Shown: piece by piece, positions 1 to 64,000 of the stretch
Position numbering within the stretch: position 1 is the stretch's first letter
Layout: every line of letters starts with the position of its first letter
NCBI RefSeq assembly: GCF_002287505.1
Contig: NZ_CP019688.1
Location: 1,352,674 to 1,416,673 of the forward strand
Reading direction: 5' to 3'
DNA length: 64,000 nt
Source of the DNA: Corynebacterium glaucum
Lineage (GTDB): Bacteria > Actinomycetota > Actinomycetes > Mycobacteriales > Mycobacteriaceae
Translations under genes and position numbers: made by a program
Notes under the pieces: generated by a model
Databases searched by the model: none
The model's input: only the letters and a program-made list of their open reading frames with translations
What the model was told of the DNA's origin: nothing

Positions 1-608
1 CGCTGGTGGCTGCCGCGATCGCAGCCGCCGTGGGGCTGCAGGCGGCGGTCCTTGCCGCGACTGCCGTGGTTTCGTCCTGGGTCAGCGGCATCGGATTTGG
101 CTGGGTGACAGGCCAGGGCGGGGCTGCCGAGATTCGCAGCTGGATGTCGGTAACTACTGACATTGGGATCGCTGCCAGCCAGATGGCGATGCGGCTGGGC
201 TTGGGCGACCATTCCGATGCGATGCTCTTGGTCACCCGCGGCGCCGGGCTTTTGGTGGCGGGTGCCTTCATGATCCGCATGCTGTGGGCGACGTTTACCG
301 GCGGGATTCACCCGATCGGCGGGCTCGGCGTTTCCATGCTTGTGCTGGTTGCACTGTTTCCGGTCGTGCACCCGTGGTACCCGCTCTGGGCACTGCTGCC
401 GCTTGCGGCGTGGGCGAACCGGCCAGCCTTCCGCACCGCGGTGGCGGTGATCAGTGCCACCTTCTGCTTCCTCGTGCTGTCACGCGGCCTCGCGCTGCCG
501 CCCGACGCTGTGGCCACCATCTACACCACCGCTGCGGCGTGCTTCTCAGTACTCGCCTTGTGTGTCTGGATCTGGTGGCAGCGGCGCGGGCGCCTCGCGC
601 TACGATAA
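1..608 (+). CDS. mptB: alpha-1,6-mannopyranosyltransferase MptB-like, C-terminal part (5' end outside window)
   Basis: The reading frame is open to the left edge, so only about the last 200 residues are seen. They form a chain of hydrophobic helices separated by short loops (for example the Trp/Pro-rich HPWYPLWALLPLAAW and a last helix before the basic tail RRGRLALR), as expected for the C-terminal membrane half of a polyprenol-phosphate-mannose-dependent mannosyltransferase. MptB starts the alpha-1,6-mannan core of lipomannan and lipoarabinomannan at the outer face of the membrane. The assignment rests mainly on position: in C. glutamicum mptB lies directly before this ABC transporter and ctaA. 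The catalytic N-terminal loop is not in the window, so another GT-C membrane glycosyltransferase cannot be excluded. The stop codon overlaps the promoter-like TACGAT of the next gene. Confidence 0.7.
   Translation, partial: LVAAAIAAAVGLQAAVLAATAVVSSWVSGIGFGWVTGQGGAAEIRSWMSVTTDIGIAASQMAMRLGLGDHSDAMLLVTRGAGLLVAGAFMIRMLWATFTGGIHPIGGLGVSMLVLVALFPVVHPWYPLWALLPLAAWANRPAFRTAVAVISATFCFLVLSRGLALPPDAVATIYTTAAACFSVLALCVWIWWQRRGRLALR
601..606 (+). promoter_or_regulatory. putative -10 box (TACGAT), leaderless promoter of the ABC transporter gene
   Basis: TACGAT ends 8 nt before the ATG at 615, so transcription would begin at or next to the start codon. No Shine-Dalgarno is visible. The spacing matches eight other starts in this window. 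Confidence 0.45.
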
Positions 609-614
609 CCAGCC

Positions 615-1550
615 ATGGACCACGCGCTTGTTGTCGATTCCGTGGTGAAGCGCTTCGGCGACACCACCGCCGTCGACGGCATGACATTTTCGGCCGCCCG
701 CGGAGAGATCCTTGCGCTGCTCGGCCCGAACGGCGCCGGTAAGTCGACGCTGATCGACATGTGCACCGGGTTCGCCTCCCCTACCGACGGGTCAATTCGG
801 GTACTTGGGATCGACCCGGCTACCCACCCGCAAAGGGTCCGCGACCGAATCGGGATCATGCTTCAAGAGGGCGGCGGCTACTCCGCAGCGTCCGTTAACC
901 AGATGCTCAAGTTGGCGACCGCCTACCACCTCAATCCGCATGACCCGCAGTGGTTGTTGGAGCTGCTCGGCCTTGAGGGTGTTGCCAACACGTCGTACCG
1001 CCGGCTCTCAGGTGGCCAGCGACAGCGGCTCTCGCTGGCGTTAGCGATCATCGGCAGGCCCGAGCTTGTCTTCCTCGACGAGCCGACAGCTGGACTGGAT
1101 GCGCAATCGCGCCACGCCGTGTGGGAAATCGTCGAGGCGCTCAAACGCGACGGCACGACCGTGGTGGTGACCACCCACCTCATGGATGAGGCGGAGGCGC
1201 TCGCGGACCAGGTGGTCATCGTGGATCGTGGGCGAGTCGTGGCAAAGGGCACCCCCGCGCAGCTCATTGCCCAGGAGGAAGCCAGAGCCGACGCGGCGAC
1301 TATCACCATTGAGACAGCCACGGCGCTCGACCTGGCGGCGTTAAATGAAGTACTCGCCCCCTTTAGCCTGGCGGCGGAATCGCTTCGCCACCTGCGCTAC
1401 CTGATCCACGGCGCAGGGACTCCCGAGGTCCTTGCAGCCCTTGCTGCCGAGGCGGCGCGCCAAGGCGTGCTCATCCGCGACCTCGCTGTCGCCCACCACA
1501 GCCTCGAAGATGTCTTCTTGTCCCTCACCGGCCGAGAGCTGCGGAGCTAA
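615..1550 (+). CDS. ABC transporter ATP-binding protein
   Basis: ATPase subunit of about 311 residues that would energise export by the membrane protein encoded next. Visible motifs are Walker A GPNGAGKST at residues 37-45, the signature LSGGQRQRLSLA from 131, Walker B ELVFLDEPTAGLD at 150-162 and the switch histidine in TTHLMDEAEAL. The tail after about residue 220 resembles the C-terminal domain of DrrA-type exporters. The substrate is unknown. Conserved placement between mptB and ctaA makes an envelope component possible, but that is inference. The ATG at 615 has no ribosome binding site but sits 8 nt after a good -10 box, so a leaderless transcript is likely. Confidence 0.88.
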   Translation: MDHALVVDSVVKRFGDTTAVDGMTFSAARGEILALLGPNGAGKSTLIDMCTGFASPTDGSIRVLGIDPATHPQRVRDRIGIMLQEGGGYSAASVNQMLKLATAYHLNPHDPQWLLELLGLEGVANTSYRRLSGGQRQRLSLALAIIGRPELVFLDEPTAGLDAQSRHAVWEIVEALKRDGTTVVVTTHLMDEAEALADQVVIVDRGRVVAKGTPAQLIAQEEARADAATITIETATALDLAALNEVLAPFSLAAESLRHLRYLIHGAGTPEVLAALAAEAARQGVLIRDLAVAHHSLEDVFLSLTGRELRS

Positions 1551-1607
1551 CCCAGCGAAACCGCCGAACCCACCTAACCCAGCGAACTCACCGAAAGGAG
1601 AATCCGC

Positions 1608-2393
1608 ATGACGCACGCCGACGCCCCAGCAAGCCGCCGCATTGCCCCAGGCACATTCACTCCGGATCCGCACCCCGCGCCCCTCCGCTCCATGGCCGCT
1701 GCCCAAGGCCGCCTCGAGGCCCGCCTCATGCTGATGCACGGCGAGCAGCTCCTGCTCAACATCATCATCCCCGCAGCCCTCCTCGTTGGCACCGTCATCA
1801 TGCCTGTCTTCGGCGACATCGGTTTCGGCGTCATCGTGCCCATGGTGTTCGCGGCGGCGGCGACCTCGGTGGGCTTCACTGGCCAGGCAATCGCGCTTGC
1901 CTTCGACCGTCGTTACGGCGCGCTCAAGCGAGCCGGGGCGTCAGGCGCGCCGCCCTGGGTGATCATCAGCGGCAAAATCATCGGAGTCCTGGCCGTGGTG
2001 GCGGTGCAGATCCTCATTCTCGGTGCCCTCGCGCTCGCGCTCGGGTGGCGCGTCAGCGCGGGCGGGGCCATTGCCGGCCTGGCCACCCTCCTCGTCGGCG
2101 TCGCTGTGTTCACCTCGCTCGGGCTCTACCTCGGTGGCTCTTGGTCGCCCGAAGTCGTGCTCGCGGTGGCCAACCTGATCTGGATTGTGCTCATGGGCAC
2201 GCTCGGCTGGGTGGTCTACTCCTTCGACATCACCGACGCTGGGTGGTGGTACTTGGTGCCATCGGTCGCGCTCACCGGCGCGCTGATTGACGCGTTCCAG
2301 CTCGCTTTCAACGCGCCAGCGTGGCTCGCGCTCATCGGTTGGGGCATCGCAGGAGCCTTGGCGGCGGCGCGCTGGTTCCGGTTCGACGCCTAA
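1608..2393 (+). CDS. ABC-2 type transporter permease
   Basis: Membrane protein of 261 residues, partner of the ATPase 57 bp upstream. After a polar N-terminus of about 40 residues come six hydrophobic segments, the usual ABC-2 topology, for example around LLLNIIIPAALLVGTVIMPVF and near the C-terminus. It starts with ATG after a clear GAAAGGAG. Cargo is not deducible from sequence. The pair is conserved beside mptB and ctaA in corynebacteria. Confidence 0.85.
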   Translation: MTHADAPASRRIAPGTFTPDPHPAPLRSMAAAQGRLEARLMLMHGEQLLLNIIIPAALLVGTVIMPVFGDIGFGVIVPMVFAAAATSVGFTGQAIALAFDRRYGALKRAGASGAPPWVIISGKIIGVLAVVAVQILILGALALALGWRVSAGGAIAGLATLLVGVAVFTSLGLYLGGSWSPEVVLAVANLIWIVLMGTLGWVVYSFDITDAGWWYLVPSVALTGALIDAFQLAFNAPAWLALIGWGIAGALAAARWFRFDA

Positions 2394-2476
2394 GCGGATG
2401 GGTGGATCTGGGCAGCTGTCAGTTAAGCTAAGCCCCGAAGGCACTCATACCAAAGTTGGAGAGGAAGGGAGCGTCC

Positions 2477-3457
2477 GTGAGCACCACGCACGCGAGTACG
2501 GCTGGGGCGGATAAAGGGGCCGTCGATAAGCGAAAAAGCTCCGGGCCGAGCGTGAAGCTCCAGCGAACTTTGGCAATGATCCTGCTGCTGTGCCAGGGCG
2601 GCATCACCGTGACCGGCTCGCTGGTGCGAGTCACCGGATCGGGCCTGGGCTGCAATACCTGGCCCCTGTGCCACGAGGGCTCGCTTGTGCCGGTGGCCGG
2701 TGCCGCGCCGTGGATCCATCAGGCGATCGAATTTGGCAATCGTCTGCTCGCTTTCGTGGTGGCCGCGGCCGCTGTCGCGGTCCTGGTCGCGGTGTACCGT
2801 GCGTCGCGCCGCTCCGAGATCAAGAACCTCGCCATCGCCTCCCTTGCTGGCGTGGCGCTGCAGGCGATCATCGGCGGCATTTCCGTGCTGCTGGATCTGC
2901 GGTGGTGGTCTGTGGCGGTGCACTTCCTACCGTCGATGGTGCTGGTGTTCATCGCCGCCGTGCTCTACATGCGCATCGCTGAGCCGGACGATGCCGCTCC
3001 GACCACCCGCTACCCAAACGCCGTGCGGACCTGGGTGATCGCAGCCGCCGTCGCCGTGTGCTTCGTGCTGGTCACCGGCACGATGGTGACCGGTTCCGGG
3101 CCGCACTCGGGCGACTCGGGAGTGGGCATGGAGGGCCGCCTCCAGCTGGACACACAGCTGCTCGCCTACGTCCACGCCGCCTGCATGTACATCTACCTCG
3201 GCGCGACCCTGGCCAGCGTCTACCTGCTGCGCCGCCACCACGCGCCGAAGGACGCGTTCAACACCGCGCTGGTGCTCGTCGGCATGATCGTCGTGCAGTG
3301 GGCAATCGGGGTCGCACAGTTCTACCTCGGCGTGCCGCGTTGGACGGTGCCGATGCACATCGCGATGAGCTCCGTCGTGGTGGCGTTCTCCGCATTCCTC
3401 TACGCGCACGGCAAGCGCCGCCTGCCGCTGCTCACTGAACGCTCCGCCAAAGTCTAA
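2477..3457 (+). CDS. ctaA: heme A synthase (COX15/CtaA family)
   Basis: Integral membrane enzyme that oxidises the C8 methyl of heme O to give heme A for the aa3 cytochrome oxidase. It has about eight transmembrane helices. The first external loop carries the paired cysteines of the bacterial family (C59 and C65 in GLGCNTWPLCHEG), and histidines occur in IHQAIEFGNR and later helices, consistent with heme ligation. I chose the GTG at 2477 because AGGAAGGGAG lies just upstream; an in-frame TTG at 2456 has no such site. The N-terminal 26 residues before the first helix are polar and carry one copy of the dispersed GCTTATCGACG repeat in reverse, read as VDK. The product of ctaB (4432-5340) makes its substrate. 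Confidence 0.93.
   Translation: MSTTHASTAGADKGAVDKRKSSGPSVKLQRTLAMILLLCQGGITVTGSLVRVTGSGLGCNTWPLCHEGSLVPVAGAAPWIHQAIEFGNRLLAFVVAAAAVAVLVAVYRASRRSEIKNLAIASLAGVALQAIIGGISVLLDLRWWSVAVHFLPSMVLVFIAAVLYMRIAEPDDAAPTTRYPNAVRTWVIAAAVAVCFVLVTGTMVTGSGPHSGDSGVGMEGRLQLDTQLLAYVHAACMYIYLGATLASVYLLRRHHAPKDAFNTALVLVGMIVVQWAIGVAQFYLGVPRWTVPMHIAMSSVVVAFSAFLYAHGKRRLPLLTERSAKV
2521..2531 (-). repeat. dispersed repeat GCTTATCGACG, copy 1
   Basis: Exact core on the minus strand, preceded by AGCTTTTTC and followed by GCCCCTTTA, so both flanks match the consensus. It lies in the polar N-terminal tail of ctaA. Confidence 0.75.
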
Positions 3458-3458
3458 G

Positions 3459-3464
3459 TACGGT
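3459..3464 (+). promoter_or_regulatory. putative -10 box (TACGGT), leaderless promoter of qor
   Basis: TACGGT ends 8 nt before the ATG at 3473, just after the ctaA stop. The same geometry is seen at other leaderless candidates here. Confidence 0.35.
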
Positions 3465-3472
3465 GGGATGGT

Positions 3473-4435
3473 ATGAAAGCCATCCAAGTCTCAGAACACG
3501 GCGGGCCTGAGGTCCTCCGCTACACCGATGTCGACGCACCGCAGCCTTCAGAGGAGCAATTGCTTATCGACGTCTCCTTTACCGGCGTCAACTACATCGA
3601 CACCTACTTTCGCTCGGGAACGTACCCGCAGGAGGTGCCGTACATCCCCGGCACTGAGGGGTCTGGCCGCGTCGTCCACGACCCGAAGGGCGAGATCTCC
3701 GAGGGCACACTTGTGGCGTTCAACGAGGCGGTGGGTACCTATGCAGAACAGACCGTAGTGAACCGAAACCGCGTGGTCGCAGTGCCGGAGGGAGTCGCCC
3801 CTGAGGTGGCCGCGTCGATGCTGTTGCAGGGCATGACGGCGCACTACCTCACCGAGGGTGTGTGGCACGTGGACGCGGACACGTCGCTGGTAGTCACCGC
3901 AGGTGCGGGCGGCGTTGGGTTGATTCTTACCCAGATGGCGGCGGCGAAGGGGGCACGGATCTTCTCTGTGGTGTCTACCGAGGAGAAGGCCGTGCTAGCT
4001 CGCGCAGCGGGCGCTACCGAGGTGTTCACCTACTCCGACGACTTGGCTGATCGCATCAAGGCGGCCAACGGCGGCGAGGGTGTCGACGTGGTCTACGACG
4101 GCGTGGGCAAAGACACCTTCGACTTCGCACTCGACGTCACCCGGCGCCGCGGGATGGTGTGCTCCTTCGGCTCCGCCTCCGGCGACGTTGAGCCGTTTGA
4201 GATCCAGCGCCTCAACCGCGACGGCTCGCTGTTTCTCACCCGCCCGAAGCTCGGGGACTACACCGCAACTGACGACGAGTTCCGGCTCCGCGCCCAGGCC
4301 GTCGCCCGCGGCGTGGAAGACGGCACGCTGTCCTTCCGCATCCACCCGCCGTATGCACTCGAGGACGCGCGCCAAGCGCACGAGGATTTGCAGGCGCGTA
4401 AGACGACGGGATCTGTGGTCTTGCGGGTGGGTTAG
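3473..4435 (+). CDS. qor: NADPH:quinone oxidoreductase (zinc-free MDR family)
   Basis: Cytosolic medium-chain reductase of 320 residues that transfers a hydride from NADPH to quinones or other electrophilic carbonyls. The N-terminal catalytic domain contains the family pattern [16 protein letters not shown], followed by a Rossmann domain with the nucleotide loop [19 protein letters not shown]. Zinc-binding cysteines are absent, as in E. coli Qor, whose length (327) is similar. The true substrate is not shown by sequence. Its last bases overlap the last bases of the convergent ctaB. It carries a copy of the dispersed repeat read as LLID near residue 30. Confidence 0.88.
3562..3572 (+). repeat. 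dispersed repeat GCTTATCGACG, copy 2
   Basis: Exact core, preceded by GCAATT and followed by TCTCCTTTACC. It lies inside qor, codons CTT ATC GAC (Leu-Ile-Asp). Confidence 0.75.
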
Positions 4436-5340
4436 AGGCCGAACACCGTCGGTAGGCCCAACACCGCGTCCACCGATAGGCCGAGGAAGAGCGCGGCGAG
4501 GTAGTTGTTCGACAAAATGAACAGCTTCAGCGGCTTCACCTCGGCACCAGCCTTGATGCCGTTGTGCAGCCGGGTGGCCATGATGAGGAATGCTGTGCCC
4601 GACGCCACCGCGACGGCCAGGTAAATCCAAGACGCCGCCGGCACAAGCAGCAGCGACGTCGCCACCGTGAGCCAGGAGTACAGCAGGATCTGCCTGGTGG
4701 TTTCCTCTGGAGAGGCGACCACGGGCAGCATTGGCACGTTGGCGCGGGCGTAGTCGTCCTTGTACTTCATGGCCAGCGCCCACGTGTGCGGCGGTGTCCA
4801 GAAGAAGATGATCATGAACATCACGATCGCCTGCCACCAGCGATCCGGGGAGCCGTCGTGGACGTTGTCGCGGATCACGGCCCAGCCGACCAGCACGGGC
4901 ATGCATCCAGCTGCTCCGCCCCAGATCACGTTCTGCCAGGTCCGGCGCTTGAGCCACTTCGTATACACGAAGATGTAGAACACGTTTGTCAGCACGATGA
5001 ACAGCGCCGCGAGCCACGAGTTGCAGACGAAGCCTAGGAACAACACGGACGCGACCAGCAGCGTCCAGGCGAATACCGCGGCCTTCTGCTTAGTCACCCG
5101 TTCACGCACCAGCGGGCGCGCACGTGTTCGGCCCATGAGTTGGTCGATATCGTAGTCTGCGACCATGTTGAAAGTGTTGGCTGCGGCCGCGCCCATCCAG
5201 CCGCCGAGGAGCGTGCCCAGAATCAGCCACAGGTGCACCTCGCCGCGGTGGGCCTGGAGCATCGCGGGTATTGCGGCGACGAGGAGGAGCTCGATGACCC
5301 TCGGCTTCGTCAACGCGAAATACGCCTTGATGGTCTCCAA
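4432..5340 (-). CDS. ctaB: protoheme IX farnesyltransferase (heme O synthase)
   Basis: UbiA-family membrane prenyltransferase that attaches the farnesyl group to heme B, the step before CtaA. It has about nine hydrophobic helices and the two prenyl-diphosphate/Mg2+ loops: [21 protein letters not shown] and [19 protein letters not shown]. The TTG at 5340 is chosen because GGAG lies 6 nt upstream and no better start exists before an in-frame stop. The N-terminus is therefore somewhat shorter than in C. glutamicum. Gene tail overlaps the end of qor by 4 bp. It is transcribed divergently from tkt. Confidence 0.93.
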
Positions 5341-5412
5341 TACGTCTCCTTCACCACAGTTGCCGGTGGCTTCGACGATCCTTTGTCGGCCCCGGCATCA
5401 TTCCTTTGGTTG

Positions 5413-5418
5413 ATACTA
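5413..5418 (-). promoter_or_regulatory. putative -10 box (TAGTAT) of ctaB
   Basis: On the minus strand TAGTAT lies about 70 nt before the TTG start of ctaB. No convincing -35 element is visible, which is common in corynebacteria. Confidence 0.4.
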
Positions 5419-5467
5419 GTCTCCGGGTTGCAGGGGCAGCGAATCGCCGGGCTTGAATTTGGTGCAC

Positions 5468-5478
5468 GCTTGTCGACG
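5468..5478 (+). repeat. dispersed repeat, one-mismatch copy (GCTTGTCGACG)
   Basis: Differs from the core by A to G at position 5 but keeps the downstream flank GCCCTTT. It lies in the ctaB-tkt intergenic region. Confidence 0.4.
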
Positions 5479-5540
5479 GCCCTTTCAACGGCCCCAGTGC
5501 AACCGTTGCACAACCCACCCCCACCCCGTACCTGGCGCGG

Positions 5541-5546
5541 TAGAAT
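5541..5546 (+). promoter_or_regulatory. -10 box (TAGAAT) of the tkt operon
   Basis: TAGAAT is a full match to the corynebacterial TAnAAT/TANANT consensus and would start transcription near 5553, giving a leader of about 32 nt before the tkt GTG. No good -35 box is seen. It is the only strong promoter visible before the five-gene operon. Confidence 0.55.
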
Positions 5547-5584
5547 CCCTGGTGCACCAAACACATCTACAAAGTGAGGAAACT

Positions 5585-7765
5585 GTGCCAGAGTCAACGC
5601 TGCCCCCCGAACTTCAGGCCATGGCCGTCCGTAACTACCCGGGCGACTGGACGGAGACCGATACAAGGGCAGTGGACACCGCGCGCGTCCTCGCTGCCGA
5701 TGCCGTTGAGAACTGCGGTTCCGGTCACCCGGGCACGGCAATGTCGCTGGCACCGTTGGCTTACACGCTGTTCCAGCGCGTCATGGGCATCGACCCGGCC
5801 GACCCGAAGTGGCTCGGCCGCGACCGCTTCGTGCTGTCTAACGGCCACTCTTCACTGACCCAGTACATCCAGCTGTACCTCGGCGGCATGGGCCTAGAGA
5901 TGGAGGATCTGAAGGCGCTGCGCACCTGGGCCTCGAAGACGCCGGGCCACCCGGAGTACAACCACACCGATCACATCGAGATCACCACCGGCCCACTCGG
6001 CCAGGGTCTCGCCTCCGCGGTCGGCATGGCGATGGCGGCGCGCTACGAGCGCGGCCTTCTCGACCCGGACGCTGCTCCCGGTGAGAGCCCGTTCGACCAC
6101 TACATCTACGTGATCGCCGGCGACGGCTGCCTCCAGGAGGGCGTCACCTCCGAGGCATCGTCGCTCGCAGGCACCCAAAAGCTGGGCAACCTCATCCTGT
6201 TCTGGGACGACAACCGCATCTCCATCGAAGACGACACGCAGATCGCCTTCACCGAGGACGTGCTCGCACGCTTTGAGGCGTACGGTTGGCAGACGCTAAC
6301 CGTGGAGTCCGGCGAGGACGTCGCCGCCATCGAGGCCGCCGTCGCAGAGGCGAAGGCTGAGACCTCCCGGCCGACCATCATCCGCGTCAAGACGGTGATC
6401 GGCTACCCGGCCCCGACGCTGATGAACACCGGCGCGATCCACGGCGCGGCACTTGGCGCAGACGAGGTCGCCCGCGTCAAGGAGGCGCTCGGCTTCGACA
6501 CCGACGTGCACTTCCCCGAAGAGGCCGAGGTCATCGAACACACCCGCAAGCTGCGCGACCGCGGAGCTGAGAAGCACGCCGCTTGGCAGGAGCGTTTCGA
6601 CGCCTGGGCCGAGGCGAACCCGGAGGCGAAGGCGCTGCTCGATCGCATGCGAAACCGCGGCCTGCCGGAGAACTGGGCAAACGAGTTCCCAACCTGGGAG
6701 CCGGACGCGAAAGGCCTGGCCACCCGCAAGGCATCCGAGGCCGCCATTCAGGCCGCCGCAGCAGCACTTCCGGAGCTCTGGGGCGGCTCGGCCGACCTCG
6801 CCGGTTCCAACAACACGCTGATCAAGGGCGCTGCCTCCTTCGGCCCGGAGGAGATCTCCACCGAGATGTTCACGGCACACCCGTACGGCCGCAACCTGCA
6901 CTTCGGCATCCGCGAACACGCCATGGGCGCCGTGATGAACGGCATTAACCTGCATGGACCGACCCGCGTCTATGGCGGCACCTTCCTGATCTTCTCGGAG
7001 TACCTCTACCCCGCCATCCGCGTCGCGGCGCTGTCCGGCATCGACGGCTACTACGTGTTCACCCACGACTCGATCGGTCTCGGCGAGGACGGCCCGACCC
7101 ACCAGCCGGTGGAGACCCTCGCTGCCCTGCGCGCCATCCCGGACCTCGCCGTGATCCGCCCGGCGGACGCCAACGAGACTTCCGCCGCGTGGCGCGCGGC
7201 GCTCGAGGCAAAGCCGCAGCCGAAAGCGCTCGCGCTCTCGCGCCAGAACCTGCCGGTGCTCGAAGGCACCAAGGAGAAGGCCTACGAAGGCATGAAGCGC
7301 GGCGGCTACGTCCTAGTGCAGGAGTCAGGCGACAAAGCGGATCTTGTGCTTATCGCAACCGGCTCCGAGGTTCAGTACGCCGTCGAGGCAGCTAATCAGC
7401 TCGAGGCCGATGGCGTTTCCACCCGCGTGGTCTCGATGCCGTGCATGGAGTGGTTCATGGAGCAGGACGATGCCTACATCGACGAAGTCCTGCCGCGCGA
7501 CGTGCAGGCGCGCGTCACCGTCGAGGCCGGTGTCTCCATGCCGTGGTTCCGCTTCCTCGGCGAGCACGGCCGCGCCGTCTCGCTGGAGCACTTCGGTGCC
7601 TCGGCACCGGGTTCGGAGCTGTTCGAGCGCTTTGGCTTTACGACGGACAACGTGGTCCGCGTCGCCCGCGAAACCCTCGAGTGCGTCGCAAACAATCACA
7701 CGGTGCCCGTCAGCGAGCGCGTCGGCGAGACCGAATCTGAACCCACCCGCGGCGACGGCAAGTAA
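5585..7765 (+). CDS. tkt: transketolase
   Basis: Thiamine-diphosphate enzyme of 726 residues that moves two-carbon units between ketoses and aldoses in the non-oxidative pentose phosphate pathway. Visible are CGSGHPGTAMSLAPLAY near residue 43, the ThDP/Mg2+ motif GDGCLQEG at about 178 and the pyrimidine-domain signature GEDGPTHQPVE near 500. The GTG at 5585 follows GTGAGG and gives an N-terminus (PESTLPPELQAMAVRNYP) that lines up with C. glutamicum transketolase; an upstream in-frame extension is not believed. First gene of the tkt-tal-zwf-opcA-pgl operon, preceded by TAGAAT. Confidence 0.97.
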   Translation: MPESTLPPELQAMAVRNYPGDWTETDTRAVDTARVLAADAVENCGSGHPGTAMSLAPLAYTLFQRVMGIDPADPKWLGRDRFVLSNGHSSLTQYIQLYLGGMGLEMEDLKALRTWASKTPGHPEYNHTDHIEITTGPLGQGLASAVGMAMAARYERGLLDPDAAPGESPFDHYIYVIAGDGCLQEGVTSEASSLAGTQKLGNLILFWDDNRISIEDDTQIAFTEDVLARFEAYGWQTLTVESGEDVAAIEAAVAEAKAETSRPTIIRVKTVIGYPAPTLMNTGAIHGAALGADEVARVKEALGFDTDVHFPEEAEVIEHTRKLRDRGAEKHAAWQERFDAWAEANPEAKALLDRMRNRGLPENWANEFPTWEPDAKGLATRKASEAAIQAAAAALPELWGGSADLAGSNNTLIKGAASFGPEEISTEMFTAHPYGRNLHFGIREHAMGAVMNGINLHGPTRVYGGTFLIFSEYLYPAIRVAALSGIDGYYVFTHDSIGLGEDGPTHQPVETLAALRAIPDLAVIRPADANETSAAWRAALEAKPQPKALALSRQNLPVLEGTKEKAYEGMKRGGYVLVQESGDKADLVLIATGSEVQYAVEAANQLEADGVSTRVVSMPCMEWFMEQDDAYIDEVLPRDVQARVTVEAGVSMPWFRFLGEHGRAVSLEHFGASAPGSELFERFGFTTDNVVRVARETLECVANNHTVPVSERVGETESEPTRGDGK

Positions 7766-7793
7766 TCCACTCCCCACGTAAGGATGCAAAGCT

Positions 7794-8879
7794 ATGACTG
7801 CAATCGATGACCTGTTCAACGTTGGTACCTCGACCTGGCTTGACGACCTCTCCCGCGAGCGCATCACCTCGGGCAACCTCGACGAGATCAAGGCGCAGAA
7901 ATCCATCGTGGGCGTGACCACGAACCCAGCGATCTTCGCCAAGGCGATGAGCGCCGGCGATGCGTACAGCGAGCAGCTTGCTGAACTGCGCGCCGCAAGT
8001 TCGCTTGCCGACGCCGCCGTGTACGCCATGAGCGTCAAAGATGTCCAAGACGCGTGCGACCTGTTCATGGACACCTACGAGGCCACCGGCGGTAAAGACG
8101 GCCGCGTCTCCATCGAGGTAGATCCGCGCTATGCCGCCGACGAGGAGAAGACCGTTGCGCAAGCCGCCGAGCTGTGGAAGCTGGTCGGGCGCGAGAACGT
8201 GATGATCAAAATCCCAGCGACCGATGAGTCCATGCCGGCCATCACCGCCTCGCTGGCAGAGGGAATCTCGGTGAACGTGACCCTAATCTTCTCCGTTGAC
8301 CGTTACCGCGAGGTCATCGCAGCGTACAAGGAGGGTATCCGCCAAGCCGCTGCGAACGGCAAGGACGTTTCAAAGATTCACTCCGTCGCGTCGTTCTTCG
8401 TCTCTCGCATGGACACCGAAGTCGATAACCGTCTGGAGCAGATCGGCTCCGAGGAGGCACTCGCGCTGCGTGGGAAGGCGGGCATCGCTAATGCGCGGCT
8501 GGCCTACCAGCTCTTCGAAACCGAGTTTGCCGACATGTCTGATCTCCCTGCGGGCGCGAACAAACAGCGTCCGTTGTGGGCGTCGACAGGCGTGAAGAAC
8601 CCGGACTACCCAGCGGACATGTACGTGGTAGAGCTCGCTGGCCCCGACACGGTGAATACCATGCCCGAGGCCACCATCGACGCGGCGATCGCGGGCGACA
8701 ACGTGCGCGGCGACACCCTTACCGGCGCTGCGGCGGTATCCGAGGAGACCTTTGCCAAGCTCGTCGAGGTGGGCATTGACCTGGAAGATGTTTACGCTGT
8801 ACTCGAGCGTGAGGGCGTCGAAAAGTTCGTGGACGCATGGCAAGAGCTGCTCGACTCCATGGAAGCTAACCTCAAGTGA
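7794..8879 (+). CDS. tal: transaldolase
   Basis: Class I aldolase-type enzyme of 361 residues exchanging dihydroxyacetone units between sedoheptulose 7-phosphate and glyceraldehyde 3-phosphate. The Schiff-base lysine is K139 in NVMIKIPAT. The conserved GVTTNPAIF loop lies near residue 40. ATG follows AAGG 14 nt after the tkt stop region. The length fits the long transaldolases of actinobacteria. The last bases GTGA form the start of zwf, so translation is probably coupled. Confidence 0.96.
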   Translation: MTAIDDLFNVGTSTWLDDLSRERITSGNLDEIKAQKSIVGVTTNPAIFAKAMSAGDAYSEQLAELRAASSLADAAVYAMSVKDVQDACDLFMDTYEATGGKDGRVSIEVDPRYAADEEKTVAQAAELWKLVGRENVMIKIPATDESMPAITASLAEGISVNVTLIFSVDRYREVIAAYKEGIRQAAANGKDVSKIHSVASFFVSRMDTEVDNRLEQIGSEEALALRGKAGIANARLAYQLFETEFADMSDLPAGANKQRPLWASTGVKNPDYPADMYVVELAGPDTVNTMPEATIDAAIAGDNVRGDTLTGAAAVSEETFAKLVEVGIDLEDVYAVLEREGVEKFVDAWQELLDSMEANLK

Positions 8880-10405
8880 CCAATCCGCTCCGCGCCTCCG
8901 ACGACACCCGCCTGCCGCGGATTGCCGGTCCGTCCGGCATGGTCATCTTCGGTGTGACGGGTGACCTGGCACGCAAGAAACTCCTGCCGGCCGTCTACGA
9001 CCTCGCGAGCCGCGGTCTGCTGCCCGCCGGGTTCACCCTGGTCGGTTTTGGGCGCCGCGAATGGTCGAAGCAGGACTTCGAAGACTACGTCCGCGACGCC
9101 GTCACCTCGTCTGCGCGCACTGAATTCGACGAGAACGTGTGGAACCGGCTCGCCGAGGGCATGCACTTTGTCACGGGCGCCTTCAACGACGATGCCGCCT
9201 TCGACCGCCTCGCTGCGCTGCTGTCTGAGATGGATACCACCCGTGGCACCGGCGGCAACTGGGCGTTTTACCTCTCGGTGCCGCCGGAGCATTTCGCGGG
9301 CGTCGTCCACCAGCTCGATCGCTGCGGCATGGCGGCGCAACACAGTGCCGACGGAGCGCATCGCTGGCGCCGCGTGATCATTGAGAAGCCATTCGGCCAC
9401 GACTTGGAGTCAGCCAAGGAGCTCAACGCGGTAGTCAACTCCGTCTTTCCGGAGAACGCGGTCTTCCGCATCGACCACTACCTGGGCAAGGAAACGGTGC
9501 AGAACATCATGGCGCTGCGCTTTTCCAACCAGATGTTTGAGCCTGTGTGGAACTCGCACTACATCGACCACGTCCAAATCACCATGGCTGAGGACATCGG
9601 CCTTGGCGGGCGCGCCGGGTACTACGACGGCATCGGTGCCGCCCGCGACGTGATCCAAAACCACCTGATCCAGCTGCTCGCCCTGGTGGCGATGGAGGAG
9701 CCGACTTCGTTTTCACCGAAGCGTCTCAAAGCGGAAAAGCTCAAGGTCCTGCGAGCGACCTCCGCCATCGAACCTTTCGACGAGACCACCGCACGCGGAC
9801 AGTACACCGAGGGCTGGCAAGGCTCCGAGCACGTGGTGGGGCTGCGCGAAGAGGAAGGCTTCGACCCGGAATCGACCACCGAGACCTACGCGGCGTGCAC
9901 ACTGCAGATCAACTCCCGCCGCTGGGCCGGCGTGCCGTTCTATTTGCGCACCGGCAAGCGCCTCGGGCGGCGCGTCACCGAAATCGCCTTGGTGTTCAAA
10001 CGCCCGCCGTACCAGCCGTTCACCGAGGGTCAAACCAACCTGCTGACCAACAACGCAGTGGTGATCCGGATCCAGCCGGACGAGGGTGTACTCATGCGCT
10101 TCGGTTCGAAGGTGCCGGGTTCCGCTTTCGAGGTGCGCGACGTGAACATGGACTTTTCCTACTCCGAGGCGTTCACGGAGCAATCGCCGGAGGCCTACGA
10201 GCGCCTCATCCTCGACGCCCTCTTGGACGAGTCCAGCCTCTTCCCCACCAACGACGAGGTGGAGCAGAGCTGGGAAATCCTCGACCCGGTGCTGGAGTAC
10301 TGGGCCGCGAACGGCCGCCCCGACGAGTATGCGGCGGGCACCTGGGGACCGGAATCCGCCCACCGCATGCTGGCGAAAGACGGCCGCGAATGGAGGCGCC
10401 CGTAA
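8876..10405 (+). CDS. zwf: glucose-6-phosphate 1-dehydrogenase
   Basis: Oxidises glucose 6-phosphate to 6-phosphogluconolactone with NADP+, the entry of the oxidative pentose phosphate pathway. The NADP-binding loop GVTGDLARKKLLPAVYDL starts near residue 26. The active-site signature RIDHYLGKE spans residues 198-206, with H201 the substrate-binding histidine. Length 509 is close to C. glutamicum Zwf. The start is GTG at 8876, overlapping the tal stop (GTGA); this gives an N-terminus (TNPLRASDDTRLPRIAGPS) matching the genus. OpcA, encoded next, is its partner in corynebacteria. Confidence 0.97.
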   Translation: MTNPLRASDDTRLPRIAGPSGMVIFGVTGDLARKKLLPAVYDLASRGLLPAGFTLVGFGRREWSKQDFEDYVRDAVTSSARTEFDENVWNRLAEGMHFVTGAFNDDAAFDRLAALLSEMDTTRGTGGNWAFYLSVPPEHFAGVVHQLDRCGMAAQHSADGAHRWRRVIIEKPFGHDLESAKELNAVVNSVFPENAVFRIDHYLGKETVQNIMALRFSNQMFEPVWNSHYIDHVQITMAEDIGLGGRAGYYDGIGAARDVIQNHLIQLLALVAMEEPTSFSPKRLKAEKLKVLRATSAIEPFDETTARGQYTEGWQGSEHVVGLREEEGFDPESTTETYAACTLQINSRRWAGVPFYLRTGKRLGRRVTEIALVFKRPPYQPFTEGQTNLLTNNAVVIRIQPDEGVLMRFGSKVPGSAFEVRDVNMDFSYSEAFTEQSPEAYERLILDALLDESSLFPTNDEVEQSWEILDPVLEYWAANGRPDEYAAGTWGPESAHRMLAKDGREWRRP

Positions 10406-11331
10406 TGATCATCTCCCTGCCCGACACCACCACCCGCCAGATCGCCGCCACCCTGATTAATGCGCGCGAGAACTACTCGCTGGCCACCGGGCGTGTGCTC
10501 ACGCTGATTGCTGCACTGAAGGCGCGCGACGACGTGAACCAGATTCTGTCGACGCTGCGCGACGCGACGCGCGAGCACCCCGCACGCGTGCTGGTGCTTA
10601 TCCTCGGGGACGAGAACCACCCGACTTCCCTCGACGCGGAGCTAGTGCTCGCGGCCGACGCCGGCGCCTCCGAAATGGTGGTCATGCACCTGTACGGCGA
10701 GCTGACTCGCCACCTGGATGCAGTGGTCACTCCCCTGCTGCTGCCCGACACTCCGATTGTGGCCTGGTGGCCGACACACGCGCCGGCGCGTCCGGCCGAG
10801 GCCCCGCTGGGCAACATCGCGCAGCGCCGCATCGCCAACACGCACAACAACGTCACCGGCAACGCCCTGCTGCGCGCTAGCACCGGCTACACGCCGGGAG
10901 ACTCGGACATGATGTGGTCTCGGATTACCCCGTGGCGCGGTGTGGTCGCCTCCGCGCTGGACCGCTGCCCCGATGCCACCATCACGGCTGCGGAGGTCAC
11001 CGGCGCGCCGCAGGATCCGAGCGTCGATATCGCGGCCGGCTGGCTTGCAAGCGCCCTGGGCACCACCGTCACGCGCCACACTTCCAGCCAAAACGCCGCT
11101 GTCGGCGCACCGATTGACCTGCTCACGCTGCACGCAGACATCGGCGACATCACTGTCGAGGTCGTCGACCAGCACACAGTCAAGGTCGCGGTCCCCGACC
11201 GCGCCGACACCTTCGTGGCGCTTACCGCTCGCTCGGATGCAGAATGCCTCGCCGAGGAGCTGCGCCACCTTCACGCCGATGCCACTTACGCCCGCGCACT
11301 CGCAGGCCTCGCTCACGTACAGGCGGTATGA
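10405..11331 (+). CDS. opcA: glucose-6-phosphate dehydrogenase assembly protein OpcA
   Basis: OpcA family protein of 308 residues that supports assembly or activity of Zwf. Typical features are the repeated lambda-like strands ARVLVLILGDENHP and SEMVVMHLYGEL, then PLLLPDTPIVAWWP and the central segment around PGDSDMMWSRITPWRG. The ATG at 10405 shares its A with the zwf stop (TAATG) and has GGAGG 8 nt upstream. The longer open frame starting near 9895 reads through zwf in another frame and is an artefact. Confidence 0.93.
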   Translation: MIISLPDTTTRQIAATLINARENYSLATGRVLTLIAALKARDDVNQILSTLRDATREHPARVLVLILGDENHPTSLDAELVLAADAGASEMVVMHLYGELTRHLDAVVTPLLLPDTPIVAWWPTHAPARPAEAPLGNIAQRRIANTHNNVTGNALLRASTGYTPGDSDMMWSRITPWRGVVASALDRCPDATITAAEVTGAPQDPSVDIAAGWLASALGTTVTRHTSSQNAAVGAPIDLLTLHADIGDITVEVVDQHTVKVAVPDRADTFVALTARSDAECLAEELRHLHADATYARALAGLAHVQAV

Positions 11332-11332
11332 C

Positions 11333-12052
11333 ATGGAAATCCAACGCTTCCCGGAGCTCGATTCGCTTATCGACGGCTCCTCCCAACGCCTCACCGACAC
11401 CCTCCTCTCCATCCAGAGCGAACCCGAGGGTGTCGCCCGGGTAGTACTCACCGGCGGCACCGCCGGGATTGCGCTGCTCCGCCGCATGGCGGAGCCCGAT
11501 CGCGCTAGCGGGATTGACTGGTCCCGCGTGCACGTGTTCTTCGGCGATGAGCGCAACGTGCCCGTCGACCACCCAGATTCGAACGAGGGCCAGGCACGCG
11601 AAGCGCTGCTTGACCATGTGCCCATTCCCGAGGAGAACATCCACGGATACGGTTTGACCGGCGGCGAGATGGACGAGGCGGTGGACGCATACCGGCGCAT
11701 CATCGTCGAATTCGCCCCCAATGGTTTCGACGTGCACCTGCTTGGCATGGGCGGCGAAGGCCACATCAACTCCCTATTCCCCCACACCGATGCGGTGCGG
11801 GAGGACCAGGAGCTGGTGGTTGCAGTGACGGACTCCCCGAAACCTCCCGCAGAGCGGGCCACACTGACCCTGCCCACGGTGCGGAGCGCTCGTCGCGTTT
11901 GGTTCTTGGTTTCGGGCGAGGAGAAGGCGGAGGCCGCTGCCCACCTTGCCGCAGGTGCCGACCCACTTGACTGGCCCGCGGCTGGAGCCCATGGGACGGA
12001 TGAAACCGTGCTGTTTGTCACCGAGGACGCCGCAGCCCAGATCCGCCAGTAG
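11333..12052 (+). CDS. pgl: 6-phosphogluconolactonase
   Basis: Hydrolyses 6-phosphogluconolactone to 6-phosphogluconate. Of 239 residues, the NagB-fold signatures VVLTGGTAGIALL, VHVFFGDERNVPVDHPDSNEGQ (seen in parts) and DVHLLGMGGEGHINSLFPH are present, the last containing the catalytic GEGH. The ATG lies 1 nt after the opcA stop. Last gene of the operon, followed by a bidirectional hairpin terminator. Near residue 11 it carries the dispersed repeat as SLID in a poorly conserved helix. Confidence 0.95.
   Translation: MEIQRFPELDSLIDGSSQRLTDTLLSIQSEPEGVARVVLTGGTAGIALLRRMAEPDRASGIDWSRVHVFFGDERNVPVDHPDSNEGQAREALLDHVPIPEENIHGYGLTGGEMDEAVDAYRRIIVEFAPNGFDVHLLGMGGEGHINSLFPHTDAVREDQELVVAVTDSPKPPAERATLTLPTVRSARRVWFLVSGEEKAEAAAHLAAGADPLDWPAAGAHGTDETVLFVTEDAAAQIRQ
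11365..11375 (+). repeat. dispersed repeat GCTTATCGACG, copy 3
   Basis: Exact core, preceded by CGATTC and followed by GCTCCTCCC. It lies at the 5' end of pgl. Confidence 0.75.
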
Positions 12053-12094
12053 ATCCGTAATCGCTTACCCAGCGGCCACAGCCACGCATGAAAA

Positions 12095-12112
12095 AACCGC
12101 GCCGAAGCGCGG
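12095..12112. terminator. bidirectional rho-independent terminator between pgl and secG
   Basis: Perfect 7-bp stem ACCGCGC / GCGCGGT with loop CGAA. It is flanked by CATTTT on the right and by a run of A on the left, which reads as T6 for the minus strand, so it can stop both convergent transcripts. Confidence 0.85.
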
Positions 12113-12137
12113 TCATTTTCATGTTGCCTATCGGCGT

Positions 12138-12395
12138 TTAAGCCGGCACCGGGCCCGGATTCCCGGAGTAGGTGTTGATCAGGTTCAGCGCGATGATGCA
12201 GGCGATCCAGATCAGACCAAGCAGGATAGTCACGCGGTCCAGGTTCTTCTCCACCTGGGTGGAACCGGAGAGGTTCGCCTGGACGCCGCCGCCAAACAGG
12301 CTCGACAGGCCGCCGCCCTTGCCCCTGTGGAGCAGGACGAAAATCACCATGAGGATCGAGGTGATGACCAGCACGATCTCAAGCGCCAGTGTCAT
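12138..12395 (-). CDS. secG: protein translocase subunit SecG
   Basis: Small membrane subunit of SecYEG, 85 residues, two hydrophobic helices (about 3-22 and 56-75) joined by the conserved cytosolic loop LLHRGKGGGLSSLFGGG. ATG start with GGAAGG upstream. In C. glutamicum ppc lies between secG and tpiA; here only 131 bp separate them. It is the last gene of the minus-strand glycolytic block. Confidence 0.94.
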   Translation of the reverse strand: MTLALEIVLVITSILMVIFVLLHRGKGGGLSSLFGGGVQANLSGSTQVEKNLDRVTILLGLIWIACIIALNLINTYSGNPGPVPA

Positions 12396-12433
12396 ACGGG
12401 GTGCGCACCTTCCGCTGTAGAGGATGTTTCACA

Positions 12434-12463
12434 AGCTCGCGAGAGCTAACCTGCCATAGCGTA
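12434..12463 (-). promoter_or_regulatory. possible secG promoter and leader hairpin
   Basis: On the minus strand TACGCT at 12458-12463 could be a -10 box, and a small hairpin AGCTC-TCGC-GAGCT at 12434-12447 would lie in the leader. Both elements are short; this is a weak call. The rest of the 131-bp secG-tpiA gap shows only the palindrome GTTCCGGAAC at 12480-12489 and no coding remnant. Confidence 0.3.
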
Positions 12464-12526
12464 CACCATGCCGTGCCCAGTTCCGGAACCGGACACCGCT
12501 GCGGCGCGCGCTCTTTGTCAGCTGGG

Positions 12527-13300
12527 TTAGCGCACTGCGTTCGCAGCCGCAGCCGCGAGCTTCGCAAAGTCCTGCCCGTCCAAAGACGCGCCGCCGACGA
12601 GGCCACCGTCGACGTCGGCCTCACCGATGATCTCTGCGATGGTGTCGGCCTTCACGGATCCGCCGTAGAGAATGCGGATGGAGTCGGCGACGGCGTCGTC
12701 GGCAAGCTCTCGAATGAGCTCCCGAATCGCGTGGCAAACTTCCTGCGCGTCGGCGGCAGAAGCTACCTTGCCGGTGCCGATCGCCCATACCGGCTCGTAC
12801 GCGATGACAGCGTTCGCAAGATCGACGCCCTCAAGCGACGCCCGGGTCTGCTTCACCACGTAGTCGACGTGGTCGCCTGCTTCGCGGACCTCGAGCGGCT
12901 CGCCGACGCACACGATCGGGGTCATGTTGTGCGCCTGGGCCTTGGCAGCCTTCTGCGCGACGAGCTCGTCGGACTCGGAGTGGTACTCGCGGCGTTCGGA
13001 GTGGCCGACGACGACCCAGGTGCAGCCCAGCTTCTCCAGCATGGTCGCGGAGATCTCGCCGGTGTATGCGCCGTTGTCGTGTGCGGAAACATCTTGCGCG
13101 CCGTAGGTGATCTCGAGCTTGTCGCCCTCGACCAGGGTCTGGATCGAGCGCAGGTCCGTGAACGGGACCATCAGGGCGATGTCGACGTACTCGTAGCCGT
13201 CCTTCGGAAACGCGAACGCGAGCTTCTGGGCCGAGGAGATGGCCTCGAGGTGGTCGTGGTTCATCTTCCAGTTGCCGGCAATCAATGGGGTTCGTGCCAT
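12527..13300 (-). CDS. tpiA: triosephosphate isomerase
   Basis: TIM barrel of 257 residues interconverting dihydroxyacetone phosphate and glyceraldehyde 3-phosphate. Catalytic residues are visible: N10 and K12 in AGNWKMN, H100 in VVVGHSERR and E169 in [11 protein letters not shown]. The ATG follows AAGGAG. It lies 31 bp after pgk in the gap-pgk-tpiA order of the genus. Confidence 0.97.
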
Positions 13301-13331
13301 TGTGATAACTCCTTGTGTGTTACGCGGGCTG

Positions 13332-14549
13332 TTACGCGGACAAGACCGATACGCCCGGCAGGTCCTTGCCCTCGATGAGCTCGAGGGAAGCGCCGCCGCC
13401 GGTGGAGATGTGCGAGAAGCCGTCCTCGTCGAGGCCGAGGGTGCGCACCGATGCAGCGGAGTCGCCGCCGCCGACCACGGTGAAGGAATCGTTGTCGCGG
13501 GTGGCCGCGATCATCGCTTCGGCTACCGCCTTGGTGCCGTCGGCGAAGTTCGGGAACTCGAAGACACCCATCGGGCCGTTCCAGAACACGGTCTTGGAGT
13601 TCTTGATCGCTTCGGCGTACTTCTCGGCGGTCTCGGGTCCGATGTCCAGACCCATCCAGCCCTCCGGGATCTCGTCGAGGCCGACGATCTTCTTCTCGGC
13701 ATCCTTGTCAAACTCCGGAGCCGCAGCCACGTCAACCGGAAGCAGCAGCTTCTCGCCGTACTTCTCCATCAGCTCCTTGCAGGTGTCAACCATGTCCTCC
13801 TGCAGCAGCGAGTTCTGTACGTTGTGGCCCTGAGCTGCGAGGAAGGTGTAGCACATGCCGCCGCCGATGATCACGCGGTCGGCCTTCTCCGCCAGCGCCT
13901 CGATCACGCCGAGCTTGTCGGACACCTTCGAACCACCGAGTACAACCACGTACGGGTGCTCCGGCGCGTCCTTTACGCGCGAGAGGGTCTCCACTTCCTT
14001 GTCCACAAGGAAGCCGGCGTATGCAGGCAGCTTCTTCGCCACGTCGTAGACCGAGGTCTGCGCGCGGTGCACCACGCCGAAGCCGTCGGAGACGAACGCG
14101 CCGTTGTCTGCCGCGAGCGCAGCCAACTCAGCAGCGAACTCCTCGCGCTCAGCCTCGTCCTTCGAGGTCTCGCGCGGATCGAAGCGCACGTTCTCGACGA
14201 GCATGATTTCGCCCTCGGTCAGGCCATTGGCGCGCTCATGCGCATCCTCACCCGAAACATCACCGGCGAGCGCCACGAACTGGCCCAGGCGCTCCGACAA
14301 CGCTTCCGCCACCGGCGCGAGCGAGTACTTCGGGTTCACCTCACCCTTCGGCCGGCCGAGGTGGGCCATCACGATGACCTTGGCGCCGCCGTCGATAAGT
14401 GCCTGCAACGTAGGCAGCGATGCGTCGATGCGGCCGGCGTCGGTGATGTTGCCGTCGTCGTCGAGCGGAACGTTGAAGTCGGAGCGAACTAGGATGTGGC
14501 GGCCGTCGACGCCTTCGTCGAGAAGCTCTTGCAAATTCTTCGTAGCCAT
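13332..14549 (-). CDS. pgk: phosphoglycerate kinase
   Basis: Transfers phosphate between 1,3-bisphosphoglycerate and ADP. It has 405 residues in two domains. The N-terminal signature [11 protein letters not shown] begins at residue 19, and the nucleotide-domain loops [13 protein letters not shown] and [11 protein letters not shown] are present. ATG start with AAAGGA upstream. A large hairpin lies between it and gap. Confidence 0.97.
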
Positions 14550-14598
14550 GTTTCTAAAAGTCCTTTGATCGAGTTGTAACGGGGTTTAGCTGCGACGA

Positions 14599-14639
14599 GA
14601 GGCCCGGCAGCGTGCTGCGGTGCACACACGCCGGGCCTC
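14599..14639 (-). other. large stem-loop between gap and pgk
   Basis: Perfect 10-bp stem GAGGCCCGGC / GCCGGGCCTC around a 21-nt loop that can pair further. There is no T-run after it on the minus strand, so it looks more like an mRNA-processing or stabilising structure, or a partial attenuator, than a classical terminator. Confidence 0.55.
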
Positions 14640-14655
14640 GGGCTGCGGATACGGG

Positions 14656-15711
<1,056 letters not shown>

Positions 15712-15741
15712 TCACCGGACCATTTCGGCCCGTCGAAAACC

Positions 15742-15747
15742 AGTGTA
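15742..15747 (-). promoter_or_regulatory. putative -10 box (TACACT) of gap
   Basis: TACACT on the minus strand, about 75 nt before the gap ATG. No clear -35 box. The rest of the gap-whiA gap holds one copy of the dispersed repeat and no other recognisable feature. Confidence 0.35.
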
Positions 15748-15859
15748 GCTACCTGCGAAAAGCGCTGCAGAGGGCAAAAAATCCCGCCCCAGCAAACGGT
15801 CATCGTGTGTGCACCAGATGTCCGATTCCGTCCGGTTCGAGAAAGGTTCCAGGGCTTTT

Positions 15860-15870
15860 GCTTATCGACG
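15860..15870 (+). repeat. dispersed repeat GCTTATCGACG, copy 4
   Basis: Exact core, preceded by GGGCTTTT and followed by GCACCCCC. Intergenic, between gap and whiA, so here coding constraint cannot explain it. Confidence 0.75.
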
Positions 15871-15932
15871 GCACCCCCAACCCGCCCCCCTGAACCTCAT
15901 TCCGGAACAGTTTGACAAACGTGTGAAATACG

Positions 15933-16922
15933 TCACTCCTCGCCGGCGGTGTCGTCTTCCTCAAGCGACGCATGCGTGTCGTCGATCCCAAGCTCCGCCG
16001 CACGCTTATCTGCCAGCGAGAGAAGGCGGCGGATTCGGCCCGCCACGGCGTCCTTAGTCATCTGCGGGTCTGCGAGCCGGCCAAGCTCCTCGAGCGAAGC
16101 GTGGCGGTGCTCGACGCGGAGGTACCCGGCCTCGGCGAGGTGCTCGGGCACATCGTCACCGAGAATCTCCAGCGCGCGCTCGACGCGCAGCGCCGCGGTG
16201 GCCGCAGCCTGTGCGGATCGGCGGGTGTTCGCGTCGTCGAAGGTCGCGAGGCGCTGCCCGGTCTTCATGCCGAACTGCTTGGACTGACGCTTCTCGTCCC
16301 ACTCCAGGCGGGTTCGCGGCGCGCCCATGCGGCTGAGCAGGATGCCGATGGTCTCGCCTTCGCGGATGTAGACGCGTTCGACGCCGCGGGTTTCACGCGT
16401 CTTCGCCGCGACACCCAGCCTGCGAGCGAGGCCGACCAGTGCAAGAGCCGCCTCTTGGCCGGGCGAGGCGACCTCGAGCGCGGAAGTCCGGCCAGGCTCG
16501 GTGAGTGTGCCGCGGGCGAGAAATGCCCCGCTCCACGCGGCCTCTACCGCGGCGATCGTGCCGGAGATGACTTGCCGAGGCATGCCCACCACCGGGTGGC
16601 CGGACGGGGTGACCAGCTTGAGCCGGCGGATCACCTCTTCGGCACCATCCTCGACGGTGACCTGGTAGCGGGTCTCCTTGCTTGCGCTCCCCGGCTCGAT
16701 GGTGTCGACGGCGACCTTGATCTCGCAGATGTCCTCGAGCATGTCCGCCAAACGCTGCGCGACCCGCTGTTCGGCGAAGTCGCAGACGATCGCAATCCCC
16801 CGCGACGTCTGGGCGAACGCACCGGCGAACCGGATCATCGCGGTCGCTTCGGCGGCCCGTGCCTCCGCACTCGTCCTGCGCACAGTGAGCAGTTCGTCTT
16901 TCACCTTCGCCGTCAGTGACAC
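15933..16922 (-). CDS. whiA: WhiA-type sporulation/cell-division transcription regulator
   Basis: DNA-binding protein of 329 residues. N-terminal half is a LAGLIDADG-like domain without catalytic residues; the C-terminal half has a helix-turn-helix (around VPEHLAEAGYLRVEHRHASL). In actinobacteria WhiA controls division and growth genes. Start GTG at 16922 follows AAAGGA. The order rapZ-yvcK-whiA is conserved in Gram-positive bacteria. Direct targets cannot be read from this window. Confidence 0.94.
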   Translation of the reverse strand: MSLTAKVKDELLTVRRTSAEARAAEATAMIRFAGAFAQTSRGIAIVCDFAEQRVAQRLADMLEDICEIKVAVDTIEPGSASKETRYQVTVEDGAEEVIRRLKLVTPSGHPVVGMPRQVISGTIAAVEAAWSGAFLARGTLTEPGRTSALEVASPGQEAALALVGLARRLGVAAKTRETRGVERVYIREGETIGILLSRMGAPRTRLEWDEKRQSKQFGMKTGQRLATFDDANTRRSAQAAATAALRVERALEILGDDVPEHLAEAGYLRVEHRHASLEELGRLADPQMTKDAVAGRIRRLLSLADKRAAELGIDDTHASLEEDDTAGEE

Positions 16923-16981
16923 CGTCGTAGGTCCTTTCGTGGAGGCGTATCTGTAGACATCTTCTTTTCAGCTAGCTCAGT

Positions 16982-17962
16982 CTAACTGGTGCGCAAAAGA
17001 TCAAGGAGCACGGCTGCCAGCTTGGCTGGATCATGCCGCGTCGACACCTCGCCGCTGCGTGGCGCCTCGCGCACATCCCGGAACTCCATCGCCGCGCCCA
17101 CACCAGATGCCGCGCGCCGCAAATGGGTGCGTTCGCCCTCCGTAGGGCCTTTGACGCTGTCTGCGAGGAAGTAGTCGACGCGCAGCTCCGGGGCATGTTG
17201 GCCGAAGACATGAATGTGGCGCTCGGTGCTGAACCCGTGAGTCTCCCCTGCCTCCGGCGAGAGATTCAAGATCACCACCACCTTCGCCTCGGTCGCATTC
17301 AACGCTTGGACGATGTCCGGCACCAGCAAGTGCGGAATCACCGACGAGAACCACGATCCAGGACCGATTGTGACCAGGTCGGCAGCCATGATCGCTTCCA
17401 CCGCCTGCGGCGTCGCGTCCGGCGCGGTGGGCAACAGCCGCACACGGCGGACCGCGCCGGGTGTCGTGGCGACCGCAACCTGGCCGCGAACCGAACGCAG
17501 CACCCGCGGGTCGTCGTCAAGCCCTGCGACATCCGCCTCGATCTCGAGTGGCTGCTGGCACACCGGGATGACCCGGCCCACTGACCCGCTCCAGCGGGCG
17601 ACCGTGTCGAGGGCGAGCTGCATGTCCCCCAGCTCCTCGGCGAGACCGGCCAGGATGAGGTTGCCCACTGCGTGCCCGGCCATCGCGCCGTTGCCGCCGA
17701 AGCGGTGCTGGAGCGTGCTGCGCCACAGCACACCCTCGTCGGAATCCTCGGTCAGTGCGGACAGTGCCATCCGCAAGTCTCCCGGAGGAATCATGGAAAG
17801 CTCGCGGCGCAGGCGGCCGGACGAGCCGCCGTCGTCGGCGACAGTGACCACCGCATTGATGTCACCTGCCCCGGCCGCGCGGGCTGCGCGAAGCGTTTGG
17901 TACAGGCCATGACCTCCGCCGAGACAAGTGAACACCGGCGCATTCTCAAGGTTGTAGGTCAC
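16982..17962 (-). CDS. gluconeogenesis factor / UDP-sugar-binding YvcK family protein
   Basis: YvcK/CofD-like protein of 326 residues. The glycine-rich N-terminus FTCLGGGHGLYQTL, the VTVADDGGSSGRLRRE segment and the later DLVTIGPGSWFSSVIP are family landmarks. YvcK homologues bind UDP-sugars and influence peptidoglycan precursor supply and growth on gluconeogenic substrates. GTG start with AAAGGCGG upstream. A 101-bp gap separates it from rapZ, and whiA follows after 59 bp. Confidence 0.93.
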   Translation of the reverse strand: MTYNLENAPVFTCLGGGHGLYQTLRAARAAGAGDINAVVTVADDGGSSGRLRRELSMIPPGDLRMALSALTEDSDEGVLWRSTLQHRFGGNGAMAGHAVGNLILAGLAEELGDMQLALDTVARWSGSVGRVIPVCQQPLEIEADVAGLDDDPRVLRSVRGQVAVATTPGAVRRVRLLPTAPDATPQAVEAIMAADLVTIGPGSWFSSVIPHLLVPDIVQALNATEAKVVVILNLSPEAGETHGFSTERHIHVFGQHAPELRVDYFLADSVKGPTEGERTHLRRAASGVGAAMEFRDVREAPRSGEVSTRHDPAKLAAVLLDLLRTS

Positions 17963-18063
17963 GTGAACCGCCTTTCTACTGCGGGCAAAGTCCCTGCTGC
18001 GGCGCGTGCGGCAGCAAACATAACGCGCGCGGGTGCACCGCGGCGACTCGGGCTAGATGCGAT

Positions 18064-18984
18064 CTAGTTTCGATCGAGGTCTCGGTGCATGACGTTAACG
18101 TCTACTCTGCCATCCTCTCGCAAACGCCTCCCGATTTCCTCCGACACCGCCACCGAACGGTGGTGTCCGCCGGTGCAACCAATGCCCACGGTGATGAAGT
18201 CTTTGCCCTCGTGGCGGTACCCAGCCAAGGTCGCGTTCAAAAGCTGCAGGAAATTATCGACGAACTCTTGAGCGCCAGGCTGAGACAACACGTAATCCGA
18301 CACCGGCTCGTCAACACCGCGGAAGTTTCGCAGCCCCTCGATCCAATACGGGTTCGGCAGGAAGCGCACATCGAGCACGAGATCCGCGTCCGGCGGCGAG
18401 CCGTGCTTGAAGCCGAAAGACTCAACGGTGACGTGCTGCTTGCCGTTCGGCAGCTCACCCACCGTAGCCTCGATGGCGCGGCGCAGGTCGTGCACCGAGA
18501 GGTTCGACGTATCGATGATTACGTCGGCCATCGCGCGCACCTTCCGCAGCGCCTCGCGCTCTCGGTTGATGCCGTCCTGAAGCGTCTCGCCGTCTTGCAG
18601 CGGGTGGGTGCGACGCACCGAGTCGAAGCGGCGAATCAGCACATCATCTCGCGATTCCAGGAACAGGACGAACGGGGTGATGCCGCGCTCCTTGATCTGG
18701 TTGATCGTCTCCTCGAGCGAGCCGTTGAACATGCGGGCGCGGACGTCGGTGACCACCGCGATCTGATCAACCGGGGAATTCTCCGCCGCGGCCATGTCGA
18801 TCAGGTCAAGGATGAGCCTCGCCGGCAAATTCTGGGAAACGAAGAATCCCTTGTCCTCAAAGATTTTCGCCGCGGTGGACAAACCACCGCCGGAGAAACC
18901 GGTGATGATGACGGGGCGGAGCTCTTCAAGTCGATCCGCACCCGTTGCTGCCTCGTCCTGCGCGCCCATACGCTGCTCAGTCAT
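18064..18984 (-). CDS. rapZ: RapZ/YvcJ family nucleotide-binding protein
   Basis: Family of P-loop proteins; in E. coli RapZ delivers a regulatory RNA to RNase E, but the actinobacterial role is unclear. The protein has 306 residues with the conserved C-terminal domain ([28 protein letters not shown] and [17 protein letters not shown], read in parts). The N-terminal loop reads GFSGGGLST at 29-37, with leucine where Walker A has lysine. TAAGAT lies 7 nt before the ATG, so the gene is probably read from its own leaderless promoter as well. Confidence 0.9.
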
Positions 18985-18991
18985 GGGGTAA

Positions 18992-18997
18992 ATCTTA
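18992..18997 (-). promoter_or_regulatory. putative -10 box (TAAGAT), leaderless promoter of rapZ
   Basis: TAAGAT on the minus strand is followed by 7 nt and then the ATG at 18984. No Shine-Dalgarno is seen. Confidence 0.5.
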
Positions 18998-19022
18998 ACG
19001 AAGCAAATCGCTTCTGGAGGTG

Positions 19023-21098
19023 TTACGCGTCCTCGGCGTGCAAGTGATCGAAGATTGTTTGCGCCAACTTCGGGCCGACGCCCTTGACCGCCTGAATCTC
19101 CTCCACCGACGCTTCCTTGATCTTCTTCACGCTGCCGAAATGCTTGACCAGGTCGGTACGACGCGCGGGCCCGAGGCCGGGCACCGCGTCGAGCGCGGAG
19201 GCGCGCATGCGTTTGGAGCGTTGCTGGCGGTGGTACGTGATGGCGAAGCGGTGCGCCTCGTCGCGTATCTGCTGGAGTAGGTACATGCCTTCGGAGTTAC
19301 GCGGCAAGATCACCGGCTCATCATCGTCGGGCACCCAGACCTCCTCGAGGCGCTTTGCCAAGCCGATGAGTTGGACGTCGACAATGCCCAGCTCCTCGAA
19401 GACTGCCTGGGCGGCGTTGACCTGCGGCTTACCTCCATCCACGATGAAAAGTTGCGGCGGGTAGGCGAAGCGCTTGTTGCCGGTGGACTCCACGTCGGCA
19501 GATTCATCTGCAAACATTAGCTCCGCGGCTTCCTCGTCCGGATTCGCCAGCTTGTCCTCGTTGTAGCGCTTGAAGCGGCGTCGCGTTACCTCGGCGATTG
19601 AGCCGACGTCGTCGGAGCGGCCGTCGCCAGCCGCCTCCTTGATGCGGTAGCGGCGGTAATCGTTCTTTTTCGGCAATCCGTCTTCAAAAACTACGAGCGA
19701 CGCCACCACGTCGGTGCCCTGGATGTGGGAGATGTCAGTGCACTCGATGCGCAGCGGCGCCTCGTCCATGCCCAGCGCATCCTGGATATCTTGCAGTGCC
19801 TGCGATCGGGCGGTGAGATCACCGACCCGCTTCAGCTTGTGCTGGTGCAAGGCGTCGGCGGCATTCTTTTGCACCGTCTCCATCAATGCCCGCTTGTCGC
19901 CGCGCTGCGGCACGCGGATGTCCACCGGCCCGTCGCGCAATTCCGTGAGCAGCGCAGTGACATCCTCGAATTCATCCGGCAGCGTCTCAACCAGAATCTC
20001 CCGCGGCACCGGCATCGGCGGCTTCACCTGGGCGCGCGATTCCTGGTCCACGCCGCGACGGCGGACCTTCTGGGCCTCGATGCGCTTGTCCTCCTCCTCT
20101 TCTTGGCGCACCCGCTCCACCGCGTCGGAGTAGTACTGCACCAGAAAATTCTGCACAAGCGTCGGCAGTGCCGGGTCGGCTTGCCCCTCATCCAAGCGCT
20201 CCATGCTGCCGGGTTCGTCGCCGGTTTTTTCCACTACCCAGCCCCGTTGCGAACGGATGCGACCGTCGCGCACGGTGAAGATCTGCACCGCGGCTTCCAG
20301 TTCATCGGTTGCAAACGCGATGACATCCGCGTCAGTGTCCGTGGAGAGCACCACAGTTTGGCGTTCCATGACCTTGTTCACAGCACCCAGGTCGTCGCGA
20401 AGCCTTGCGGCCTTTTCAAACTCCAAGTTTTCGGCCGCTGCCTCCATCTGCTGGGTGATGCCACGCACCAGCGCATCCGTGCGCCCAGACATGAAGCCCA
20501 TGAAGCCTTGGACGATTTCGTCGTACTCTTCCTCGTTCACACGACCCACGCACGGTGCCGAGCACTTGTCGATGTAACCGAGCAAGCACGGCCGCCCGAG
20601 CTGCTCATGGCGGTTGTACACACCGTTCGAGCAGGTGCGGATCGGAAACACCCGCGTGAGCAGGTCGAGCGTCTCACGCACCGCCCACGCGTGGCTAAAC
20701 GGTCCGAAGTAGCGCACACCCTTTCGCTTCGGGCCACGGTAGAAGAACGCGCGCGGATACTTCTCTTTTACGCTGACGGCAAGCAGCGGGTAGGTCTTGT
20801 CGTCGCGGTACATGACGTTGAACCACGGATCGAAGCGCTTGATCCAGGTGTATTCCAGCTGCAGCGCCTCAACTTCGCTGGCGACCACGGTCCACTCCAC
20901 CGACGCCGCGGTGAACACCATCTGGCGGGTGCGCGGGTGCAGTGTTCGGGGAGGCTGGAAATAGTTGTTCAGCCGCGAGCGCAGGTTCTTCGCCTTGCCG
21001 ACGTACACGACGCGCCCGTTCGCGTCGCGGAATTTGTACACGCCCGGCTCGGTCGGGATGGTCCCCGGTGCCGGGCGGTAGTCCTTGGGGTTGGCCAC
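19023..21098 (-). CDS. uvrC: excinuclease ABC subunit C
   Basis: Dual-incision nuclease of nucleotide excision repair, 691 residues. Order of domains: GIY-YIG nuclease ([20 protein letters not shown] from about 19), cysteine-containing region, UVR motif near 210-240 ([15 protein letters not shown]), RNase H-like C-terminal nuclease ([16 protein letters not shown]) and tandem helix-hairpin-helix motifs at the end ([18 protein letters not shown]). GTG start; its AGGAGG overlaps the stop of the upstream membrane protein gene, implying coupling. Confidence 0.97.
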
Positions 21099-21115
21099 AG
21101 TTAAGCGAAGGCCTC

Positions 21116-21658
21116 CTAATCTTCCGGCATGTATTGCGCTTCAAGCACACGGAACTTATCGACGGCCTGGAGTGCGCGTTCCTTATCCCCAATGTGAATC
21201 GCCCACAGCGGCACATACTCGAAATCGGGGAGCTCGAGGCGAGCCATCCGGGAGCCCTGCGGGAAATTGAGTCCGTAGATGACTGCCCACGGGTAAAAGC
21301 GGGTGCCGATGATGTTGGTCACCTGCACGCCGTCTTCGTTCGCGCGCACACGCGGCCGGCTCAGTGCGATCCAGGACAGCACCGAGATGATCAATCCGAT
21401 GCCGATGAAGGCGAACTTGTCGATGCCTGTAATCGCTACGCCAGTGAACTCGACGTCAACCACCGCGGCCATGAAGAAGTGCACCGCCATGACGACAAGG
21501 ATCCATACCACCGCCACGCGCCGCAGGTACACTGAGCGCACTTCGAACTCCCACGGCTTTGTCGTGGTCGCGGCGTGGGGGTCGGTGGCGGTGAGGTACG
21601 CAAGCTCGCTGTCGCTCAACCTGGGTTGGGATTTCTCGTGGTCGCTCACTGCGCTCAA
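21116..21658 (-). CDS. PH-domain membrane protein (conserved in corynebacteria)
   Basis: 180 residues: a polar N-terminus of about 45, two close membrane helices (about 47-68 and 80-98) and a C-terminal soluble part resembling a bacterial PH (bPH) domain ([21 protein letters not shown]). The conserved place between ribH and uvrC does not reveal a function. The start is uncertain: TTG at 21658 has GGAG 4 nt before it, and GTG at 21649 is also possible. The 54-bp gap to ribH holds a small hairpin TCAATC-TTTT-GATTGA at 21695-21710 that may weakly terminate. Confidence 0.75.
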
Positions 21659-21712
21659 AATACTCCGCTCAGAAGACTCCGGTCGAATGCATGATCAATC
21701 TTTTGATTGAGT

Positions 21713-22198
21713 CTAACCCTTGACCCGCAAGGATTGGACTTTGCGCAGCTCAACAGCGGTGCTGAGTGCGGCGCGCAGGGCGTCAGCGCCTTTGTCCTCG
21801 ACTGCCCCCTCACCGCCGGCACGCTCACGCGCTTGGGCATCATTGTCGACGGTCAGCACTCCATTGCCCACTGGAGTTTCCTCATCGAGTGCGATGCGAG
21901 TCAGCCCTTGGGTGACGGAATCGCAAACATAGTCAAAGTGGGCAGTTTGGCCGCGAATCACGCACCCTAGTGCCACCACTGCGTCGTACCGCCTGGCGCA
22001 CGCCTGCACCACAACCGGGAGCTCCAATGCGCCGTCCACCCGATAGGTATCAGCTTTGACTCCCAATTCGCGCGCCGTTGCCAATGCCCGTTCCAAGAGG
22101 TCGTCGACAATTGCCTGGTTCCAACGCGCGGCCACCACGGCAACTGTGAGTCCCTCTGCGCGCAGCTGCTGATGTTGCGGCAACCCTTTCGCAACCAT
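21713..22198 (-). CDS. ribH: 6,7-dimethyl-8-ribityllumazine synthase
   Basis: Penultimate step of riboflavin synthesis: condenses the ribityl-amino-uracil with 3,4-dihydroxy-2-butanone 4-phosphate. It has 161 residues with [51 protein letters not shown] and the HFDYV catalytic histidine. It starts 2 nt after the ribA stop. The riboflavin genes form one tightly packed run with rpe and rsmB. Confidence 0.95.
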
Positions 22199-22200
22199 GT

Positions 22201-23532
22201 CTATCTGCCCCCTTCGGCGTTCGCATTCGGCCCTCTTGTTCGGCCGTCCGATTCGGATGTGTCATATTCCGGATGAGCCGCCAGCCAGGTCCCGATCGCG
22301 GTGAGGTCGTGACCGAGACGGTCACGCTTCGTGCGCAGGTAGTCAATGTTGTCATGCGAAGGGGCTATTTCAATCCTGGTGCGCCCCAGCACTTTAGGAC
22401 CAAAGCCACTCAGCGCTTCCACCTTTTCCGGGTTATTCGACAAGGCGGTGAATGCACTCACGCCGAGATCCGCAAGGATCTGACCCGCGACAGAGTACTC
22501 ACGAGCGTCGATAGGTAATCCCTGCTCCAAATTCGCGTCGACAGTATCCATCCCCTCGTCCTGGAGCCGGTACGCCGCAAGCTTTGCGACGAGTCCGATA
22601 CCGCGCCCTTCGTGCCCCCGCACGTACACCACTACCCCGCGCCCAGCTTCTTGCACCCGCCGCATTGATTCGTGCAGCTGGGGGCCGCAATCGCAACGGC
22701 GCGAAGCGAACACGTCGCCGGTGAGGCATTCCGAGTGCACCCGCACGAGCACGCCTTCGCCGCCGGTGACGTCCCCGGCGACGAGCGCGATGTGCTCTGA
22801 GCCGTCGATCTCATTGTGATACCCGTATGCAGTGAACTCGCCGAATTCCGTTGGCAGGCGCGTCTGGGTCTCGCGGTGCACAAAACGCTGTTCACGCCGC
22901 ACGTGCGCGATGAGTTGCTCAATGGAGATCAACTTGAGGTGATGAGTATCGGCAAACCGGCGCAGCTCGTCGAAGCGGGCCATCTCGCTCGGATCGTCTT
23001 CCGAGACAATCTCGCAGAGCACCCCAGCGGGTCGCAGACCCGCCAACCGCGCGAGGTCAACCGCTGCTTCTGTGTGCCCGTCGCGGGCCAGCACGCCGCC
23101 GCGACGCGCGCGCAGCGGCACCACGTGGCCAGGCCGGGTGAAATCCCCCGGTTGCGCAGCTGCGCTGGCAAGCCGAGTGATGGTTTCGGCGCGCGATCGA
23201 GCCGAGATCCCGGTGGTGCCGGTAGCTGCATCAACGGTCACGGCGTAGGCGGTGCCGCGCGCATCCTCGTTGTGCGCCACCATTGGGGGTAGGCCGAGCC
23301 TTGTCGCGTCCGCGTCCTCCAGCGACACGCAGATGAAGCCGGAGGTGTGGCGCACCATGAACGCCACCAGCTCCGGGGTGGCCAGCTCGGCTGCGAAGAT
23401 AAGGTCCCCTTCGTTCTCACGGTCTTCGCTGTCCACCACCACTACCGCCTCTCCGCGGGCGATTGCCGCAATGGCGTCCTCCACCGAGTCCAAGCTGGCA
23501 GCGTGATCGCGCGAGTCTGAGGGGGTATTCAT
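22201..23532 (-). CDS. ribA: bifunctional DHBP synthase / GTP cyclohydrolase II
   Basis: Fusion of 443 residues. The N-terminal half (to about 205) is 3,4-dihydroxy-2-butanone 4-phosphate synthase with the acidic metal loop [16 protein letters not shown]. The C-terminal half is GTP cyclohydrolase II with the zinc cysteines in [19 protein letters not shown] and the catalytic segment [12 protein letters not shown]. It supplies both branches of the riboflavin pathway. No FMN riboswitch is visible in the short intergenic gap before it. Confidence 0.96.
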
Positions 23533-23543
23533 GTGGGCTTACT

Positions 23544-24176
23544 CTAGCCCTGCACCATTTTCTCCACGTACTTGGCCACAATGTCCACTTCAAGGTTCAC
23601 TGGTTGGCCCACCAAGAGGTCCCCGGCCGTGGTGTCTCGCAACGTGGTGGGAATCAAGGACACCTCGAACCACGGTTGGGTTTGGTCGGTCGCACCAGAG
23701 TCGTTGGACGCAACAGTCGCACTGGAAACTGCCGACACTGTCAACGAGGTGCCGTTGACGGCGATCGACCCCTTTTCCACGACGTATCGCGACAGCTCTG
23801 AAGGCACGCTGAAGCGAAACACCTCCCAGTGCTGCGACGGCTCGCGCGCGAGCAACGTGCCGACACCGTCGACATGGCCTTGGACGATGTGGCCGCCAAA
23901 GCGCGCGCTGGCCGCCAGCGCCCGTTCAAGGTTGACTTTGGACCCGGGCTCATAGGTTGCTAACCGGGAACGGATCAGCGTTTCGCGCATCACATCGGCG
24001 GTGAAAACGCCAGCGTTGACGTCGATCACCGTGAGACAGACGCCGTCGACTGCGATCGAGTCACCCGGTGTCGCGTCCGAGGTTGCTTTGGGCGCCCGCA
24101 CCGCGATGCGCACTGCGTCGTCAAGCTTGCGAAGCTCCTCAACCGTGCCGATTTCTTCAACGAGTCCGGTGAACAT
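23544..24176 (-). CDS. ribE: riboflavin synthase, alpha chain
   Basis: Dismutates two lumazines into riboflavin. The 210-residue protein has the two-fold lumazine-binding repeat: MFTGLVEEIGTVEEL opens the first barrel and GHIVQGHVDGVGTLL the second. The ATG at 24176 is supported by GGAGAG and by the invariant MFTG start; the longer upstream frame is rejected. The start lies 20 bp inside the end of ribD. It is called ribC in some corynebacterial annotations. Confidence 0.95.
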   Translation of the reverse strand: MFTGLVEEIGTVEELRKLDDAVRIAVRAPKATSDATPGDSIAVDGVCLTVIDVNAGVFTADVMRETLIRSRLATYEPGSKVNLERALAASARFGGHIVQGHVDGVGTLLAREPSQHWEVFRFSVPSELSRYVVEKGSIAVNGTSLTVSAVSSATVASNDSGATDQTQPWFEVSLIPTTLRDTTAGDLLVGQPVNLEVDIVAKYVEKMVQG

Positions 24177-25185
24177 CTCTCTCCATTTCAATGAGCACAT
24201 CTTCGCCCACGCCGCGAACGTCGGTAATGCGGAAACGATGAGCTTCGGTGATGGTGTCTGCAATTGCGCGATCCACTACCCCGCGGCCAGCACCGAGAAG
24301 CGCCGGGGCAATATACGCCTGCACCGCATCGACGAGGTCGAGCTCGAGGAAACTGGCATTAAGCTTCGCTCCGCCCTCGACAAGTGCGTCGCGTGCCCCG
24401 GCTTCCCAGAGCGCATTCAGGGCCTCCTGGGGCGTGGGGTACTGCTCAAACCCAAGCCTTGTCAGGTTGCCCTCGGGCACACATCGCTTGCCGACGACCA
24501 CGCGACGCGGCTGATGCTCACGCAACGAGCCGTCCGGGTAGCGCCCACTCAGCGATGGGTTATCCGCGATTACAGTGCCGGTACCAACGATAATGGCGTC
24601 GCGTTTCGTGCGATCTTGGTGCACATGCTCACGCGCCTCGCTGCCGGTGATCCATTTGCTCGTTCCATCCGCTGCCGCAGTGAACCCATCGAGTGTGGAG
24701 GCGAATTTAAGCGTCACGCTGGGCCGGCCGAGGCGCACTGATCGCAACCACGGCTGGAGCGCCGCGACCCGCATAGGCTGAAACACCACTTCAATGCCGT
24801 TGGCGCGCAGGTGCTCCGCCCCACCCGCGGCCGGCGCGAACGGGTCCGCGGTAAGGTAGACCACCCGCGCGATGCCTGCTTCGACCAGTGCACGCGAGCA
24901 CGGGCCGGTGCGGCCAGTGTGGTTGCACGGCTCCAGGGTAACCACGGCCGTCGCACCGTGGGCGCGTGCTCCTGCTGAGGTTAAGGCGTTGATCTCTGCG
25001 TGCGGGCCGCCGGCAGGCGCTGTGGAGCCGGTGGCGATGAGCTCGCCGGTGGCACCGACGATTGCGCACCCCACTGGCGGATTCGGCGATGTTGTGCCGC
25101 GCACGACCTCACCTACACGGATCGCTGCTGAAATGGCAGCAGTAAGGCCTGTGAGGTCAGTGAGGTCGGTGAGGTCTTGGTTCAC
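24157..25185 (-). CDS. ribD: riboflavin biosynthesis deaminase/reductase RibD
   Basis: Bifunctional enzyme of 342 residues. The N-terminal deaminase domain has the zinc site H62-A63-E64 and C87/C96 in TLEPCNHTGRTGPC. The C-terminal NADPH reductase domain has TLKFASTLDGFTA and VGTGTVIADNP. GTG start overlaps the rpe stop (GTGA). Its first residues are an Asp-Leu-Thr repeat (DLTDLTDLTGLT) encoded by 9-bp tandem repeats at about 25152-25178, outside the conserved domain. Confidence 0.95.
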   Translation of the reverse strand: MNQDLTDLTDLTGLTAAISAAIRVGEVVRGTTSPNPPVGCAIVGATGELIATGSTAPAGGPHAEINALTSAGARAHGATAVVTLEPCNHTGRTGPCSRALVEAGIARVVYLTADPFAPAAGGAEHLRANGIEVVFQPMRVAALQPWLRSVRLGRPSVTLKFASTLDGFTAAADGTSKWITGSEAREHVHQDRTKRDAIIVGTGTVIADNPSLSGRYPDGSLREHQPRRVVVGKRCVPEGNLTRLGFEQYPTPQEALNALWEAGARDALVEGGAKLNASFLELDLVDAVQAYIAPALLGAGRGVVDRAIADTITEAHRFRITDVRGVGEDVLIEMERDVHRTR

Positions 25186-25844
25186 GCTTGCCGCGCTTCG
25201 CCTGCCAGCGCCCGCAAGCGATCCACCGCTTCCGCCGGGTTTTCGGCGCCGAACACGGCGCTACCTGCTACAAACGCATCCACACCAGCCTCGGCAGCCT
25301 GCGCAATGGTCTCCACGCCGATGCCGCCATCGATGCCAATGAGAGTGTCCAGTCCCTGCGCGGAGATCGCATCGCGCAGCGTCATCACCTTGCCCAGCAC
25401 CTCCGGCATGAACTTCTGCCCGCCGAAACCGGGTTCAACGCTCATCACCATCACCTGGTCGAAGTGCTCTAAAGAGTCCAGGTAAGGCTCGATAGGAGTG
25501 CCAGGTTTGATCGCAAACCCGGATTGCACACCCAGCTCGCGGCACTGCTTTGCGGCCGCCACGTGATCATCCACCGCCTCTACGTGGAACACCAGCCGGT
25601 CGCCGCCGGCGTTGACGTAGGTCTCGAACCACCGCTGCGGCTCCTCAATCATCAGGTGCATGTCGAGGAACTGGTCAGTCACCCCGTCCACAGCCTTAGT
25701 CACGTCGGGGCCGAAGGACAGATTAGGCACGAAGTGGCCGTCCATGATGTCGACGTGGATGAGGTCGGCGTTTGCGACCTTGCGCACGTCGTCGCCAAGC
25801 GCGGCGTAGTCAGCGGCCAAGATCGAAGGCGCAATGTAAATCAT
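25182..25844 (-). CDS. rpe: ribulose-phosphate 3-epimerase
   Basis: Interconverts ribulose 5-phosphate and xylulose 5-phosphate. TIM barrel of 220 residues with IAPSILAADYA, HVDIMDGHFVPNLSFGP (metal histidines and aspartate) and VEPGFGGQKF. The ATG at 25844 overlaps the rsmB stop (ATGA). Ribulose 5-phosphate is the substrate of RibA's DHBP synthase, which may explain its place within the riboflavin run. Confidence 0.96.
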   Translation of the reverse strand: MIYIAPSILAADYAALGDDVRKVANADLIHVDIMDGHFVPNLSFGPDVTKAVDGVTDQFLDMHLMIEEPQRWFETYVNAGGDRLVFHVEAVDDHVAAAKQCRELGVQSGFAIKPGTPIEPYLDSLEHFDQVMVMSVEPGFGGQKFMPEVLGKVMTLRDAISAQGLDTLIGIDGGIGVETIAQAAEAGVDAFVAGSAVFGAENPAEAVDRLRALAGEARQA

Positions 25845-27280
25845 GCGTCCAAGGGTAGCTTTCGCAGCACAGCCAAGAACATCGCGTCGGTGCCATGCCG
25901 GTGCGGCCACATCTGCGCACTCGGATGCTCGCCCACATCGTCCATCCCATTCAAAAACTCGCGCGCGTCAAGTTCCTCAATGCCCCCAAGAGCTTTTTGC
26001 TTATCGACGACTCCCCTGGTCTCCCTCATATCAGGAGAACACGTCGAATACACGACCACACCGCCGGGTTTCACGAGGTTGACCGCAGAAGCCAACAGCT
26101 CGGATTGGAGCGTATTCAGCTCGGCGATGTCTTCCTCGGTCTTCGTCCAGCGCGCCTCTGGGCGGCGGCGCAGGGCGCCGAGACCGGAGCACGGGGCGTC
26201 GACAAGCACTCGATCGAAACTGCCTGCCTCGAGACCTGGATCCCGACCGTCGGCGACTTTGACTGTCACCGGCAGCTCGCCGACTGCCTTGCGGATCAGC
26301 TCGGCGCGGTGCGGGGCGATTTCGATGGCGGTGACGTCGGCGGCATCGATGGCTGCCAGGGAGCCGACGAGTGCGGCCTTTCCGCCGGGGCCCGCGCAGA
26401 GATCGAGCCAGCGCCCCTGATCGTCGTCGACCGGTACCTCCGTGAGAGCGCGGGCAATGAGCTGCGAGCCCTCGTCCTGCACCCCGGCTAGTCCGTCGCG
26501 GACTTCTTGGAGCTGGCCCGGGTCGCCTTCTGGCAGGTAGACGGCGTAAGGCGAGTACTTGCCCTCTTCCCCGCCGGTGGTCAGCGCGAGTTCCTCGGCG
26601 CTGATCTCGCCAGGGCGGGCCACAAGATGCACGATGGGGCGCTCCGAGTCGGCGGCCAGTGCGGCGTCGAGTTCGGCCTCGGCGCGGTCACCGAGGGCCG
26701 TCGCAAAGCTGCGGGAGATCCACTCGGGGTGCGCATGGTGGGTGTCGTGCTGGGCCAGCCACTTCTCCGCCGGGGTGCGCGAGATCGAGCGGAGCACGCC
26801 GTTGGCGAAGCCCTTGGCCTTCTCCTGGTTCGCGGCCTCGACGAGACGCACCGAGGTGTCCACCGCCGCGTGATCCTCGACGCGGGTGTAGAGGAGCTGG
26901 TACGCGCCGAGTCGCACGGCTGCGAGCACCTCCGGCGCGATCTGCTCTAGCGGGCGCGAGGCGTTTTCGGCGATGACGGCGTCGAGCACGCCCATGGTGC
27001 GCAGCGTGCCGTACGTCAGCTCGGTGGCGAACGCCGCGTCACGGCCCTTGATCTTGCGCTCCTTGAGCAGGCCGGGCAGCGTGAGGTTGGCGAATGCCCC
27101 GTCGCGGGTGACGCGCAGGATGACCTCGAAAGCTGCCTCGCGGGGAGCGTCGCCGATTGAGGCAGGACGCGACTTCACGCTGTAGCGCTGCTTCCCTTGC
27201 TCTTGCTTCGCCTGCCGCTGCGTTTGCTGCTTCGGCTGCTCGCGCCGGCCCGCAGCACGGGAACGGAATCCGCCACTCAT
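25841..27280 (-). CDS. rsmB: 16S rRNA (cytosine-5)-methyltransferase RsmB
   Basis: SAM-dependent RNA methyltransferase of 479 residues. A basic, glutamine-rich tail of about 40 residues precedes the NusB-like RNA-binding domain (APREAAFEVILRVTRDGAFANL). The methyltransferase domain has the SAM loop LCAGPGGKAALVGSLA and both catalytic cysteines, in VDAPCSGLGALRRRP and VYSTCSPD. ATG overlaps the fmt stop (ATGA). A repeat copy encodes VDKQ in the last third, just before a loop leading to the C-terminus. Confidence 0.93.
   Translation of the reverse strand: MSGGFRSRAAGRREQPKQQTQRQAKQEQGKQRYSVKSRPASIGDAPREAAFEVILRVTRDGAFANLTLPGLLKERKIKGRDAAFATELTYGTLRTMGVLDAVIAENASRPLEQIAPEVLAAVRLGAYQLLYTRVEDHAAVDTSVRLVEAANQEKAKGFANGVLRSISRTPAEKWLAQHDTHHAHPEWISRSFATALGDRAEAELDAALAADSERPIVHLVARPGEISAEELALTTGGEEGKYSPYAVYLPEGDPGQLQEVRDGLAGVQDEGSQLIARALTEVPVDDDQGRWLDLCAGPGGKAALVGSLAAIDAADVTAIEIAPHRAELIRKAVGELPVTVKVADGRDPGLEAGSFDRVLVDAPCSGLGALRRRPEARWTKTEEDIAELNTLQSELLASAVNLVKPGGVVVYSTCSPDMRETRGVVDKQKALGGIEELDAREFLNGMDDVGEHPSAQMWPHRHGTDAMFLAVLRKLPLDA
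25999..26009 (+). repeat. dispersed repeat GCTTATCGACG, copy 5
   Basis: Exact core, preceded by AGCTTTTT and followed by ACTCCCCTGG, one of the best flank matches. It lies in rsmB on the strand opposite to the gene. Confidence 0.75.
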
Positions 27281-28215
27281 TCGAACACCACCTTGTTCTC
27301 TGCGTTCCCTGGGTTTGCGAAGTATCCACGCGCCCAGTCGGCTGCATTCATCATCTTCTTGCCGGGCGGCTGAATGCGGCTCAGAACCACATCGCTTGTA
27401 CCAGTGCCGACGCGCACCTCCTTCTTGGTAGCTACGACCTCACCCGGGGCCAAGTCGGCCGTGTCCGTAGGCCGCACGGGCTCCACCTTGACGCGCTCCC
27501 CACCCAGCGTGGTCCATGCACCCGGCGCCGCGGTGTAGGCGCGGATCGCGCGGTCGACGACCTCCACCGGCTGCGTCCAATCGATCCGGGCGTCCTCGAC
27601 GGCGATCTTCGGTGCGTAGGTGCCGTCCTCCGGTTGGGGCTTGGGCACGATGGCGCCATCTTCGAGCCCGTCCATGGTCTCCACGAGGGTCGCCGCACCT
27701 TGAGACGCAAGGCGCGCGAGCAATGCATCAGCAGTGTCGTCGGAGCCGATTGGCTCGGGCATGACGTTGAGCACGTCACCGGTGTCCAGGCCTTCGTCGA
27801 TGCGGAACACGGTGGCCGCGGTCTCGGTGTCTCCGTTGAGGATCGCGTGCTGCACCGGCGCCGCCCCGCGCCATTGCGGAAGCAACGAGAAGTGGAGGTT
27901 CACCCAGCCGTGGGTCGGGATGTCGAGCATGTCGGCCGGGATCAGGTTGCCGTAGGCCACCACCGGGATGCAGTCCGGAGCCAGCTCGCGCAGCCGGGCG
28001 CGGATCTCCTCGTTGTTTTTCAGCGTTTCCGGCGTGAGCACCTCAATGCCGTGCTCGAGCGCGAGCTCCTTGACCGGCGAGGGGTGCAGCGTGCGGCCAC
28101 GACCCTTGCGGGCGTCTGGGCGGCTGAGCACGCCAACGACCTCGTGGCGCGATGCGATGAGCTGCCGCAGCGGCTCGACGGCCGGCTCGGGGGTGCCTGC
28201 GAACACTAGGCGCAT
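27277..28215 (-). CDS. fmt: methionyl-tRNA formyltransferase
   Basis: Formylates initiator Met-tRNA with 10-formyltetrahydrofolate. The 312-residue protein has the catalytic pair N106 and H108 in VNLHFSLLPQWRGAAP, the folate-site region and a C-terminal OB-like domain. ATG with GGAGGA upstream, 15 bp after def. The fmt-rsmB junction is an ATGA overlap. Confidence 0.96.
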   Translation of the reverse strand: MRLVFAGTPEPAVEPLRQLIASRHEVVGVLSRPDARKGRGRTLHPSPVKELALEHGIEVLTPETLKNNEEIRARLRELAPDCIPVVAYGNLIPADMLDIPTHGWVNLHFSLLPQWRGAAPVQHAILNGDTETAATVFRIDEGLDTGDVLNVMPEPIGSDDTADALLARLASQGAATLVETMDGLEDGAIVPKPQPEDGTYAPKIAVEDARIDWTQPVEVVDRAIRAYTAAPGAWTTLGGERVKVEPVRPTDTADLAPGEVVATKKEVRVGTGTSDVVLSRIQPPGKKMMNAADWARGYFANPGNAENKVVFE

Positions 28216-28230
28216 GAAGGTGTGTCCTCC

Positions 28231-28728
28231 TTAGTTGTTGAACCAGTCAGCTGCGCGAATCTCCGCCATCGCGGCCTTGCGGTCAGCTGGTTCCATCCGT
28301 GACAGGAACAGTACCCCGTCCAGGTGGTCGGTTTCGTGCTGGATGCAGCGCGCCAGCAACCCGTTCGCCCGCAGCGTCACCGGCCTGCCATACATGTCGT
28401 ACCCTGTCGCCACCACCGCCGCGTGTCGGGTGACTTCCGCGCGAATGCCGGGGATGGACAAGCACCCTTCCCCTCCGGTCTGCATCGCATCTCCCAGCGG
28501 GTGCCAGACAGGGTTGATCAGGTGGCCGCGCATGCCCAGGCAGGCATACACGAACACCCGCTGGGTCACTCCGATTTGGTTGGCAGCGAGCCCCACGCCC
28601 CCGGCGGCGTCCATGGTGGCCTCCATGTCCCGCACCAGCACCCTCAGCCCGTCGTCGAACCGTTCGACAGGTGAGGCTGCGGTGGTAAGCACTGGGTCGC
28701 CGAAGTAGCGGAGGGGTCGTTGGGCCAT
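28231..28728 (-). CDS. def: peptide deformylase
   Basis: Metalloenzyme removing the formyl group from nascent proteins, 165 residues. All three motifs are intact: GVGLAANQIG at 44-53, EGCLS at 87-91 with ligand C89, and QHETDHLDG at 130-138. I placed the start at 28728 because the family begins close to RPLRYFGDPVL and TAGACT lies 8 nt upstream, suggesting a leaderless mRNA. An in-frame TTG at 28761 would add 11 residues and overlap the priA stop. Confidence 0.94.
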   Translation of the reverse strand: MAQRPLRYFGDPVLTTAASPVERFDDGLRVLVRDMEATMDAAGGVGLAANQIGVTQRVFVYACLGMRGHLINPVWHPLGDAMQTGGEGCLSIPGIRAEVTRHAAVVATGYDMYGRPVTLRANGLLARCIQHETDHLDGVLFLSRMEPADRKAAMAEIRAADWFNN

Positions 28729-28736
28729 GCCGGACA

Positions 28737-28742
28737 AGTCTA
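28737..28742 (-). promoter_or_regulatory. putative -10 box (TAGACT), leaderless promoter of def
   Basis: TAGACT on the minus strand, 8 nt before the ATG at 28728; no Shine-Dalgarno is present. Confidence 0.5.
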
Positions 28743-28762
28743 GTGACCCGCAGTCGATCAAC

Positions 28763-30787
28763 TCACCCGATGTCGATCGGGTTGACCTGGATGCGCAGTG
28801 GCAGCTCCTGTTTGCGCGCCCCGCGGTTCACCGCACCCGCGCGCAGCGCTTTGCCCAGCGCCGTGCGGCTCGCCAATGGCACCCGCACCAGCATGCGTTG
28901 CGCCGGCCCATGCTCCCTCGTGTCCCACTCCCCCGGCAGGTGCGTGCCCCCCGGCAGATCGACCGGGCCGAGCAGTTCGGCGTGCTCGGGCAGATCGACG
29001 TGCGCAAAGAAGTCGGTAAGCGCGTCGGACGGGGCGTCGATAAGCGCAATGTGCACCGCTGGAGGGAAGCGAGCGTCGCGACGCTGCGCAAGCTCAAGCT
29101 CGGCAAACCCCGGCATGTCCCAGCGGATCAGGTGCTGCACGGCCGGGGCCGCAGGGTCGGCGACTATCACCACCTCCCCGCCCGCAGCATGGGGCTCGAC
29201 CAGGGTCGCGGCGGCAGCCCATTTCGCAAACGCATCCTCTACCGCGCGCAGGTCCGGCCGCCCCACAAGCGCCCAGGTATCCAGCAGTATCGCCGCGCCG
29301 TAGCTTTGCTTATCGACGCCCCCTTCTACCCGCGGTTCCGCTCCCGGAGTCGCCACCACGATGGCGGGCGCAGCCGGAACGGTGTCGCGGACCTTTTCAC
29401 CCCAGGACGTGATCACGCGGTGTTTCGGGAACGCGCGGCCGAGTTCCTCCGCGGTGCGCTCGGTACCCAGCACCACGGCGCGGACTTTGCGGGAGCCGCA
29501 GACCGGGCACACGTGCTGCGCGTCCATGCGGCCACACCAGCGGCAGGTTGGCGCGGCGGCCTCGCCGCCCTCCGGGAGGCCGAGCGGGCCATTGCACCAG
29601 CGGCACCGCGACGGGGCACGGCAGTTCCCGCAGGCCAGCGTTTGGATGTAGCCGGTGCGCGGCACATGGAAGAGCACGGGCTTGCCGCGCTCGAGCGCCT
29701 TTGTCGCCGCCTGGAACGCCACCGACGGCAGGCGAGCCTGGCGGGCGCGGGGGTCGCGCTCCAGCTCGAAGTCGGAGTCGCCCGCGGCGTGGATGTGGGG
29801 CGCGCGGGTACGCAGCGTCTCGCGAGGGGCGGTCAGGCTGTGCATCCACCCCGATTCGACGAGCAGCTGCGCCTCGGCGGTGCGGGTGTGGCCGCCAATG
29901 ATCAGCGAAGTCTGCTCGAGCGCGGCGCGGGTAGTAGCCACCTCGCGGGCGTGGAAATAGGGCTCGCGCGGGTCGACGAGGTTGTCGTCGCCGTCGAACA
30001 TCACCGCAATGAGGCGGAGATCGACGAGCGGTGCAAATGCGGCCGAGCGGGTGCCGACCACGATGCGCGCTTGGCCGTGCAGCACGGACAGGTAGCGCGA
30101 GTAGCGCGCTTGGGGGCCTTGGGAGGCGGTGAGCGTGGTTATCTGTTTCGCGCCGACACTGTCTCGCAGTGCTGCTGCAACGCGATCCACGTCGCGTTGG
30201 TCTGGCACAACGATCAGGGCGCTTCCGCCCTCGATGGCTACCTTCGCGGCCAGCGCCGATAGCGCCGCCGCCCAGTCGTCGCCAGGCGCGACCTGCCAGG
30301 CGGCGCGGGCGACCTTGCCGGCGAGCACCGCGTCCACGAAGGACTCCCCATAGGAGTACGCACTCCACGCGGAGAGATCAGGCTCTTGGGTTTCGCTAAG
30401 GTCGCTCCACGGCGTGTTGGTGTCGGTTTCCTCTGCCTTGGCGTGGCGCGCGGGAATCGCTGCCCGGTAGAGGTCGGATCGGGTGCCGGCGTAGCGGTTG
30501 GCCAGGTCGTCGATAAGCATGCGGAGCTGCTCCGGCGCGACGACTTCCGGGGAGATGACTCTCTCGATGAACCTGAGCTTGCCCTGGTGGGCGGTGGCTG
30601 AGGCGCGTTCGAGCACGAGCGCGTCGACGAGGCGACCGGCAAAGCGGATGCGAACCTTCACCCCGGGCTGAGCCGCGCTGGAGTCGGCTTCGGTGACGAG
30701 GTAGTCGAAGGGGCGGTCGAGGTGTGCGAGCCCAAGCAGCGGCAGTACCCGCACCACGGGTAACGAAGCAGCCTGAGCATTGGACAT
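28763..30787 (-). CDS. priA: PriA-like primosomal protein, probably without helicase activity
   Basis: Replication-restart protein of 674 residues, shorter than E. coli PriA. The N-terminal DNA-binding domain and the zinc region are clear: four CxxC pairs, CGNC, CRWC, CRWC and CPVC. The helicase motifs are degenerate. The position of Walker A reads QVAPGDDWAAAL without GKT, and the DEAH region reads MFDGDDN. This is typical of actinobacterial PriA, so a structural role is more likely than unwinding. Three copies of the dispersed repeat lie in this gene. TAGGAT 8 nt before the ATG suggests a leaderless start. Confidence 0.92.
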   Translation of the reverse strand: MSNAQAASLPVVRVLPLLGLAHLDRPFDYLVTEADSSAAQPGVKVRIRFAGRLVDALVLERASATAHQGKLRFIERVISPEVVAPEQLRMLIDDLANRYAGTRSDLYRAAIPARHAKAEETDTNTPWSDLSETQEPDLSAWSAYSYGESFVDAVLAGKVARAAWQVAPGDDWAAALSALAAKVAIEGGSALIVVPDQRDVDRVAAALRDSVGAKQITTLTASQGPQARYSRYLSVLHGQARIVVGTRSAAFAPLVDLRLIAVMFDGDDNLVDPREPYFHAREVATTRAALEQTSLIIGGHTRTAEAQLLVESGWMHSLTAPRETLRTRAPHIHAAGDSDFELERDPRARQARLPSVAFQAATKALERGKPVLFHVPRTGYIQTLACGNCRAPSRCRWCNGPLGLPEGGEAAAPTCRWCGRMDAQHVCPVCGSRKVRAVVLGTERTAEELGRAFPKHRVITSWGEKVRDTVPAAPAIVVATPGAEPRVEGGVDKQSYGAAILLDTWALVGRPDLRAVEDAFAKWAAAATLVEPHAAGGEVVIVADPAAPAVQHLIRWDMPGFAELELAQRRDARFPPAVHIALIDAPSDALTDFFAHVDLPEHAELLGPVDLPGGTHLPGEWDTREHGPAQRMLVRVPLASRTALGKALRAGAVNRGARKQELPLRIQVNPIDIG
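29035..29045 (-). repeat. dispersed repeat GCTTATCGACG, copy 6
   Basis: Exact core on the minus strand, preceded by CATTGC and followed by CCCCGTCC. In priA, read Leu-Ile-Asp. Confidence 0.7.
29308..29318 (+). repeat. dispersed repeat GCTTATCGACG, copy 7
   Basis: Exact core, preceded by TAGCTTT and followed by CCCCCTTCTACC. In priA, read Val-Asp-Lys on the coding strand, in a poorly conserved loop. Confidence 0.75.
30508..30518 (-). repeat. dispersed repeat GCTTATCGACG, copy 8
   Basis: Exact core on the minus strand, in priA, read Leu-Ile-Asp. Flanks (CGCAT before, ACCTGG after) fit the consensus poorly, so this copy could be coincidental. Confidence 0.5.
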
Positions 30788-30795
30788 GGAGGTTG

Positions 30796-30801
30796 ATCCT
30801 A
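30796..30801 (-). promoter_or_regulatory. putative -10 box (TAGGAT), leaderless promoter of priA
   Basis: TAGGAT on the minus strand, 8 nt before the ATG at 30787. Confidence 0.5.
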
Positions 30802-30839
30802 GTGCAGCGGCGACACTGGGCCTGTGCCGTATTGAGTAC

Positions 30840-30885
30840 TCTAGTTAATGCTGGGTTGAGTGCAGGAATAACTAGACCTTAAGAT
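30840..30885 (+). promoter_or_regulatory. promoter with flanking inverted repeat upstream of the polysaccharide deacetylase gene
   Basis: TTGAGT (30856-30861) and TAAGAT (30880-30885), 18 nt apart, form a promoter that would start near 30892. An 8-bp inverted repeat TCTAGTTA (30840-30847) / TAACTAGA (30869-30876) brackets the -35 box, and TTGAGT is repeated at about 30833. The arrangement suggests an operator for a dimeric regulator. Confidence 0.45.
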
Positions 30886-30953
30886 AAGCTGCCTATGCAC
30901 TGTATGTTGGCCGTCACGCGCGGCGACTAGTTTCTACATTTATAAGGACAACT

Positions 30954-31808
30954 ATGAATTTCTTGCAGCCGGTGTTTGCCACTCTGGCAGCCCTTGCCCT
31001 ATTGCTGGGCATTCCAGGCCAAAGCTCGTCGTCTTCGTCGTCTCGACCGGCTCCGGCGCCTACGACCACTGCTACCTCGGCGCCATCTACGGAGCCGTCC
31101 TCGGCACCATCTACGGAGCCGTCTTCAGAGCCATCTTCGGAGCCGTCGACCGAGCCCGCAGCTCCAGCACCCACCCCGGCCGCCGACTGCAGCAACTGCG
31201 TCGCCCTGACCTACGACGACGGCCCGATGCCCGGCACCACCGATGCAATCCTGGACATCTACGCCAGCCGCGGTGTCAAGGCAAGCTTCTTCATGATTGG
31301 CCAGAACGTGGCTGAGCACCCGGAGCTGGCTCGCCGAGTGAAGGACGAAGGCCACACCGTGGGCAACCACAGCTACAACCACCTGCGCCTTCCGGAGCAC
31401 CCGGACAAGAAGATCTGGAACGAGCTCTTCGCCACCAACTGGGAGATCCAGGAGCAGACCGGCGTTGAAGCGAAGTGGATGCGCCCGCCGTACACCGACT
31501 ACGACGGCCGCGTCACCGAGGCGTCTCGCGACGCAGGCCTGTCCGTGACCGCATGGGATGTGGACACCGCCGACTGGGAGCACAAGAACCCGGAGCGCAC
31601 CTGCAAGACCGTGCTCGACCAGGCCAAGGGCGGCTCCATCGTGGTCATGCACGACGTTCACAAGGAAACCGTAGCGTCGACCGAGTGCATCATTGACGGC
31701 CTCCTTGCGAAGGGCCTCGTTCCAGTCACCCTGGACCAGCTCGTGCCGAACCCGACCCCGGGCACCGTCTACCGCACCCGCACCGACTTCGACGCCTTCA
31801 GCAACTAG
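30954..31808 (+). CDS. secreted or membrane-anchored polysaccharide deacetylase (NodB domain)
   Basis: Carbohydrate esterase family 4 protein of 284 residues, likely removing N-acetyl groups from peptidoglycan or another surface glycan outside the cell. A hydrophobic N-terminus (about 5-20) is followed by a low-complexity Ser/Pro/Thr/Glu stalk (24-76) and the NodB domain: TYDDGP at 86-91, metal ligands H139 and H143 in GNHSYNH, RPPY at 177-180, WDVDTADW at 201-208 and catalytic H233 in VVMHD. No basic n-region and no lipobox are seen, so cleavage or anchoring is open. ATG follows AAGGA. It has no counterpart between priA and metK in C. glutamicum as I know it. Confidence 0.9.
   Translation: MNFLQPVFATLAALALLLGIPGQSSSSSSSRPAPAPTTTATSAPSTEPSSAPSTEPSSEPSSEPSTEPAAPAPTPAADCSNCVALTYDDGPMPGTTDAILDIYASRGVKASFFMIGQNVAEHPELARRVKDEGHTVGNHSYNHLRLPEHPDKKIWNELFATNWEIQEQTGVEAKWMRPPYTDYDGRVTEASRDAGLSVTAWDVDTADWEHKNPERTCKTVLDQAKGGSIVVMHDVHKETVASTECIIDGLLAKGLVPVTLDQLVPNPTPGTVYRTRTDFDAFSN
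31073..31160 (+). repeat. imperfect tandem repeats encoding the Ser/Pro/Glu stalk
   Basis: Short units around GGAGCCGTC and GGCACCATC, each a multiple of 3 nt, encode S-T/S-E-P-S-S-type repeats (residues about 40-69 of the deacetylase). Changes in copy number would keep the frame and alter stalk length. Confidence 0.6.
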
Positions 31809-31842
31809 ATTTCACTAGAAGCCGAGCCGAGTTCACCGCTCA

Positions 31843-31871
31843 GCCGCCGTGGCGCTTTCCGTCGCGGCGGC
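31843..31871 (+). terminator. possible terminator after the deacetylase gene
   Basis: 7-bp GC stem GCCGCCG / CGGCGGC with a 15-nt loop followed by CTTTCGCCTT. The T-rich tail is poor. The rest of the 178-bp gap before the next gene holds only the -10 box at 31973. Confidence 0.4.
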
Positions 31872-31972
31872 TTTCGCCTTCGCTGTTCCCGGTCGCTTTC
31901 TCTCCAGCCACCGCCCAACCGGCAGACCTACTGCCGAATCTCACCACGGGCCGCGCGTATGCGCAACGTCCG

Positions 31973-31978
31973 TAAACT
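31973..31978 (+). promoter_or_regulatory. putative -10 box (TAAACT), leaderless promoter
   Basis: TAAACT, 8 nt before the ATG at 31987. An AAGG directly before the ATG is too close to act as a normal Shine-Dalgarno. Confidence 0.5.
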
Positions 31979-31986
31979 CTCAAGGC

Positions 31987-32364
31987 ATGAGCGAGAATTC
32001 GACATTTGACATCGACAAGCCGTCTGAACGCCGCGGCTGGCAGCATGCCACGCCATACCTCATGTTCGCGGCGTACGTGCTCGGCCCTCTCATCCTCATC
32101 CCCACATTCGGCGGGCAGCGGGCCGTCGTCCCAGTGCTCATCCTCATCTTCGCAACCGCGGCGATCGCCGGGTTCGTCGACGGCTTGACGTACCGCTTCA
32201 CCTGGTCGCTGCCCATTCTCACGGGCTTCGGGTTCGGCGTCGCCAGGTGGCTGTACTTCAACGACGAGACCTTCATCTACGCCCTGGGGTGCACGGTGGT
32301 TGCGGCCGCCGCGGCAGCCGTAGGCCAGCAGGTAGCAGCACACCGCTTGTCGACGAAAGGCTGA
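31987..32364 (+). CDS. small four-helix membrane protein, function unknown
   Basis: 125 residues. A polar N-terminus (about 20) precedes four hydrophobic segments starting near YLMFAAYVLGPLILIP, VVPVLILIFATAAIAG, LPILTGFGFGVARWLY and ALGCTVVAAAAAAVG. I do not recognise a family. The longer upstream frame is not used because a good -10 box sits 8 nt before this ATG. It is separated by only 5 bp from the next gene, so the two are probably co-expressed and may act together. Confidence 0.75.
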   Translation: MSENSTFDIDKPSERRGWQHATPYLMFAAYVLGPLILIPTFGGQRAVVPVLILIFATAAIAGFVDGLTYRFTWSLPILTGFGFGVARWLYFNDETFIYALGCTVVAAAAAAVGQQVAAHRLSTKG

Positions 32365-32369
32365 CCGAC

Positions 32370-33299
32370 GTGGAAACCTGGAATCTTCAACACCCAGAGC
32401 ACGGGCGCATCGAAATCCGCACCGGCTTCGACAACGAGTTCCTCGCCGAGGACCCTTCGTGGCCGGAGCAGCTGCCTGAGCGCTTTGCCAAGGATCCCGA
32501 TGCGATCACGCCGGTGCCAGCCTACGGCTCGCCGTGGCAGCGTGTGCGGGCGCTAAAGAATAAGCCCCCGACGCGCGTCGAGGTGCGCGTCGACGACAAG
32601 GTGCAAAACCAATACGCAGACCTCGACTCCGGGCGCGTCCCGCTGTTCGGCACGGGACCGGGTGAGACCCTCCCGCCGATGATGCACATTGGCATCGACC
32701 GCGCTAAGCCGCACCTGAAACTGGTGGTAAGCCCATTCAAGGAGCTGCTGCAGGTGGAGTTCCGCGAAGGCGACCGAGTTGTCGAGTTTGACCCGCCGGA
32801 GGGTACCCGCGGCGAGAAGCGGCGCGACGCGATGCAGTCGAGCTCGTTCAAGCGCACCGTCATCCCGATGCTAGAGGGGTTGGGTAAGGGTGCGTGGGCG
32901 GTCATCGTGCTGCTGCTCGCACCTGTGATCTCCCGCTTCTTCGACTGGCTAGGCCAATACCTCCCCGACTGGCAGATGCCAGACATCACGCTGCCTCACC
33001 TCGACCTGCCGATACCGAACTTGCCGCAGCTTGACCTGCCTAGCCCGAACTGGCCCGGTCTCAACCTCCCGGATCGTCCCGAGATGCCCATGTGGATCGA
33101 GTGGCTGGTCGAGTATTCGGGCATCTGGGGGCCGGTGGCGTTGGGCATCGTGGTCGGCATCCTGGCACTTCGCAATCACCGCAAGTCGGAGGCCGAAAAG
33201 GCGCGGTGGGACCAAGCACGCGCAGAGGCCACGCGCAATGAAGCAGCCGCTGCCGATGCGGCGCCGGAGGAGGAAACGACGTCGCACGGGCCGTCGTAA
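32370..33299 (+). CDS. unrecognised two-helix membrane protein with Leu-Pro-rich repeats
   Basis: 309 residues. Residues 1-160 look soluble, with beta-rich segments (HLKLVVSPFKELLQVEFREG). A first helix (about 173-190) is followed by a Leu/Pro/Asp/Asn repeat at 203-240 (LPHLDLPIPNLPQLDLPSPN, then WPGLNLPDRP), a second helix (about 252-268) and a charged, Ala/Glu-rich tail. I recognise no enzyme motif. If the N-terminus is cytosolic, the repeat would be an extracytoplasmic loop of about 60 residues. GTG at 32370 has AAAGG 9 nt upstream; the longer open frame overlaps the previous gene. Ends 12 bp from convergent metK. Confidence 0.7.
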   Translation: METWNLQHPEHGRIEIRTGFDNEFLAEDPSWPEQLPERFAKDPDAITPVPAYGSPWQRVRALKNKPPTRVEVRVDDKVQNQYADLDSGRVPLFGTGPGETLPPMMHIGIDRAKPHLKLVVSPFKELLQVEFREGDRVVEFDPPEGTRGEKRRDAMQSSSFKRTVIPMLEGLGKGAWAVIVLLLAPVISRFFDWLGQYLPDWQMPDITLPHLDLPIPNLPQLDLPSPNWPGLNLPDRPEMPMWIEWLVEYSGIWGPVALGIVVGILALRNHRKSEAEKARWDQARAEATRNEAAAADAAPEEETTSHGPS

Positions 33300-33311
33300 A
33301 GCGAACTGCTT

Positions 33312-34550
33312 TTAGGCCCCGGCTGCTGCCTTGAGATCCTCGACCTTGTTGAGCTGCTCCCAAGGCAGGTCTAGATCGGTGCGGCCGAAATGGCCGTAGG
33401 TCGCGGTCTGGGCGTAGATGGGGCGCAGCAGGTCGAGCTCGCGGATGATCGCGTCGGGGCGCAGGTCGAAGACCTTGTCCACGGCCTGCTGGATGGACTC
33501 GTTGGTCTGGCCCTCGGCGGCGGTGCCGAAGGACTCAACGTAGAGCCCGACCGGGTTCGCGCGGCCGATGGCGTAGGCGACCTGCACCTCGACGCGGTCT
33601 GCAAGACCCGCTGCGACAATGTTCTTGGCCACCCAACGCATGGCGTACGCGGCGGAGCGGTCCACCTTTGATGGGTCCTTGCCGGAGAACGCGCCGCCGC
33701 CGTGGCGGGCCATGCCGCCGTAGGTGTCCACGATGATCTTGCGGCCGGTGAGTCCTGCATCGCCCATCGGGCCGCCGAGCACGAACGAACCGGACGGATT
33801 GACCAGCAGCTTCGTCTCTTCCGAGTAGAACTGCTCCAAGCCCGCGTCCTTGATCACCCACTCGAGGACGTGGGTGCGCATTGCATCGGCGAGTGCCGTA
33901 CCGGTGAAGTCTGGGTCGTGCTGCGTAGAGATGACCACGGTGTCCAAGTAAACGGGGCGCTCGCCGTCGTAGGCGAAGGTGACCTGGGTCTTGCCGTCCG
34001 GGCGCAGACCGCTGACGATGCCCTCATGGCGCACCTGGCTCAGGCGGCGCGACAGGCGGTGCGCCGTGGCGATCGGCAGCGGCATGTACTCCGGGGTCTC
34101 GTTCGTGGCGTAGCCGAACATGAGACCCTGGTCGCCGGCGCCGGACTGGGCGAGCTCTTCAGCGTCACCGAACTCGCGCACCTCCTGCGAGGTGGTCACG
34201 CCTGCGGCGATCTCCTCGGACTGGTCGCCGATGGCCACGTTCACGCCGCAGGTGTGGCCGTCGAAACCCACCTCGGAAGAGGTGAACCCGATCTCTACGA
34301 GCCGCTCGCGCACAATGCGGGCGATGTTGGAGTACGCGGAAGTGCGCACCTCCCCCACCACGTGCACCTGACCGGTGGTCACCAGCGTCTCCACCGCGAC
34401 GCGCGAGCTCGGGTCCTGCGAGAGCATGTCGTCGAGGATGGCATCCGAGATCGAGTCGCAGATCTTGTCCGGGTGGCCCTCGGTCACGGACTCGGAGGTG
34501 AACAGGCGGTAGAACTCGCCTGTGGTGCTTGCGGCGCTAGTTGCAGACAA
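33312..34550 (-). CDS. metK: S-adenosylmethionine synthetase
   Basis: Makes SAM from methionine and ATP. 412 residues with [22 protein letters not shown] (in part), [18 protein letters not shown] and [19 protein letters not shown], the phosphate-binding loop. The chosen start is TTG at 34550, the only in-frame start giving the usual short N-terminus, though its ribosome binding site is weak. The 94-bp region before it has no recognisable SAM riboswitch or clear McbR box. GGTCTA / TAGACC half-sites occur about 60 bp apart there but are not convincing. Confidence 0.96.
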
Positions 34551-34644
34551 AGCAGTCTCACACTTTCAAAACGATGGGGTCTACGAAGAGATTTCGTTGC
34601 CGGCCTCGAAGCGGGCCGAATGCAATCACGATAGACCAAGCTGT

Positions 34645-35922
34645 CTAACTCTGCAAAGTAGAGTCCCAGTAGCGCTCCACCGCGTCTAAGATCTGCACGG
34701 CGACGACTTGCTTCGACCCATCCTGCACCGGGGTCTCCGACCCGTCCGCCCCAAGGATCCAACCACTATTGCGCTCCTCCCCGAACACCTTCCCGCCGGC
34801 GACCGAGTTCACCATCAACAGGTCCGCACCCTTGCGCTCCAGCTTCGCGCGGCCGTACTCCAGCGGGTTGTCCGTCTCCGCAGCAAAGCCCACAATCACG
34901 GTGTCAGCGCCAGAAGCATTTCGCTTATCGACGAGTCCTTTGAGAATGTCAGGGTTTTCCACCAAACGAATCGTCGAGAGCGCATCATCAGCGCTCCCCT
35001 TCTTCAGCTTCGAATCCGCCTCGTGCTCTGGGCGATAGTCCGCGACGGCTGCGGTCATGATGATCAGGTCCGCATCGTCCGCGCGTTCTTGCATCGCTGC
35101 CTCCATCTCGCGGGTGGAGCGCACGCGCACGATCTCGGCTCCCGCCGGGGTGTTTAGCTCGGCGGTGTTGCCAGCGACGATCGTGACTTCGGCGCCGCGC
35201 TGCGCGGCCACTTCTGCAAGCGCGAACCCCTGCTTGCCCGACGAGCGATTGCCGATGTAGCGCACCGGGTCGATGTTCTCCTGCGTGCCACCGGCGCTGA
35301 TGAGAACGCGCTTCCCTGCCAGGCTGCGCGTAATCCTTCCGGTGGCTGCCACGGTGCGCGCGAGCTCCGCGATCTGGGCTGGTTCGAGCATGCGTCCCGG
35401 GCCGGTGTCTTTTCCGGTGAGCCGGCCATGGGCCGGGTCGAGCACCGTGTAGCCGAACGTGCGGAGAGTATCCACGTTCATTTGAGTCGCGGGCTTGAGC
35501 CACATCTCCGTATGCATTGCCGGGGCGATGACCACGGGGCACATTGCCACCAGAATCGTCGAGGTGAGCAGATCGTCAGCACGTCCGGCCGCGATGCGCG
35601 CCATCAAGTCCGCGGTCGCGGGAGCAACGACGATCAGATCCGCCTCTTGCCCCACGCGCACATGCTGCACCTCGTCAACTCGGGTGAATACACCGGTATC
35701 GACCGGGTTGCCGGATAACGCCTCGAATGTGGCCGCACCGACGAATTCCAATGCGTTCTCGGTCGGCACCAACCGCACATTCGCGCCCGATTCGGTGAAC
35801 TCGCGGACGAGGTGGCACGCCTTGTAGGCGGCAATACCGCCTGCAACGCCGATCACCACGTTCATGGGTCGCTGGGCAGCCACGCCATCTCCAACCTCGT
35901 TAGTCTGGCTCATCTCACTCAT
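34645..35922 (-). CDS. coaBC: bifunctional phosphopantothenoylcysteine decarboxylase / phosphopantothenate-cysteine ligase
   Basis: Two consecutive steps of coenzyme A synthesis. The N-terminal flavin-dependent CoaC domain has GVAGGIAAYKACHLVRE and VVIAPAMHTEMW. The C-terminal CoaB domain has VLISAGGTQENIDPVRYIGN and VGFAAETDNP. The product is about 425 residues. ATG at 35922 follows TAGACT by 8 nt (leaderless); ATG at 35913 is an alternative. A repeat copy encodes VDKR in a loop between the nucleotide-binding strands of the CoaB domain. Confidence 0.95.
   Translation of the reverse strand: MSEMSQTNEVGDGVAAQRPMNVVIGVAGGIAAYKACHLVREFTESGANVRLVPTENALEFVGAATFEALSGNPVDTGVFTRVDEVQHVRVGQEADLIVVAPATADLMARIAAGRADDLLTSTILVAMCPVVIAPAMHTEMWLKPATQMNVDTLRTFGYTVLDPAHGRLTGKDTGPGRMLEPAQIAELARTVAATGRITRSLAGKRVLISAGGTQENIDPVRYIGNRSSGKQGFALAEVAAQRGAEVTIVAGNTAELNTPAGAEIVRVRSTREMEAAMQERADDADLIIMTAAVADYRPEHEADSKLKKGSADDALSTIRLVENPDILKGLVDKRNASGADTVIVGFAAETDNPLEYGRAKLERKGADLLMVNSVAGGKVFGEERNSGWILGADGSETPVQDGSKQVVAVQILDAVERYWDSTLQS
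34923..34933 (+). repeat. dispersed repeat GCTTATCGACG, copy 9
   Basis: Exact core, preceded by AAGCATTTC and followed by AGTCCTTTGAG. In coaBC, opposite to the gene, read Val-Asp-Lys-Arg. Confidence 0.75.
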
Positions 35923-35930
35923 GCTGGCTA

Positions 35931-35936
35931 AGTCTA
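35931..35936 (-). promoter_or_regulatory. putative -10 box (TAGACT), leaderless promoter of coaBC
   Basis: TAGACT on the minus strand, 8 nt before the ATG at 35922, identical in sequence and spacing to the def promoter. Confidence 0.5.
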
Positions 35937-36060
35937 CGCAGCAGCGCACCGGCAGCCCGTTTGAAACGCACTCGCCATATTTCGGGTATGCGGCGGCTCT
36001 AGCTGCGTTAAACTTCGCCTACCAAACTGCCTTCACACTTCGTGCTTCAGGAGCAACACG

Positions 36061-36714
36061 TTGACGACCACTGATTTCCTCGCCCTCATCGGAGTCTTTG
36101 CCGCTGCGGTGGCGGTACCAGGCCCCGACGTTGTCCAGATCATTCGCTTCAGCGTGAAATCACGGGCATCCGGAATCGCTTGCGCCACTGGGATTATGGT
36201 TGGCTACGCAATCTGGATCGCAACCTCACTTCTGGGATTGAGCGCTCTTATGCAAGCAGCCCCTAACCTGTTGGCCGGATTGCAGCTGGTCGGTGGAGCG
36301 TATCTGCTGTACATGGGTATCAGTGCGGTGAGGAGCGGTTACTCGGCTTGGCGAAATGGAACCAAGGTCACTCTCCCCGGCAACGGCCACAGCCAGACGC
36401 TTGTAACCCGCACGGCTTTCGGCGTGGGTTTGGCGACGAATCTCTCTAACCCCAAGTCGGTCCTCTTCTTCGGAGCGGTTTTCGCTCAATTCATAACTCC
36501 GGGCATGGGGTGGGAATGGATGACGATCATCCTCATCACCCTTTTCGTGATCGGGCTGGTGATGTCAGTCGGGTTCGCGCTGCTAGTCGATCTTTTCGCA
36601 GGTCTACTCGCCCGGTGCGGGCACGTCGTCGACATGGTCACCGGTTCCATCTTCGTCGGTTTGGGCGCTTGGATGATGGCCGAAGGCGCCGTGAGCGTGA
36701 AGAGCAATCGCTGA
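36061..36714 (+). CDS. LysE/RhtB family amino acid exporter
   Basis: Membrane exporter of 217 residues with about six helices. The N-terminal family signature is present (AVAVPGPDVVQIIRFSVKSR), as is the mid-protein ATNLSNPKSVLFFGAVFAQF. Substrate is unknown; homoserine, threonine or other amino acids are exported by relatives. TTG start with AGGAG 7 nt upstream. It lies on the plus strand between coaBC and rpoZ, which I expect to be adjacent, so it looks like an insertion. TAAACT at 36009-36014 may be its -10 box. Confidence 0.88.
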   Translation: MTTTDFLALIGVFAAAVAVPGPDVVQIIRFSVKSRASGIACATGIMVGYAIWIATSLLGLSALMQAAPNLLAGLQLVGGAYLLYMGISAVRSGYSAWRNGTKVTLPGNGHSQTLVTRTAFGVGLATNLSNPKSVLFFGAVFAQFITPGMGWEWMTIILITLFVIGLVMSVGFALLVDLFAGLLARCGHVVDMVTGSIFVGLGAWMMAEGAVSVKSNR

Positions 36715-36765
36715 CTTCTGGCCGTTCACCGCTTTCTTCCTATCCCGCTTGGTGCAAAACGTCAA

Positions 36766-36792
36766 AGAGCCGACCCCAAAAGGGTCGGCTCT
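36766..36792. terminator. hairpin terminator between the LysE-type gene and rpoZ
   Basis: Perfect 11-bp stem AGAGCCGACCC / GGGTCGGCTCT with loop CAAAA. The minus-strand side runs into TTTGAC. It sits between the convergent ends and can serve both. Confidence 0.75.
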
Positions 36793-36830
36793 ACGCGCAT
36801 CACATTCCGCGGCGCGGAAAATCTGGGGGC

Positions 36831-37148
36831 TTACTGGCCCTCTTCGTGCTCGAGGAGACCAGCTTCAATCTCACGCAGCGCGATGGAGAGCGGCTTCTCG
36901 CCCGGTTCCGGGTTGACCAGGGGGCCGATGAACTCGAACACGCCCTCGTCGGAGTTCTGGTAGAAGCTGTTGATCTGGCGAGCACGCTTGGCCGCGAAGA
37001 TGACCAGTGCGTACTTGGACGAAACCTTAGTCAGCAGCTCATCGATCGGGGGCTCGGTGATGCCCTCCGGGGTGTCATACACCAGGTCCTGCTCCGCGGT
37101 TGCGGACTGGGACGAGGTCTGCGACAGATCGTCGGTTACGTTGCTCAC
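36831..37148 (-). CDS. rpoZ: DNA-directed RNA polymerase omega subunit
   Basis: Small polymerase subunit helping to fold beta prime, 105 residues, with [20 protein letters not shown] and the AKRARQIN helix typical of actinobacterial omega. GTG start after AAGG, directly downstream of gmk as in the genus. Confidence 0.94.
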
Positions 37149-37161
37149 TTAAACCTTCTCG

Positions 37162-37782
37162 CTAATGTTCGCTATCCGTGGTGTCAGAGACACCAGTATC
37201 GGCGATGTTGTGTGTGTCAGTCAAAATTGCCGCAATCGCGGCAACAGCGCGTTCCACGTCGTCGTTTACCACGACGGAGTCGAACTCGCCTTGGGCGCCA
37301 AGTTCTTCACGCGCAGTCTGCAGACGGCGCTGAATCACGTCCTCGGTCTCCGTACCGCGGCCAGTAAGGCGCTCGACAAGCACCTCCCACGACGGCGGGG
37401 CGAGAAACACAGTGGCAGCTTCCGGCTTCAAGCGCTTGATCTCACGCGCACCTGCCAAATCCACTTCCGCGAGGACGGGACGTCCCGCCGCCAGCGCCTC
37501 TTCAACCGGACCAGCTGGGGTGCCGGACCGCTGAAGACCGCCGTGAATGTCCGCCCACTCAAGCATCTCTCCGGAATCAATCCGCTCCTGGAAATGTGCC
37601 GGGCTGACAAAGAAGTAGTCTTGGCCGTCGACTTCACCTGGGCGGGGTGCCCGAGTGGTCATCGACACGGAGAAGTAAAGGTTCGGCACATCGGTGATCA
37701 GCCGGTGGACCACCGTGGATTTTCCAACAGCGGACGGGCCGGCCAGAACGACCAGCTTGCCACGCGGTGTGCCTTCTGCCAC
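37162..37782 (-). CDS. gmk: guanylate kinase
   Basis: Phosphorylates GMP to GDP. P-loop GPSAVGKST at 15-23, the GMP-binding segment [19 protein letters not shown] and the lid arginines are present in 206 residues. GTG start, 5 bp after mihF, with GAGGCG upstream. The mihF-gmk-rpoZ-coaBC-metK order is the standard corynebacterial arrangement. Confidence 0.96.
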
Positions 37783-37787
37783 GGGTC

Positions 37788-38108
37788 TTACGCCTCGTAA
37801 CCGAAGCGCTCCAGGAGGGCGCGACGCTGGCGCTCGCCCAGGCCGCGCAGGCGGCGGGTCTGAGCGATCTCGAGCTCTTCCATGATCTCGCGGGCCTTGA
37901 CCTTGCCCACCTTCGGCATTGCCTCGAGGAGTGCGGAGACCTTGGTCTTACCCACGATCTCGTCGGTGTCAGCCTTGTCCAGGACGTCCTTGAGCGTGGT
38001 CTCGCCGCGCTTCAGGGATGCCTTCAGCTCAGCGCGCTGCTTGCGAGCTTCCGCTGCCTTCTCCAGGGCTGCCTTGCGCTGCTCATCGGTCAACTGTGGA
38101 AGTGCCAC
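37788..38108 (-). CDS. mihF: integration host factor, actinobacterial type (mIHF)
   Basis: Nucleoid-associated DNA-binding protein of 106 residues. A long N-terminal helix (about 8-45) rich in Lys/Glu/Ala leads into the helix-two-turns-helix region [25 protein letters not shown] at 38108 has GGAGG 5 nt upstream; a longer in-frame extension upstream has no site. Annotated Ihf in C. glutamicum. Confidence 0.94.
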
Positions 38109-38128
38109 GGGTTCCTCCAAATGTGTAG

Positions 38129-38156
38129 TCAGTATGTTGTGGTCCAGTCTCATCAA
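38129..38156 (-). promoter_or_regulatory. putative mihF promoter
   Basis: On the minus strand TTGATG (38151-38156) and TACTGA (38129-38134) are 16 nt apart, about 20 nt before the ribosome binding site. The remaining 239-bp pyrF-mihF gap otherwise holds only the stem-loop at 38278-38311. Confidence 0.4.
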
Positions 38157-38277
38157 CCGAACCCGGCCAAGTGCCATGGTGCACTGTATTCGGTGGGACC
38201 CGAATTGCACCGTTGCAACTCGCCAGCTTCGGCCAAGTGTAGCACTGCGGTTGTGCAACCACGTTTCCGCCACCTGC

Positions 38278-38311
38278 GTTTAGGCACGTCAACGCGTCGA
38301 CGCACCTAAAC
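38278..38311 (-). terminator. possible terminator or stem-loop after pyrF
   Basis: Outer stem GTTTAGG / CCTAAAC and inner stem CGTC / GACG with a 2-nt mismatch between them. No T-run follows, so factor-independent stop is uncertain. It would mark the end of the pyrimidine operon. Confidence 0.45.
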
Positions 38312-38347
38312 TACCAGGCTTTTTGCCACACGAAAATTAGACCCTCT

Positions 38348-39195
38348 TTAATCACCGCGCCGACCTGCAATCTTCACGTGTTTCCGCAGCTCAGCAGCAT
38401 CTGGACCAAACCGCAGAATCGAGCGCGAAACACTGGGAAATACCAGCACCGGATCAATCCCAGCCACTCGTTCCGCATCCTCGTAGGTCGCACCCTGCGC
38501 CCCCACCCCAGGCATCAGCACACACCCATTCAGGTACTCAAGGACAGGAGGCTTGACGACGGTTGCGCCCACCACAACACCGACATCCCCCACTCCATCC
38601 GCAGCACCTTCGGTGCCGGGGTTGTTTGCGTCGTGGTTGTAGGCCGCGCACTCGTCGACCATGAACTGCGCCACCGTGACCTCGCCGTCACCGACGCCCA
38701 GTGACGCAGCCTGAAAGGCCTCCGCCTCCGGGTTGGAGTTCGCCGCCATGACAAACACGCCCTTGCCGTGCGCCTGCGCCAGCTCGATCGCCGGCGCGAG
38801 GGAACCCACGCCCAGGTAAGGAGTGAGCGTCACCGCGTCCGCCTCGAGTGGCGAGCCGGGTTCCAGCCACGCGGACGCGTAGCCGGCCATCGTGGAGCCA
38901 ATGTCGCCGCGCTTCGCGTCCGCGATCACCAACGTCCCAGTCTCCCGCAGCCCCGCAAGCGCCTCTTCGAGCACCGCGAACCCACGGGAGCCGAAGCGCT
39001 CGAAGAACGCCACCTGCGGTTTCACCAGCGCGGCAGCGTCCGCAAACGCTTCCACGCAAGTGAGCGCGAAGGTGCGCAGCCCGTCCGCCGAGTCGGGCAA
39101 CCCCCACTGCTCCAAGAGAGCCGCGTGTGGGTCGATGCCGACGCAGAGTCGGCCCCGTTCACGCCCGGCGTCGACAAGCTTCTGCCCGAACCCCA

Positions 39196-39196
<1 letters not shown>
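38348..39196 (-). CDS. pyrF: orotidine 5'-phosphate decarboxylase (type 2)
   Basis: Last step of UMP synthesis. 282 residues, the longer actinobacterial type, with the catalytic lysine K95 in VIADAKRGDIGST and GVDP-like VGIDPHAALL near the start. Its GTG overlaps the carB stop by one base (TAGTG), so it is the last gene of the pyr operon. Confidence 0.96.
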
Positions 39197-42549
<3,353 letters not shown>

Positions 42550-43002
42550 TTACTTGGCCTCCTCGCTGGCTTCGACGGTGATGGTGGCCTGCTGCGGGCC
42601 GGTCTTGGACAGGTGGCGCACGAGCTTGCGGGTGTCCACGCCGCGGATGCCAGTCACGCCCTGGTTTTGCAGCTCGTCTTCCAGCGAGCGCTCCGAGCGG
42701 AAGTTCGACGGGATGCGCGAGACGTCGCGAACTACCACGGCCGCGGCAGTGATGGAACCGTCGCCGGACTCGGCCACGTCCTCGCTGTTCCATCCCACGT
42801 TGCCGATCTGCGGGGTAGCGAAAACGAGGATCTCCCCGCTGCGGGCGGGATCCGTCAGCTCGCGCTGGTAGGCGAACATGTCAGTGGTGAAAGTGCAGTT
42901 GCCCTGGATTGCCTGGGCGGCATCTGGCGCATCACCGAAGAGAAAACCGGGGAAGGTGGCGCCGTCATCAAGCACCAGCTTCGCGTTAACGCGATGAGTC
43001 AT
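42550..43002 (-). CDS. carA: carbamoyl-phosphate synthase small subunit lacking the glutamine amidotransferase domain
   Basis: Only 150 residues, against roughly 380-390 for normal CarA. The N-terminal CarB-interacting domain is present: AKLVLDDGATFPGFLFG, ATPQIGNVGWNSEDV, VVVRDVSRIPSNFRSE and GIRGVDTRKLVRHL. The frame ends in EASEEAK and TAA exactly where the class I amidotransferase domain should begin; the next base is the carB ATG. The catalytic Cys, His and Glu are therefore absent, and no out-of-frame remnant can exist because carB follows at once. The usual MTGYQE motif is altered to DMFAYQRE. ATG at 43002 with AAGGAG at the pyrC end. The enzyme may use free ammonia or a separate glutaminase, or this may be an assembly deletion. 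Confidence 0.85.
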   Translation of the reverse strand: MTHRVNAKLVLDDGATFPGFLFGDAPDAAQAIQGNCTFTTDMFAYQRELTDPARSGEILVFATPQIGNVGWNSEDVAESGDGSITAAAVVVRDVSRIPSNFRSERSLEDELQNQGVTGIRGVDTRKLVRHLSKTGPQQATITVEASEEAK

Positions 43003-43009
43003 TGTGTGG

Positions 43010-44299
43010 TTACTCCTTATCCAGTGCGTACGTTTGGGTGCCGCGCAGCCAGGTGGCCACGACTTTGGCGTTGAAGTCCATGCCTTCGTATGGGGTGTTG
43101 CTCGCCTTCGAGGCCATCGCCTCGCCGCTCGCGGTCCAGGCGTGCTCGGGATCGACCAGAGTGAGGTTGGCAGGCTCCCCGACGGCAATCGGGCGGCCCT
43201 GGTCTTCCAGCTGCATGATCTCTGCGGGTCGCTCGCTCATCACCTTTGCGACGAAGCGCCAGTCGGCAAGACCCGGCTCGACGAAGACTTGGTGCACGAC
43301 CGCAAGCGACGTCTCAAGGCCCAGCATGCCGGGCTTCGCGTGCTCGAACTCCACGCACTTGTCCTCGGAACCGTGCGGGGCGTGGTCGGTGGCGACGACG
43401 TCGATCGTGCCGTCGAGAAGCGCCTCGCGCAGCGCAACCGTGTCGCGGTCCTCGCGCAGCGGCGGATTCACGCGGAAGTTGCCGTCGTAGGTGACCAACT
43501 TCTCGTCGGTAAGCAACAAGTGGTGAGGGGTGACCTCGGCACTTGCCGCAATCCCCTGCTCCTTCGCCCAGCGCAGGAGCTGGACGGTGCCCTCGGTGGA
43601 GGCGTGGCAGAGGTGGTAGCGCCCGCCGTAGTCGCGCGTCATGATCAGGTCGCGGGCGACGATCGACTCTTCGGCAACGCGCGGCCAGCCACGCAGCCCA
43701 AGACGAGCAGCGTTTTCGCCCTCGTGCGCGACTGCGCCGGCGGTCATGCGGTGGTCCTCGGCGTGCTGGGCAAGTACTACATTGTGCGCTTTCGCGTACT
43801 CGATCGCGCGGCGCATGAGCTGCGGATCGTTGACGCACTTGCCGTCGTCGGAGAACATCCGCACGTGGTTGCGCGCGAGAAGCCCGATCTCAGTGAGCTC
43901 CTCGCCCTCGAGCCCCTTGGTGATGGAGCCGACCGGGTAGACGTCGCACTTGCCGTACGTCTGCCCCTTTTCCCACACCGCCTCGGCCAGGAAGGGTTGG
44001 TCGATCACCGGCTGGGTGTTCGCCATGGTGAACACGGCGGTGAATCCGCCCTTCGCCGCGGCGTCCGAGCCGGTGGCGATGGTCTCGGTGTCCTCGCGGC
44101 CCGGCTCGCGCAGGTGCACGTGCATGTCCACCAATCCAGGCAGCAGTACGTGACCTTCGCAGTCGACCACCTCGTCGGCCTCGAACGGGCCGCTGTTGAT
44201 CGCCTCGATAACCCCGGACTCAAGGTCGATGAGCAGGTTCGTCGCATCCTCGCCGTAGGGGCGGACGTTGTTCAGCGCAAGCGTTTTCGGCGTGCTCAC
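43010..44299 (-). CDS. pyrC: dihydroorotase
   Basis: Zinc amidohydrolase closing carbamoyl-aspartate to dihydroorotate, 429 residues. Metal ligands H60 and H62 are in [14 protein letters not shown], with further ligands in LAQHAEDHR and LCHASTEGT and the catalytic aspartate in [11 protein letters not shown] overlaps the pyrB stop (GTGA). Seven bases separate its stop from carA. Confidence 0.96.
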
Positions 44300-45255
44300 A
44301 GCTGCACTCCTTCCTGGCCGTCGCGGCCACTCGCCAACAGGGTGAACAGGACGGCCATGCGGGTGTAGACGCCGTTGGACACCTGGCCAAGCACCACGGC
44401 ATTGTCGCGGTCCGCCACCGCATAGTTAATCTCCATGCCCCGCAGCATCGGCCCCGGGTGCATGATGAGGGCATTTGCTTGAAGACGGTCCGCCCGCTGC
44501 CCCGACAGACCATAAAGCGTCGCGTATTCGCGGTGCGAGGGAAAGAACCCGCCCTGCATACGCTCGGCCTGGACACGCAGCATCATGACGACGTCTGGCT
44601 TAGTACCGGATTCGCCGCCGTCGATTTCCGCGTCGAAGTCGTAGCTCACTGTCGCAGGCCAGTGCTCTACCCCGGTTGGGAGCAGCGTCGGTGGCGCAAC
44701 CAACACGACCTCGGCGCCGAGCGTGGAAAGCAGATCGACGTTGGAGCGGGCCACGCGCGAGTGCAGAATGTCGCCGACGATGAGGACCTTCTTACCGGCT
44801 ACATCCCCGATGTGCTGGCGCATGGTCACCGCGTCCAGCAGCGCCTGGGTGGGGTGCTGGTGCTGACCGTCACCGGCGTTGATGATCGAGGTCTCCGGCA
44901 ACCACTGGGTCAGAAGCTGCGCCGCGCCTGAGGCCGGGTGGCGCATGATGATTGCGTCGGCACCCACCGCCGCCAGCGTCGCGGCGGTGTCTTTGAGCGA
45001 TTCACCCTTCTTCACACTCGACGAAGAAGCCGACACGTTGATCACGTCCGCGCTCATCCACTTACCCGCGGTCTCGAAAGAGGAACGGGTGCGCGTCGAG
45101 TTCTCGTAGAACAGGGTGAAGATGGTGCGCCCGCGCAAGGTCGGGAGCTTCTTGATCTCGCGGCCGTCCAGCGCCTCGCGGAACCGGTCGGCTTCGTCCA
45201 TCAACCCGATGATTTCGTCGCGGGTGAGGTCTCCGATGTCAATGAGGTGTTTCAT
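44296..45255 (-). CDS. pyrB: aspartate carbamoyltransferase catalytic chain
   Basis: Joins carbamoyl phosphate and aspartate. 319 residues with the carbamoyl-phosphate loop [11 protein letters not shown] at 51-61 and the aspartate-domain IMRHP region. ATG immediately after the pyrR stop (TAGATG). No regulatory chain pyrI is nearby, as usual in this group. Confidence 0.96.
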
Positions 45256-45828
45256 CTAGTTCGCCTCCCGGGTCAGGGTCACGCCGTCGGTGCCGTCGAT
45301 AGGCGTCAAGCTCACGGTGACATCCTCCGTCTTCGCGGTAGGGATGTTCTTGCCCACGTAATCGGCGCGGATCGGCAGCTCGCGGTGACCGCGATCGACC
45401 AACACCGCGAGTTGAATGGCTCGCGGGCGACCGATATCGCGAAGCGAATCCAGGGCGGCGCGGATGGTGCGGCCTGAATACAAAACGTCGTCGACCAGAA
45501 TGACCAGCGATCCATCGACCTCGGCCGGGATGTGGGTGGGGCGCAGCGCGCGGTGCGGCTTGTCGCGCAAGTCGTCGCGGTAGAGCGTCACGTCGAGGGA
45601 ACCGACGGGCACCGCCACCCCCGAGAATTCTTCAACCGCTGCAGCGATGCGCTGTGCGAGCGGGACTCCACCTGATGGGATGCCCAGCAGCATCACCCCA
45701 GGCTGGCTGGCCTCACCTGCGTCATCGAGCGCAGTCTTTTCAATGATTTGGTGCGCGATGCGTGCAATCGTGCGCGAAACGTCTTGGGCTGATAACAGCT
45801 CGACCGTTTCGCGTGTGTTTTCACTCAT
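45256..45828 (-). CDS. pyrR: PyrR bifunctional regulator / uracil phosphoribosyltransferase
   Basis: UMP-responsive RNA-binding regulator of the pyr operon with phosphoribosyltransferase fold, 190 residues. The PRPP loop [20 protein letters not shown] is intact. ATG with a strong AAGGAGG. I found no recognisable PyrR anti-antiterminator hairpin or U-tract in the 5' region, so control might act at translation initiation as proposed in mycobacteria. Confidence 0.95.
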
Positions 45829-45878
45829 CGGACCTCCTTCCCCGCCTCACAGTGCGGAATTTAAAGGATGTCGAACGG

Positions 45879-45925
45879 AAAGTTTCTCTACTGTCGGAAA
45901 TGACGTTGAGACACAATGAAACTTT
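45879..45925. promoter_or_regulatory. inverted repeat in the divergent pyrR / epimerase promoter region
   Basis: AAAGTTTC (45879-45886) and GAAACTTT (45918-45925) form an 8-bp inverted repeat 31 bp apart in a 115-bp divergent region. It may be an operator or chance. The region otherwise shows only AT-rich promoter-like stretches. Confidence 0.3.
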
Positions 45926-45943
45926 AGCGCACAAGGAACTCTC

Positions 45944-47314
45944 ATGGGCATTACTGCTTCCCACCTCGTACCCGCCGATCGCGACCGAGTCTGGGACTGG
46001 CACACGCGCAAAGGTGCCGTCGTCAGGCTCACTCCCCCATTCCCCCCAATGACACCGGTGAAGCAGGCCGAAAGCCTGCGCAGCGGCACGACCGTCTTCT
46101 CCCTCCCTGCAGGTGTGAAGTGGGAGGCGCGCCACCTCGTGGATCAGTACCGCGCTGGCGAACAGTTCGCGGACCAGGCGGTGAACCAGCCGATCAAGAC
46201 CATCACCGGCTGGACCCACACCCACCAGTTCGCCGATGCCACCACTAACGACGGCTCGCCCGCCACCGGCATCACGGACACGGTTGAAGCAAACGTCCCC
46301 GAGTTCGCACTGCGCTCTGCGTTCGCGTATCGGCAGCACCAACTGATCGAGGATTTCAAGTTCATCAACTCGCTGCCCGCCACGGAGCCGCTCACCATCG
46401 CCATGACTGGCGCGTCCGGGTTGGTTGGGTCCCACCTGAGCGCTCAGCTGACCACTGCTGGACATTCGGTGGTCTCGCTGACCCGCAGCGACCCGGGTGA
46501 GGACGAGCGTAAGTGGGATCCGGACAATCCCGCTTCAGACCTCCTCGAGGGTGTGGATGCGGTGGTACATCTCGCGGGCGAATCCATCATGGGCCGCTTC
46601 ACCGAGGAGAAGAAGCGCAAAATCCGCGACTCGCGCATTGGGCCAACCCGGAAGCTGGCGAAGCTCGCCGCGGATTCCGGAGTGGAGACTTTCGTGTGCG
46701 CGTCCGCAGTCGGCTACTACGGCACTGACGCCGGAGATCGTCCCCACACCGAAGCTGACGGCCCAGGCAAAGGATTCCTCGCAGAGGTCTGTGCTGAGTG
46801 GGAAGATGCGGCGCAGGTCGACGGCGTGCGCGCGGTGAACATCCGCACTGGACTGGCGCTCTCCGGCGCCGGCGGCCTGCTGCCGGTGCTCAAGGCATCC
46901 GTTTCCGCGGGCCTGGGTGCGCGCTTCGGCGACGGCGACTTCTGGATGTCCTGGGTCGCCCTCGACGACCTCACCGACATCTACGTGCGCGCGCTGGTGG
47001 ACGATTCACTGCACGGACCGATCAACGCCACCGCGCCGAACCCGGTCACCAACGCGGAAATGTCAGCGACTCTGGCTCGCATGTTGCACCGCCCCGATTT
47101 CTTCCCCATCCCCGAATTCGGACCGAAGATCCTGCTTGGCCACGAAGGCGCACACGAGCTCGCGCTCGCGGACCAGCGCGTCGCCCCTACCGTCGCCAAG
47201 CAAGCGGGAATGGCCTTCCGCTACCCCACCTTGGAAGCTGCACTTGCTCACGAGCTCGGCAAAGAGCAACTCCTCGAGGGCGAAGGGCGCGGTGTCGGCA
47301 GGGCAAGCCGGTAG
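45944..47314 (+). CDS. TIGR01777 family SDR epimerase-like protein with N-terminal extra domain
   Basis: 456 residues. The first 145 look like a START/SRPBCC-type ligand-binding domain (VKWEARHLVDQY, TGWTHTHQFAD). From about 150 follows an extended SDR domain with the NAD(P) loop MTGASGLVGSHL (GASGLVG at 156-162), VVHLAGESIMGRFTEEKK, CASAVGYYGTDAGD and a C-terminal DUF1731-like end. Relatives are annotated as nucleoside-diphosphate-sugar epimerases or YfcH/SulA-like, but no reaction is established. ATG with AAGGA upstream. It is divergent from pyrR. Confidence 0.85.
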   Translation: MGITASHLVPADRDRVWDWHTRKGAVVRLTPPFPPMTPVKQAESLRSGTTVFSLPAGVKWEARHLVDQYRAGEQFADQAVNQPIKTITGWTHTHQFADATTNDGSPATGITDTVEANVPEFALRSAFAYRQHQLIEDFKFINSLPATEPLTIAMTGASGLVGSHLSAQLTTAGHSVVSLTRSDPGEDERKWDPDNPASDLLEGVDAVVHLAGESIMGRFTEEKKRKIRDSRIGPTRKLAKLAADSGVETFVCASAVGYYGTDAGDRPHTEADGPGKGFLAEVCAEWEDAAQVDGVRAVNIRTGLALSGAGGLLPVLKASVSAGLGARFGDGDFWMSWVALDDLTDIYVRALVDDSLHGPINATAPNPVTNAEMSATLARMLHRPDFFPIPEFGPKILLGHEGAHELALADQRVAPTVAKQAGMAFRYPTLEAALAHELGKEQLLEGEGRGVGRASR

Positions 47315-47317
47315 GCT
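47312..47317 (+). promoter_or_regulatory. putative -10 box (TAGGCT), leaderless promoter of the YbjN-like pair
   Basis: TAGGCT overlaps the stop of the previous gene and lies 7 nt before the GTG at 47325. Confidence 0.4.
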
Positions 47318-47324
47318 CGATGCG

Positions 47325-47786
47325 GTGAGCACTGAGCAAGAAGCACCTAACGTTGTCGAGCCCGTGACGGCCGAGTCGGTGGCGGCGATTTTCACGGAAG
47401 AAAATCTCGAGCACCGCATCGAGGGCGATGTCGTCCGCTCCGGGTTCGTTAACGCGGCCATCGTTGTCGCCGTTGACGGCTCCACCCTCGTATTTGAGAC
47501 GCTGTGGCGCGGCATGGCACCGAAAGAGTTGGCGAACCACCTGCTGCTAGCGGTCAACGAGCACAACCAGACGCGCTTTGCGCCCACCCTGCGCATGCTC
47601 GAGGGCCAGGGCGAGCAGCTCGCGGTATCAGCAATCCGCTCCTTCGATATCGCGCATGGGGCGTCGTTCAACCAGCTCGGAGCATTCATCGTGAACTCCA
47701 TCGAGGCCACCCTGCAGGCATTCAACTTCCTCGAGAACTCGTTCCCCACCCTCGTGACCTGGAAGGATCCGCACAGTGAACACTAA
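47325..47786 (+). CDS. YbjN-like small protein 1
   Basis: 153 residues, predicted soluble, with the layout of YbjN/type III chaperone-like proteins: alternating strands (SGFVNAAIVVAVDGSTLVFETLW), then helices (APKELANHLLLAVNEHNQTRF) and a C-terminal amphipathic helix. No catalytic motif. GTG at 47325 is preceded by a -10 box rather than a ribosome site. The next gene encodes a protein of similar layout and overlaps by 11 bp, so the two may form a heteromer. Confidence 0.7.
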   Translation: MSTEQEAPNVVEPVTAESVAAIFTEENLEHRIEGDVVRSGFVNAAIVVAVDGSTLVFETLWRGMAPKELANHLLLAVNEHNQTRFAPTLRMLEGQGEQLAVSAIRSFDIAHGASFNQLGAFIVNSIEATLQAFNFLENSFPTLVTWKDPHSEH

Positions 47787-48213
47787 CCCAGAGCAGGTCA
47801 CCATCGACCGGGTCATCGCCGCCGCCGCCGAGTTGGGCTTTTCGCTTGACGACGACCTGTCGGGACGTGCAGCCCACGCCCACGTAAGCGGGTTCGACGT
47901 TCTCGTCGTCTTGCTCGACACCGTGTTAATCGTGCGAGCCGACGCAGCCACGGATATCCCGTCAGATTCCACCGACGCGACGCTGTACTTTGCCGCTAAC
48001 CAGGTCAACTCCACCTTTGTCGACGCCCGCGCGTTGGTGGTCAACTGCACCGAGACGCTCATCGTGCGCACCGAGGCGGAGATCAACGTCGCCGCAGGTT
48101 TGAACGACGCGCAGCTGCAAAACGCCTTGAAGGTCGCCTTCGATGGGATCATCCAGACGCAAGACGCCATGGTTGCGCTCAGCGAGACCCTGCAAGCCGC
48201 AACCGAGGAATAA
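47776..48213 (+). CDS. YbjN-like small protein 2
   Basis: 145 residues with the same alternation of strands and helices as its upstream neighbour (GFDVLVVLLDTVLIVRADA, DATLYFAANQVNSTFVDARAL). GTG at 47776 lies inside the end of the preceding gene, implying coupled translation. Function unknown; a role in protein-protein contact or stress is only a family-level guess. Confidence 0.7.
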   Translation: MNTNPEQVTIDRVIAAAAELGFSLDDDLSGRAAHAHVSGFDVLVVLLDTVLIVRADAATDIPSDSTDATLYFAANQVNSTFVDARALVVNCTETLIVRTEAEINVAAGLNDAQLQNALKVAFDGIIQTQDAMVALSETLQAATEE

Positions 48214-48223
48214 GGCGAAGCGA

Positions 48224-48661
48224 CTACCGGATCTCGGTGAGCCTCCAAACTCCGGCTTCTTTGGTGAACACCAGCGTTTCCCTTGGTTGGAGCTCACGTA
48301 CACCGTACGAATGACCGCTGCCTCTGCACACTTCGACCCTGGTGTGACTGAGTTCCTCGGCGATGAATGCGCCGTCGGTGGACTTCCATGCAAGCCAATC
48401 CACCGCGTCGGACGAGGTCATATGGCCTGTAAAAACGGTTTCACCGAAGAACTCGTTAGCGTACTTCCCGCTATACGGGCACACAATGGCGGTTTGCTTC
48501 GACTCAGGCAGCAAATCTGCAACCATAACACTTGCCGACGACCCGCTCTGGTATTCAAGCCATAGATCGAGGGATTCGACATGCTCAAACGCGTTGCAGC
48601 CGGCCAGCACTCGGGCGGACACGAGGGTGCAGAAGAACCAGCCGCGGCGAAAGCTACTCAT
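48224..48661 (-). CDS. putative lipoprotein, function unknown
   Basis: 145 residues. N-terminus MSSFRRGWFFCTLVSARVLAGC has a basic n-region, a hydrophobic core and a lipobox VLAGC, so lipid attachment to the cysteine near residue 22 is predicted. The mature part is small, with two further cysteines (IVCPYSG, VEVCRGSG) that could form a disulfide outside the cell. No family recognised. The ATG at 48661 is favoured over a TTG 9 nt upstream. Convergent with the YbjN pair and 15 bp downstream of the kinase gene. Confidence 0.65.
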   Translation of the reverse strand: MSSFRRGWFFCTLVSARVLAGCNAFEHVESLDLWLEYQSGSSASVMVADLLPESKQTAIVCPYSGKYANEFFGETVFTGHMTSSDAVDWLAWKSTDGAFIAEELSHTRVEVCRGSGHSYGVRELQPRETLVFTKEAGVWRLTEIR

Positions 48662-48676
48662 AGTGCACAATTTGCT

Positions 48677-49528
48677 CTAGGACTGCGCGAGACGCGCCAG
48701 TTCCATTTCAGGATCGAAGTCTGCCTTGGGCCATTCCAGCTGCAGCGACTGCAGCGCTTCCAGCATTAGGGTCTTCACCACCGTGCGGCAGTACTTCTTG
48801 TTGTCGGACGGAACGCAGTACCACGGTGCAACATCGGTCGACGTGCGCGTCATCGCGATCTGGTACGCAGCCATGTACTGCGACCACAGCTTGCGGTCGT
48901 CGATATCGCCCGGGTTGTACTTCCAGTGCTTCTCCGGGTTCTCGATGCGCTCTTTGAGGTTTTCGGCTTGGTACTCGCGGGAGATATGCGGCATCACTTT
49001 GATGATGCGCGTGCCGCGCGCCGCCAGCTCGTTTTCGAACTCCACGATCGCGCCGTAGCGCCGCTCGATCTCTTCCGGCGGTGCCAACTGCTTGACCCGC
49101 TGCACCAGCACATCCTCGTAGTGGGAACGGTCGAACACCGAAATCTGGCCAGGCTCCGGCAGGTGGGGCCCGAAGCGCCAAAGGAAGTCGTGCGCAGCTT
49201 CCTCTTCCGTCGGCCGGCCAAAGGCCTTCACATGCACACCCTGCAGGTCCATGGTTTTGCCGATGACGTGGCGGATGATGCCGCCCTTGCCAGCCGTATC
49301 CATGCCCTGCAGCACCAAGAGCACCGAACCGGCGTTCTCATTGCCCGCCCGACCGTTGGCGTAGAGCTTCTCCTGCTCCTCATCGAGGGCGTCATCGAGA
49401 TCATTGAAAGCCTCGTCAACACTGCTCTTGCCGGAAAGCCCGGGAGTAGATGAAGGGTCGACATCTGCGAGCTGAAAGTTCGGGCCAACCTTGAGCTCGT
49501 AAGCTTCCTCGACGGTCAGTTTCGCCAT
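48677..49528 (-). CDS. PPK2 family polyphosphate:nucleotide phosphotransferase
   Basis: 283 residues. Uses polyphosphate to phosphorylate nucleotides. Walker A-like GMDTAGKGG at 75-83 and Walker B VFDRSHYEDVLV from 131 match the PPK2 fold; the KAFGRPTEEEAAHDFLWR lid region is also typical. The one-domain form does not by itself tell whether NMP or NDP is the acceptor. ATG directly follows the nusB stop (TAGATG). Confidence 0.9.
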   Translation of the reverse strand: MAKLTVEEAYELKVGPNFQLADVDPSSTPGLSGKSSVDEAFNDLDDALDEEQEKLYANGRAGNENAGSVLLVLQGMDTAGKGGIIRHVIGKTMDLQGVHVKAFGRPTEEEAAHDFLWRFGPHLPEPGQISVFDRSHYEDVLVQRVKQLAPPEEIERRYGAIVEFENELAARGTRIIKVMPHISREYQAENLKERIENPEKHWKYNPGDIDDRKLWSQYMAAYQIAMTRTSTDVAPWYCVPSDNKKYCRTVVKTLMLEALQSLQLEWPKADFDPEMELARLAQS

Positions 49529-50074
49529 CTAGCTTTCTTTCTCTTCCTCGCCAGTGAGAGGTTCTGCGGCAGCGGGTGCCTCGGCTCCCGCCTCGACATC
49601 CTGGGTCACGACCCCCTCAGCCACAGCCGGGGCGTTGGGCGAGATCGACTGCGCGATGCCGTCGAGCATGGCGTGGATGTACGGAGGTGCCTGGTTGCCG
49701 GAGTACTCCGTGGCCATCTCGAGCGCGTTGGCGATGGCGATCGCGGTGGGGACCTCGTCGTTGAACATGATCTCCCACGTGCCCACGCGCAGAATCTGGC
49801 GATCGACGGCCGGCAGGCGGTGTAGTTCCCAATCACGGTCGAGGAAACGCTCGATAGCGTCATCGAGATCGTCGAGCTTCTCGGCAACCCCCGTGATGAT
49901 CTCACGGGTGAAGTCCGCAATCGGAGCGACCGCGTTCTGCGGATCCTTGGCCAGCTCCGTGCGGTCGTCGAGAACCGCTACCGGGTCAATATCGCGAGTC
50001 TCAGCCTCGAAGAGGATGTCAACTGCACGGCGCCGGGCACGGTAGCGGGCGCCGTGACGCTTGTAGTCAGGCAT
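49529..50074 (-). CDS. nusB: transcription antitermination protein NusB
   Basis: Binds boxA RNA with NusE in rRNA antitermination. Core of about 140 helical residues ([39 protein letters not shown]), followed by an acidic, Ala/Glu-rich tail from about 150 that is not needed for the fold. Start shares bases with the efp stop (TAATG). Confidence 0.94.
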
Positions 50075-50637
50075 TAGTTGTTCACGCGGGAGAGGTACTC
50101 ACCCGTGCGGGTATCCACCTTGACCACGTTGCCGGTCTCCAAGAACAGCGGAACCTGGATCTCTGCGCCGGTTTCCAGGGTTGCCGGCTTGGTTCCGCCG
50201 GTGGAGCGGTCGCCCTGCAGGCCCGGCTCGGTGTGGTCGATCTTCAGGTCCACAGAGATCGGCAGCTCGCCGAAGAGCGCCTCACCCTCGTGGAAAGAGA
50301 CCTGCACGCGCATGTTCTCCAGCAAGAAGCGGCCGGCGTCGCCGAAAGCCTCGGTCGGCAGCTCGTACTGTTCGTAGGTCTTGTCATCCATCACGACGAA
50401 GTTGGTGCCGTCGTTGTAGAGGTAGGTCATGTCGCGGCGGTCAACGGTCGCGGTCTCCACCTTCACGCCAGCGTTCCAGGTCTTGTCCACGGTCTTGCCG
50501 GAGACGACGTCCTTGAGCTTGGTGCGGACGAATGCTGGGCCCTTGCCCGGCTTCACGTGCTGGAACTCGATGATCTGCTGGAGTTTGCCGTCAACCTTCA
50601 GCACCAGGCCGTTCTTGAAATCGGCGGTAGTTGCCAC
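50074..50637 (-). CDS. efp: translation elongation factor P
   Basis: Relieves ribosome stalling at polyproline. 187 residues, three beta-barrel domains, with the loop lysine K32 in [13 protein letters not shown] and the C-terminal signature [22 protein letters not shown] start after AAGG. No EpmA/EpmB-type modifying enzyme is encoded nearby. Confidence 0.97.
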
Positions 50638-50709
50638 GGAAATACCTTCCCTTATCTCTCGTTCAAAGCTCGCGTGTGCGCAGCTTACAGGCGTTCAAAC
50701 ATGCTCATG

Positions 50710-51801
50710 CTACAGCACGATCAATTCTTTCGGGTACTGGGTGATCACGCGCGGCGCGCTCGACGTAATTAACAACGTGTCTTCGATGCGCACCCCGCCG
50801 CGGCCCGGTACGTAGATGCCCGGCTCGATCGTGAGCGTCATGTGCTCTTCCAACTTGCCCGTGCCGGTCTGCGACGCGGAAGGTGCCTCGTGCACCTCAA
50901 GCCCGATGCCGTGGCCGGTCGAGTGGACGAAGTAGTCGCCGTAGCCGGCTTCAACAATCACCTCGCGGGCTGCGGCGTCGACGTCCACCAGCTCCGTACC
51001 CGGAGTCGCTGCTTTCACACCGGCGAGCTGCGCGGCAAGGGTGACCTCGTAGATCTCGCGCAAGAAAGCATCGGGCTCGCCGATGGCAAAGGTGCGCGTC
51101 ATATCTGAGTTGAAGCCGAGGCGGTGCATGCCGAAATCGATCGTCACCAGGTCGCCGTCGACAAGCACTCGCTCCCCTGCACCGTGGTGCGGCATGGCTG
51201 AGTTCGGCCCGGACGCGACAATGGAGTCGAAGCTGGGCCGCTCCGCACCCAGCAGCCGCATGCGGTGCTCGAGGTCGGCTGCGATGTCGCGTTCGGTGCG
51301 GCCCGCGCGCACCCCGCCGGCTTCGATGAGCTCGGTGAGTGCTTGCACGGAAAGCTCCGCGGCCTCGGTGAGGCGGGTGCGCTCGAGGTTGTCCTTGGTC
51401 AGGCGGATGCCTTCGATTACCCCGGTGACCGGCACCAACGTGACCCCGTCCGGAAGGGCCGCCTTCAGCTTGTCCAGCTGCGCGACGGACACATAGTCCG
51501 CTTCGAACCCAACGCGGCGGCCTTCGACGACTCCTCCCAGCAGCTCTGAGGTGAGCTGGCGCGTAATCGTCGCCGGGATATCCGGAACCTCCGCGGCGAG
51601 TTGGGTGGTGTAGCGGCCGTCGGTGGCAATCTTCGCGGTGCGGTCCTTCGACACCAGCAGCGCGCCGTTGGAACCGGTAAAGCCGGACAGATAGCGCACA
51701 TGCAGGATGTGGGTGACCAGCATGTCGTCGATGCGCTTCGCAGCGAGCTCGGAGGCGAGCTTGCGGCGTCGGGTTTCAAACCTGGTGTCTGCCATGCCCA
51801 T
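50710..51801 (-). CDS. pepQ: Xaa-Pro aminopeptidase / proline dipeptidase (M24B)
   Basis: Cleaves Xaa-Pro bonds. 363 residues: N-terminal creatinase-like domain and a pita-bread catalytic domain with the five metal ligands in VTIDFGMHRLGFNSDMT, HSTGHGIGLEVHE, TIEPGIY and VRIEDTLLI. ATG at 51801 has AAGGA 8 nt upstream; a second ATG lies 6 nt later, and a longer upstream frame reads through aroQ and is rejected. It lies between efp and the shikimate genes as in C. glutamicum. Confidence 0.93.
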   Translation of the reverse strand: MGMADTRFETRRRKLASELAAKRIDDMLVTHILHVRYLSGFTGSNGALLVSKDRTAKIATDGRYTTQLAAEVPDIPATITRQLTSELLGGVVEGRRVGFEADYVSVAQLDKLKAALPDGVTLVPVTGVIEGIRLTKDNLERTRLTEAAELSVQALTELIEAGGVRAGRTERDIAADLEHRMRLLGAERPSFDSIVASGPNSAMPHHGAGERVLVDGDLVTIDFGMHRLGFNSDMTRTFAIGEPDAFLREIYEVTLAAQLAGVKAATPGTELVDVDAAAREVIVEAGYGDYFVHSTGHGIGLEVHEAPSASQTGTGKLEEHMTLTIEPGIYVPGRGGVRIEDTLLITSSAPRVITQYPKELIVL

Positions 51802-51806
51802 GGGCC

Positions 51807-52265
51807 TTATCCTTCCTGCAGGGTGTTGACGATGGAATCCAGCGCCAGCAGGTAGCCGTAGGTGCCAAGCCCGGCGATGACACCGCGTGCGATCGGCGAC
51901 AGGTACGAATGCGCCCGGAACGGTTCGCGCGCGTGCACGTTGGAGATGTGCACCTCGATAAAACCAGCACCGTCCGCAACCTCCGCCAGCGCGTCGCGCA
52001 GCGCCACCGACGTGTGCGTAAACCCGCCAGGGTTGATGATCACGGGCCAACCATGGTCGGCAGCCTCGTGCACCCAGTCGATCAACTCACCCTCGTGGTT
52101 CGATTGCCGGAAGTACAGGTCAATCCCCAGCTCACCGGCTCGCTCGAGCAATTGCTTTTCGACGTCTGCCAACGTGGTTGTCCCATACACCTCTGGTTGG
52201 CGCTTGCCGAGGCGGTTCAGATTGGGACCGTTGAGAACCATGATTGAGGTCGGTGAATTCGTCAT
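51807..52265 (-). CDS. aroQ: 3-dehydroquinate dehydratase, type II
   Basis: Third step of the shikimate pathway. 152 residues with [17 protein letters not shown] (catalytic Arg and Tyr) and the later [15 protein letters not shown] with the catalytic histidine. ATG at 52265, with a G-rich stretch upstream next to the aroB stop. It lies between aroB and pepQ. Confidence 0.95.
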
Positions 52266-52275
52266 CGCTGCCCCC

Positions 52276-53328
52276 CTATTCCGAAATCGCTTCGTAGGCG
52301 GCGCGCATCTCGTCGACGGTCGCGTCCTCGAGTCGGGTGCAGGACCCGAGACCGTCGAGGACGACGAAGCGGATGCGGCCGTCGCGGTTCTTCTTGTCAC
52401 GCGTCATGCCGGCGTACAGCTCGTCGAACGCGCCCGCCTCGTAGCGGGTCGGCAACCCGACTGTGGAGATGATTTCGTGGTGGAGCGCTAACAAGGAGTC
52501 GTCGATAAGCTTGCGCCCGTGCGCAAGGTGGGCTGCGAACATCATGCCGACAGCCACCGCATTGCCGTGGCGCCAGCAGTAATCTTCGCGCAGTTCGATG
52601 GCGTGGCCGAGCGTGTGGCCGTAGTTGAGGATTTCGCGCAGGCCGGATTCTTTGAGGTCCTGGCCGACGACCTTGGCTTTGACTGCGACGGAGCGCTGGA
52701 CGAGTTCTTCGATGTGCTTGTCCGCGCCATCGCGGTAGAGCTCAAGGATGCGGGGATCGGCAATGAACCCGGTCTTGATCAGCTCCGCTGAGCCGGAGAC
52801 CAGCTCTTCTTCCGGCAGTGTGTAGAGACGCTCGAGGTCGATGACCACGGCGCTCGGCTCGTGGAACGCGCCGACGAGGTTCTTGCCGGTGGCGGTGTTG
52901 ATGCCGGTCTTGCCGCCGACGGCCGCGTCCACCATTGCGAGCAACGTGGTGGGCACCTGGAAGACCTTGATGCCGCGCATCCACGTGGCGGCGACGAAGC
53001 CGGCGAGGTCGGTTGCCGCACCGCCGCCGAGGCCGATCACCGCGTCCTGGCGGGCGAAGCCTGCTTCACCGAGCTCGTCCCACAGGCGGCCGGCGACGGC
53101 TAGGTCTTTGCCGTCTTCGGCATCAGGCACGGAGGTGAGCATTGGGGTCACGCCGGAGGCATCGAGGTCGGCTGCGATGCTGCGTGCCACCGCGCCGAGC
53201 GCCGGCTGGTGAATAATCGCCGCTTGGCGTGCGCCGGATGCTTTGACTAGTCCTGCGACCTCTTTGGTGATGTCGTAGCCGATGTGGATCTCGTACGGCG
53301 ACGGCCCGGTGACCTCAATCGTTGCCAT
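52276..53328 (-). CDS. aroB: 3-dehydroquinate synthase
   Basis: Second step of the shikimate pathway, NAD- and metal-dependent, 350 residues. [20 protein letters not shown] and the downstream [19 protein letters not shown] are diagnostic, with metal ligands in [12 protein letters not shown]. One repeat copy at 52500 is read LIDD near residue 275. Confidence 0.96.
52500..52510 (-). repeat. dispersed repeat GCTTATCGACG, copy 11
   Basis: Exact core on the minus strand, preceded by GCGCAA and followed by ACTCCTTGTTAG. In aroB, read Leu-Ile-Asp-Asp. Confidence 0.75.
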
Positions 53329-53346
53329 GGTGAACCTCCAGCCAGC

Positions 53347-54000
53347 CTATTCGGAATCGATGATGTTGAGCACTTCAGCCACGACGCGCTGCGGCGGGCG
53401 CGAATCGGTGCGCACCCGGTGGTCTGCCACCTCGCGGTAGTACGGCTCGCGGGTGGTGAGCAGGGTGCGGTAGTGCTCTGCGGGGTCGTCCGCGGCGAGC
53501 ACCGGCCGAGAGGTATCGCCCGCGGTGCGGCGAATGCCTTCCTCGGCGGTCACGTCGATCCACACCACGTTGTGGTGCTGCAGGAGTTTGCGGGTGGATT
53601 CGGTGAGCACTGCTCCCCCGCCCAGGCTCACGACACCGCCAGTTGCCAGCGCGCGTGCAACGTATCCCGCCTCGATCTTGCGAAACTCCTCTTCACCCAA
53701 CTCAGCGAACAGGTCGCCGCAGCGCTTACCTTCGCCTTCCTCGATGAGCTTGTCCGAATCCACCAACGGCAAGCTCAGTGCTCGGGACAAACGTCGGCCG
53801 ATCGTCGACTTGCCGGCGCCAGGCGGGCCGACGAGGACAACGCGGGGGGCGTCGTTGACCATCTGCGAACCCGACGGCTGCGCCACCGCATCAGCATCGG
53901 CTTCGTCGAAGATGTCGTCTGTCACGTCGTTGACAATGCCGCCGACCAGATCTTCTGCATCGTGCACGAAGTTCACCTTTCCCTGTAATTGCTCAGGCAT
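53347..54000 (-). CDS. aroK: shikimate kinase
   Basis: Phosphorylates shikimate at O3. The kinase core begins with [18 protein letters not shown], followed by [14 protein letters not shown] and VSLGGGAVL. The start is uncertain. ATG at 54000 overlaps the aroC stop by 8 bp and gives 217 residues with an acidic N-terminal extension similar in size to that of C. glutamicum AroK; internal starts, for example near 53862, would remove it. Confidence 0.92.
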
Positions 54001-55201
54001 CGAACGACAGACGTTCCCGGACGTAGTCGTTATAAGACTCAATGTTGCGCTTGACCTCATCGAGGCTGTCGCCGCCGAACTTCTCGGTCACGGCACGCGC
54101 GAGCACGAGCGCCACCATCGCCTCGGCCACGACACCGCCGGCCGGCACCGCACACACGTCGGAGCGCTGGTGGATACCGGTCGCCGCGTCACCGGTCGCC
54201 ATGTCCACCGTTTGCAGCGCGCGCGGCACAGTCGAAATCGGCTTCATTGCCGCACGCACCCGCAGTTGCTCGCCATTGGTCATGCCGCCCTCCAGACCAC
54301 CCGCACGGTTGGTCAAGCGGTGCAGGCCAGCCTCGTCGCGCACCATTTCGTCGTGAGCTTCGGAGCCGCGTCGGCGCGCCTCGGCGAAGCCGTCGCCAAT
54401 CTCCACCCCCTTGACGGACTGGATGCCCATCAGCGCCGCTGCCAGCTGCGCGTCGAGGCGGTGCTCGCCAGAGATGTGCGAGCCGAGACCGATCGGCAGC
54501 CCGTCCACAATCACCTCAACGATGCCGCCGAGCGTGTCGCCGGACTTCTTCGCCGCCTCAATGCAGGCAACCATGTCAGCCTCGGCATCAGCATCGTAGG
54601 CACGCACCGGGGAGGCATCGATTGTGGCAAGGTCTCCAAAGCTTGGCGACGGTCCCTCGTACGGCGCCGACTCCCCAATCGAAATGACGTGGGAAAACAC
54701 CTCTACACCGAGCGTCTCGCGCAGGAACGCGCGTGCCACCGATGCGGCGGCCACGCGTGCGGCGGTCTCGCGGGCAGACGAACGCTCCAGCACCGGACGC
54801 GCCGAGTCGAATCCGTACTTGATCATTCCAGCGAAATCGGCGTGGCCTGGACGCGGGCGCGTCAATGTTGCGCCGCGGCCAGACGCCATCGCCTTGGCTA
54901 CCTCGGGGTCATCCATGTCAACCGGATCCGGAGACATGATCGTGGTCCACTTCGGCCACTCGGTGTTGCCGATCATGATGGCGATGGGACTTCCGATGGT
55001 GCGCCCGTGCAGGATGCCGGTGAGCAGGGTCAGTTCGTCGGCCTCGAACTTCATCCGGGCGCCGCGTCCGTATCCGAGGCGGCGGCGGGCGAGCTGGTCG
55101 CTGATCTCTTCTTGAGTGATCGGCACGCCAGCCGGCATGTTCTCGACAAGCGCCACGAGCGCTTGCCCATGGGATTCCCCAGAGGTGGTCCAACGAAGCA
55201 T
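53993..55201 (-). CDS. aroC: chorismate synthase
   Basis: FMN-dependent last step to chorismate, 402 residues. Signatures are [19 protein letters not shown] near the start, [12 protein letters not shown]-like [10 protein letters not shown] and [20 protein letters not shown] at 55201; no good ribosome site, and GACAAT 6 nt upstream may be a weak -10 box of a leaderless start. Confidence 0.96.
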
Positions 55202-55239
55202 GCGTGCATTGTCTCACACCGCCTCTCGCCTGGGCTGCG

Positions 55240-55665
55240 TTAGGAGCCGAACGGGTGGGGCCACAGCACACCCACGATCACCACTACCCATGCGGCAGCG
55301 AGCATCGAGGGGCCGTGCGGCAGCGGTCGAGCGTCGAGCAGCCACGACAAAAGGACGGTGAGCAGGCCAGACAGTCCTACAGCGGAGATGACCCCAGCGA
55401 GCCCCGCAACCCAGGCGACGGCGACGCCGAGCGGGACGGCGAGCTTGATATCACCGCCCCCGATCCCACGTCCGATAACGAGGTAACCCGCCGGCCACAC
55501 CCACCCCCACAACGCGAGCGGGTGAAAGGCGCACGTCACAAGCGCAAGCGCACCCGCCGGCAGGGTCAGGGTGTTGGGAAGGCGTCTGAAATGGACGTCG
55601 AAAAGCGCGAGCGCGATGCTCCATAACCCGCATACCGCAACGAGTGTGACTCCCCCAAGCCCCAT
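55240..55665 (-). CDS. prepilin peptidase-like A24 aspartic protease
   Basis: Membrane protein of about 141 residues with both catalytic aspartate motifs of type IV prepilin peptidases: ALFDVHFRRLPNTLTLP and GGGDIKLAVPLG. The N-terminal methyltransferase domain of PilD is absent, as in TadV-type enzymes. In actinobacteria such proteases usually serve Tad/Flp pili, but no pilus genes are in this window. ATG at 55665 lies 8 nt after TACACT (leaderless); a GTG at 55671 is possible. Confidence 0.85.
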   Translation of the reverse strand: MGLGGVTLVAVCGLWSIALALFDVHFRRLPNTLTLPAGALALVTCAFHPLALWGWVWPAGYLVIGRGIGGGDIKLAVPLGVAVAWVAGLAGVISAVGLSGLLTVLLSWLLDARPLPHGPSMLAAAWVVVIVGVLWPHPFGS

Positions 55666-55673
55666 GCCCACGC

Positions 55674-55679
55674 AGTGTA
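55674..55679 (-). promoter_or_regulatory. putative -10 box (TACACT), leaderless promoter of the prepilin peptidase gene
   Basis: TACACT on the minus strand, 8 nt before the ATG at 55665. Confidence 0.45.
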
Positions 55680-55705
55680 GCGGGCGCGGGAACCTGAGTG
55701 CTGCC

Positions 55706-56572
55706 CTAATGCTGGGAGGCGACGTGCGCGAAGAGCGCCTCGCGCATCGCTTCGCGCGGGGCAGGCACGCCTGTGAACTGCTCGAACTGCGAGTACGACT
55801 GGCCGGCGAGCATGACCAGACCGCCGACCGTGTTATAGCCGTGGGAGGCGGCGCGCACTGCGAGGGGCGTGGGCCACGGGTTGTAGATCACGTCGAGGAC
55901 CGGTGCGTGGGCGAGGTCGTTGACGTAAGCCTCGATGGCTTGCGACGGCACCGTAGACACCACGACGTCCGCGGCAACGGTGGCCGCGGCGATGTCGGTG
56001 TCGAAAGTGGAGAAGGTGACATCGATGCTATCGGTGAGGTCAGCGAGCTCTGCGGCGCGGTCAGAGCGGTTAAGCACGTGGATGCGCACCGCGCCGAGCT
56101 GGGCCAGCGCCCACAGGGCGGGCCGCGCGGTGCCTCCCGCGCCAACCACAACTGCGCTGCGGATGGGCTCACCGCGGGTGAGCTCGTCGAGCGCTGCGAG
56201 CAGGCCTTCGCAGTCGGTGTTGTCGGCGCGCCAACCGGCGCTTGGCTTGTCCGGGTCAATGCGCACCAACGTGTTCGCGGAGCCGATTGCCCGAGCACGT
56301 TCGGTGACTTCGTCGGCGAACTCCAGCGCGGCGAACTTCGCCGGCATGGTGACGGAGAACCCGCGGAACTCGGGCCCGGCCTCGCCGACGATTCGCGGTA
56401 GATCGTCTGCCGTGCATTCGATGCGGCTATAGCTCCAGTCGGCCAATCCCGCCGCCAGATATCCGGAATTGTGCAGCACCGGGGAAAGCGAGTGCGCAAT
56501 CGGCGAGCCAAGGACTGCGGCGCGATACCCCGGGTTAGCGTGGCCGGGGTCGACGGAGGCGTCGTTAAGCAT
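55706..56572 (-). CDS. aroE: shikimate dehydrogenase
   Basis: NADP-dependent reduction of 3-dehydroshikimate, 288 residues. SPIAHSLSPVLHN at 23-35 binds shikimate, catalytic K79 is in SVTMPAKFAAL and the later aspartate in NTDCEGLL; the nucleotide loop is GAGGTARPALWAL. ATG at 56572 has AGGAG 4 nt upstream, 7 bp after mltG. Paralogues of the quinate/shikimate type exist in the genus, so the precise substrate is not certain. Confidence 0.92.
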   Translation of the reverse strand: MLNDASVDPGHANPGYRAAVLGSPIAHSLSPVLHNSGYLAAGLADWSYSRIECTADDLPRIVGEAGPEFRGFSVTMPAKFAALEFADEVTERARAIGSANTLVRIDPDKPSAGWRADNTDCEGLLAALDELTRGEPIRSAVVVGAGGTARPALWALAQLGAVRIHVLNRSDRAAELADLTDSIDVTFSTFDTDIAAATVAADVVVSTVPSQAIEAYVNDLAHAPVLDVIYNPWPTPLAVRAASHGYNTVGGLVMLAGQSYSQFEQFTGVPAPREAMREALFAHVASQH

Positions 56573-56579
56573 GAAGCTC

Positions 56580-57731
56580 CTAGCGCTGCGAATCCAAGAT
56601 GCCGGAGTCAACTGCGCGCTGGGTGTCGCGCAGGTGATCCTCGAAGGTGCTGTTGAACACGGTGGTGCCGTCCTGGTCCACGGTGACGAAGAAGAGCCAG
56701 TCGCCGTCCGCCGGATTCTCCATAGCGTCAATCGCCTCCATCGACGGGGATGCGATCGGAGTCTGGGGCAGGCCGTCCATGGCGTAAGTGTTCCACGGGG
56801 TGACCGCCGCGCGGTCCTCGTCGGTGGTGGCTACCTCGACGTCGGTGAGGCCGTAGTTGACCGTGGAGTCGAACTCCAGGCGCATCGGAACGTCGAGGCG
56901 GTTCAGAATCACGCGGGCGACCTTGTCGAACTCTCCAGCCGGCGCCTCACGCTCCACCAGGGATGCCGCGACTAGCAGCTCGTACGGGCTCAGCCCGATC
57001 GCGTTCGCGCGCTCGACGATCCCGGTGTCGTTGTACTGCTTCGCGGAACGGGTCACCAGATCGGTGATGATCTCCTGGGCCGAGGCGTCCGGGTCGATGA
57101 TGTACTCACCGGGTGCGATGAGGCCTTCGAGGCGCTTCGGATCGCCCGCGCGGGCGGCCACGGTTTCGACGGCCCACTCCGGCACGCCGAGCTCCTTCGG
57201 GTCCGCGTTCGCGGCCACGTCCTGCAGCTGCTCAGCGTCGACACAGTCTTGCGTGTTCGAGCCGCGGCAGGTGACCTCTTGAATCATGGAGTAGATGCCG
57301 TAGCGGGTCTGGCCGCCGAGTACGTTCACGTCCATCAGGGTCGCGCCGCCGTAGACCTTCACCGGGGTAATGCGGTTTTCCTCACTCAGCAGTGCATCCA
57401 CCGCGGCCTTCGCGCTCATCTGCCCCTCGAGGAGGTAGTAGCCCGGGTGGATGTTGTCGGCGTCCGGGTGGTTCGCAGCCGCGGTTTGGAACGCGCCGTT
57501 GGAGGCAACGATGTCGCGCTTCTCCAGCTCAGGCCCGAGCTGGGAGATAGTGGAGCCCTCAGGGATCTCCACAATCTCCTCGACTCCGTTGCCGGCGCCC
57601 TCGTAGTCCTTCGGCGCGGCACCGTTGCGCGCCACCGCGATCCAAGCGATCAAGCCGACGATCAGCAGAATTGAGGCGATGAGCACGGCGGTGCTGCGGG
57701 TTCGCCCCTGAGCGTGTGATCGGGTGGTCAC
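56580..57731 (-). CDS. mltG: endolytic peptidoglycan transglycosylase MltG
   Basis: Membrane-bound lytic transglycosylase thought to terminate glycan strands, 383 residues. One membrane helix near residues 15-35, then an extracytoplasmic YceG domain with the catalytic glutamate in [13 protein letters not shown] and the conserved [23 protein letters not shown] at 57731 overlaps the ruvX stop (GTGA) and has GGAG 8 nt upstream. Confidence 0.93.
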
Positions 57732-58222
57732 GATTCGTTCTCCTTGAGGTTGGTCTTGCGGCCATCGAGCCACGACTGCAGAATCTCTACTGCCGCGGCC
57801 TGGTCGATGAACTTTCGGCCTTGCTTCTCCGAGGTGCCGGCAGCCCGCATCGCGTTCGTTGCCACCACGGTAGTCAACCGCTCGTCCGCCATCCGCACCG
57901 GCACATTGGTGCGGCGGTGGATGCGGAATGCGATCTCCTTCGCGTGCTTTACGCTTGCGGAGCCGTTGCCTTGTAGATCCCGCGGCAAACCAACGACTAC
58001 TTCGACCACGTCATAGTCGGTAACCAGTTGCACCAGCCGATCGATGTCTGCACCGTCGCGGTCTTTGAACCCGGTGACCCGGTCCACGGTTTCAGCCGGT
58101 GTCGCCAGCCGCGCGTCCCGATCCGAGATCGCAACGCCGATGCGCACAGTGCCCACGTCAACGCCTAAGCGCCGCCCCGGACCCGGGTCGTCCACACCGG
58201 GGGTGTCTGGCTCAACTTTCAT
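57728..58222 (-). CDS. ruvX: putative pre-16S rRNA nuclease RuvX/YqgF
   Basis: RNase H-fold protein of 164 residues with [15 protein letters not shown] at the N-terminus and DERLTTVVA near the C-terminus. The YqgF family helps to trim the 16S rRNA 5' end. ATG at 58222; the longer frame adds a cysteine-rich stretch without a ribosome site. The alaS-ruvX-mltG-aroE order is conserved. Confidence 0.92.
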
Positions 58223-58279
58223 GGTGGTTGTCTTTCGGTCGCAGGTCGCGCAAGTCACGGCCGTCAGTTCGACGCTATC

Positions 58280-58290
58280 GCTTATCGACG
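58280..58290 (+). repeat. dispersed repeat GCTTATCGACG, copy 12
   Basis: Exact core, preceded by GCTATC and followed by ATTCTCCCAGG. Intergenic, between ruvX and alaS; nothing else is recognisable in this 115-bp gap. Confidence 0.75.
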
Positions 58291-58337
58291 ATTCTCCCAG
58301 GCCGCCCTACCGGCGTGTCACGTAATCGATTCGTTAC

Positions 58338-61001
58338 CTAAGCTAGCGCGTCACGGATCGCGGCGAGGCCGGCATCAATGCCGGCCGGGTTAGCGCCGGA
58401 ACCCTGCGCCAGATCCGGCTTGCCGCCGCCCTTGCCGTCAACGTAGGTGCCGAACGTTTTCACCAGCTCGCCGGCCTTCACACCGGATTCGACTGCGGCC
58501 GGGGTCGCGGCGACTGCGAACGCTGCCTTGCCGTTGTCCGCGGACGCCAGAACCACAACCGCGTCCTCACCTGTGAGCTTGCCGCGGACATCGCTGACCA
58601 TGGTGCGTAGGTCGCCGGTGTTGATTCCGTCGGGCAGATGGACGGCGACGAGCTTGTGTGCTCCAACTGTTTCTGCCTTCGCCGCGAGATCGCCGGTGCC
58701 GGCAAGCAGCTGCTGGCGGTGGAGGTTCTCGATTTCCTTCTCCGCCGCGCGCAGACGCTCAGTCAGCTGCGCGATGCGCTCCGGCAGCTGCTCGGACGGG
58801 GTCTTCAGCTCGGAAGCCAACCCGGAAGCCAGCGCCGCCTCCTTGGAGAAATAGCGGAAGGACTCCAAACCGGAGTACGCCTCGATGCGGCGCGCGCCGG
58901 AGCCCACGGAAGACTCACCGAGCACGGCCACCGGGCCGATCTGCGACGAGTGCTCTACGTGCGTGCCGCCGCACAGCTCAATCGAGAACGGCCCACCGAT
59001 CTCAACAACGCGTACGCGGTCGCCGTAGTTCTCGCCGAAGAGAGCCATCGCGCCCATCGCCTTCGCCTCCTCGAGGGAAGTTTCGATCGTGTTCACCGCA
59101 AAGTCCGCGTCGACAGCCTGGTTGGTGATTGTGGCGATCTCCTCCAGCTGCGCATCCGAGAGCTGATCGGTGTAGTTGAAGTCGAAGCGCAGGTAACCCG
59201 GCTTGTTCAACGAACCCGCCTGCACCGCGGTCGGGCCGAGCACCTGGCGCAGCGCCGCGTGAATGAGGTGGGTGGCGGTGTGCGCCTGGCGCGCACCGTG
59301 ACGCCACGCGCCGTCGACCTCGGCGGTCACAGTGGAGCCCAGATCGAGCCCGCCGTTTTGGACCGTCGCCTTGTGCACCCAAAGCTTCTTGCCGATGCGC
59401 TGCACGTCGCCGACGTTGAGCACCGTCTCCCCCATTACCAGGCGTCCGCGGTCCGCCATCTGGCCGCCGGCCTCGGCGTACATCGGAGTGACGTCGAGGA
59501 TGACCTCGACCTCGTCGCCCTGGTTGACCTCGGTGACCTTCTCGCCGTCCTTGACCAGGCCGATCACGTTCGCGTCGTGAGTGAGCTGGTCGTAGCCGAC
59601 GAACTCGGTTGGGTGCGCGTCCACCCACTCGCGGTACAGCGAGTCGTCGCGGTTGCCCATCTTCTTGGCCTTGTTGTCGGCCTTCGCACGGTTGCGCTGC
59701 TCCTCCATGGCGGCGTTAAACGCATCCATGTCGACCTCCAAGCCCGCCTCCTGCGCCATCTCCATGGTCAGATCGATCGGGAAGCCGTAGGTGTCGTGCA
59801 GCTCGAAGGCCTGCTCGCCGCTGAGCGTGGTCACGCCGGACGCCTTGAGCGTCTCGGCGGCTTCATCGAAGCGGTGCGTGCCGGATTCCAGCGTCTTGGA
59901 AAACGCCCGCTCCTCCGCCAGCGCCACGCGCAGGATGCGATCGCGGTTGTCGGCGATCTCCGGGAAGGACGGCGTCATCGTGTCCATGATGGTGTTGATC
60001 AACGGTTCCATCACTTCGCCAGTCGCACCGAGCAGACGCGCGGAGCGGATGATGCGGCGCAGCAGGCGACGCAGGATGTAACCGCGGCCCTCGTTCGACG
60101 GGGTGACACCGTCCAGGATGATCATCATGGAGGTGCGCGAGTGGTCCGCAATCACACGGAAGCGGACGTCATCGGCTGGGCTACCGGCGTCGTACTGAGT
60201 ACCGGTCAGCTCCTGCGCCACGTCGATCACCGGGCGCAGCAGGTCGGTCTCGTAAACATTGTCGACGCCCTGCAGGATGCAAGCCACGCGCTCCACGCCG
60301 AGGCCGGTATCGATGTTCTTGTTCGGCAGCTCGCCGAGAATCTCGAAGCCGCCCTTCTTGTCGCCGGCGCCGCGGATGGACTCCATGAACACGAGGTTCC
60401 AGATCTCCATGTAGCGGTTGTCGTCCGCGATCGGGCCGCCCTCTTGACCGTACTCCGGGCCACGGTCGTAATAGATCTCGGAGCACGGGCCACACGGGCC
60501 AGGCACGCCCATAGACCAGAAGTTGTCTTCCATGCCCATGCGCTGGATGCGCTCGACCGGCACGCCGATCTTGTGCTCCCAGATCTCGGCGGCCTCATCG
60601 TCGTCGGTGTAGACCGTGACCCAGAGGCGTTCCGGGTCCAGGCCAAGACCGCCCTCCTCAACCGGACCGGTCAAAAGCGTCCAGGCGTGCGTAATCGCAC
60701 CCTCTTTGAAGTACTGGCCGAAGGAGAAGTTTCCGGCCATCTGGAAGAAGGTGTTGTGGCGGGTCGTAATGCCCACCTCTTCGATATCCAGGGTGCGCAC
60801 ACACTTCTGGATCGAAGTAGCCAGACCGTTTTCAAACGGCGGGGTCTGCTGGCCCAAGAAGTACGGCTTGAACGGCACCATGCCCGCGTTGACAAACAGC
60901 AGGGTCGGGTCGTCGAGAATCAGCGAGGCGCTGGGCACCTCGGTGTGCCCGGTTTCGACGAAGTGGTTGGTAAACCGCTCCCGGATTTCGTGTGTCTGCA
61001 C
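58338..61001 (-). CDS. alaS: alanyl-tRNA synthetase
   Basis: 887 residues. Class II catalytic domain ([19 protein letters not shown], motif 3 near [13 protein letters not shown]), editing domain with the zinc ligands in [13 protein letters not shown] and [13 protein letters not shown], and a C-terminal coiled/C-Ala part. GTG at 61001 fits the usual QTHEIRERF start and has AAAGGA about 11 nt upstream; the longer frame to 61046 is rejected. Confidence 0.97.
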
Positions 61002-61087
61002 GGGGTGTACGTCCTTTCGCTGGCGCGTGTACTGGCCTTGGGTCAATCCCGCACCATGTTACTCCGGCCCGTGTAGGCCCCCGCACC

Positions 61088-62458
61088 CTACCGTCCGCGC
61101 ACGATCGCGCGCAGCCGGCTGAAGTAGTCGCGGATCCGCTTCTCCGCGCCGTGGTCCGTCGGCTGGTAGTACTCGCGGTCCTCCAGGCAGTCGGGAATGT
61201 ACTGCTGCTCCACCACCCCGCGCGGGTCGTCGTGCGGGTAGAGGTAGCCCACCGCATTGCCCAGCTTCTTCGCACCCTCGTAGTGCCCGTCGCGCAAATG
61301 CGGCGGCACGGTGCCAACATGACCCGCGCGAATGTCCGCCTGCGCGGCGTTGATCGCCTGGTACACCGACGCCGACTTCGGAGCGGTGGCCAGGTGAATC
61401 GTCGCCTGCGCAAGCGCGAGACGCCCCTCTGGCATGCCGATGAACTGGACCGCCTGCGCCGCAGCCGTCGCGGTCTGGAGCGCGGTCGGATCCGCCATCC
61501 CCACATCCTCAGATGCATGGATGACCAGGCGCCGCGCAATGAACCGCGGGTCCTCCCCCGCCTCAATCATCCGAGCCAAATAGTGCAGCGCCGCATCCAC
61601 GTCCGAACCGCGAATCGACTTGATGAACGCGCTGACCACGTCGTAGTGTTGGTCGCCGTCACGGTCGTAGCGCACCACCGCGCGGTTGACGTTGTCGCGC
61701 ACCACCTCCAGCGTCACCGTGCCACCCTCCGGCACCGCGTCTGCCGCGGCCTCGAGGTACGTCAGGGCACGGCGCGCGTCGCCTCCAGCAAGGAGGATGA
61801 GCTGGTCACACGCATCGTCGTCAAGCGAAATGCTCCCTTGAAGCCCCCGCTCGTCGCGCACGGCACGGGTAAGCACCTCGCGGACATCGTCGTCCGAGAG
61901 CGACTCGAGCTTGAGCAGCAGCGAGCGGCTGAGTAGCGGCGCAACCACCGAGAAGCTGGGGTTCTCCGTGGTCGCGGCGACGAGTAGGACCGTGCGGTTC
62001 TCCACCGCCGCGAGCAGCGCATCTTGCTGGGTTTTGGAAAACCGGTGCACCTCGTCGATGAACAGCACCGTCTTCTCGCCGCGGACCAGGTCGCGCCGCG
62101 CGGCATCAATCACGGCGCGCACCTCCTTCACCCCGGAGCTCAGCGCCGAAAGCCCCACGAAGTTCTGCCCCATGGTCTGTGCGATCAGCGACGCAATCGT
62201 CGTCTTGCCCGTCCCCGGCGGGCCGTACAAGATCACGCTCGCCGCGCCCGAGCCTTCCACCAGCCGGCGCAGGGGCTTGCCTTCGGAAAGCAGGTGTTGC
62301 TGCCCCGCAATCTCGTCCAGCGAGCGCGGGCGCATCCGCGCAGCCAGCGGTGCGTCGCGGCCAGCTTCAAAAAAGCTCGCCCCGCGGGCCGGGGCAGTTT
62401 CGCCTATCGACGCCCCCTTCACCACCTCCCCGTCCCCAAACAGACCTTCCTGCGTCAC
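61088..62458 (-). CDS. rarA: RarA/MgsA-type replication-associated AAA+ ATPase
   Basis: 456 residues. Acts at stalled forks. Walker A GPPGTGKT at 79-86, Walker B VLFIDEVH near 135, sensor [12 protein letters not shown] and the C-terminal tetramerisation region ([21 protein letters not shown]). GTG at 62458. The variable N-terminal tail contains a one-mismatch copy of the dispersed repeat that forces an ATA isoleucine codon. Confidence 0.93.
62402..62412 (+). repeat. dispersed repeat, one-mismatch copy (GCCTATCGACG)
   Basis: One mismatch to the core (T to C at position 3), but both flanks match well: AGTTTC before and CCCCCTTCACC after. In the variable N-terminal tail of rarA. Confidence 0.5.
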
Positions 62459-62469
62459 GGCTTCGTCCT

Positions 62470-63705
62470 TTACTGGAACCGGTCGGCGACGCGGTTGGCG
62501 AAGTCGGCGATGACGAGGTACGCCGTGTCGCGGCCTGTGCCGGCGTAGCTCGCGAGCGCCAGGAACGTCTCGCGGAGATCGGCGCGCACGAGAGTTTCGG
62601 ACGGGTCGAAGGGGCCGCTTTCAGAGGGGCGCAGCACATCCTCGCCGTCGTCGAGATCGAAGTCCTCCACATCGCCCTCTGGGTCGATGCCGGCGCGCTC
62701 GAACTCTTCCGCCAGCTCCGCGTCGTTGGCCACCAGATCGGTCACACCGACTGGGTTCAGCACGGAGACGCTAGACAGCGCCCAGCCGATCATCGCACCG
62801 GTAATGCGTGCCTGGAGGGTGTCTTCGTGGTTGAGCAGCGGCCAGGTGCCGCGGACTTCGTGGAGCCAGGCGTCGATGAAGGCGTGGCACGCTTCCTCGT
62901 TGTACGGCCGCGGGGACAGGTAGAGCGGAAAGCCAGCGACGACGAAGGCGACGTCGAAGCTCGCGTCGCGAAAGCCCGCCCACTCGTAGTCCAAGAATTG
63001 GGTGCCGCCGGCGGTGTAGATCACGTTGTCTGGTGAGAGATCGAAGGGCGTGAACGCGCGCACGCCACCGCGCAGGAGCCGCGACTGCAGGTTCGCGGCG
63101 CTTACCGTGACCTCGTTGGGCACCTCGATACCGGCTTGCACCAGCATCTCCAGTCCAAGACGGATGCGGTGCGCAAGAAGGCGGTCGCGCAACTGCTGGA
63201 TCTTCTCCGCACCGGTGCGCGACCTGGTCATGCGGTTGAACAGCACGTTGAAGGAATCTTCCTTGTCTGCAGTGCCCGCATGCAGTCGCCCGAGTGCGCT
63301 GCCGAGGTTGCGCAGAATCTGCACGTGCTGTTCCTCATCGGCTCGCTCCAGCATGGCGGCGAGCGTGTCGCCGTCGCCAGCATCCGAAAGGATGATCATC
63401 CGCGCGTCCGTGTCATACGCCAGCAACACTGGGCCCGGACGAATCTCGCTGGAGAGCGAGGTTGTGAATTGGTAGGCGACGATTTCGCGGAGAAACGCTG
63501 CGTCGTCAAGCGCGTAGCCGGTCTCTGGGGCGTGCTTCACCACCACCGAGCGGTGCTGCAGAAACGGGTTGGTGGCCACTTTGACGCGGTAGACCCCAGC
63601 GAGACCGGAGCCGGACAGCCGGGTGACCTCACTGAGTTTCTGTGTCCCTCCGTAGCGGCGGGTGAGGATGTCTTCGGCTGCGGCGATGATGGAATCCTGC
63701 TGCAT
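62470..63705 (-). CDS. aminoglycoside phosphotransferase (APH)-like kinase
   Basis: 411 residues with a kinase-like fold: [13 protein letters not shown] corresponds to the catalytic loop and [10 protein letters not shown] to the metal-binding DxD/E motif of the APH family. The N-lobe carries VVVKHAPE with the probable ATP-binding lysine. Substrate unknown; choline/ethanolamine-type or maltose-type substrates are possibilities, not conclusions. An acidic segment ([16 protein letters not shown]) lies near residue 355. ATG at 63705. It lies between rarA and aspS as in C. glutamicum. Confidence 0.8.
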
Positions 63706-63839
63706 GGTGTTCCTCTCCTCGGCGTTGCGGGCCGATGCGAATCAATCCCTATTTTCGCACAGGCCAGTTCCCGGCCCCCTGGGCATTGACTGTTAGCTCT
63801 GTCAGGGTTCCGGGAATCTTGAGCGCGTGCTTGTGCCGC

Positions 63840-64000
63840 TTACTTGGTCTCTCCTGCGCCGGCAGCTTCTGCCTCGTTGTCCGCCGCCTCGTTGTCCAGG
63901 CGGACCTCGTTGTGACGCTCACCGGCTGCGGCCATGTCGTCCTGCTTCTTCGGCTTGAAGTCGACGCCGGTTTCCGCGCGCTGGGCTGCCGGGATTGGCG
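63840..64000 (-). CDS. aspS: aspartyl-tRNA synthetase, C-terminal end (5' end outside window)
   Basis: The minus-strand frame is open to the right edge and ends at TAA 63840-63842. The visible 53 residues read PIPAAQRAETGVDFKPK and then an acidic Glu/Asn/Ala tail ending AGAGETK. The PIPAAQR...TGVD segment matches the end of bacterial AspS, and aspS follows rarA in corynebacteria. The 134 bp between it and the phosphotransferase gene hold a weak hairpin TCGGC / GCCGA at 63719-63735 and nothing else clear. Confidence 0.75.
   Translation of the reverse strand, partial: PIPAAQRAETGVDFKPKKQDDMAAAGERHNEVRLDNEAADNEAEAAGAGETK

Follow-up and report, generated by a model that had tools for sequence, protein, structure and literature searches.

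A short carA gene without a glutaminase domain points to a natural, probably ammonia-dependent carbamoyl-phosphate synthetase in Corynebacterium

How does Corynebacterium glaucum supply nitrogen for carbamoyl phosphate, from which pyrimidines and arginine are built, with a CarA subunit that has no glutaminase? The question is raised by a single gene in the stretch of DNA analysed here (the window, 64 kb of genome G000). In the sections of PMC6245113 on which we draw, glutamine is described as the preferred and physiologically relevant donor, a statement extended there to all bacterial carbamoyl-phosphate synthetases (CPSases).

The gene, referred to here as carA-short (42550..43002, minus strand), is an open reading frame of 150 codons plus TAA, joined to carB by a TAAATG junction. 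Its protein has a sole Pfam domain, CPSase_sm_chain (PF00988), matched over the complete profile (1-126 of 126) at 118.7 bits against a cut-off of 27; the same search gave no match to the glutamine amidotransferase (GATase) domain PF00117. Scored against the whole-protein model TIGR01368, it reaches 119.6 bits, below the curated cut-off of 307.35, compared with 443.5 for a full-length relative (L054) and 284 for the species G226, discussed below, which has an apparently dead GATase. The best PDB matches of an AlphaFold2 model (pLDDT 86, pTM 0.82) are E. coli CarA (TM ~0.85 by query length) and human CPS1 (~0.80; 5dot is among the matches), and on this model the kept domain is predicted to fold like the N-terminal domain of CarA. 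The initial annotation of this DNA had thus correctly described a 150-residue CarA that ends at the domain boundary and runs directly into carB. Its further statement that the missing half has left no remnant holds within the 64 kb window, where a query taken from the CarA of a relative, and limited to its GATase part, gave nothing better than E 1.5; in a control region the counterpart was matched at E 2e-134. Near the 13 other short carA genes described below, the same kind of search gave one match with E ≤1; it lies in G099, some 5 kb away from carA, and has E 0.004. A search for a second, full carA elsewhere in the genome, also proposed at the outset, found none: the single contig of 2,518,659 bases contains one PF00988 match.

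The surrounding operon is complete. Full-length carB (39196..42549, minus strand), defined from its reading frame, a domain search and alignment, encodes a large subunit of 1117 residues with both CPSase_L_D1/D2 halves, D3 and MGS all present. A ribosome-binding-like site for carB, GAGGAGG (42558..42564, minus strand; recognised by eye), lies inside the 3' end of carA-short, 5 bases before its stop codon and 8 before the carB ATG. The neighbours, all on the minus strand, carry names that follow the usual make-up of the pyr operon: pyrC (43010..44299) immediately upstream, preceded by pyrB (44296..45255) and pyrR (45256..45828), and pyrF (38348..39196) downstream, giving a compact run pyrR-pyrB-pyrC-carA-carB-pyrF. 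Both the intact operon and the carB site within the shortened gene had been noted from the sequence.

Is this one aberrant locus, or a gene type? Comparison of carA lengths, which the initial annotation had called for, shows a short carA adjoining carB in 15 of the 242 Corynebacterium genomes searched, many more than chance would give. These represent 14 species; the window's species is present twice, with identical short CarA proteins. PF00988 is matched in 240 of the 242 genomes, and a full-length CarA query matches 223 of them at E 1.5e-154 or better; the other 19 comprise the 15 with short carA, two without carAB (G020 and G106), G226 and G090. Named carriers include C. stercoris, C. riegelii, C. 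haemomassiliense and the strains HMSC29G08, HMSC05H05, MSK008, MSK041 and Marseille-P4321. Across the 14 species 0 to 23 bases separate the end of carA from the start of carB, and the 13 other short CarA proteins are 48-73% identical to that of the window. Values of dN/dS for short carA are 0.145-0.306 in eight pairs, which places the gene under purifying selection. We conclude that carA-short is a natural gene: an assembly gap and a pseudogene can both be dismissed, since the same gene occurs in 15 of 242 genomes and its dN/dS is ~0.15-0.31; the view that it is not decaying is thereby upheld.

The type appears to be confined to the genus within the sequences covered, although genes that are more distant, or truncated in another way, may have escaped these scans. 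A scan of genome contigs found eight Corynebacterium loci and none outside the genus, the three Myxococcota loci that it returned having a full-length CarA frame. Nor did a PF00988 scan of Actinomycetota (346 genomes including that of C. glaucum, 315 matched) reveal a short carA of this kind among the frames listed. Of 23 low scorers chosen from that scan for a closer look, 18 carry the whole domain within a frame at least 353 codons long; in the remaining five (G430, G348, G508, G541 and G293) the domain is matched only in part, in two of them at a contig end. In viral contigs 34 pattern matches were obtained and none was confirmed; 54 plasmid records matched, all at less than 60% identity, and these were compared by identity alone.

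Other departures were seen within the genus. Both carA and carB are missing from G020 and G106, which have weak ATP-grasp matches only. The carA of G090 (L133:1196-2392) has a frame shift inside its GATase part in one assembly and a low CarA score; this frame change may reflect either an error in sequencing or the onset of loss, and the genome was left out of the short-carA count. In G128 two PF00988 matches of equal score lie ~7 kb apart (G128:C2:1062488 and 1069454), perhaps as a result of carA duplication.

If CarA has lost its glutaminase, has CarB changed with it? Compared with the window's protein, CarB of the 13 other short-carA species is 88-93% identical. We aligned CarB from the 14 short-carA species with that of 27 full-carA genomes, which belong to the 223, are mostly those whose CarA scored nearest to the short one, and are not a random draw. 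At 24 positions the residues of the two groups are disjoint, and all 24 lie in residues 160-352, in the carboxyphosphate domain (41494..42072, minus strand); two more separating columns fall in an insertion that the window's CarB lacks and were dropped. The densest patch, residues 262-282 (41704..41766, minus strand), holds eight of the 24. With 483 variable positions in CarB, 108 of them in residues 100-400, the clustering has a hypergeometric p of 3e-17, a descriptive value only, as the positions are not independent: a single branch may account for most of them. Removal of G186, G079 and G116 leaves the count of 24 as it was. Linkage alone was considered as the cause of the clustering and rejected: residues 1-159 of CarB, nearer to carA, hold none of the 24 positions.

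Ile269 of the window's CarB, within the dense patch, aligns to E. coli Arg265, reportedly part of the tunnel wall that has been studied by mutation; all 27 normal sequences have Arg at this position and all 14 of the short type have Ile. At the positions of the ammonia gate (232, 251 and 314 in E. coli) all 14 short-type proteins have Ala/Ala/Ala, and the carboxyphosphate-site residues that we checked are unchanged in all 14. In CarA itself, the 14 short proteins are separated from 71 full-length sequences by Phe in place of Thr at position 43, loss of Ser at 53, Gly in place of Arg at 56 and Phe at 61, each in 14 of 14, with the exception that Gly56 is also found in one full-length sequence. 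The full-length set comprises those of 72 loci (71) that gave a frame with the required intact GATase motifs, and several genomes occur in it twice. Position 53 corresponds to the glutamine-contacting Ser47 of E. coli. The gate itself is named by CPS1 numbering in the portion of PMC4655335 cited here. On this residue evidence, the CarB of short-carA species is co-adapted with the short CarA.

A second Corynebacterium lineage seems to have come to the same state by a different route. CarA of G226 (L131:7558-8787) is a 409-codon frame that retains the GATase domain, with GICFGNQ changed to AFGFGAQ and YHPES to FDPTR, so that Cys, His and Glu are all replaced. In its CarB, all seven patch positions that are invariant in the 27 normal proteins are changed (262, 263, 266, 269, 270, 273 and 282), Arg269 to Cys, whereas of the 16 diagnostic positions that lie outside it 13 are of the normal type. 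Its CarA has Asp41, Asn54, Gly56 and Phe61, shared by 12, 2, 14 and 14 of the 14 short proteins respectively. G226 is a distant Corynebacterium, with CarB 75% identical to that of the window, and part of its changes may be plain divergence. Among 70 other CarA loci, intact GATase motifs were seen at once in 59 and in six of the remaining 11 on a second look; the last five, mostly partial, had a first look only. We consider the following, taken as one joint claim, somewhat probable: that, after deletion of the glutaminase, short carA and the ammonia-receiving part of carB evolved together into an ammonia-only module, which recombines as a unit between Corynebacterium species, and that G226 reached the same state by killing the active site of a GATase that it kept.

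The history of the module can be read in part from trees. In a tree of CarB residues 1-400 the 14 short-type sequences form one clade (SH-aLRT 100, stem 0.24), whereas for residues 570 to the end they do not (AU p 1.35e-4), nor do they for pyrR, pyrB, pyrC, pyrF and mihF (AU p 9e-62). These are quick trees made without G226; the group was defined beforehand and the split points were chosen after the DNA comparison. The short-carA genome G186 has flanking genes closest to those of the full-carA genomes G111 and G223, with 86-94% DNA identity to G111 from pyrR to pyrC, while at carA no DNA of the two aligns. In one 500-base bin at the 5' end of carB short-carA genomes are nearer to G186 (84-86% versus 80%), other early bins are about equal between the groups, and further on G111 is nearer. 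These bins are mixed, so that for G186 it is the protein tree, together with carA itself, that carries the weight. Conversely, G079 and G116 have a full carA, yet in the background tree they nest within the short-carA group. Short carA and the 5' part of carB thus appear to have been swapped between species as a block, since the first 400 residues of CarB form one clade and the 3' part and the neighbouring genes do not. The one-clade tree of the 5' part favours one origin over repeated deletion, and the simplest reading is that the short type arose once and that carA and 5' carB were then replaced in both directions. The short gene, on these trees, seems to travel with the ammonia-receiving part of CarB.

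What, then, would such an enzyme do? We think it quite probable that this is a natural glutaminase-less CPSase, in which the GATase has been deleted and CarB takes free NH3 from solvent. With the class I amidotransferase domain gone from CarA, the interaction domain that docks on CarB remains, and CarB would make carboxyphosphate, carbamate and carbamoyl phosphate as usual. Free NH3 would enter at or along the interface between the CarA domain and CarB, replacing the NH3 channelled from glutamine. The kept domain would probably form one wall of this entry path and stabilise the carboxyphosphate domain, and the changed patch of CarB may stand in for contacts to the lost GATase. That NH3 is the physiological nitrogen donor is an inference, as are the way by which it enters and the part played by the domain that was kept. 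The cited parts of PMC6245113 state that the small subunit touches the carboxyphosphate and oligomerisation domains of CarB and that CarB catalyses synthesis from ammonia; the same source counts against ammonia use in stating that E. coli CPSase requires very high, likely non-physiological ammonia. Blocking or perforating the tunnel of the E. coli enzyme leaves its activity on external ammonia normal, according to the sections of PMC4655335 available. A structure prediction of fused CarA and CarB was of low confidence (pLDDT 53.5, pTM 0.39), and we draw nothing from it.

Urease was considered as a common source of the ammonia and rejected: only G145 and G153 were matched among the 15 short-carA genomes, that is, two of the 14 species, against 90 of the 227 genomes without short carA (92 of 242 overall, one below the cut-off).

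A side observation also concerns pyrimidine metabolism in the genus. In 133 of the 242 genomes, C. glaucum included, no match to CTP synthase (PF06418) was obtained (109 match, 107 of them over the cut-off), and there is none in any of the 28 short-carA and comparison genomes. Outside the window, at the syntenic site G000:C1 ~1248645-1248774 (L170), only ~130 bases separate the alignable portions of the genes that in G031 enclose pyrG, and the site contains no runs of N. The GATase may have become dispensable where cells depended less on making pyrimidines de novo: two genomes lack carAB, and no CTP synthase is matched here.

The initial annotation had offered two mechanisms, an ammonia-dependent enzyme or a glutaminase supplied in trans. 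In the latter, a separate protein such as an orphan class I GATase would dock on CarA-short/CarB and keep the enzyme glutamine-dependent, which we regard as unlikely. The search covered the PF00117 family, and gave eight matches in C. glaucum: guaA, a pabA-pabB-type fusion, trpG, hisH, two PRK07567-type genes, purQ and a GatD-like gene. A class I GATase that served all 14 species would have to be among these eight, and the proposal is weakened accordingly, the set being typed to other functions or shared with full-carA relatives. The two PRK07567-type genes are neighbours and lie 53-60 kb from carA (G000:C1:1335054-1342050), although relatives with a full carA also give matches in the same range, of which only the two C. 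glaucum genes were typed. As a GATase that might mark the short-carA group we considered a PRK09065-like gene found in seven of 14 short-carA genomes and none of 14 others among the matches listed (five of the seven were read and three typed, G187 and G154 being counted by score and range only), and rejected it, as it is absent from the matches of C. glaucum and, among those listed at that score, from six other short-carA genomes. The orphan loci of this kind are L160-L164, and in L162 the gene adjoins an apparent trpS. The proposed search for an orphan amidotransferase produced these candidates, the PRK09065-like gene being the best of them. Loss of CarA Ser53 and CarB Arg269 in 14 of 14, and change of the same patches in G226 with its dead GATase, also argue against a glutaminase in trans, and the ammonia-dependent mechanism is the one favoured by these sequences.

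The remaining explanations fare less well. Short CarA could be a relic of an enzyme on its way out, in cells that obtain pyrimidines and arginine from their host; the absence of carAB from two Corynebacterium genomes points this way, and the unmatched CTP synthase in 133 of 242 genomes makes dependence on salvage plausible. We give this only a slim chance: 14 species keep the gene under the constraint measured by dN/dS, in an intact operon and with CarB highly conserved among them, and the block is present in a species, G186, whose neighbouring genes group with full-carA species. Still less probable is that CarA-short has taken on another role, unrelated to the supply of ammonia, such as regulating CarB or helping it to assemble. 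The kept domain is the interaction domain, and in work on mammalian CAD it reportedly modulates the synthetase; such a role carries the same sequence expectations as the ammonia-dependent reading, but in both subunits the changed positions cluster at sites that we place near the route once taken by glutamine and ammonia. An assembly, cloning or sequencing deletion, the main alternative in the initial annotation, can be set aside almost entirely. The second genome of the species has the identical protein, homologous short genes with different junction spacers occur in 13 other species, and the eight named genomes stem from several sequencing projects; with 15 genomes carrying the gene, an artefact was rejected as the cause. 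A natural CarA reduced to its interaction domain, as first suggested, is supported by its presence in 14 species, purifying selection and a co-adapted CarB.

How does the predicted ammonia-dependent enzyme compare with known systems? With E. coli-type CarA/CarB (CPS II) it shares its place in the operon, a complete PF00988 domain and a full CarB with gate and carboxyphosphate-site residues, and differs in that the whole GATase is gone and CarB is altered at the 24 carboxyphosphate-domain positions. Vertebrate CPS1 likewise uses external NH3 (predicted here), keeps an S1-like N-terminal domain and has lost glutaminase function. In the parts of PMC4655335 cited, however, CPS1 is one chain that has an inactive GATase-like S2 domain and needs N-acetylglutamate, whereas here the domain is deleted and CarA-short and CarB are separate subunits. 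A GATase-like domain present but inactive, a feature of CPS I, is thus absent from carA-short; by sequence it fits G226, which resembles the short type in its lost glutaminase residues, its CarB patch and several CarA positions. On the best explanation, CarA-short/CarB would resemble vertebrate CPS1 in what it does but not in how it is built. The carbamate-kinase-like enzyme of Pyrococcus also makes carbamoyl phosphate without a glutaminase, as stated in the part of PMC6022934 consulted, and its use of ammonia is given in the title of a reference in PMC6245113; unlike the present enzyme, it has an amino-acid-kinase fold and neither CarA nor CarB. We found no description of a glutaminase-less CarA in a literature search whose reach left out most subscription papers.

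A CPSase that is conserved, exchanged between species and deleted for a domain would break the rule that all bacterial CPSases use glutamine. If our reading is right, Corynebacterium would show, in natural bacterial enzymes, successive stages by which glutamine-dependent carbamoyl-phosphate synthesis turns into synthesis from ammonia, a change known from vertebrate CPS1. It would also offer a minimal natural enzyme for probing the role of the CarA N-terminal domain, the entry of NH3 and the switch of amidotransferases from glutamine to ammonia.
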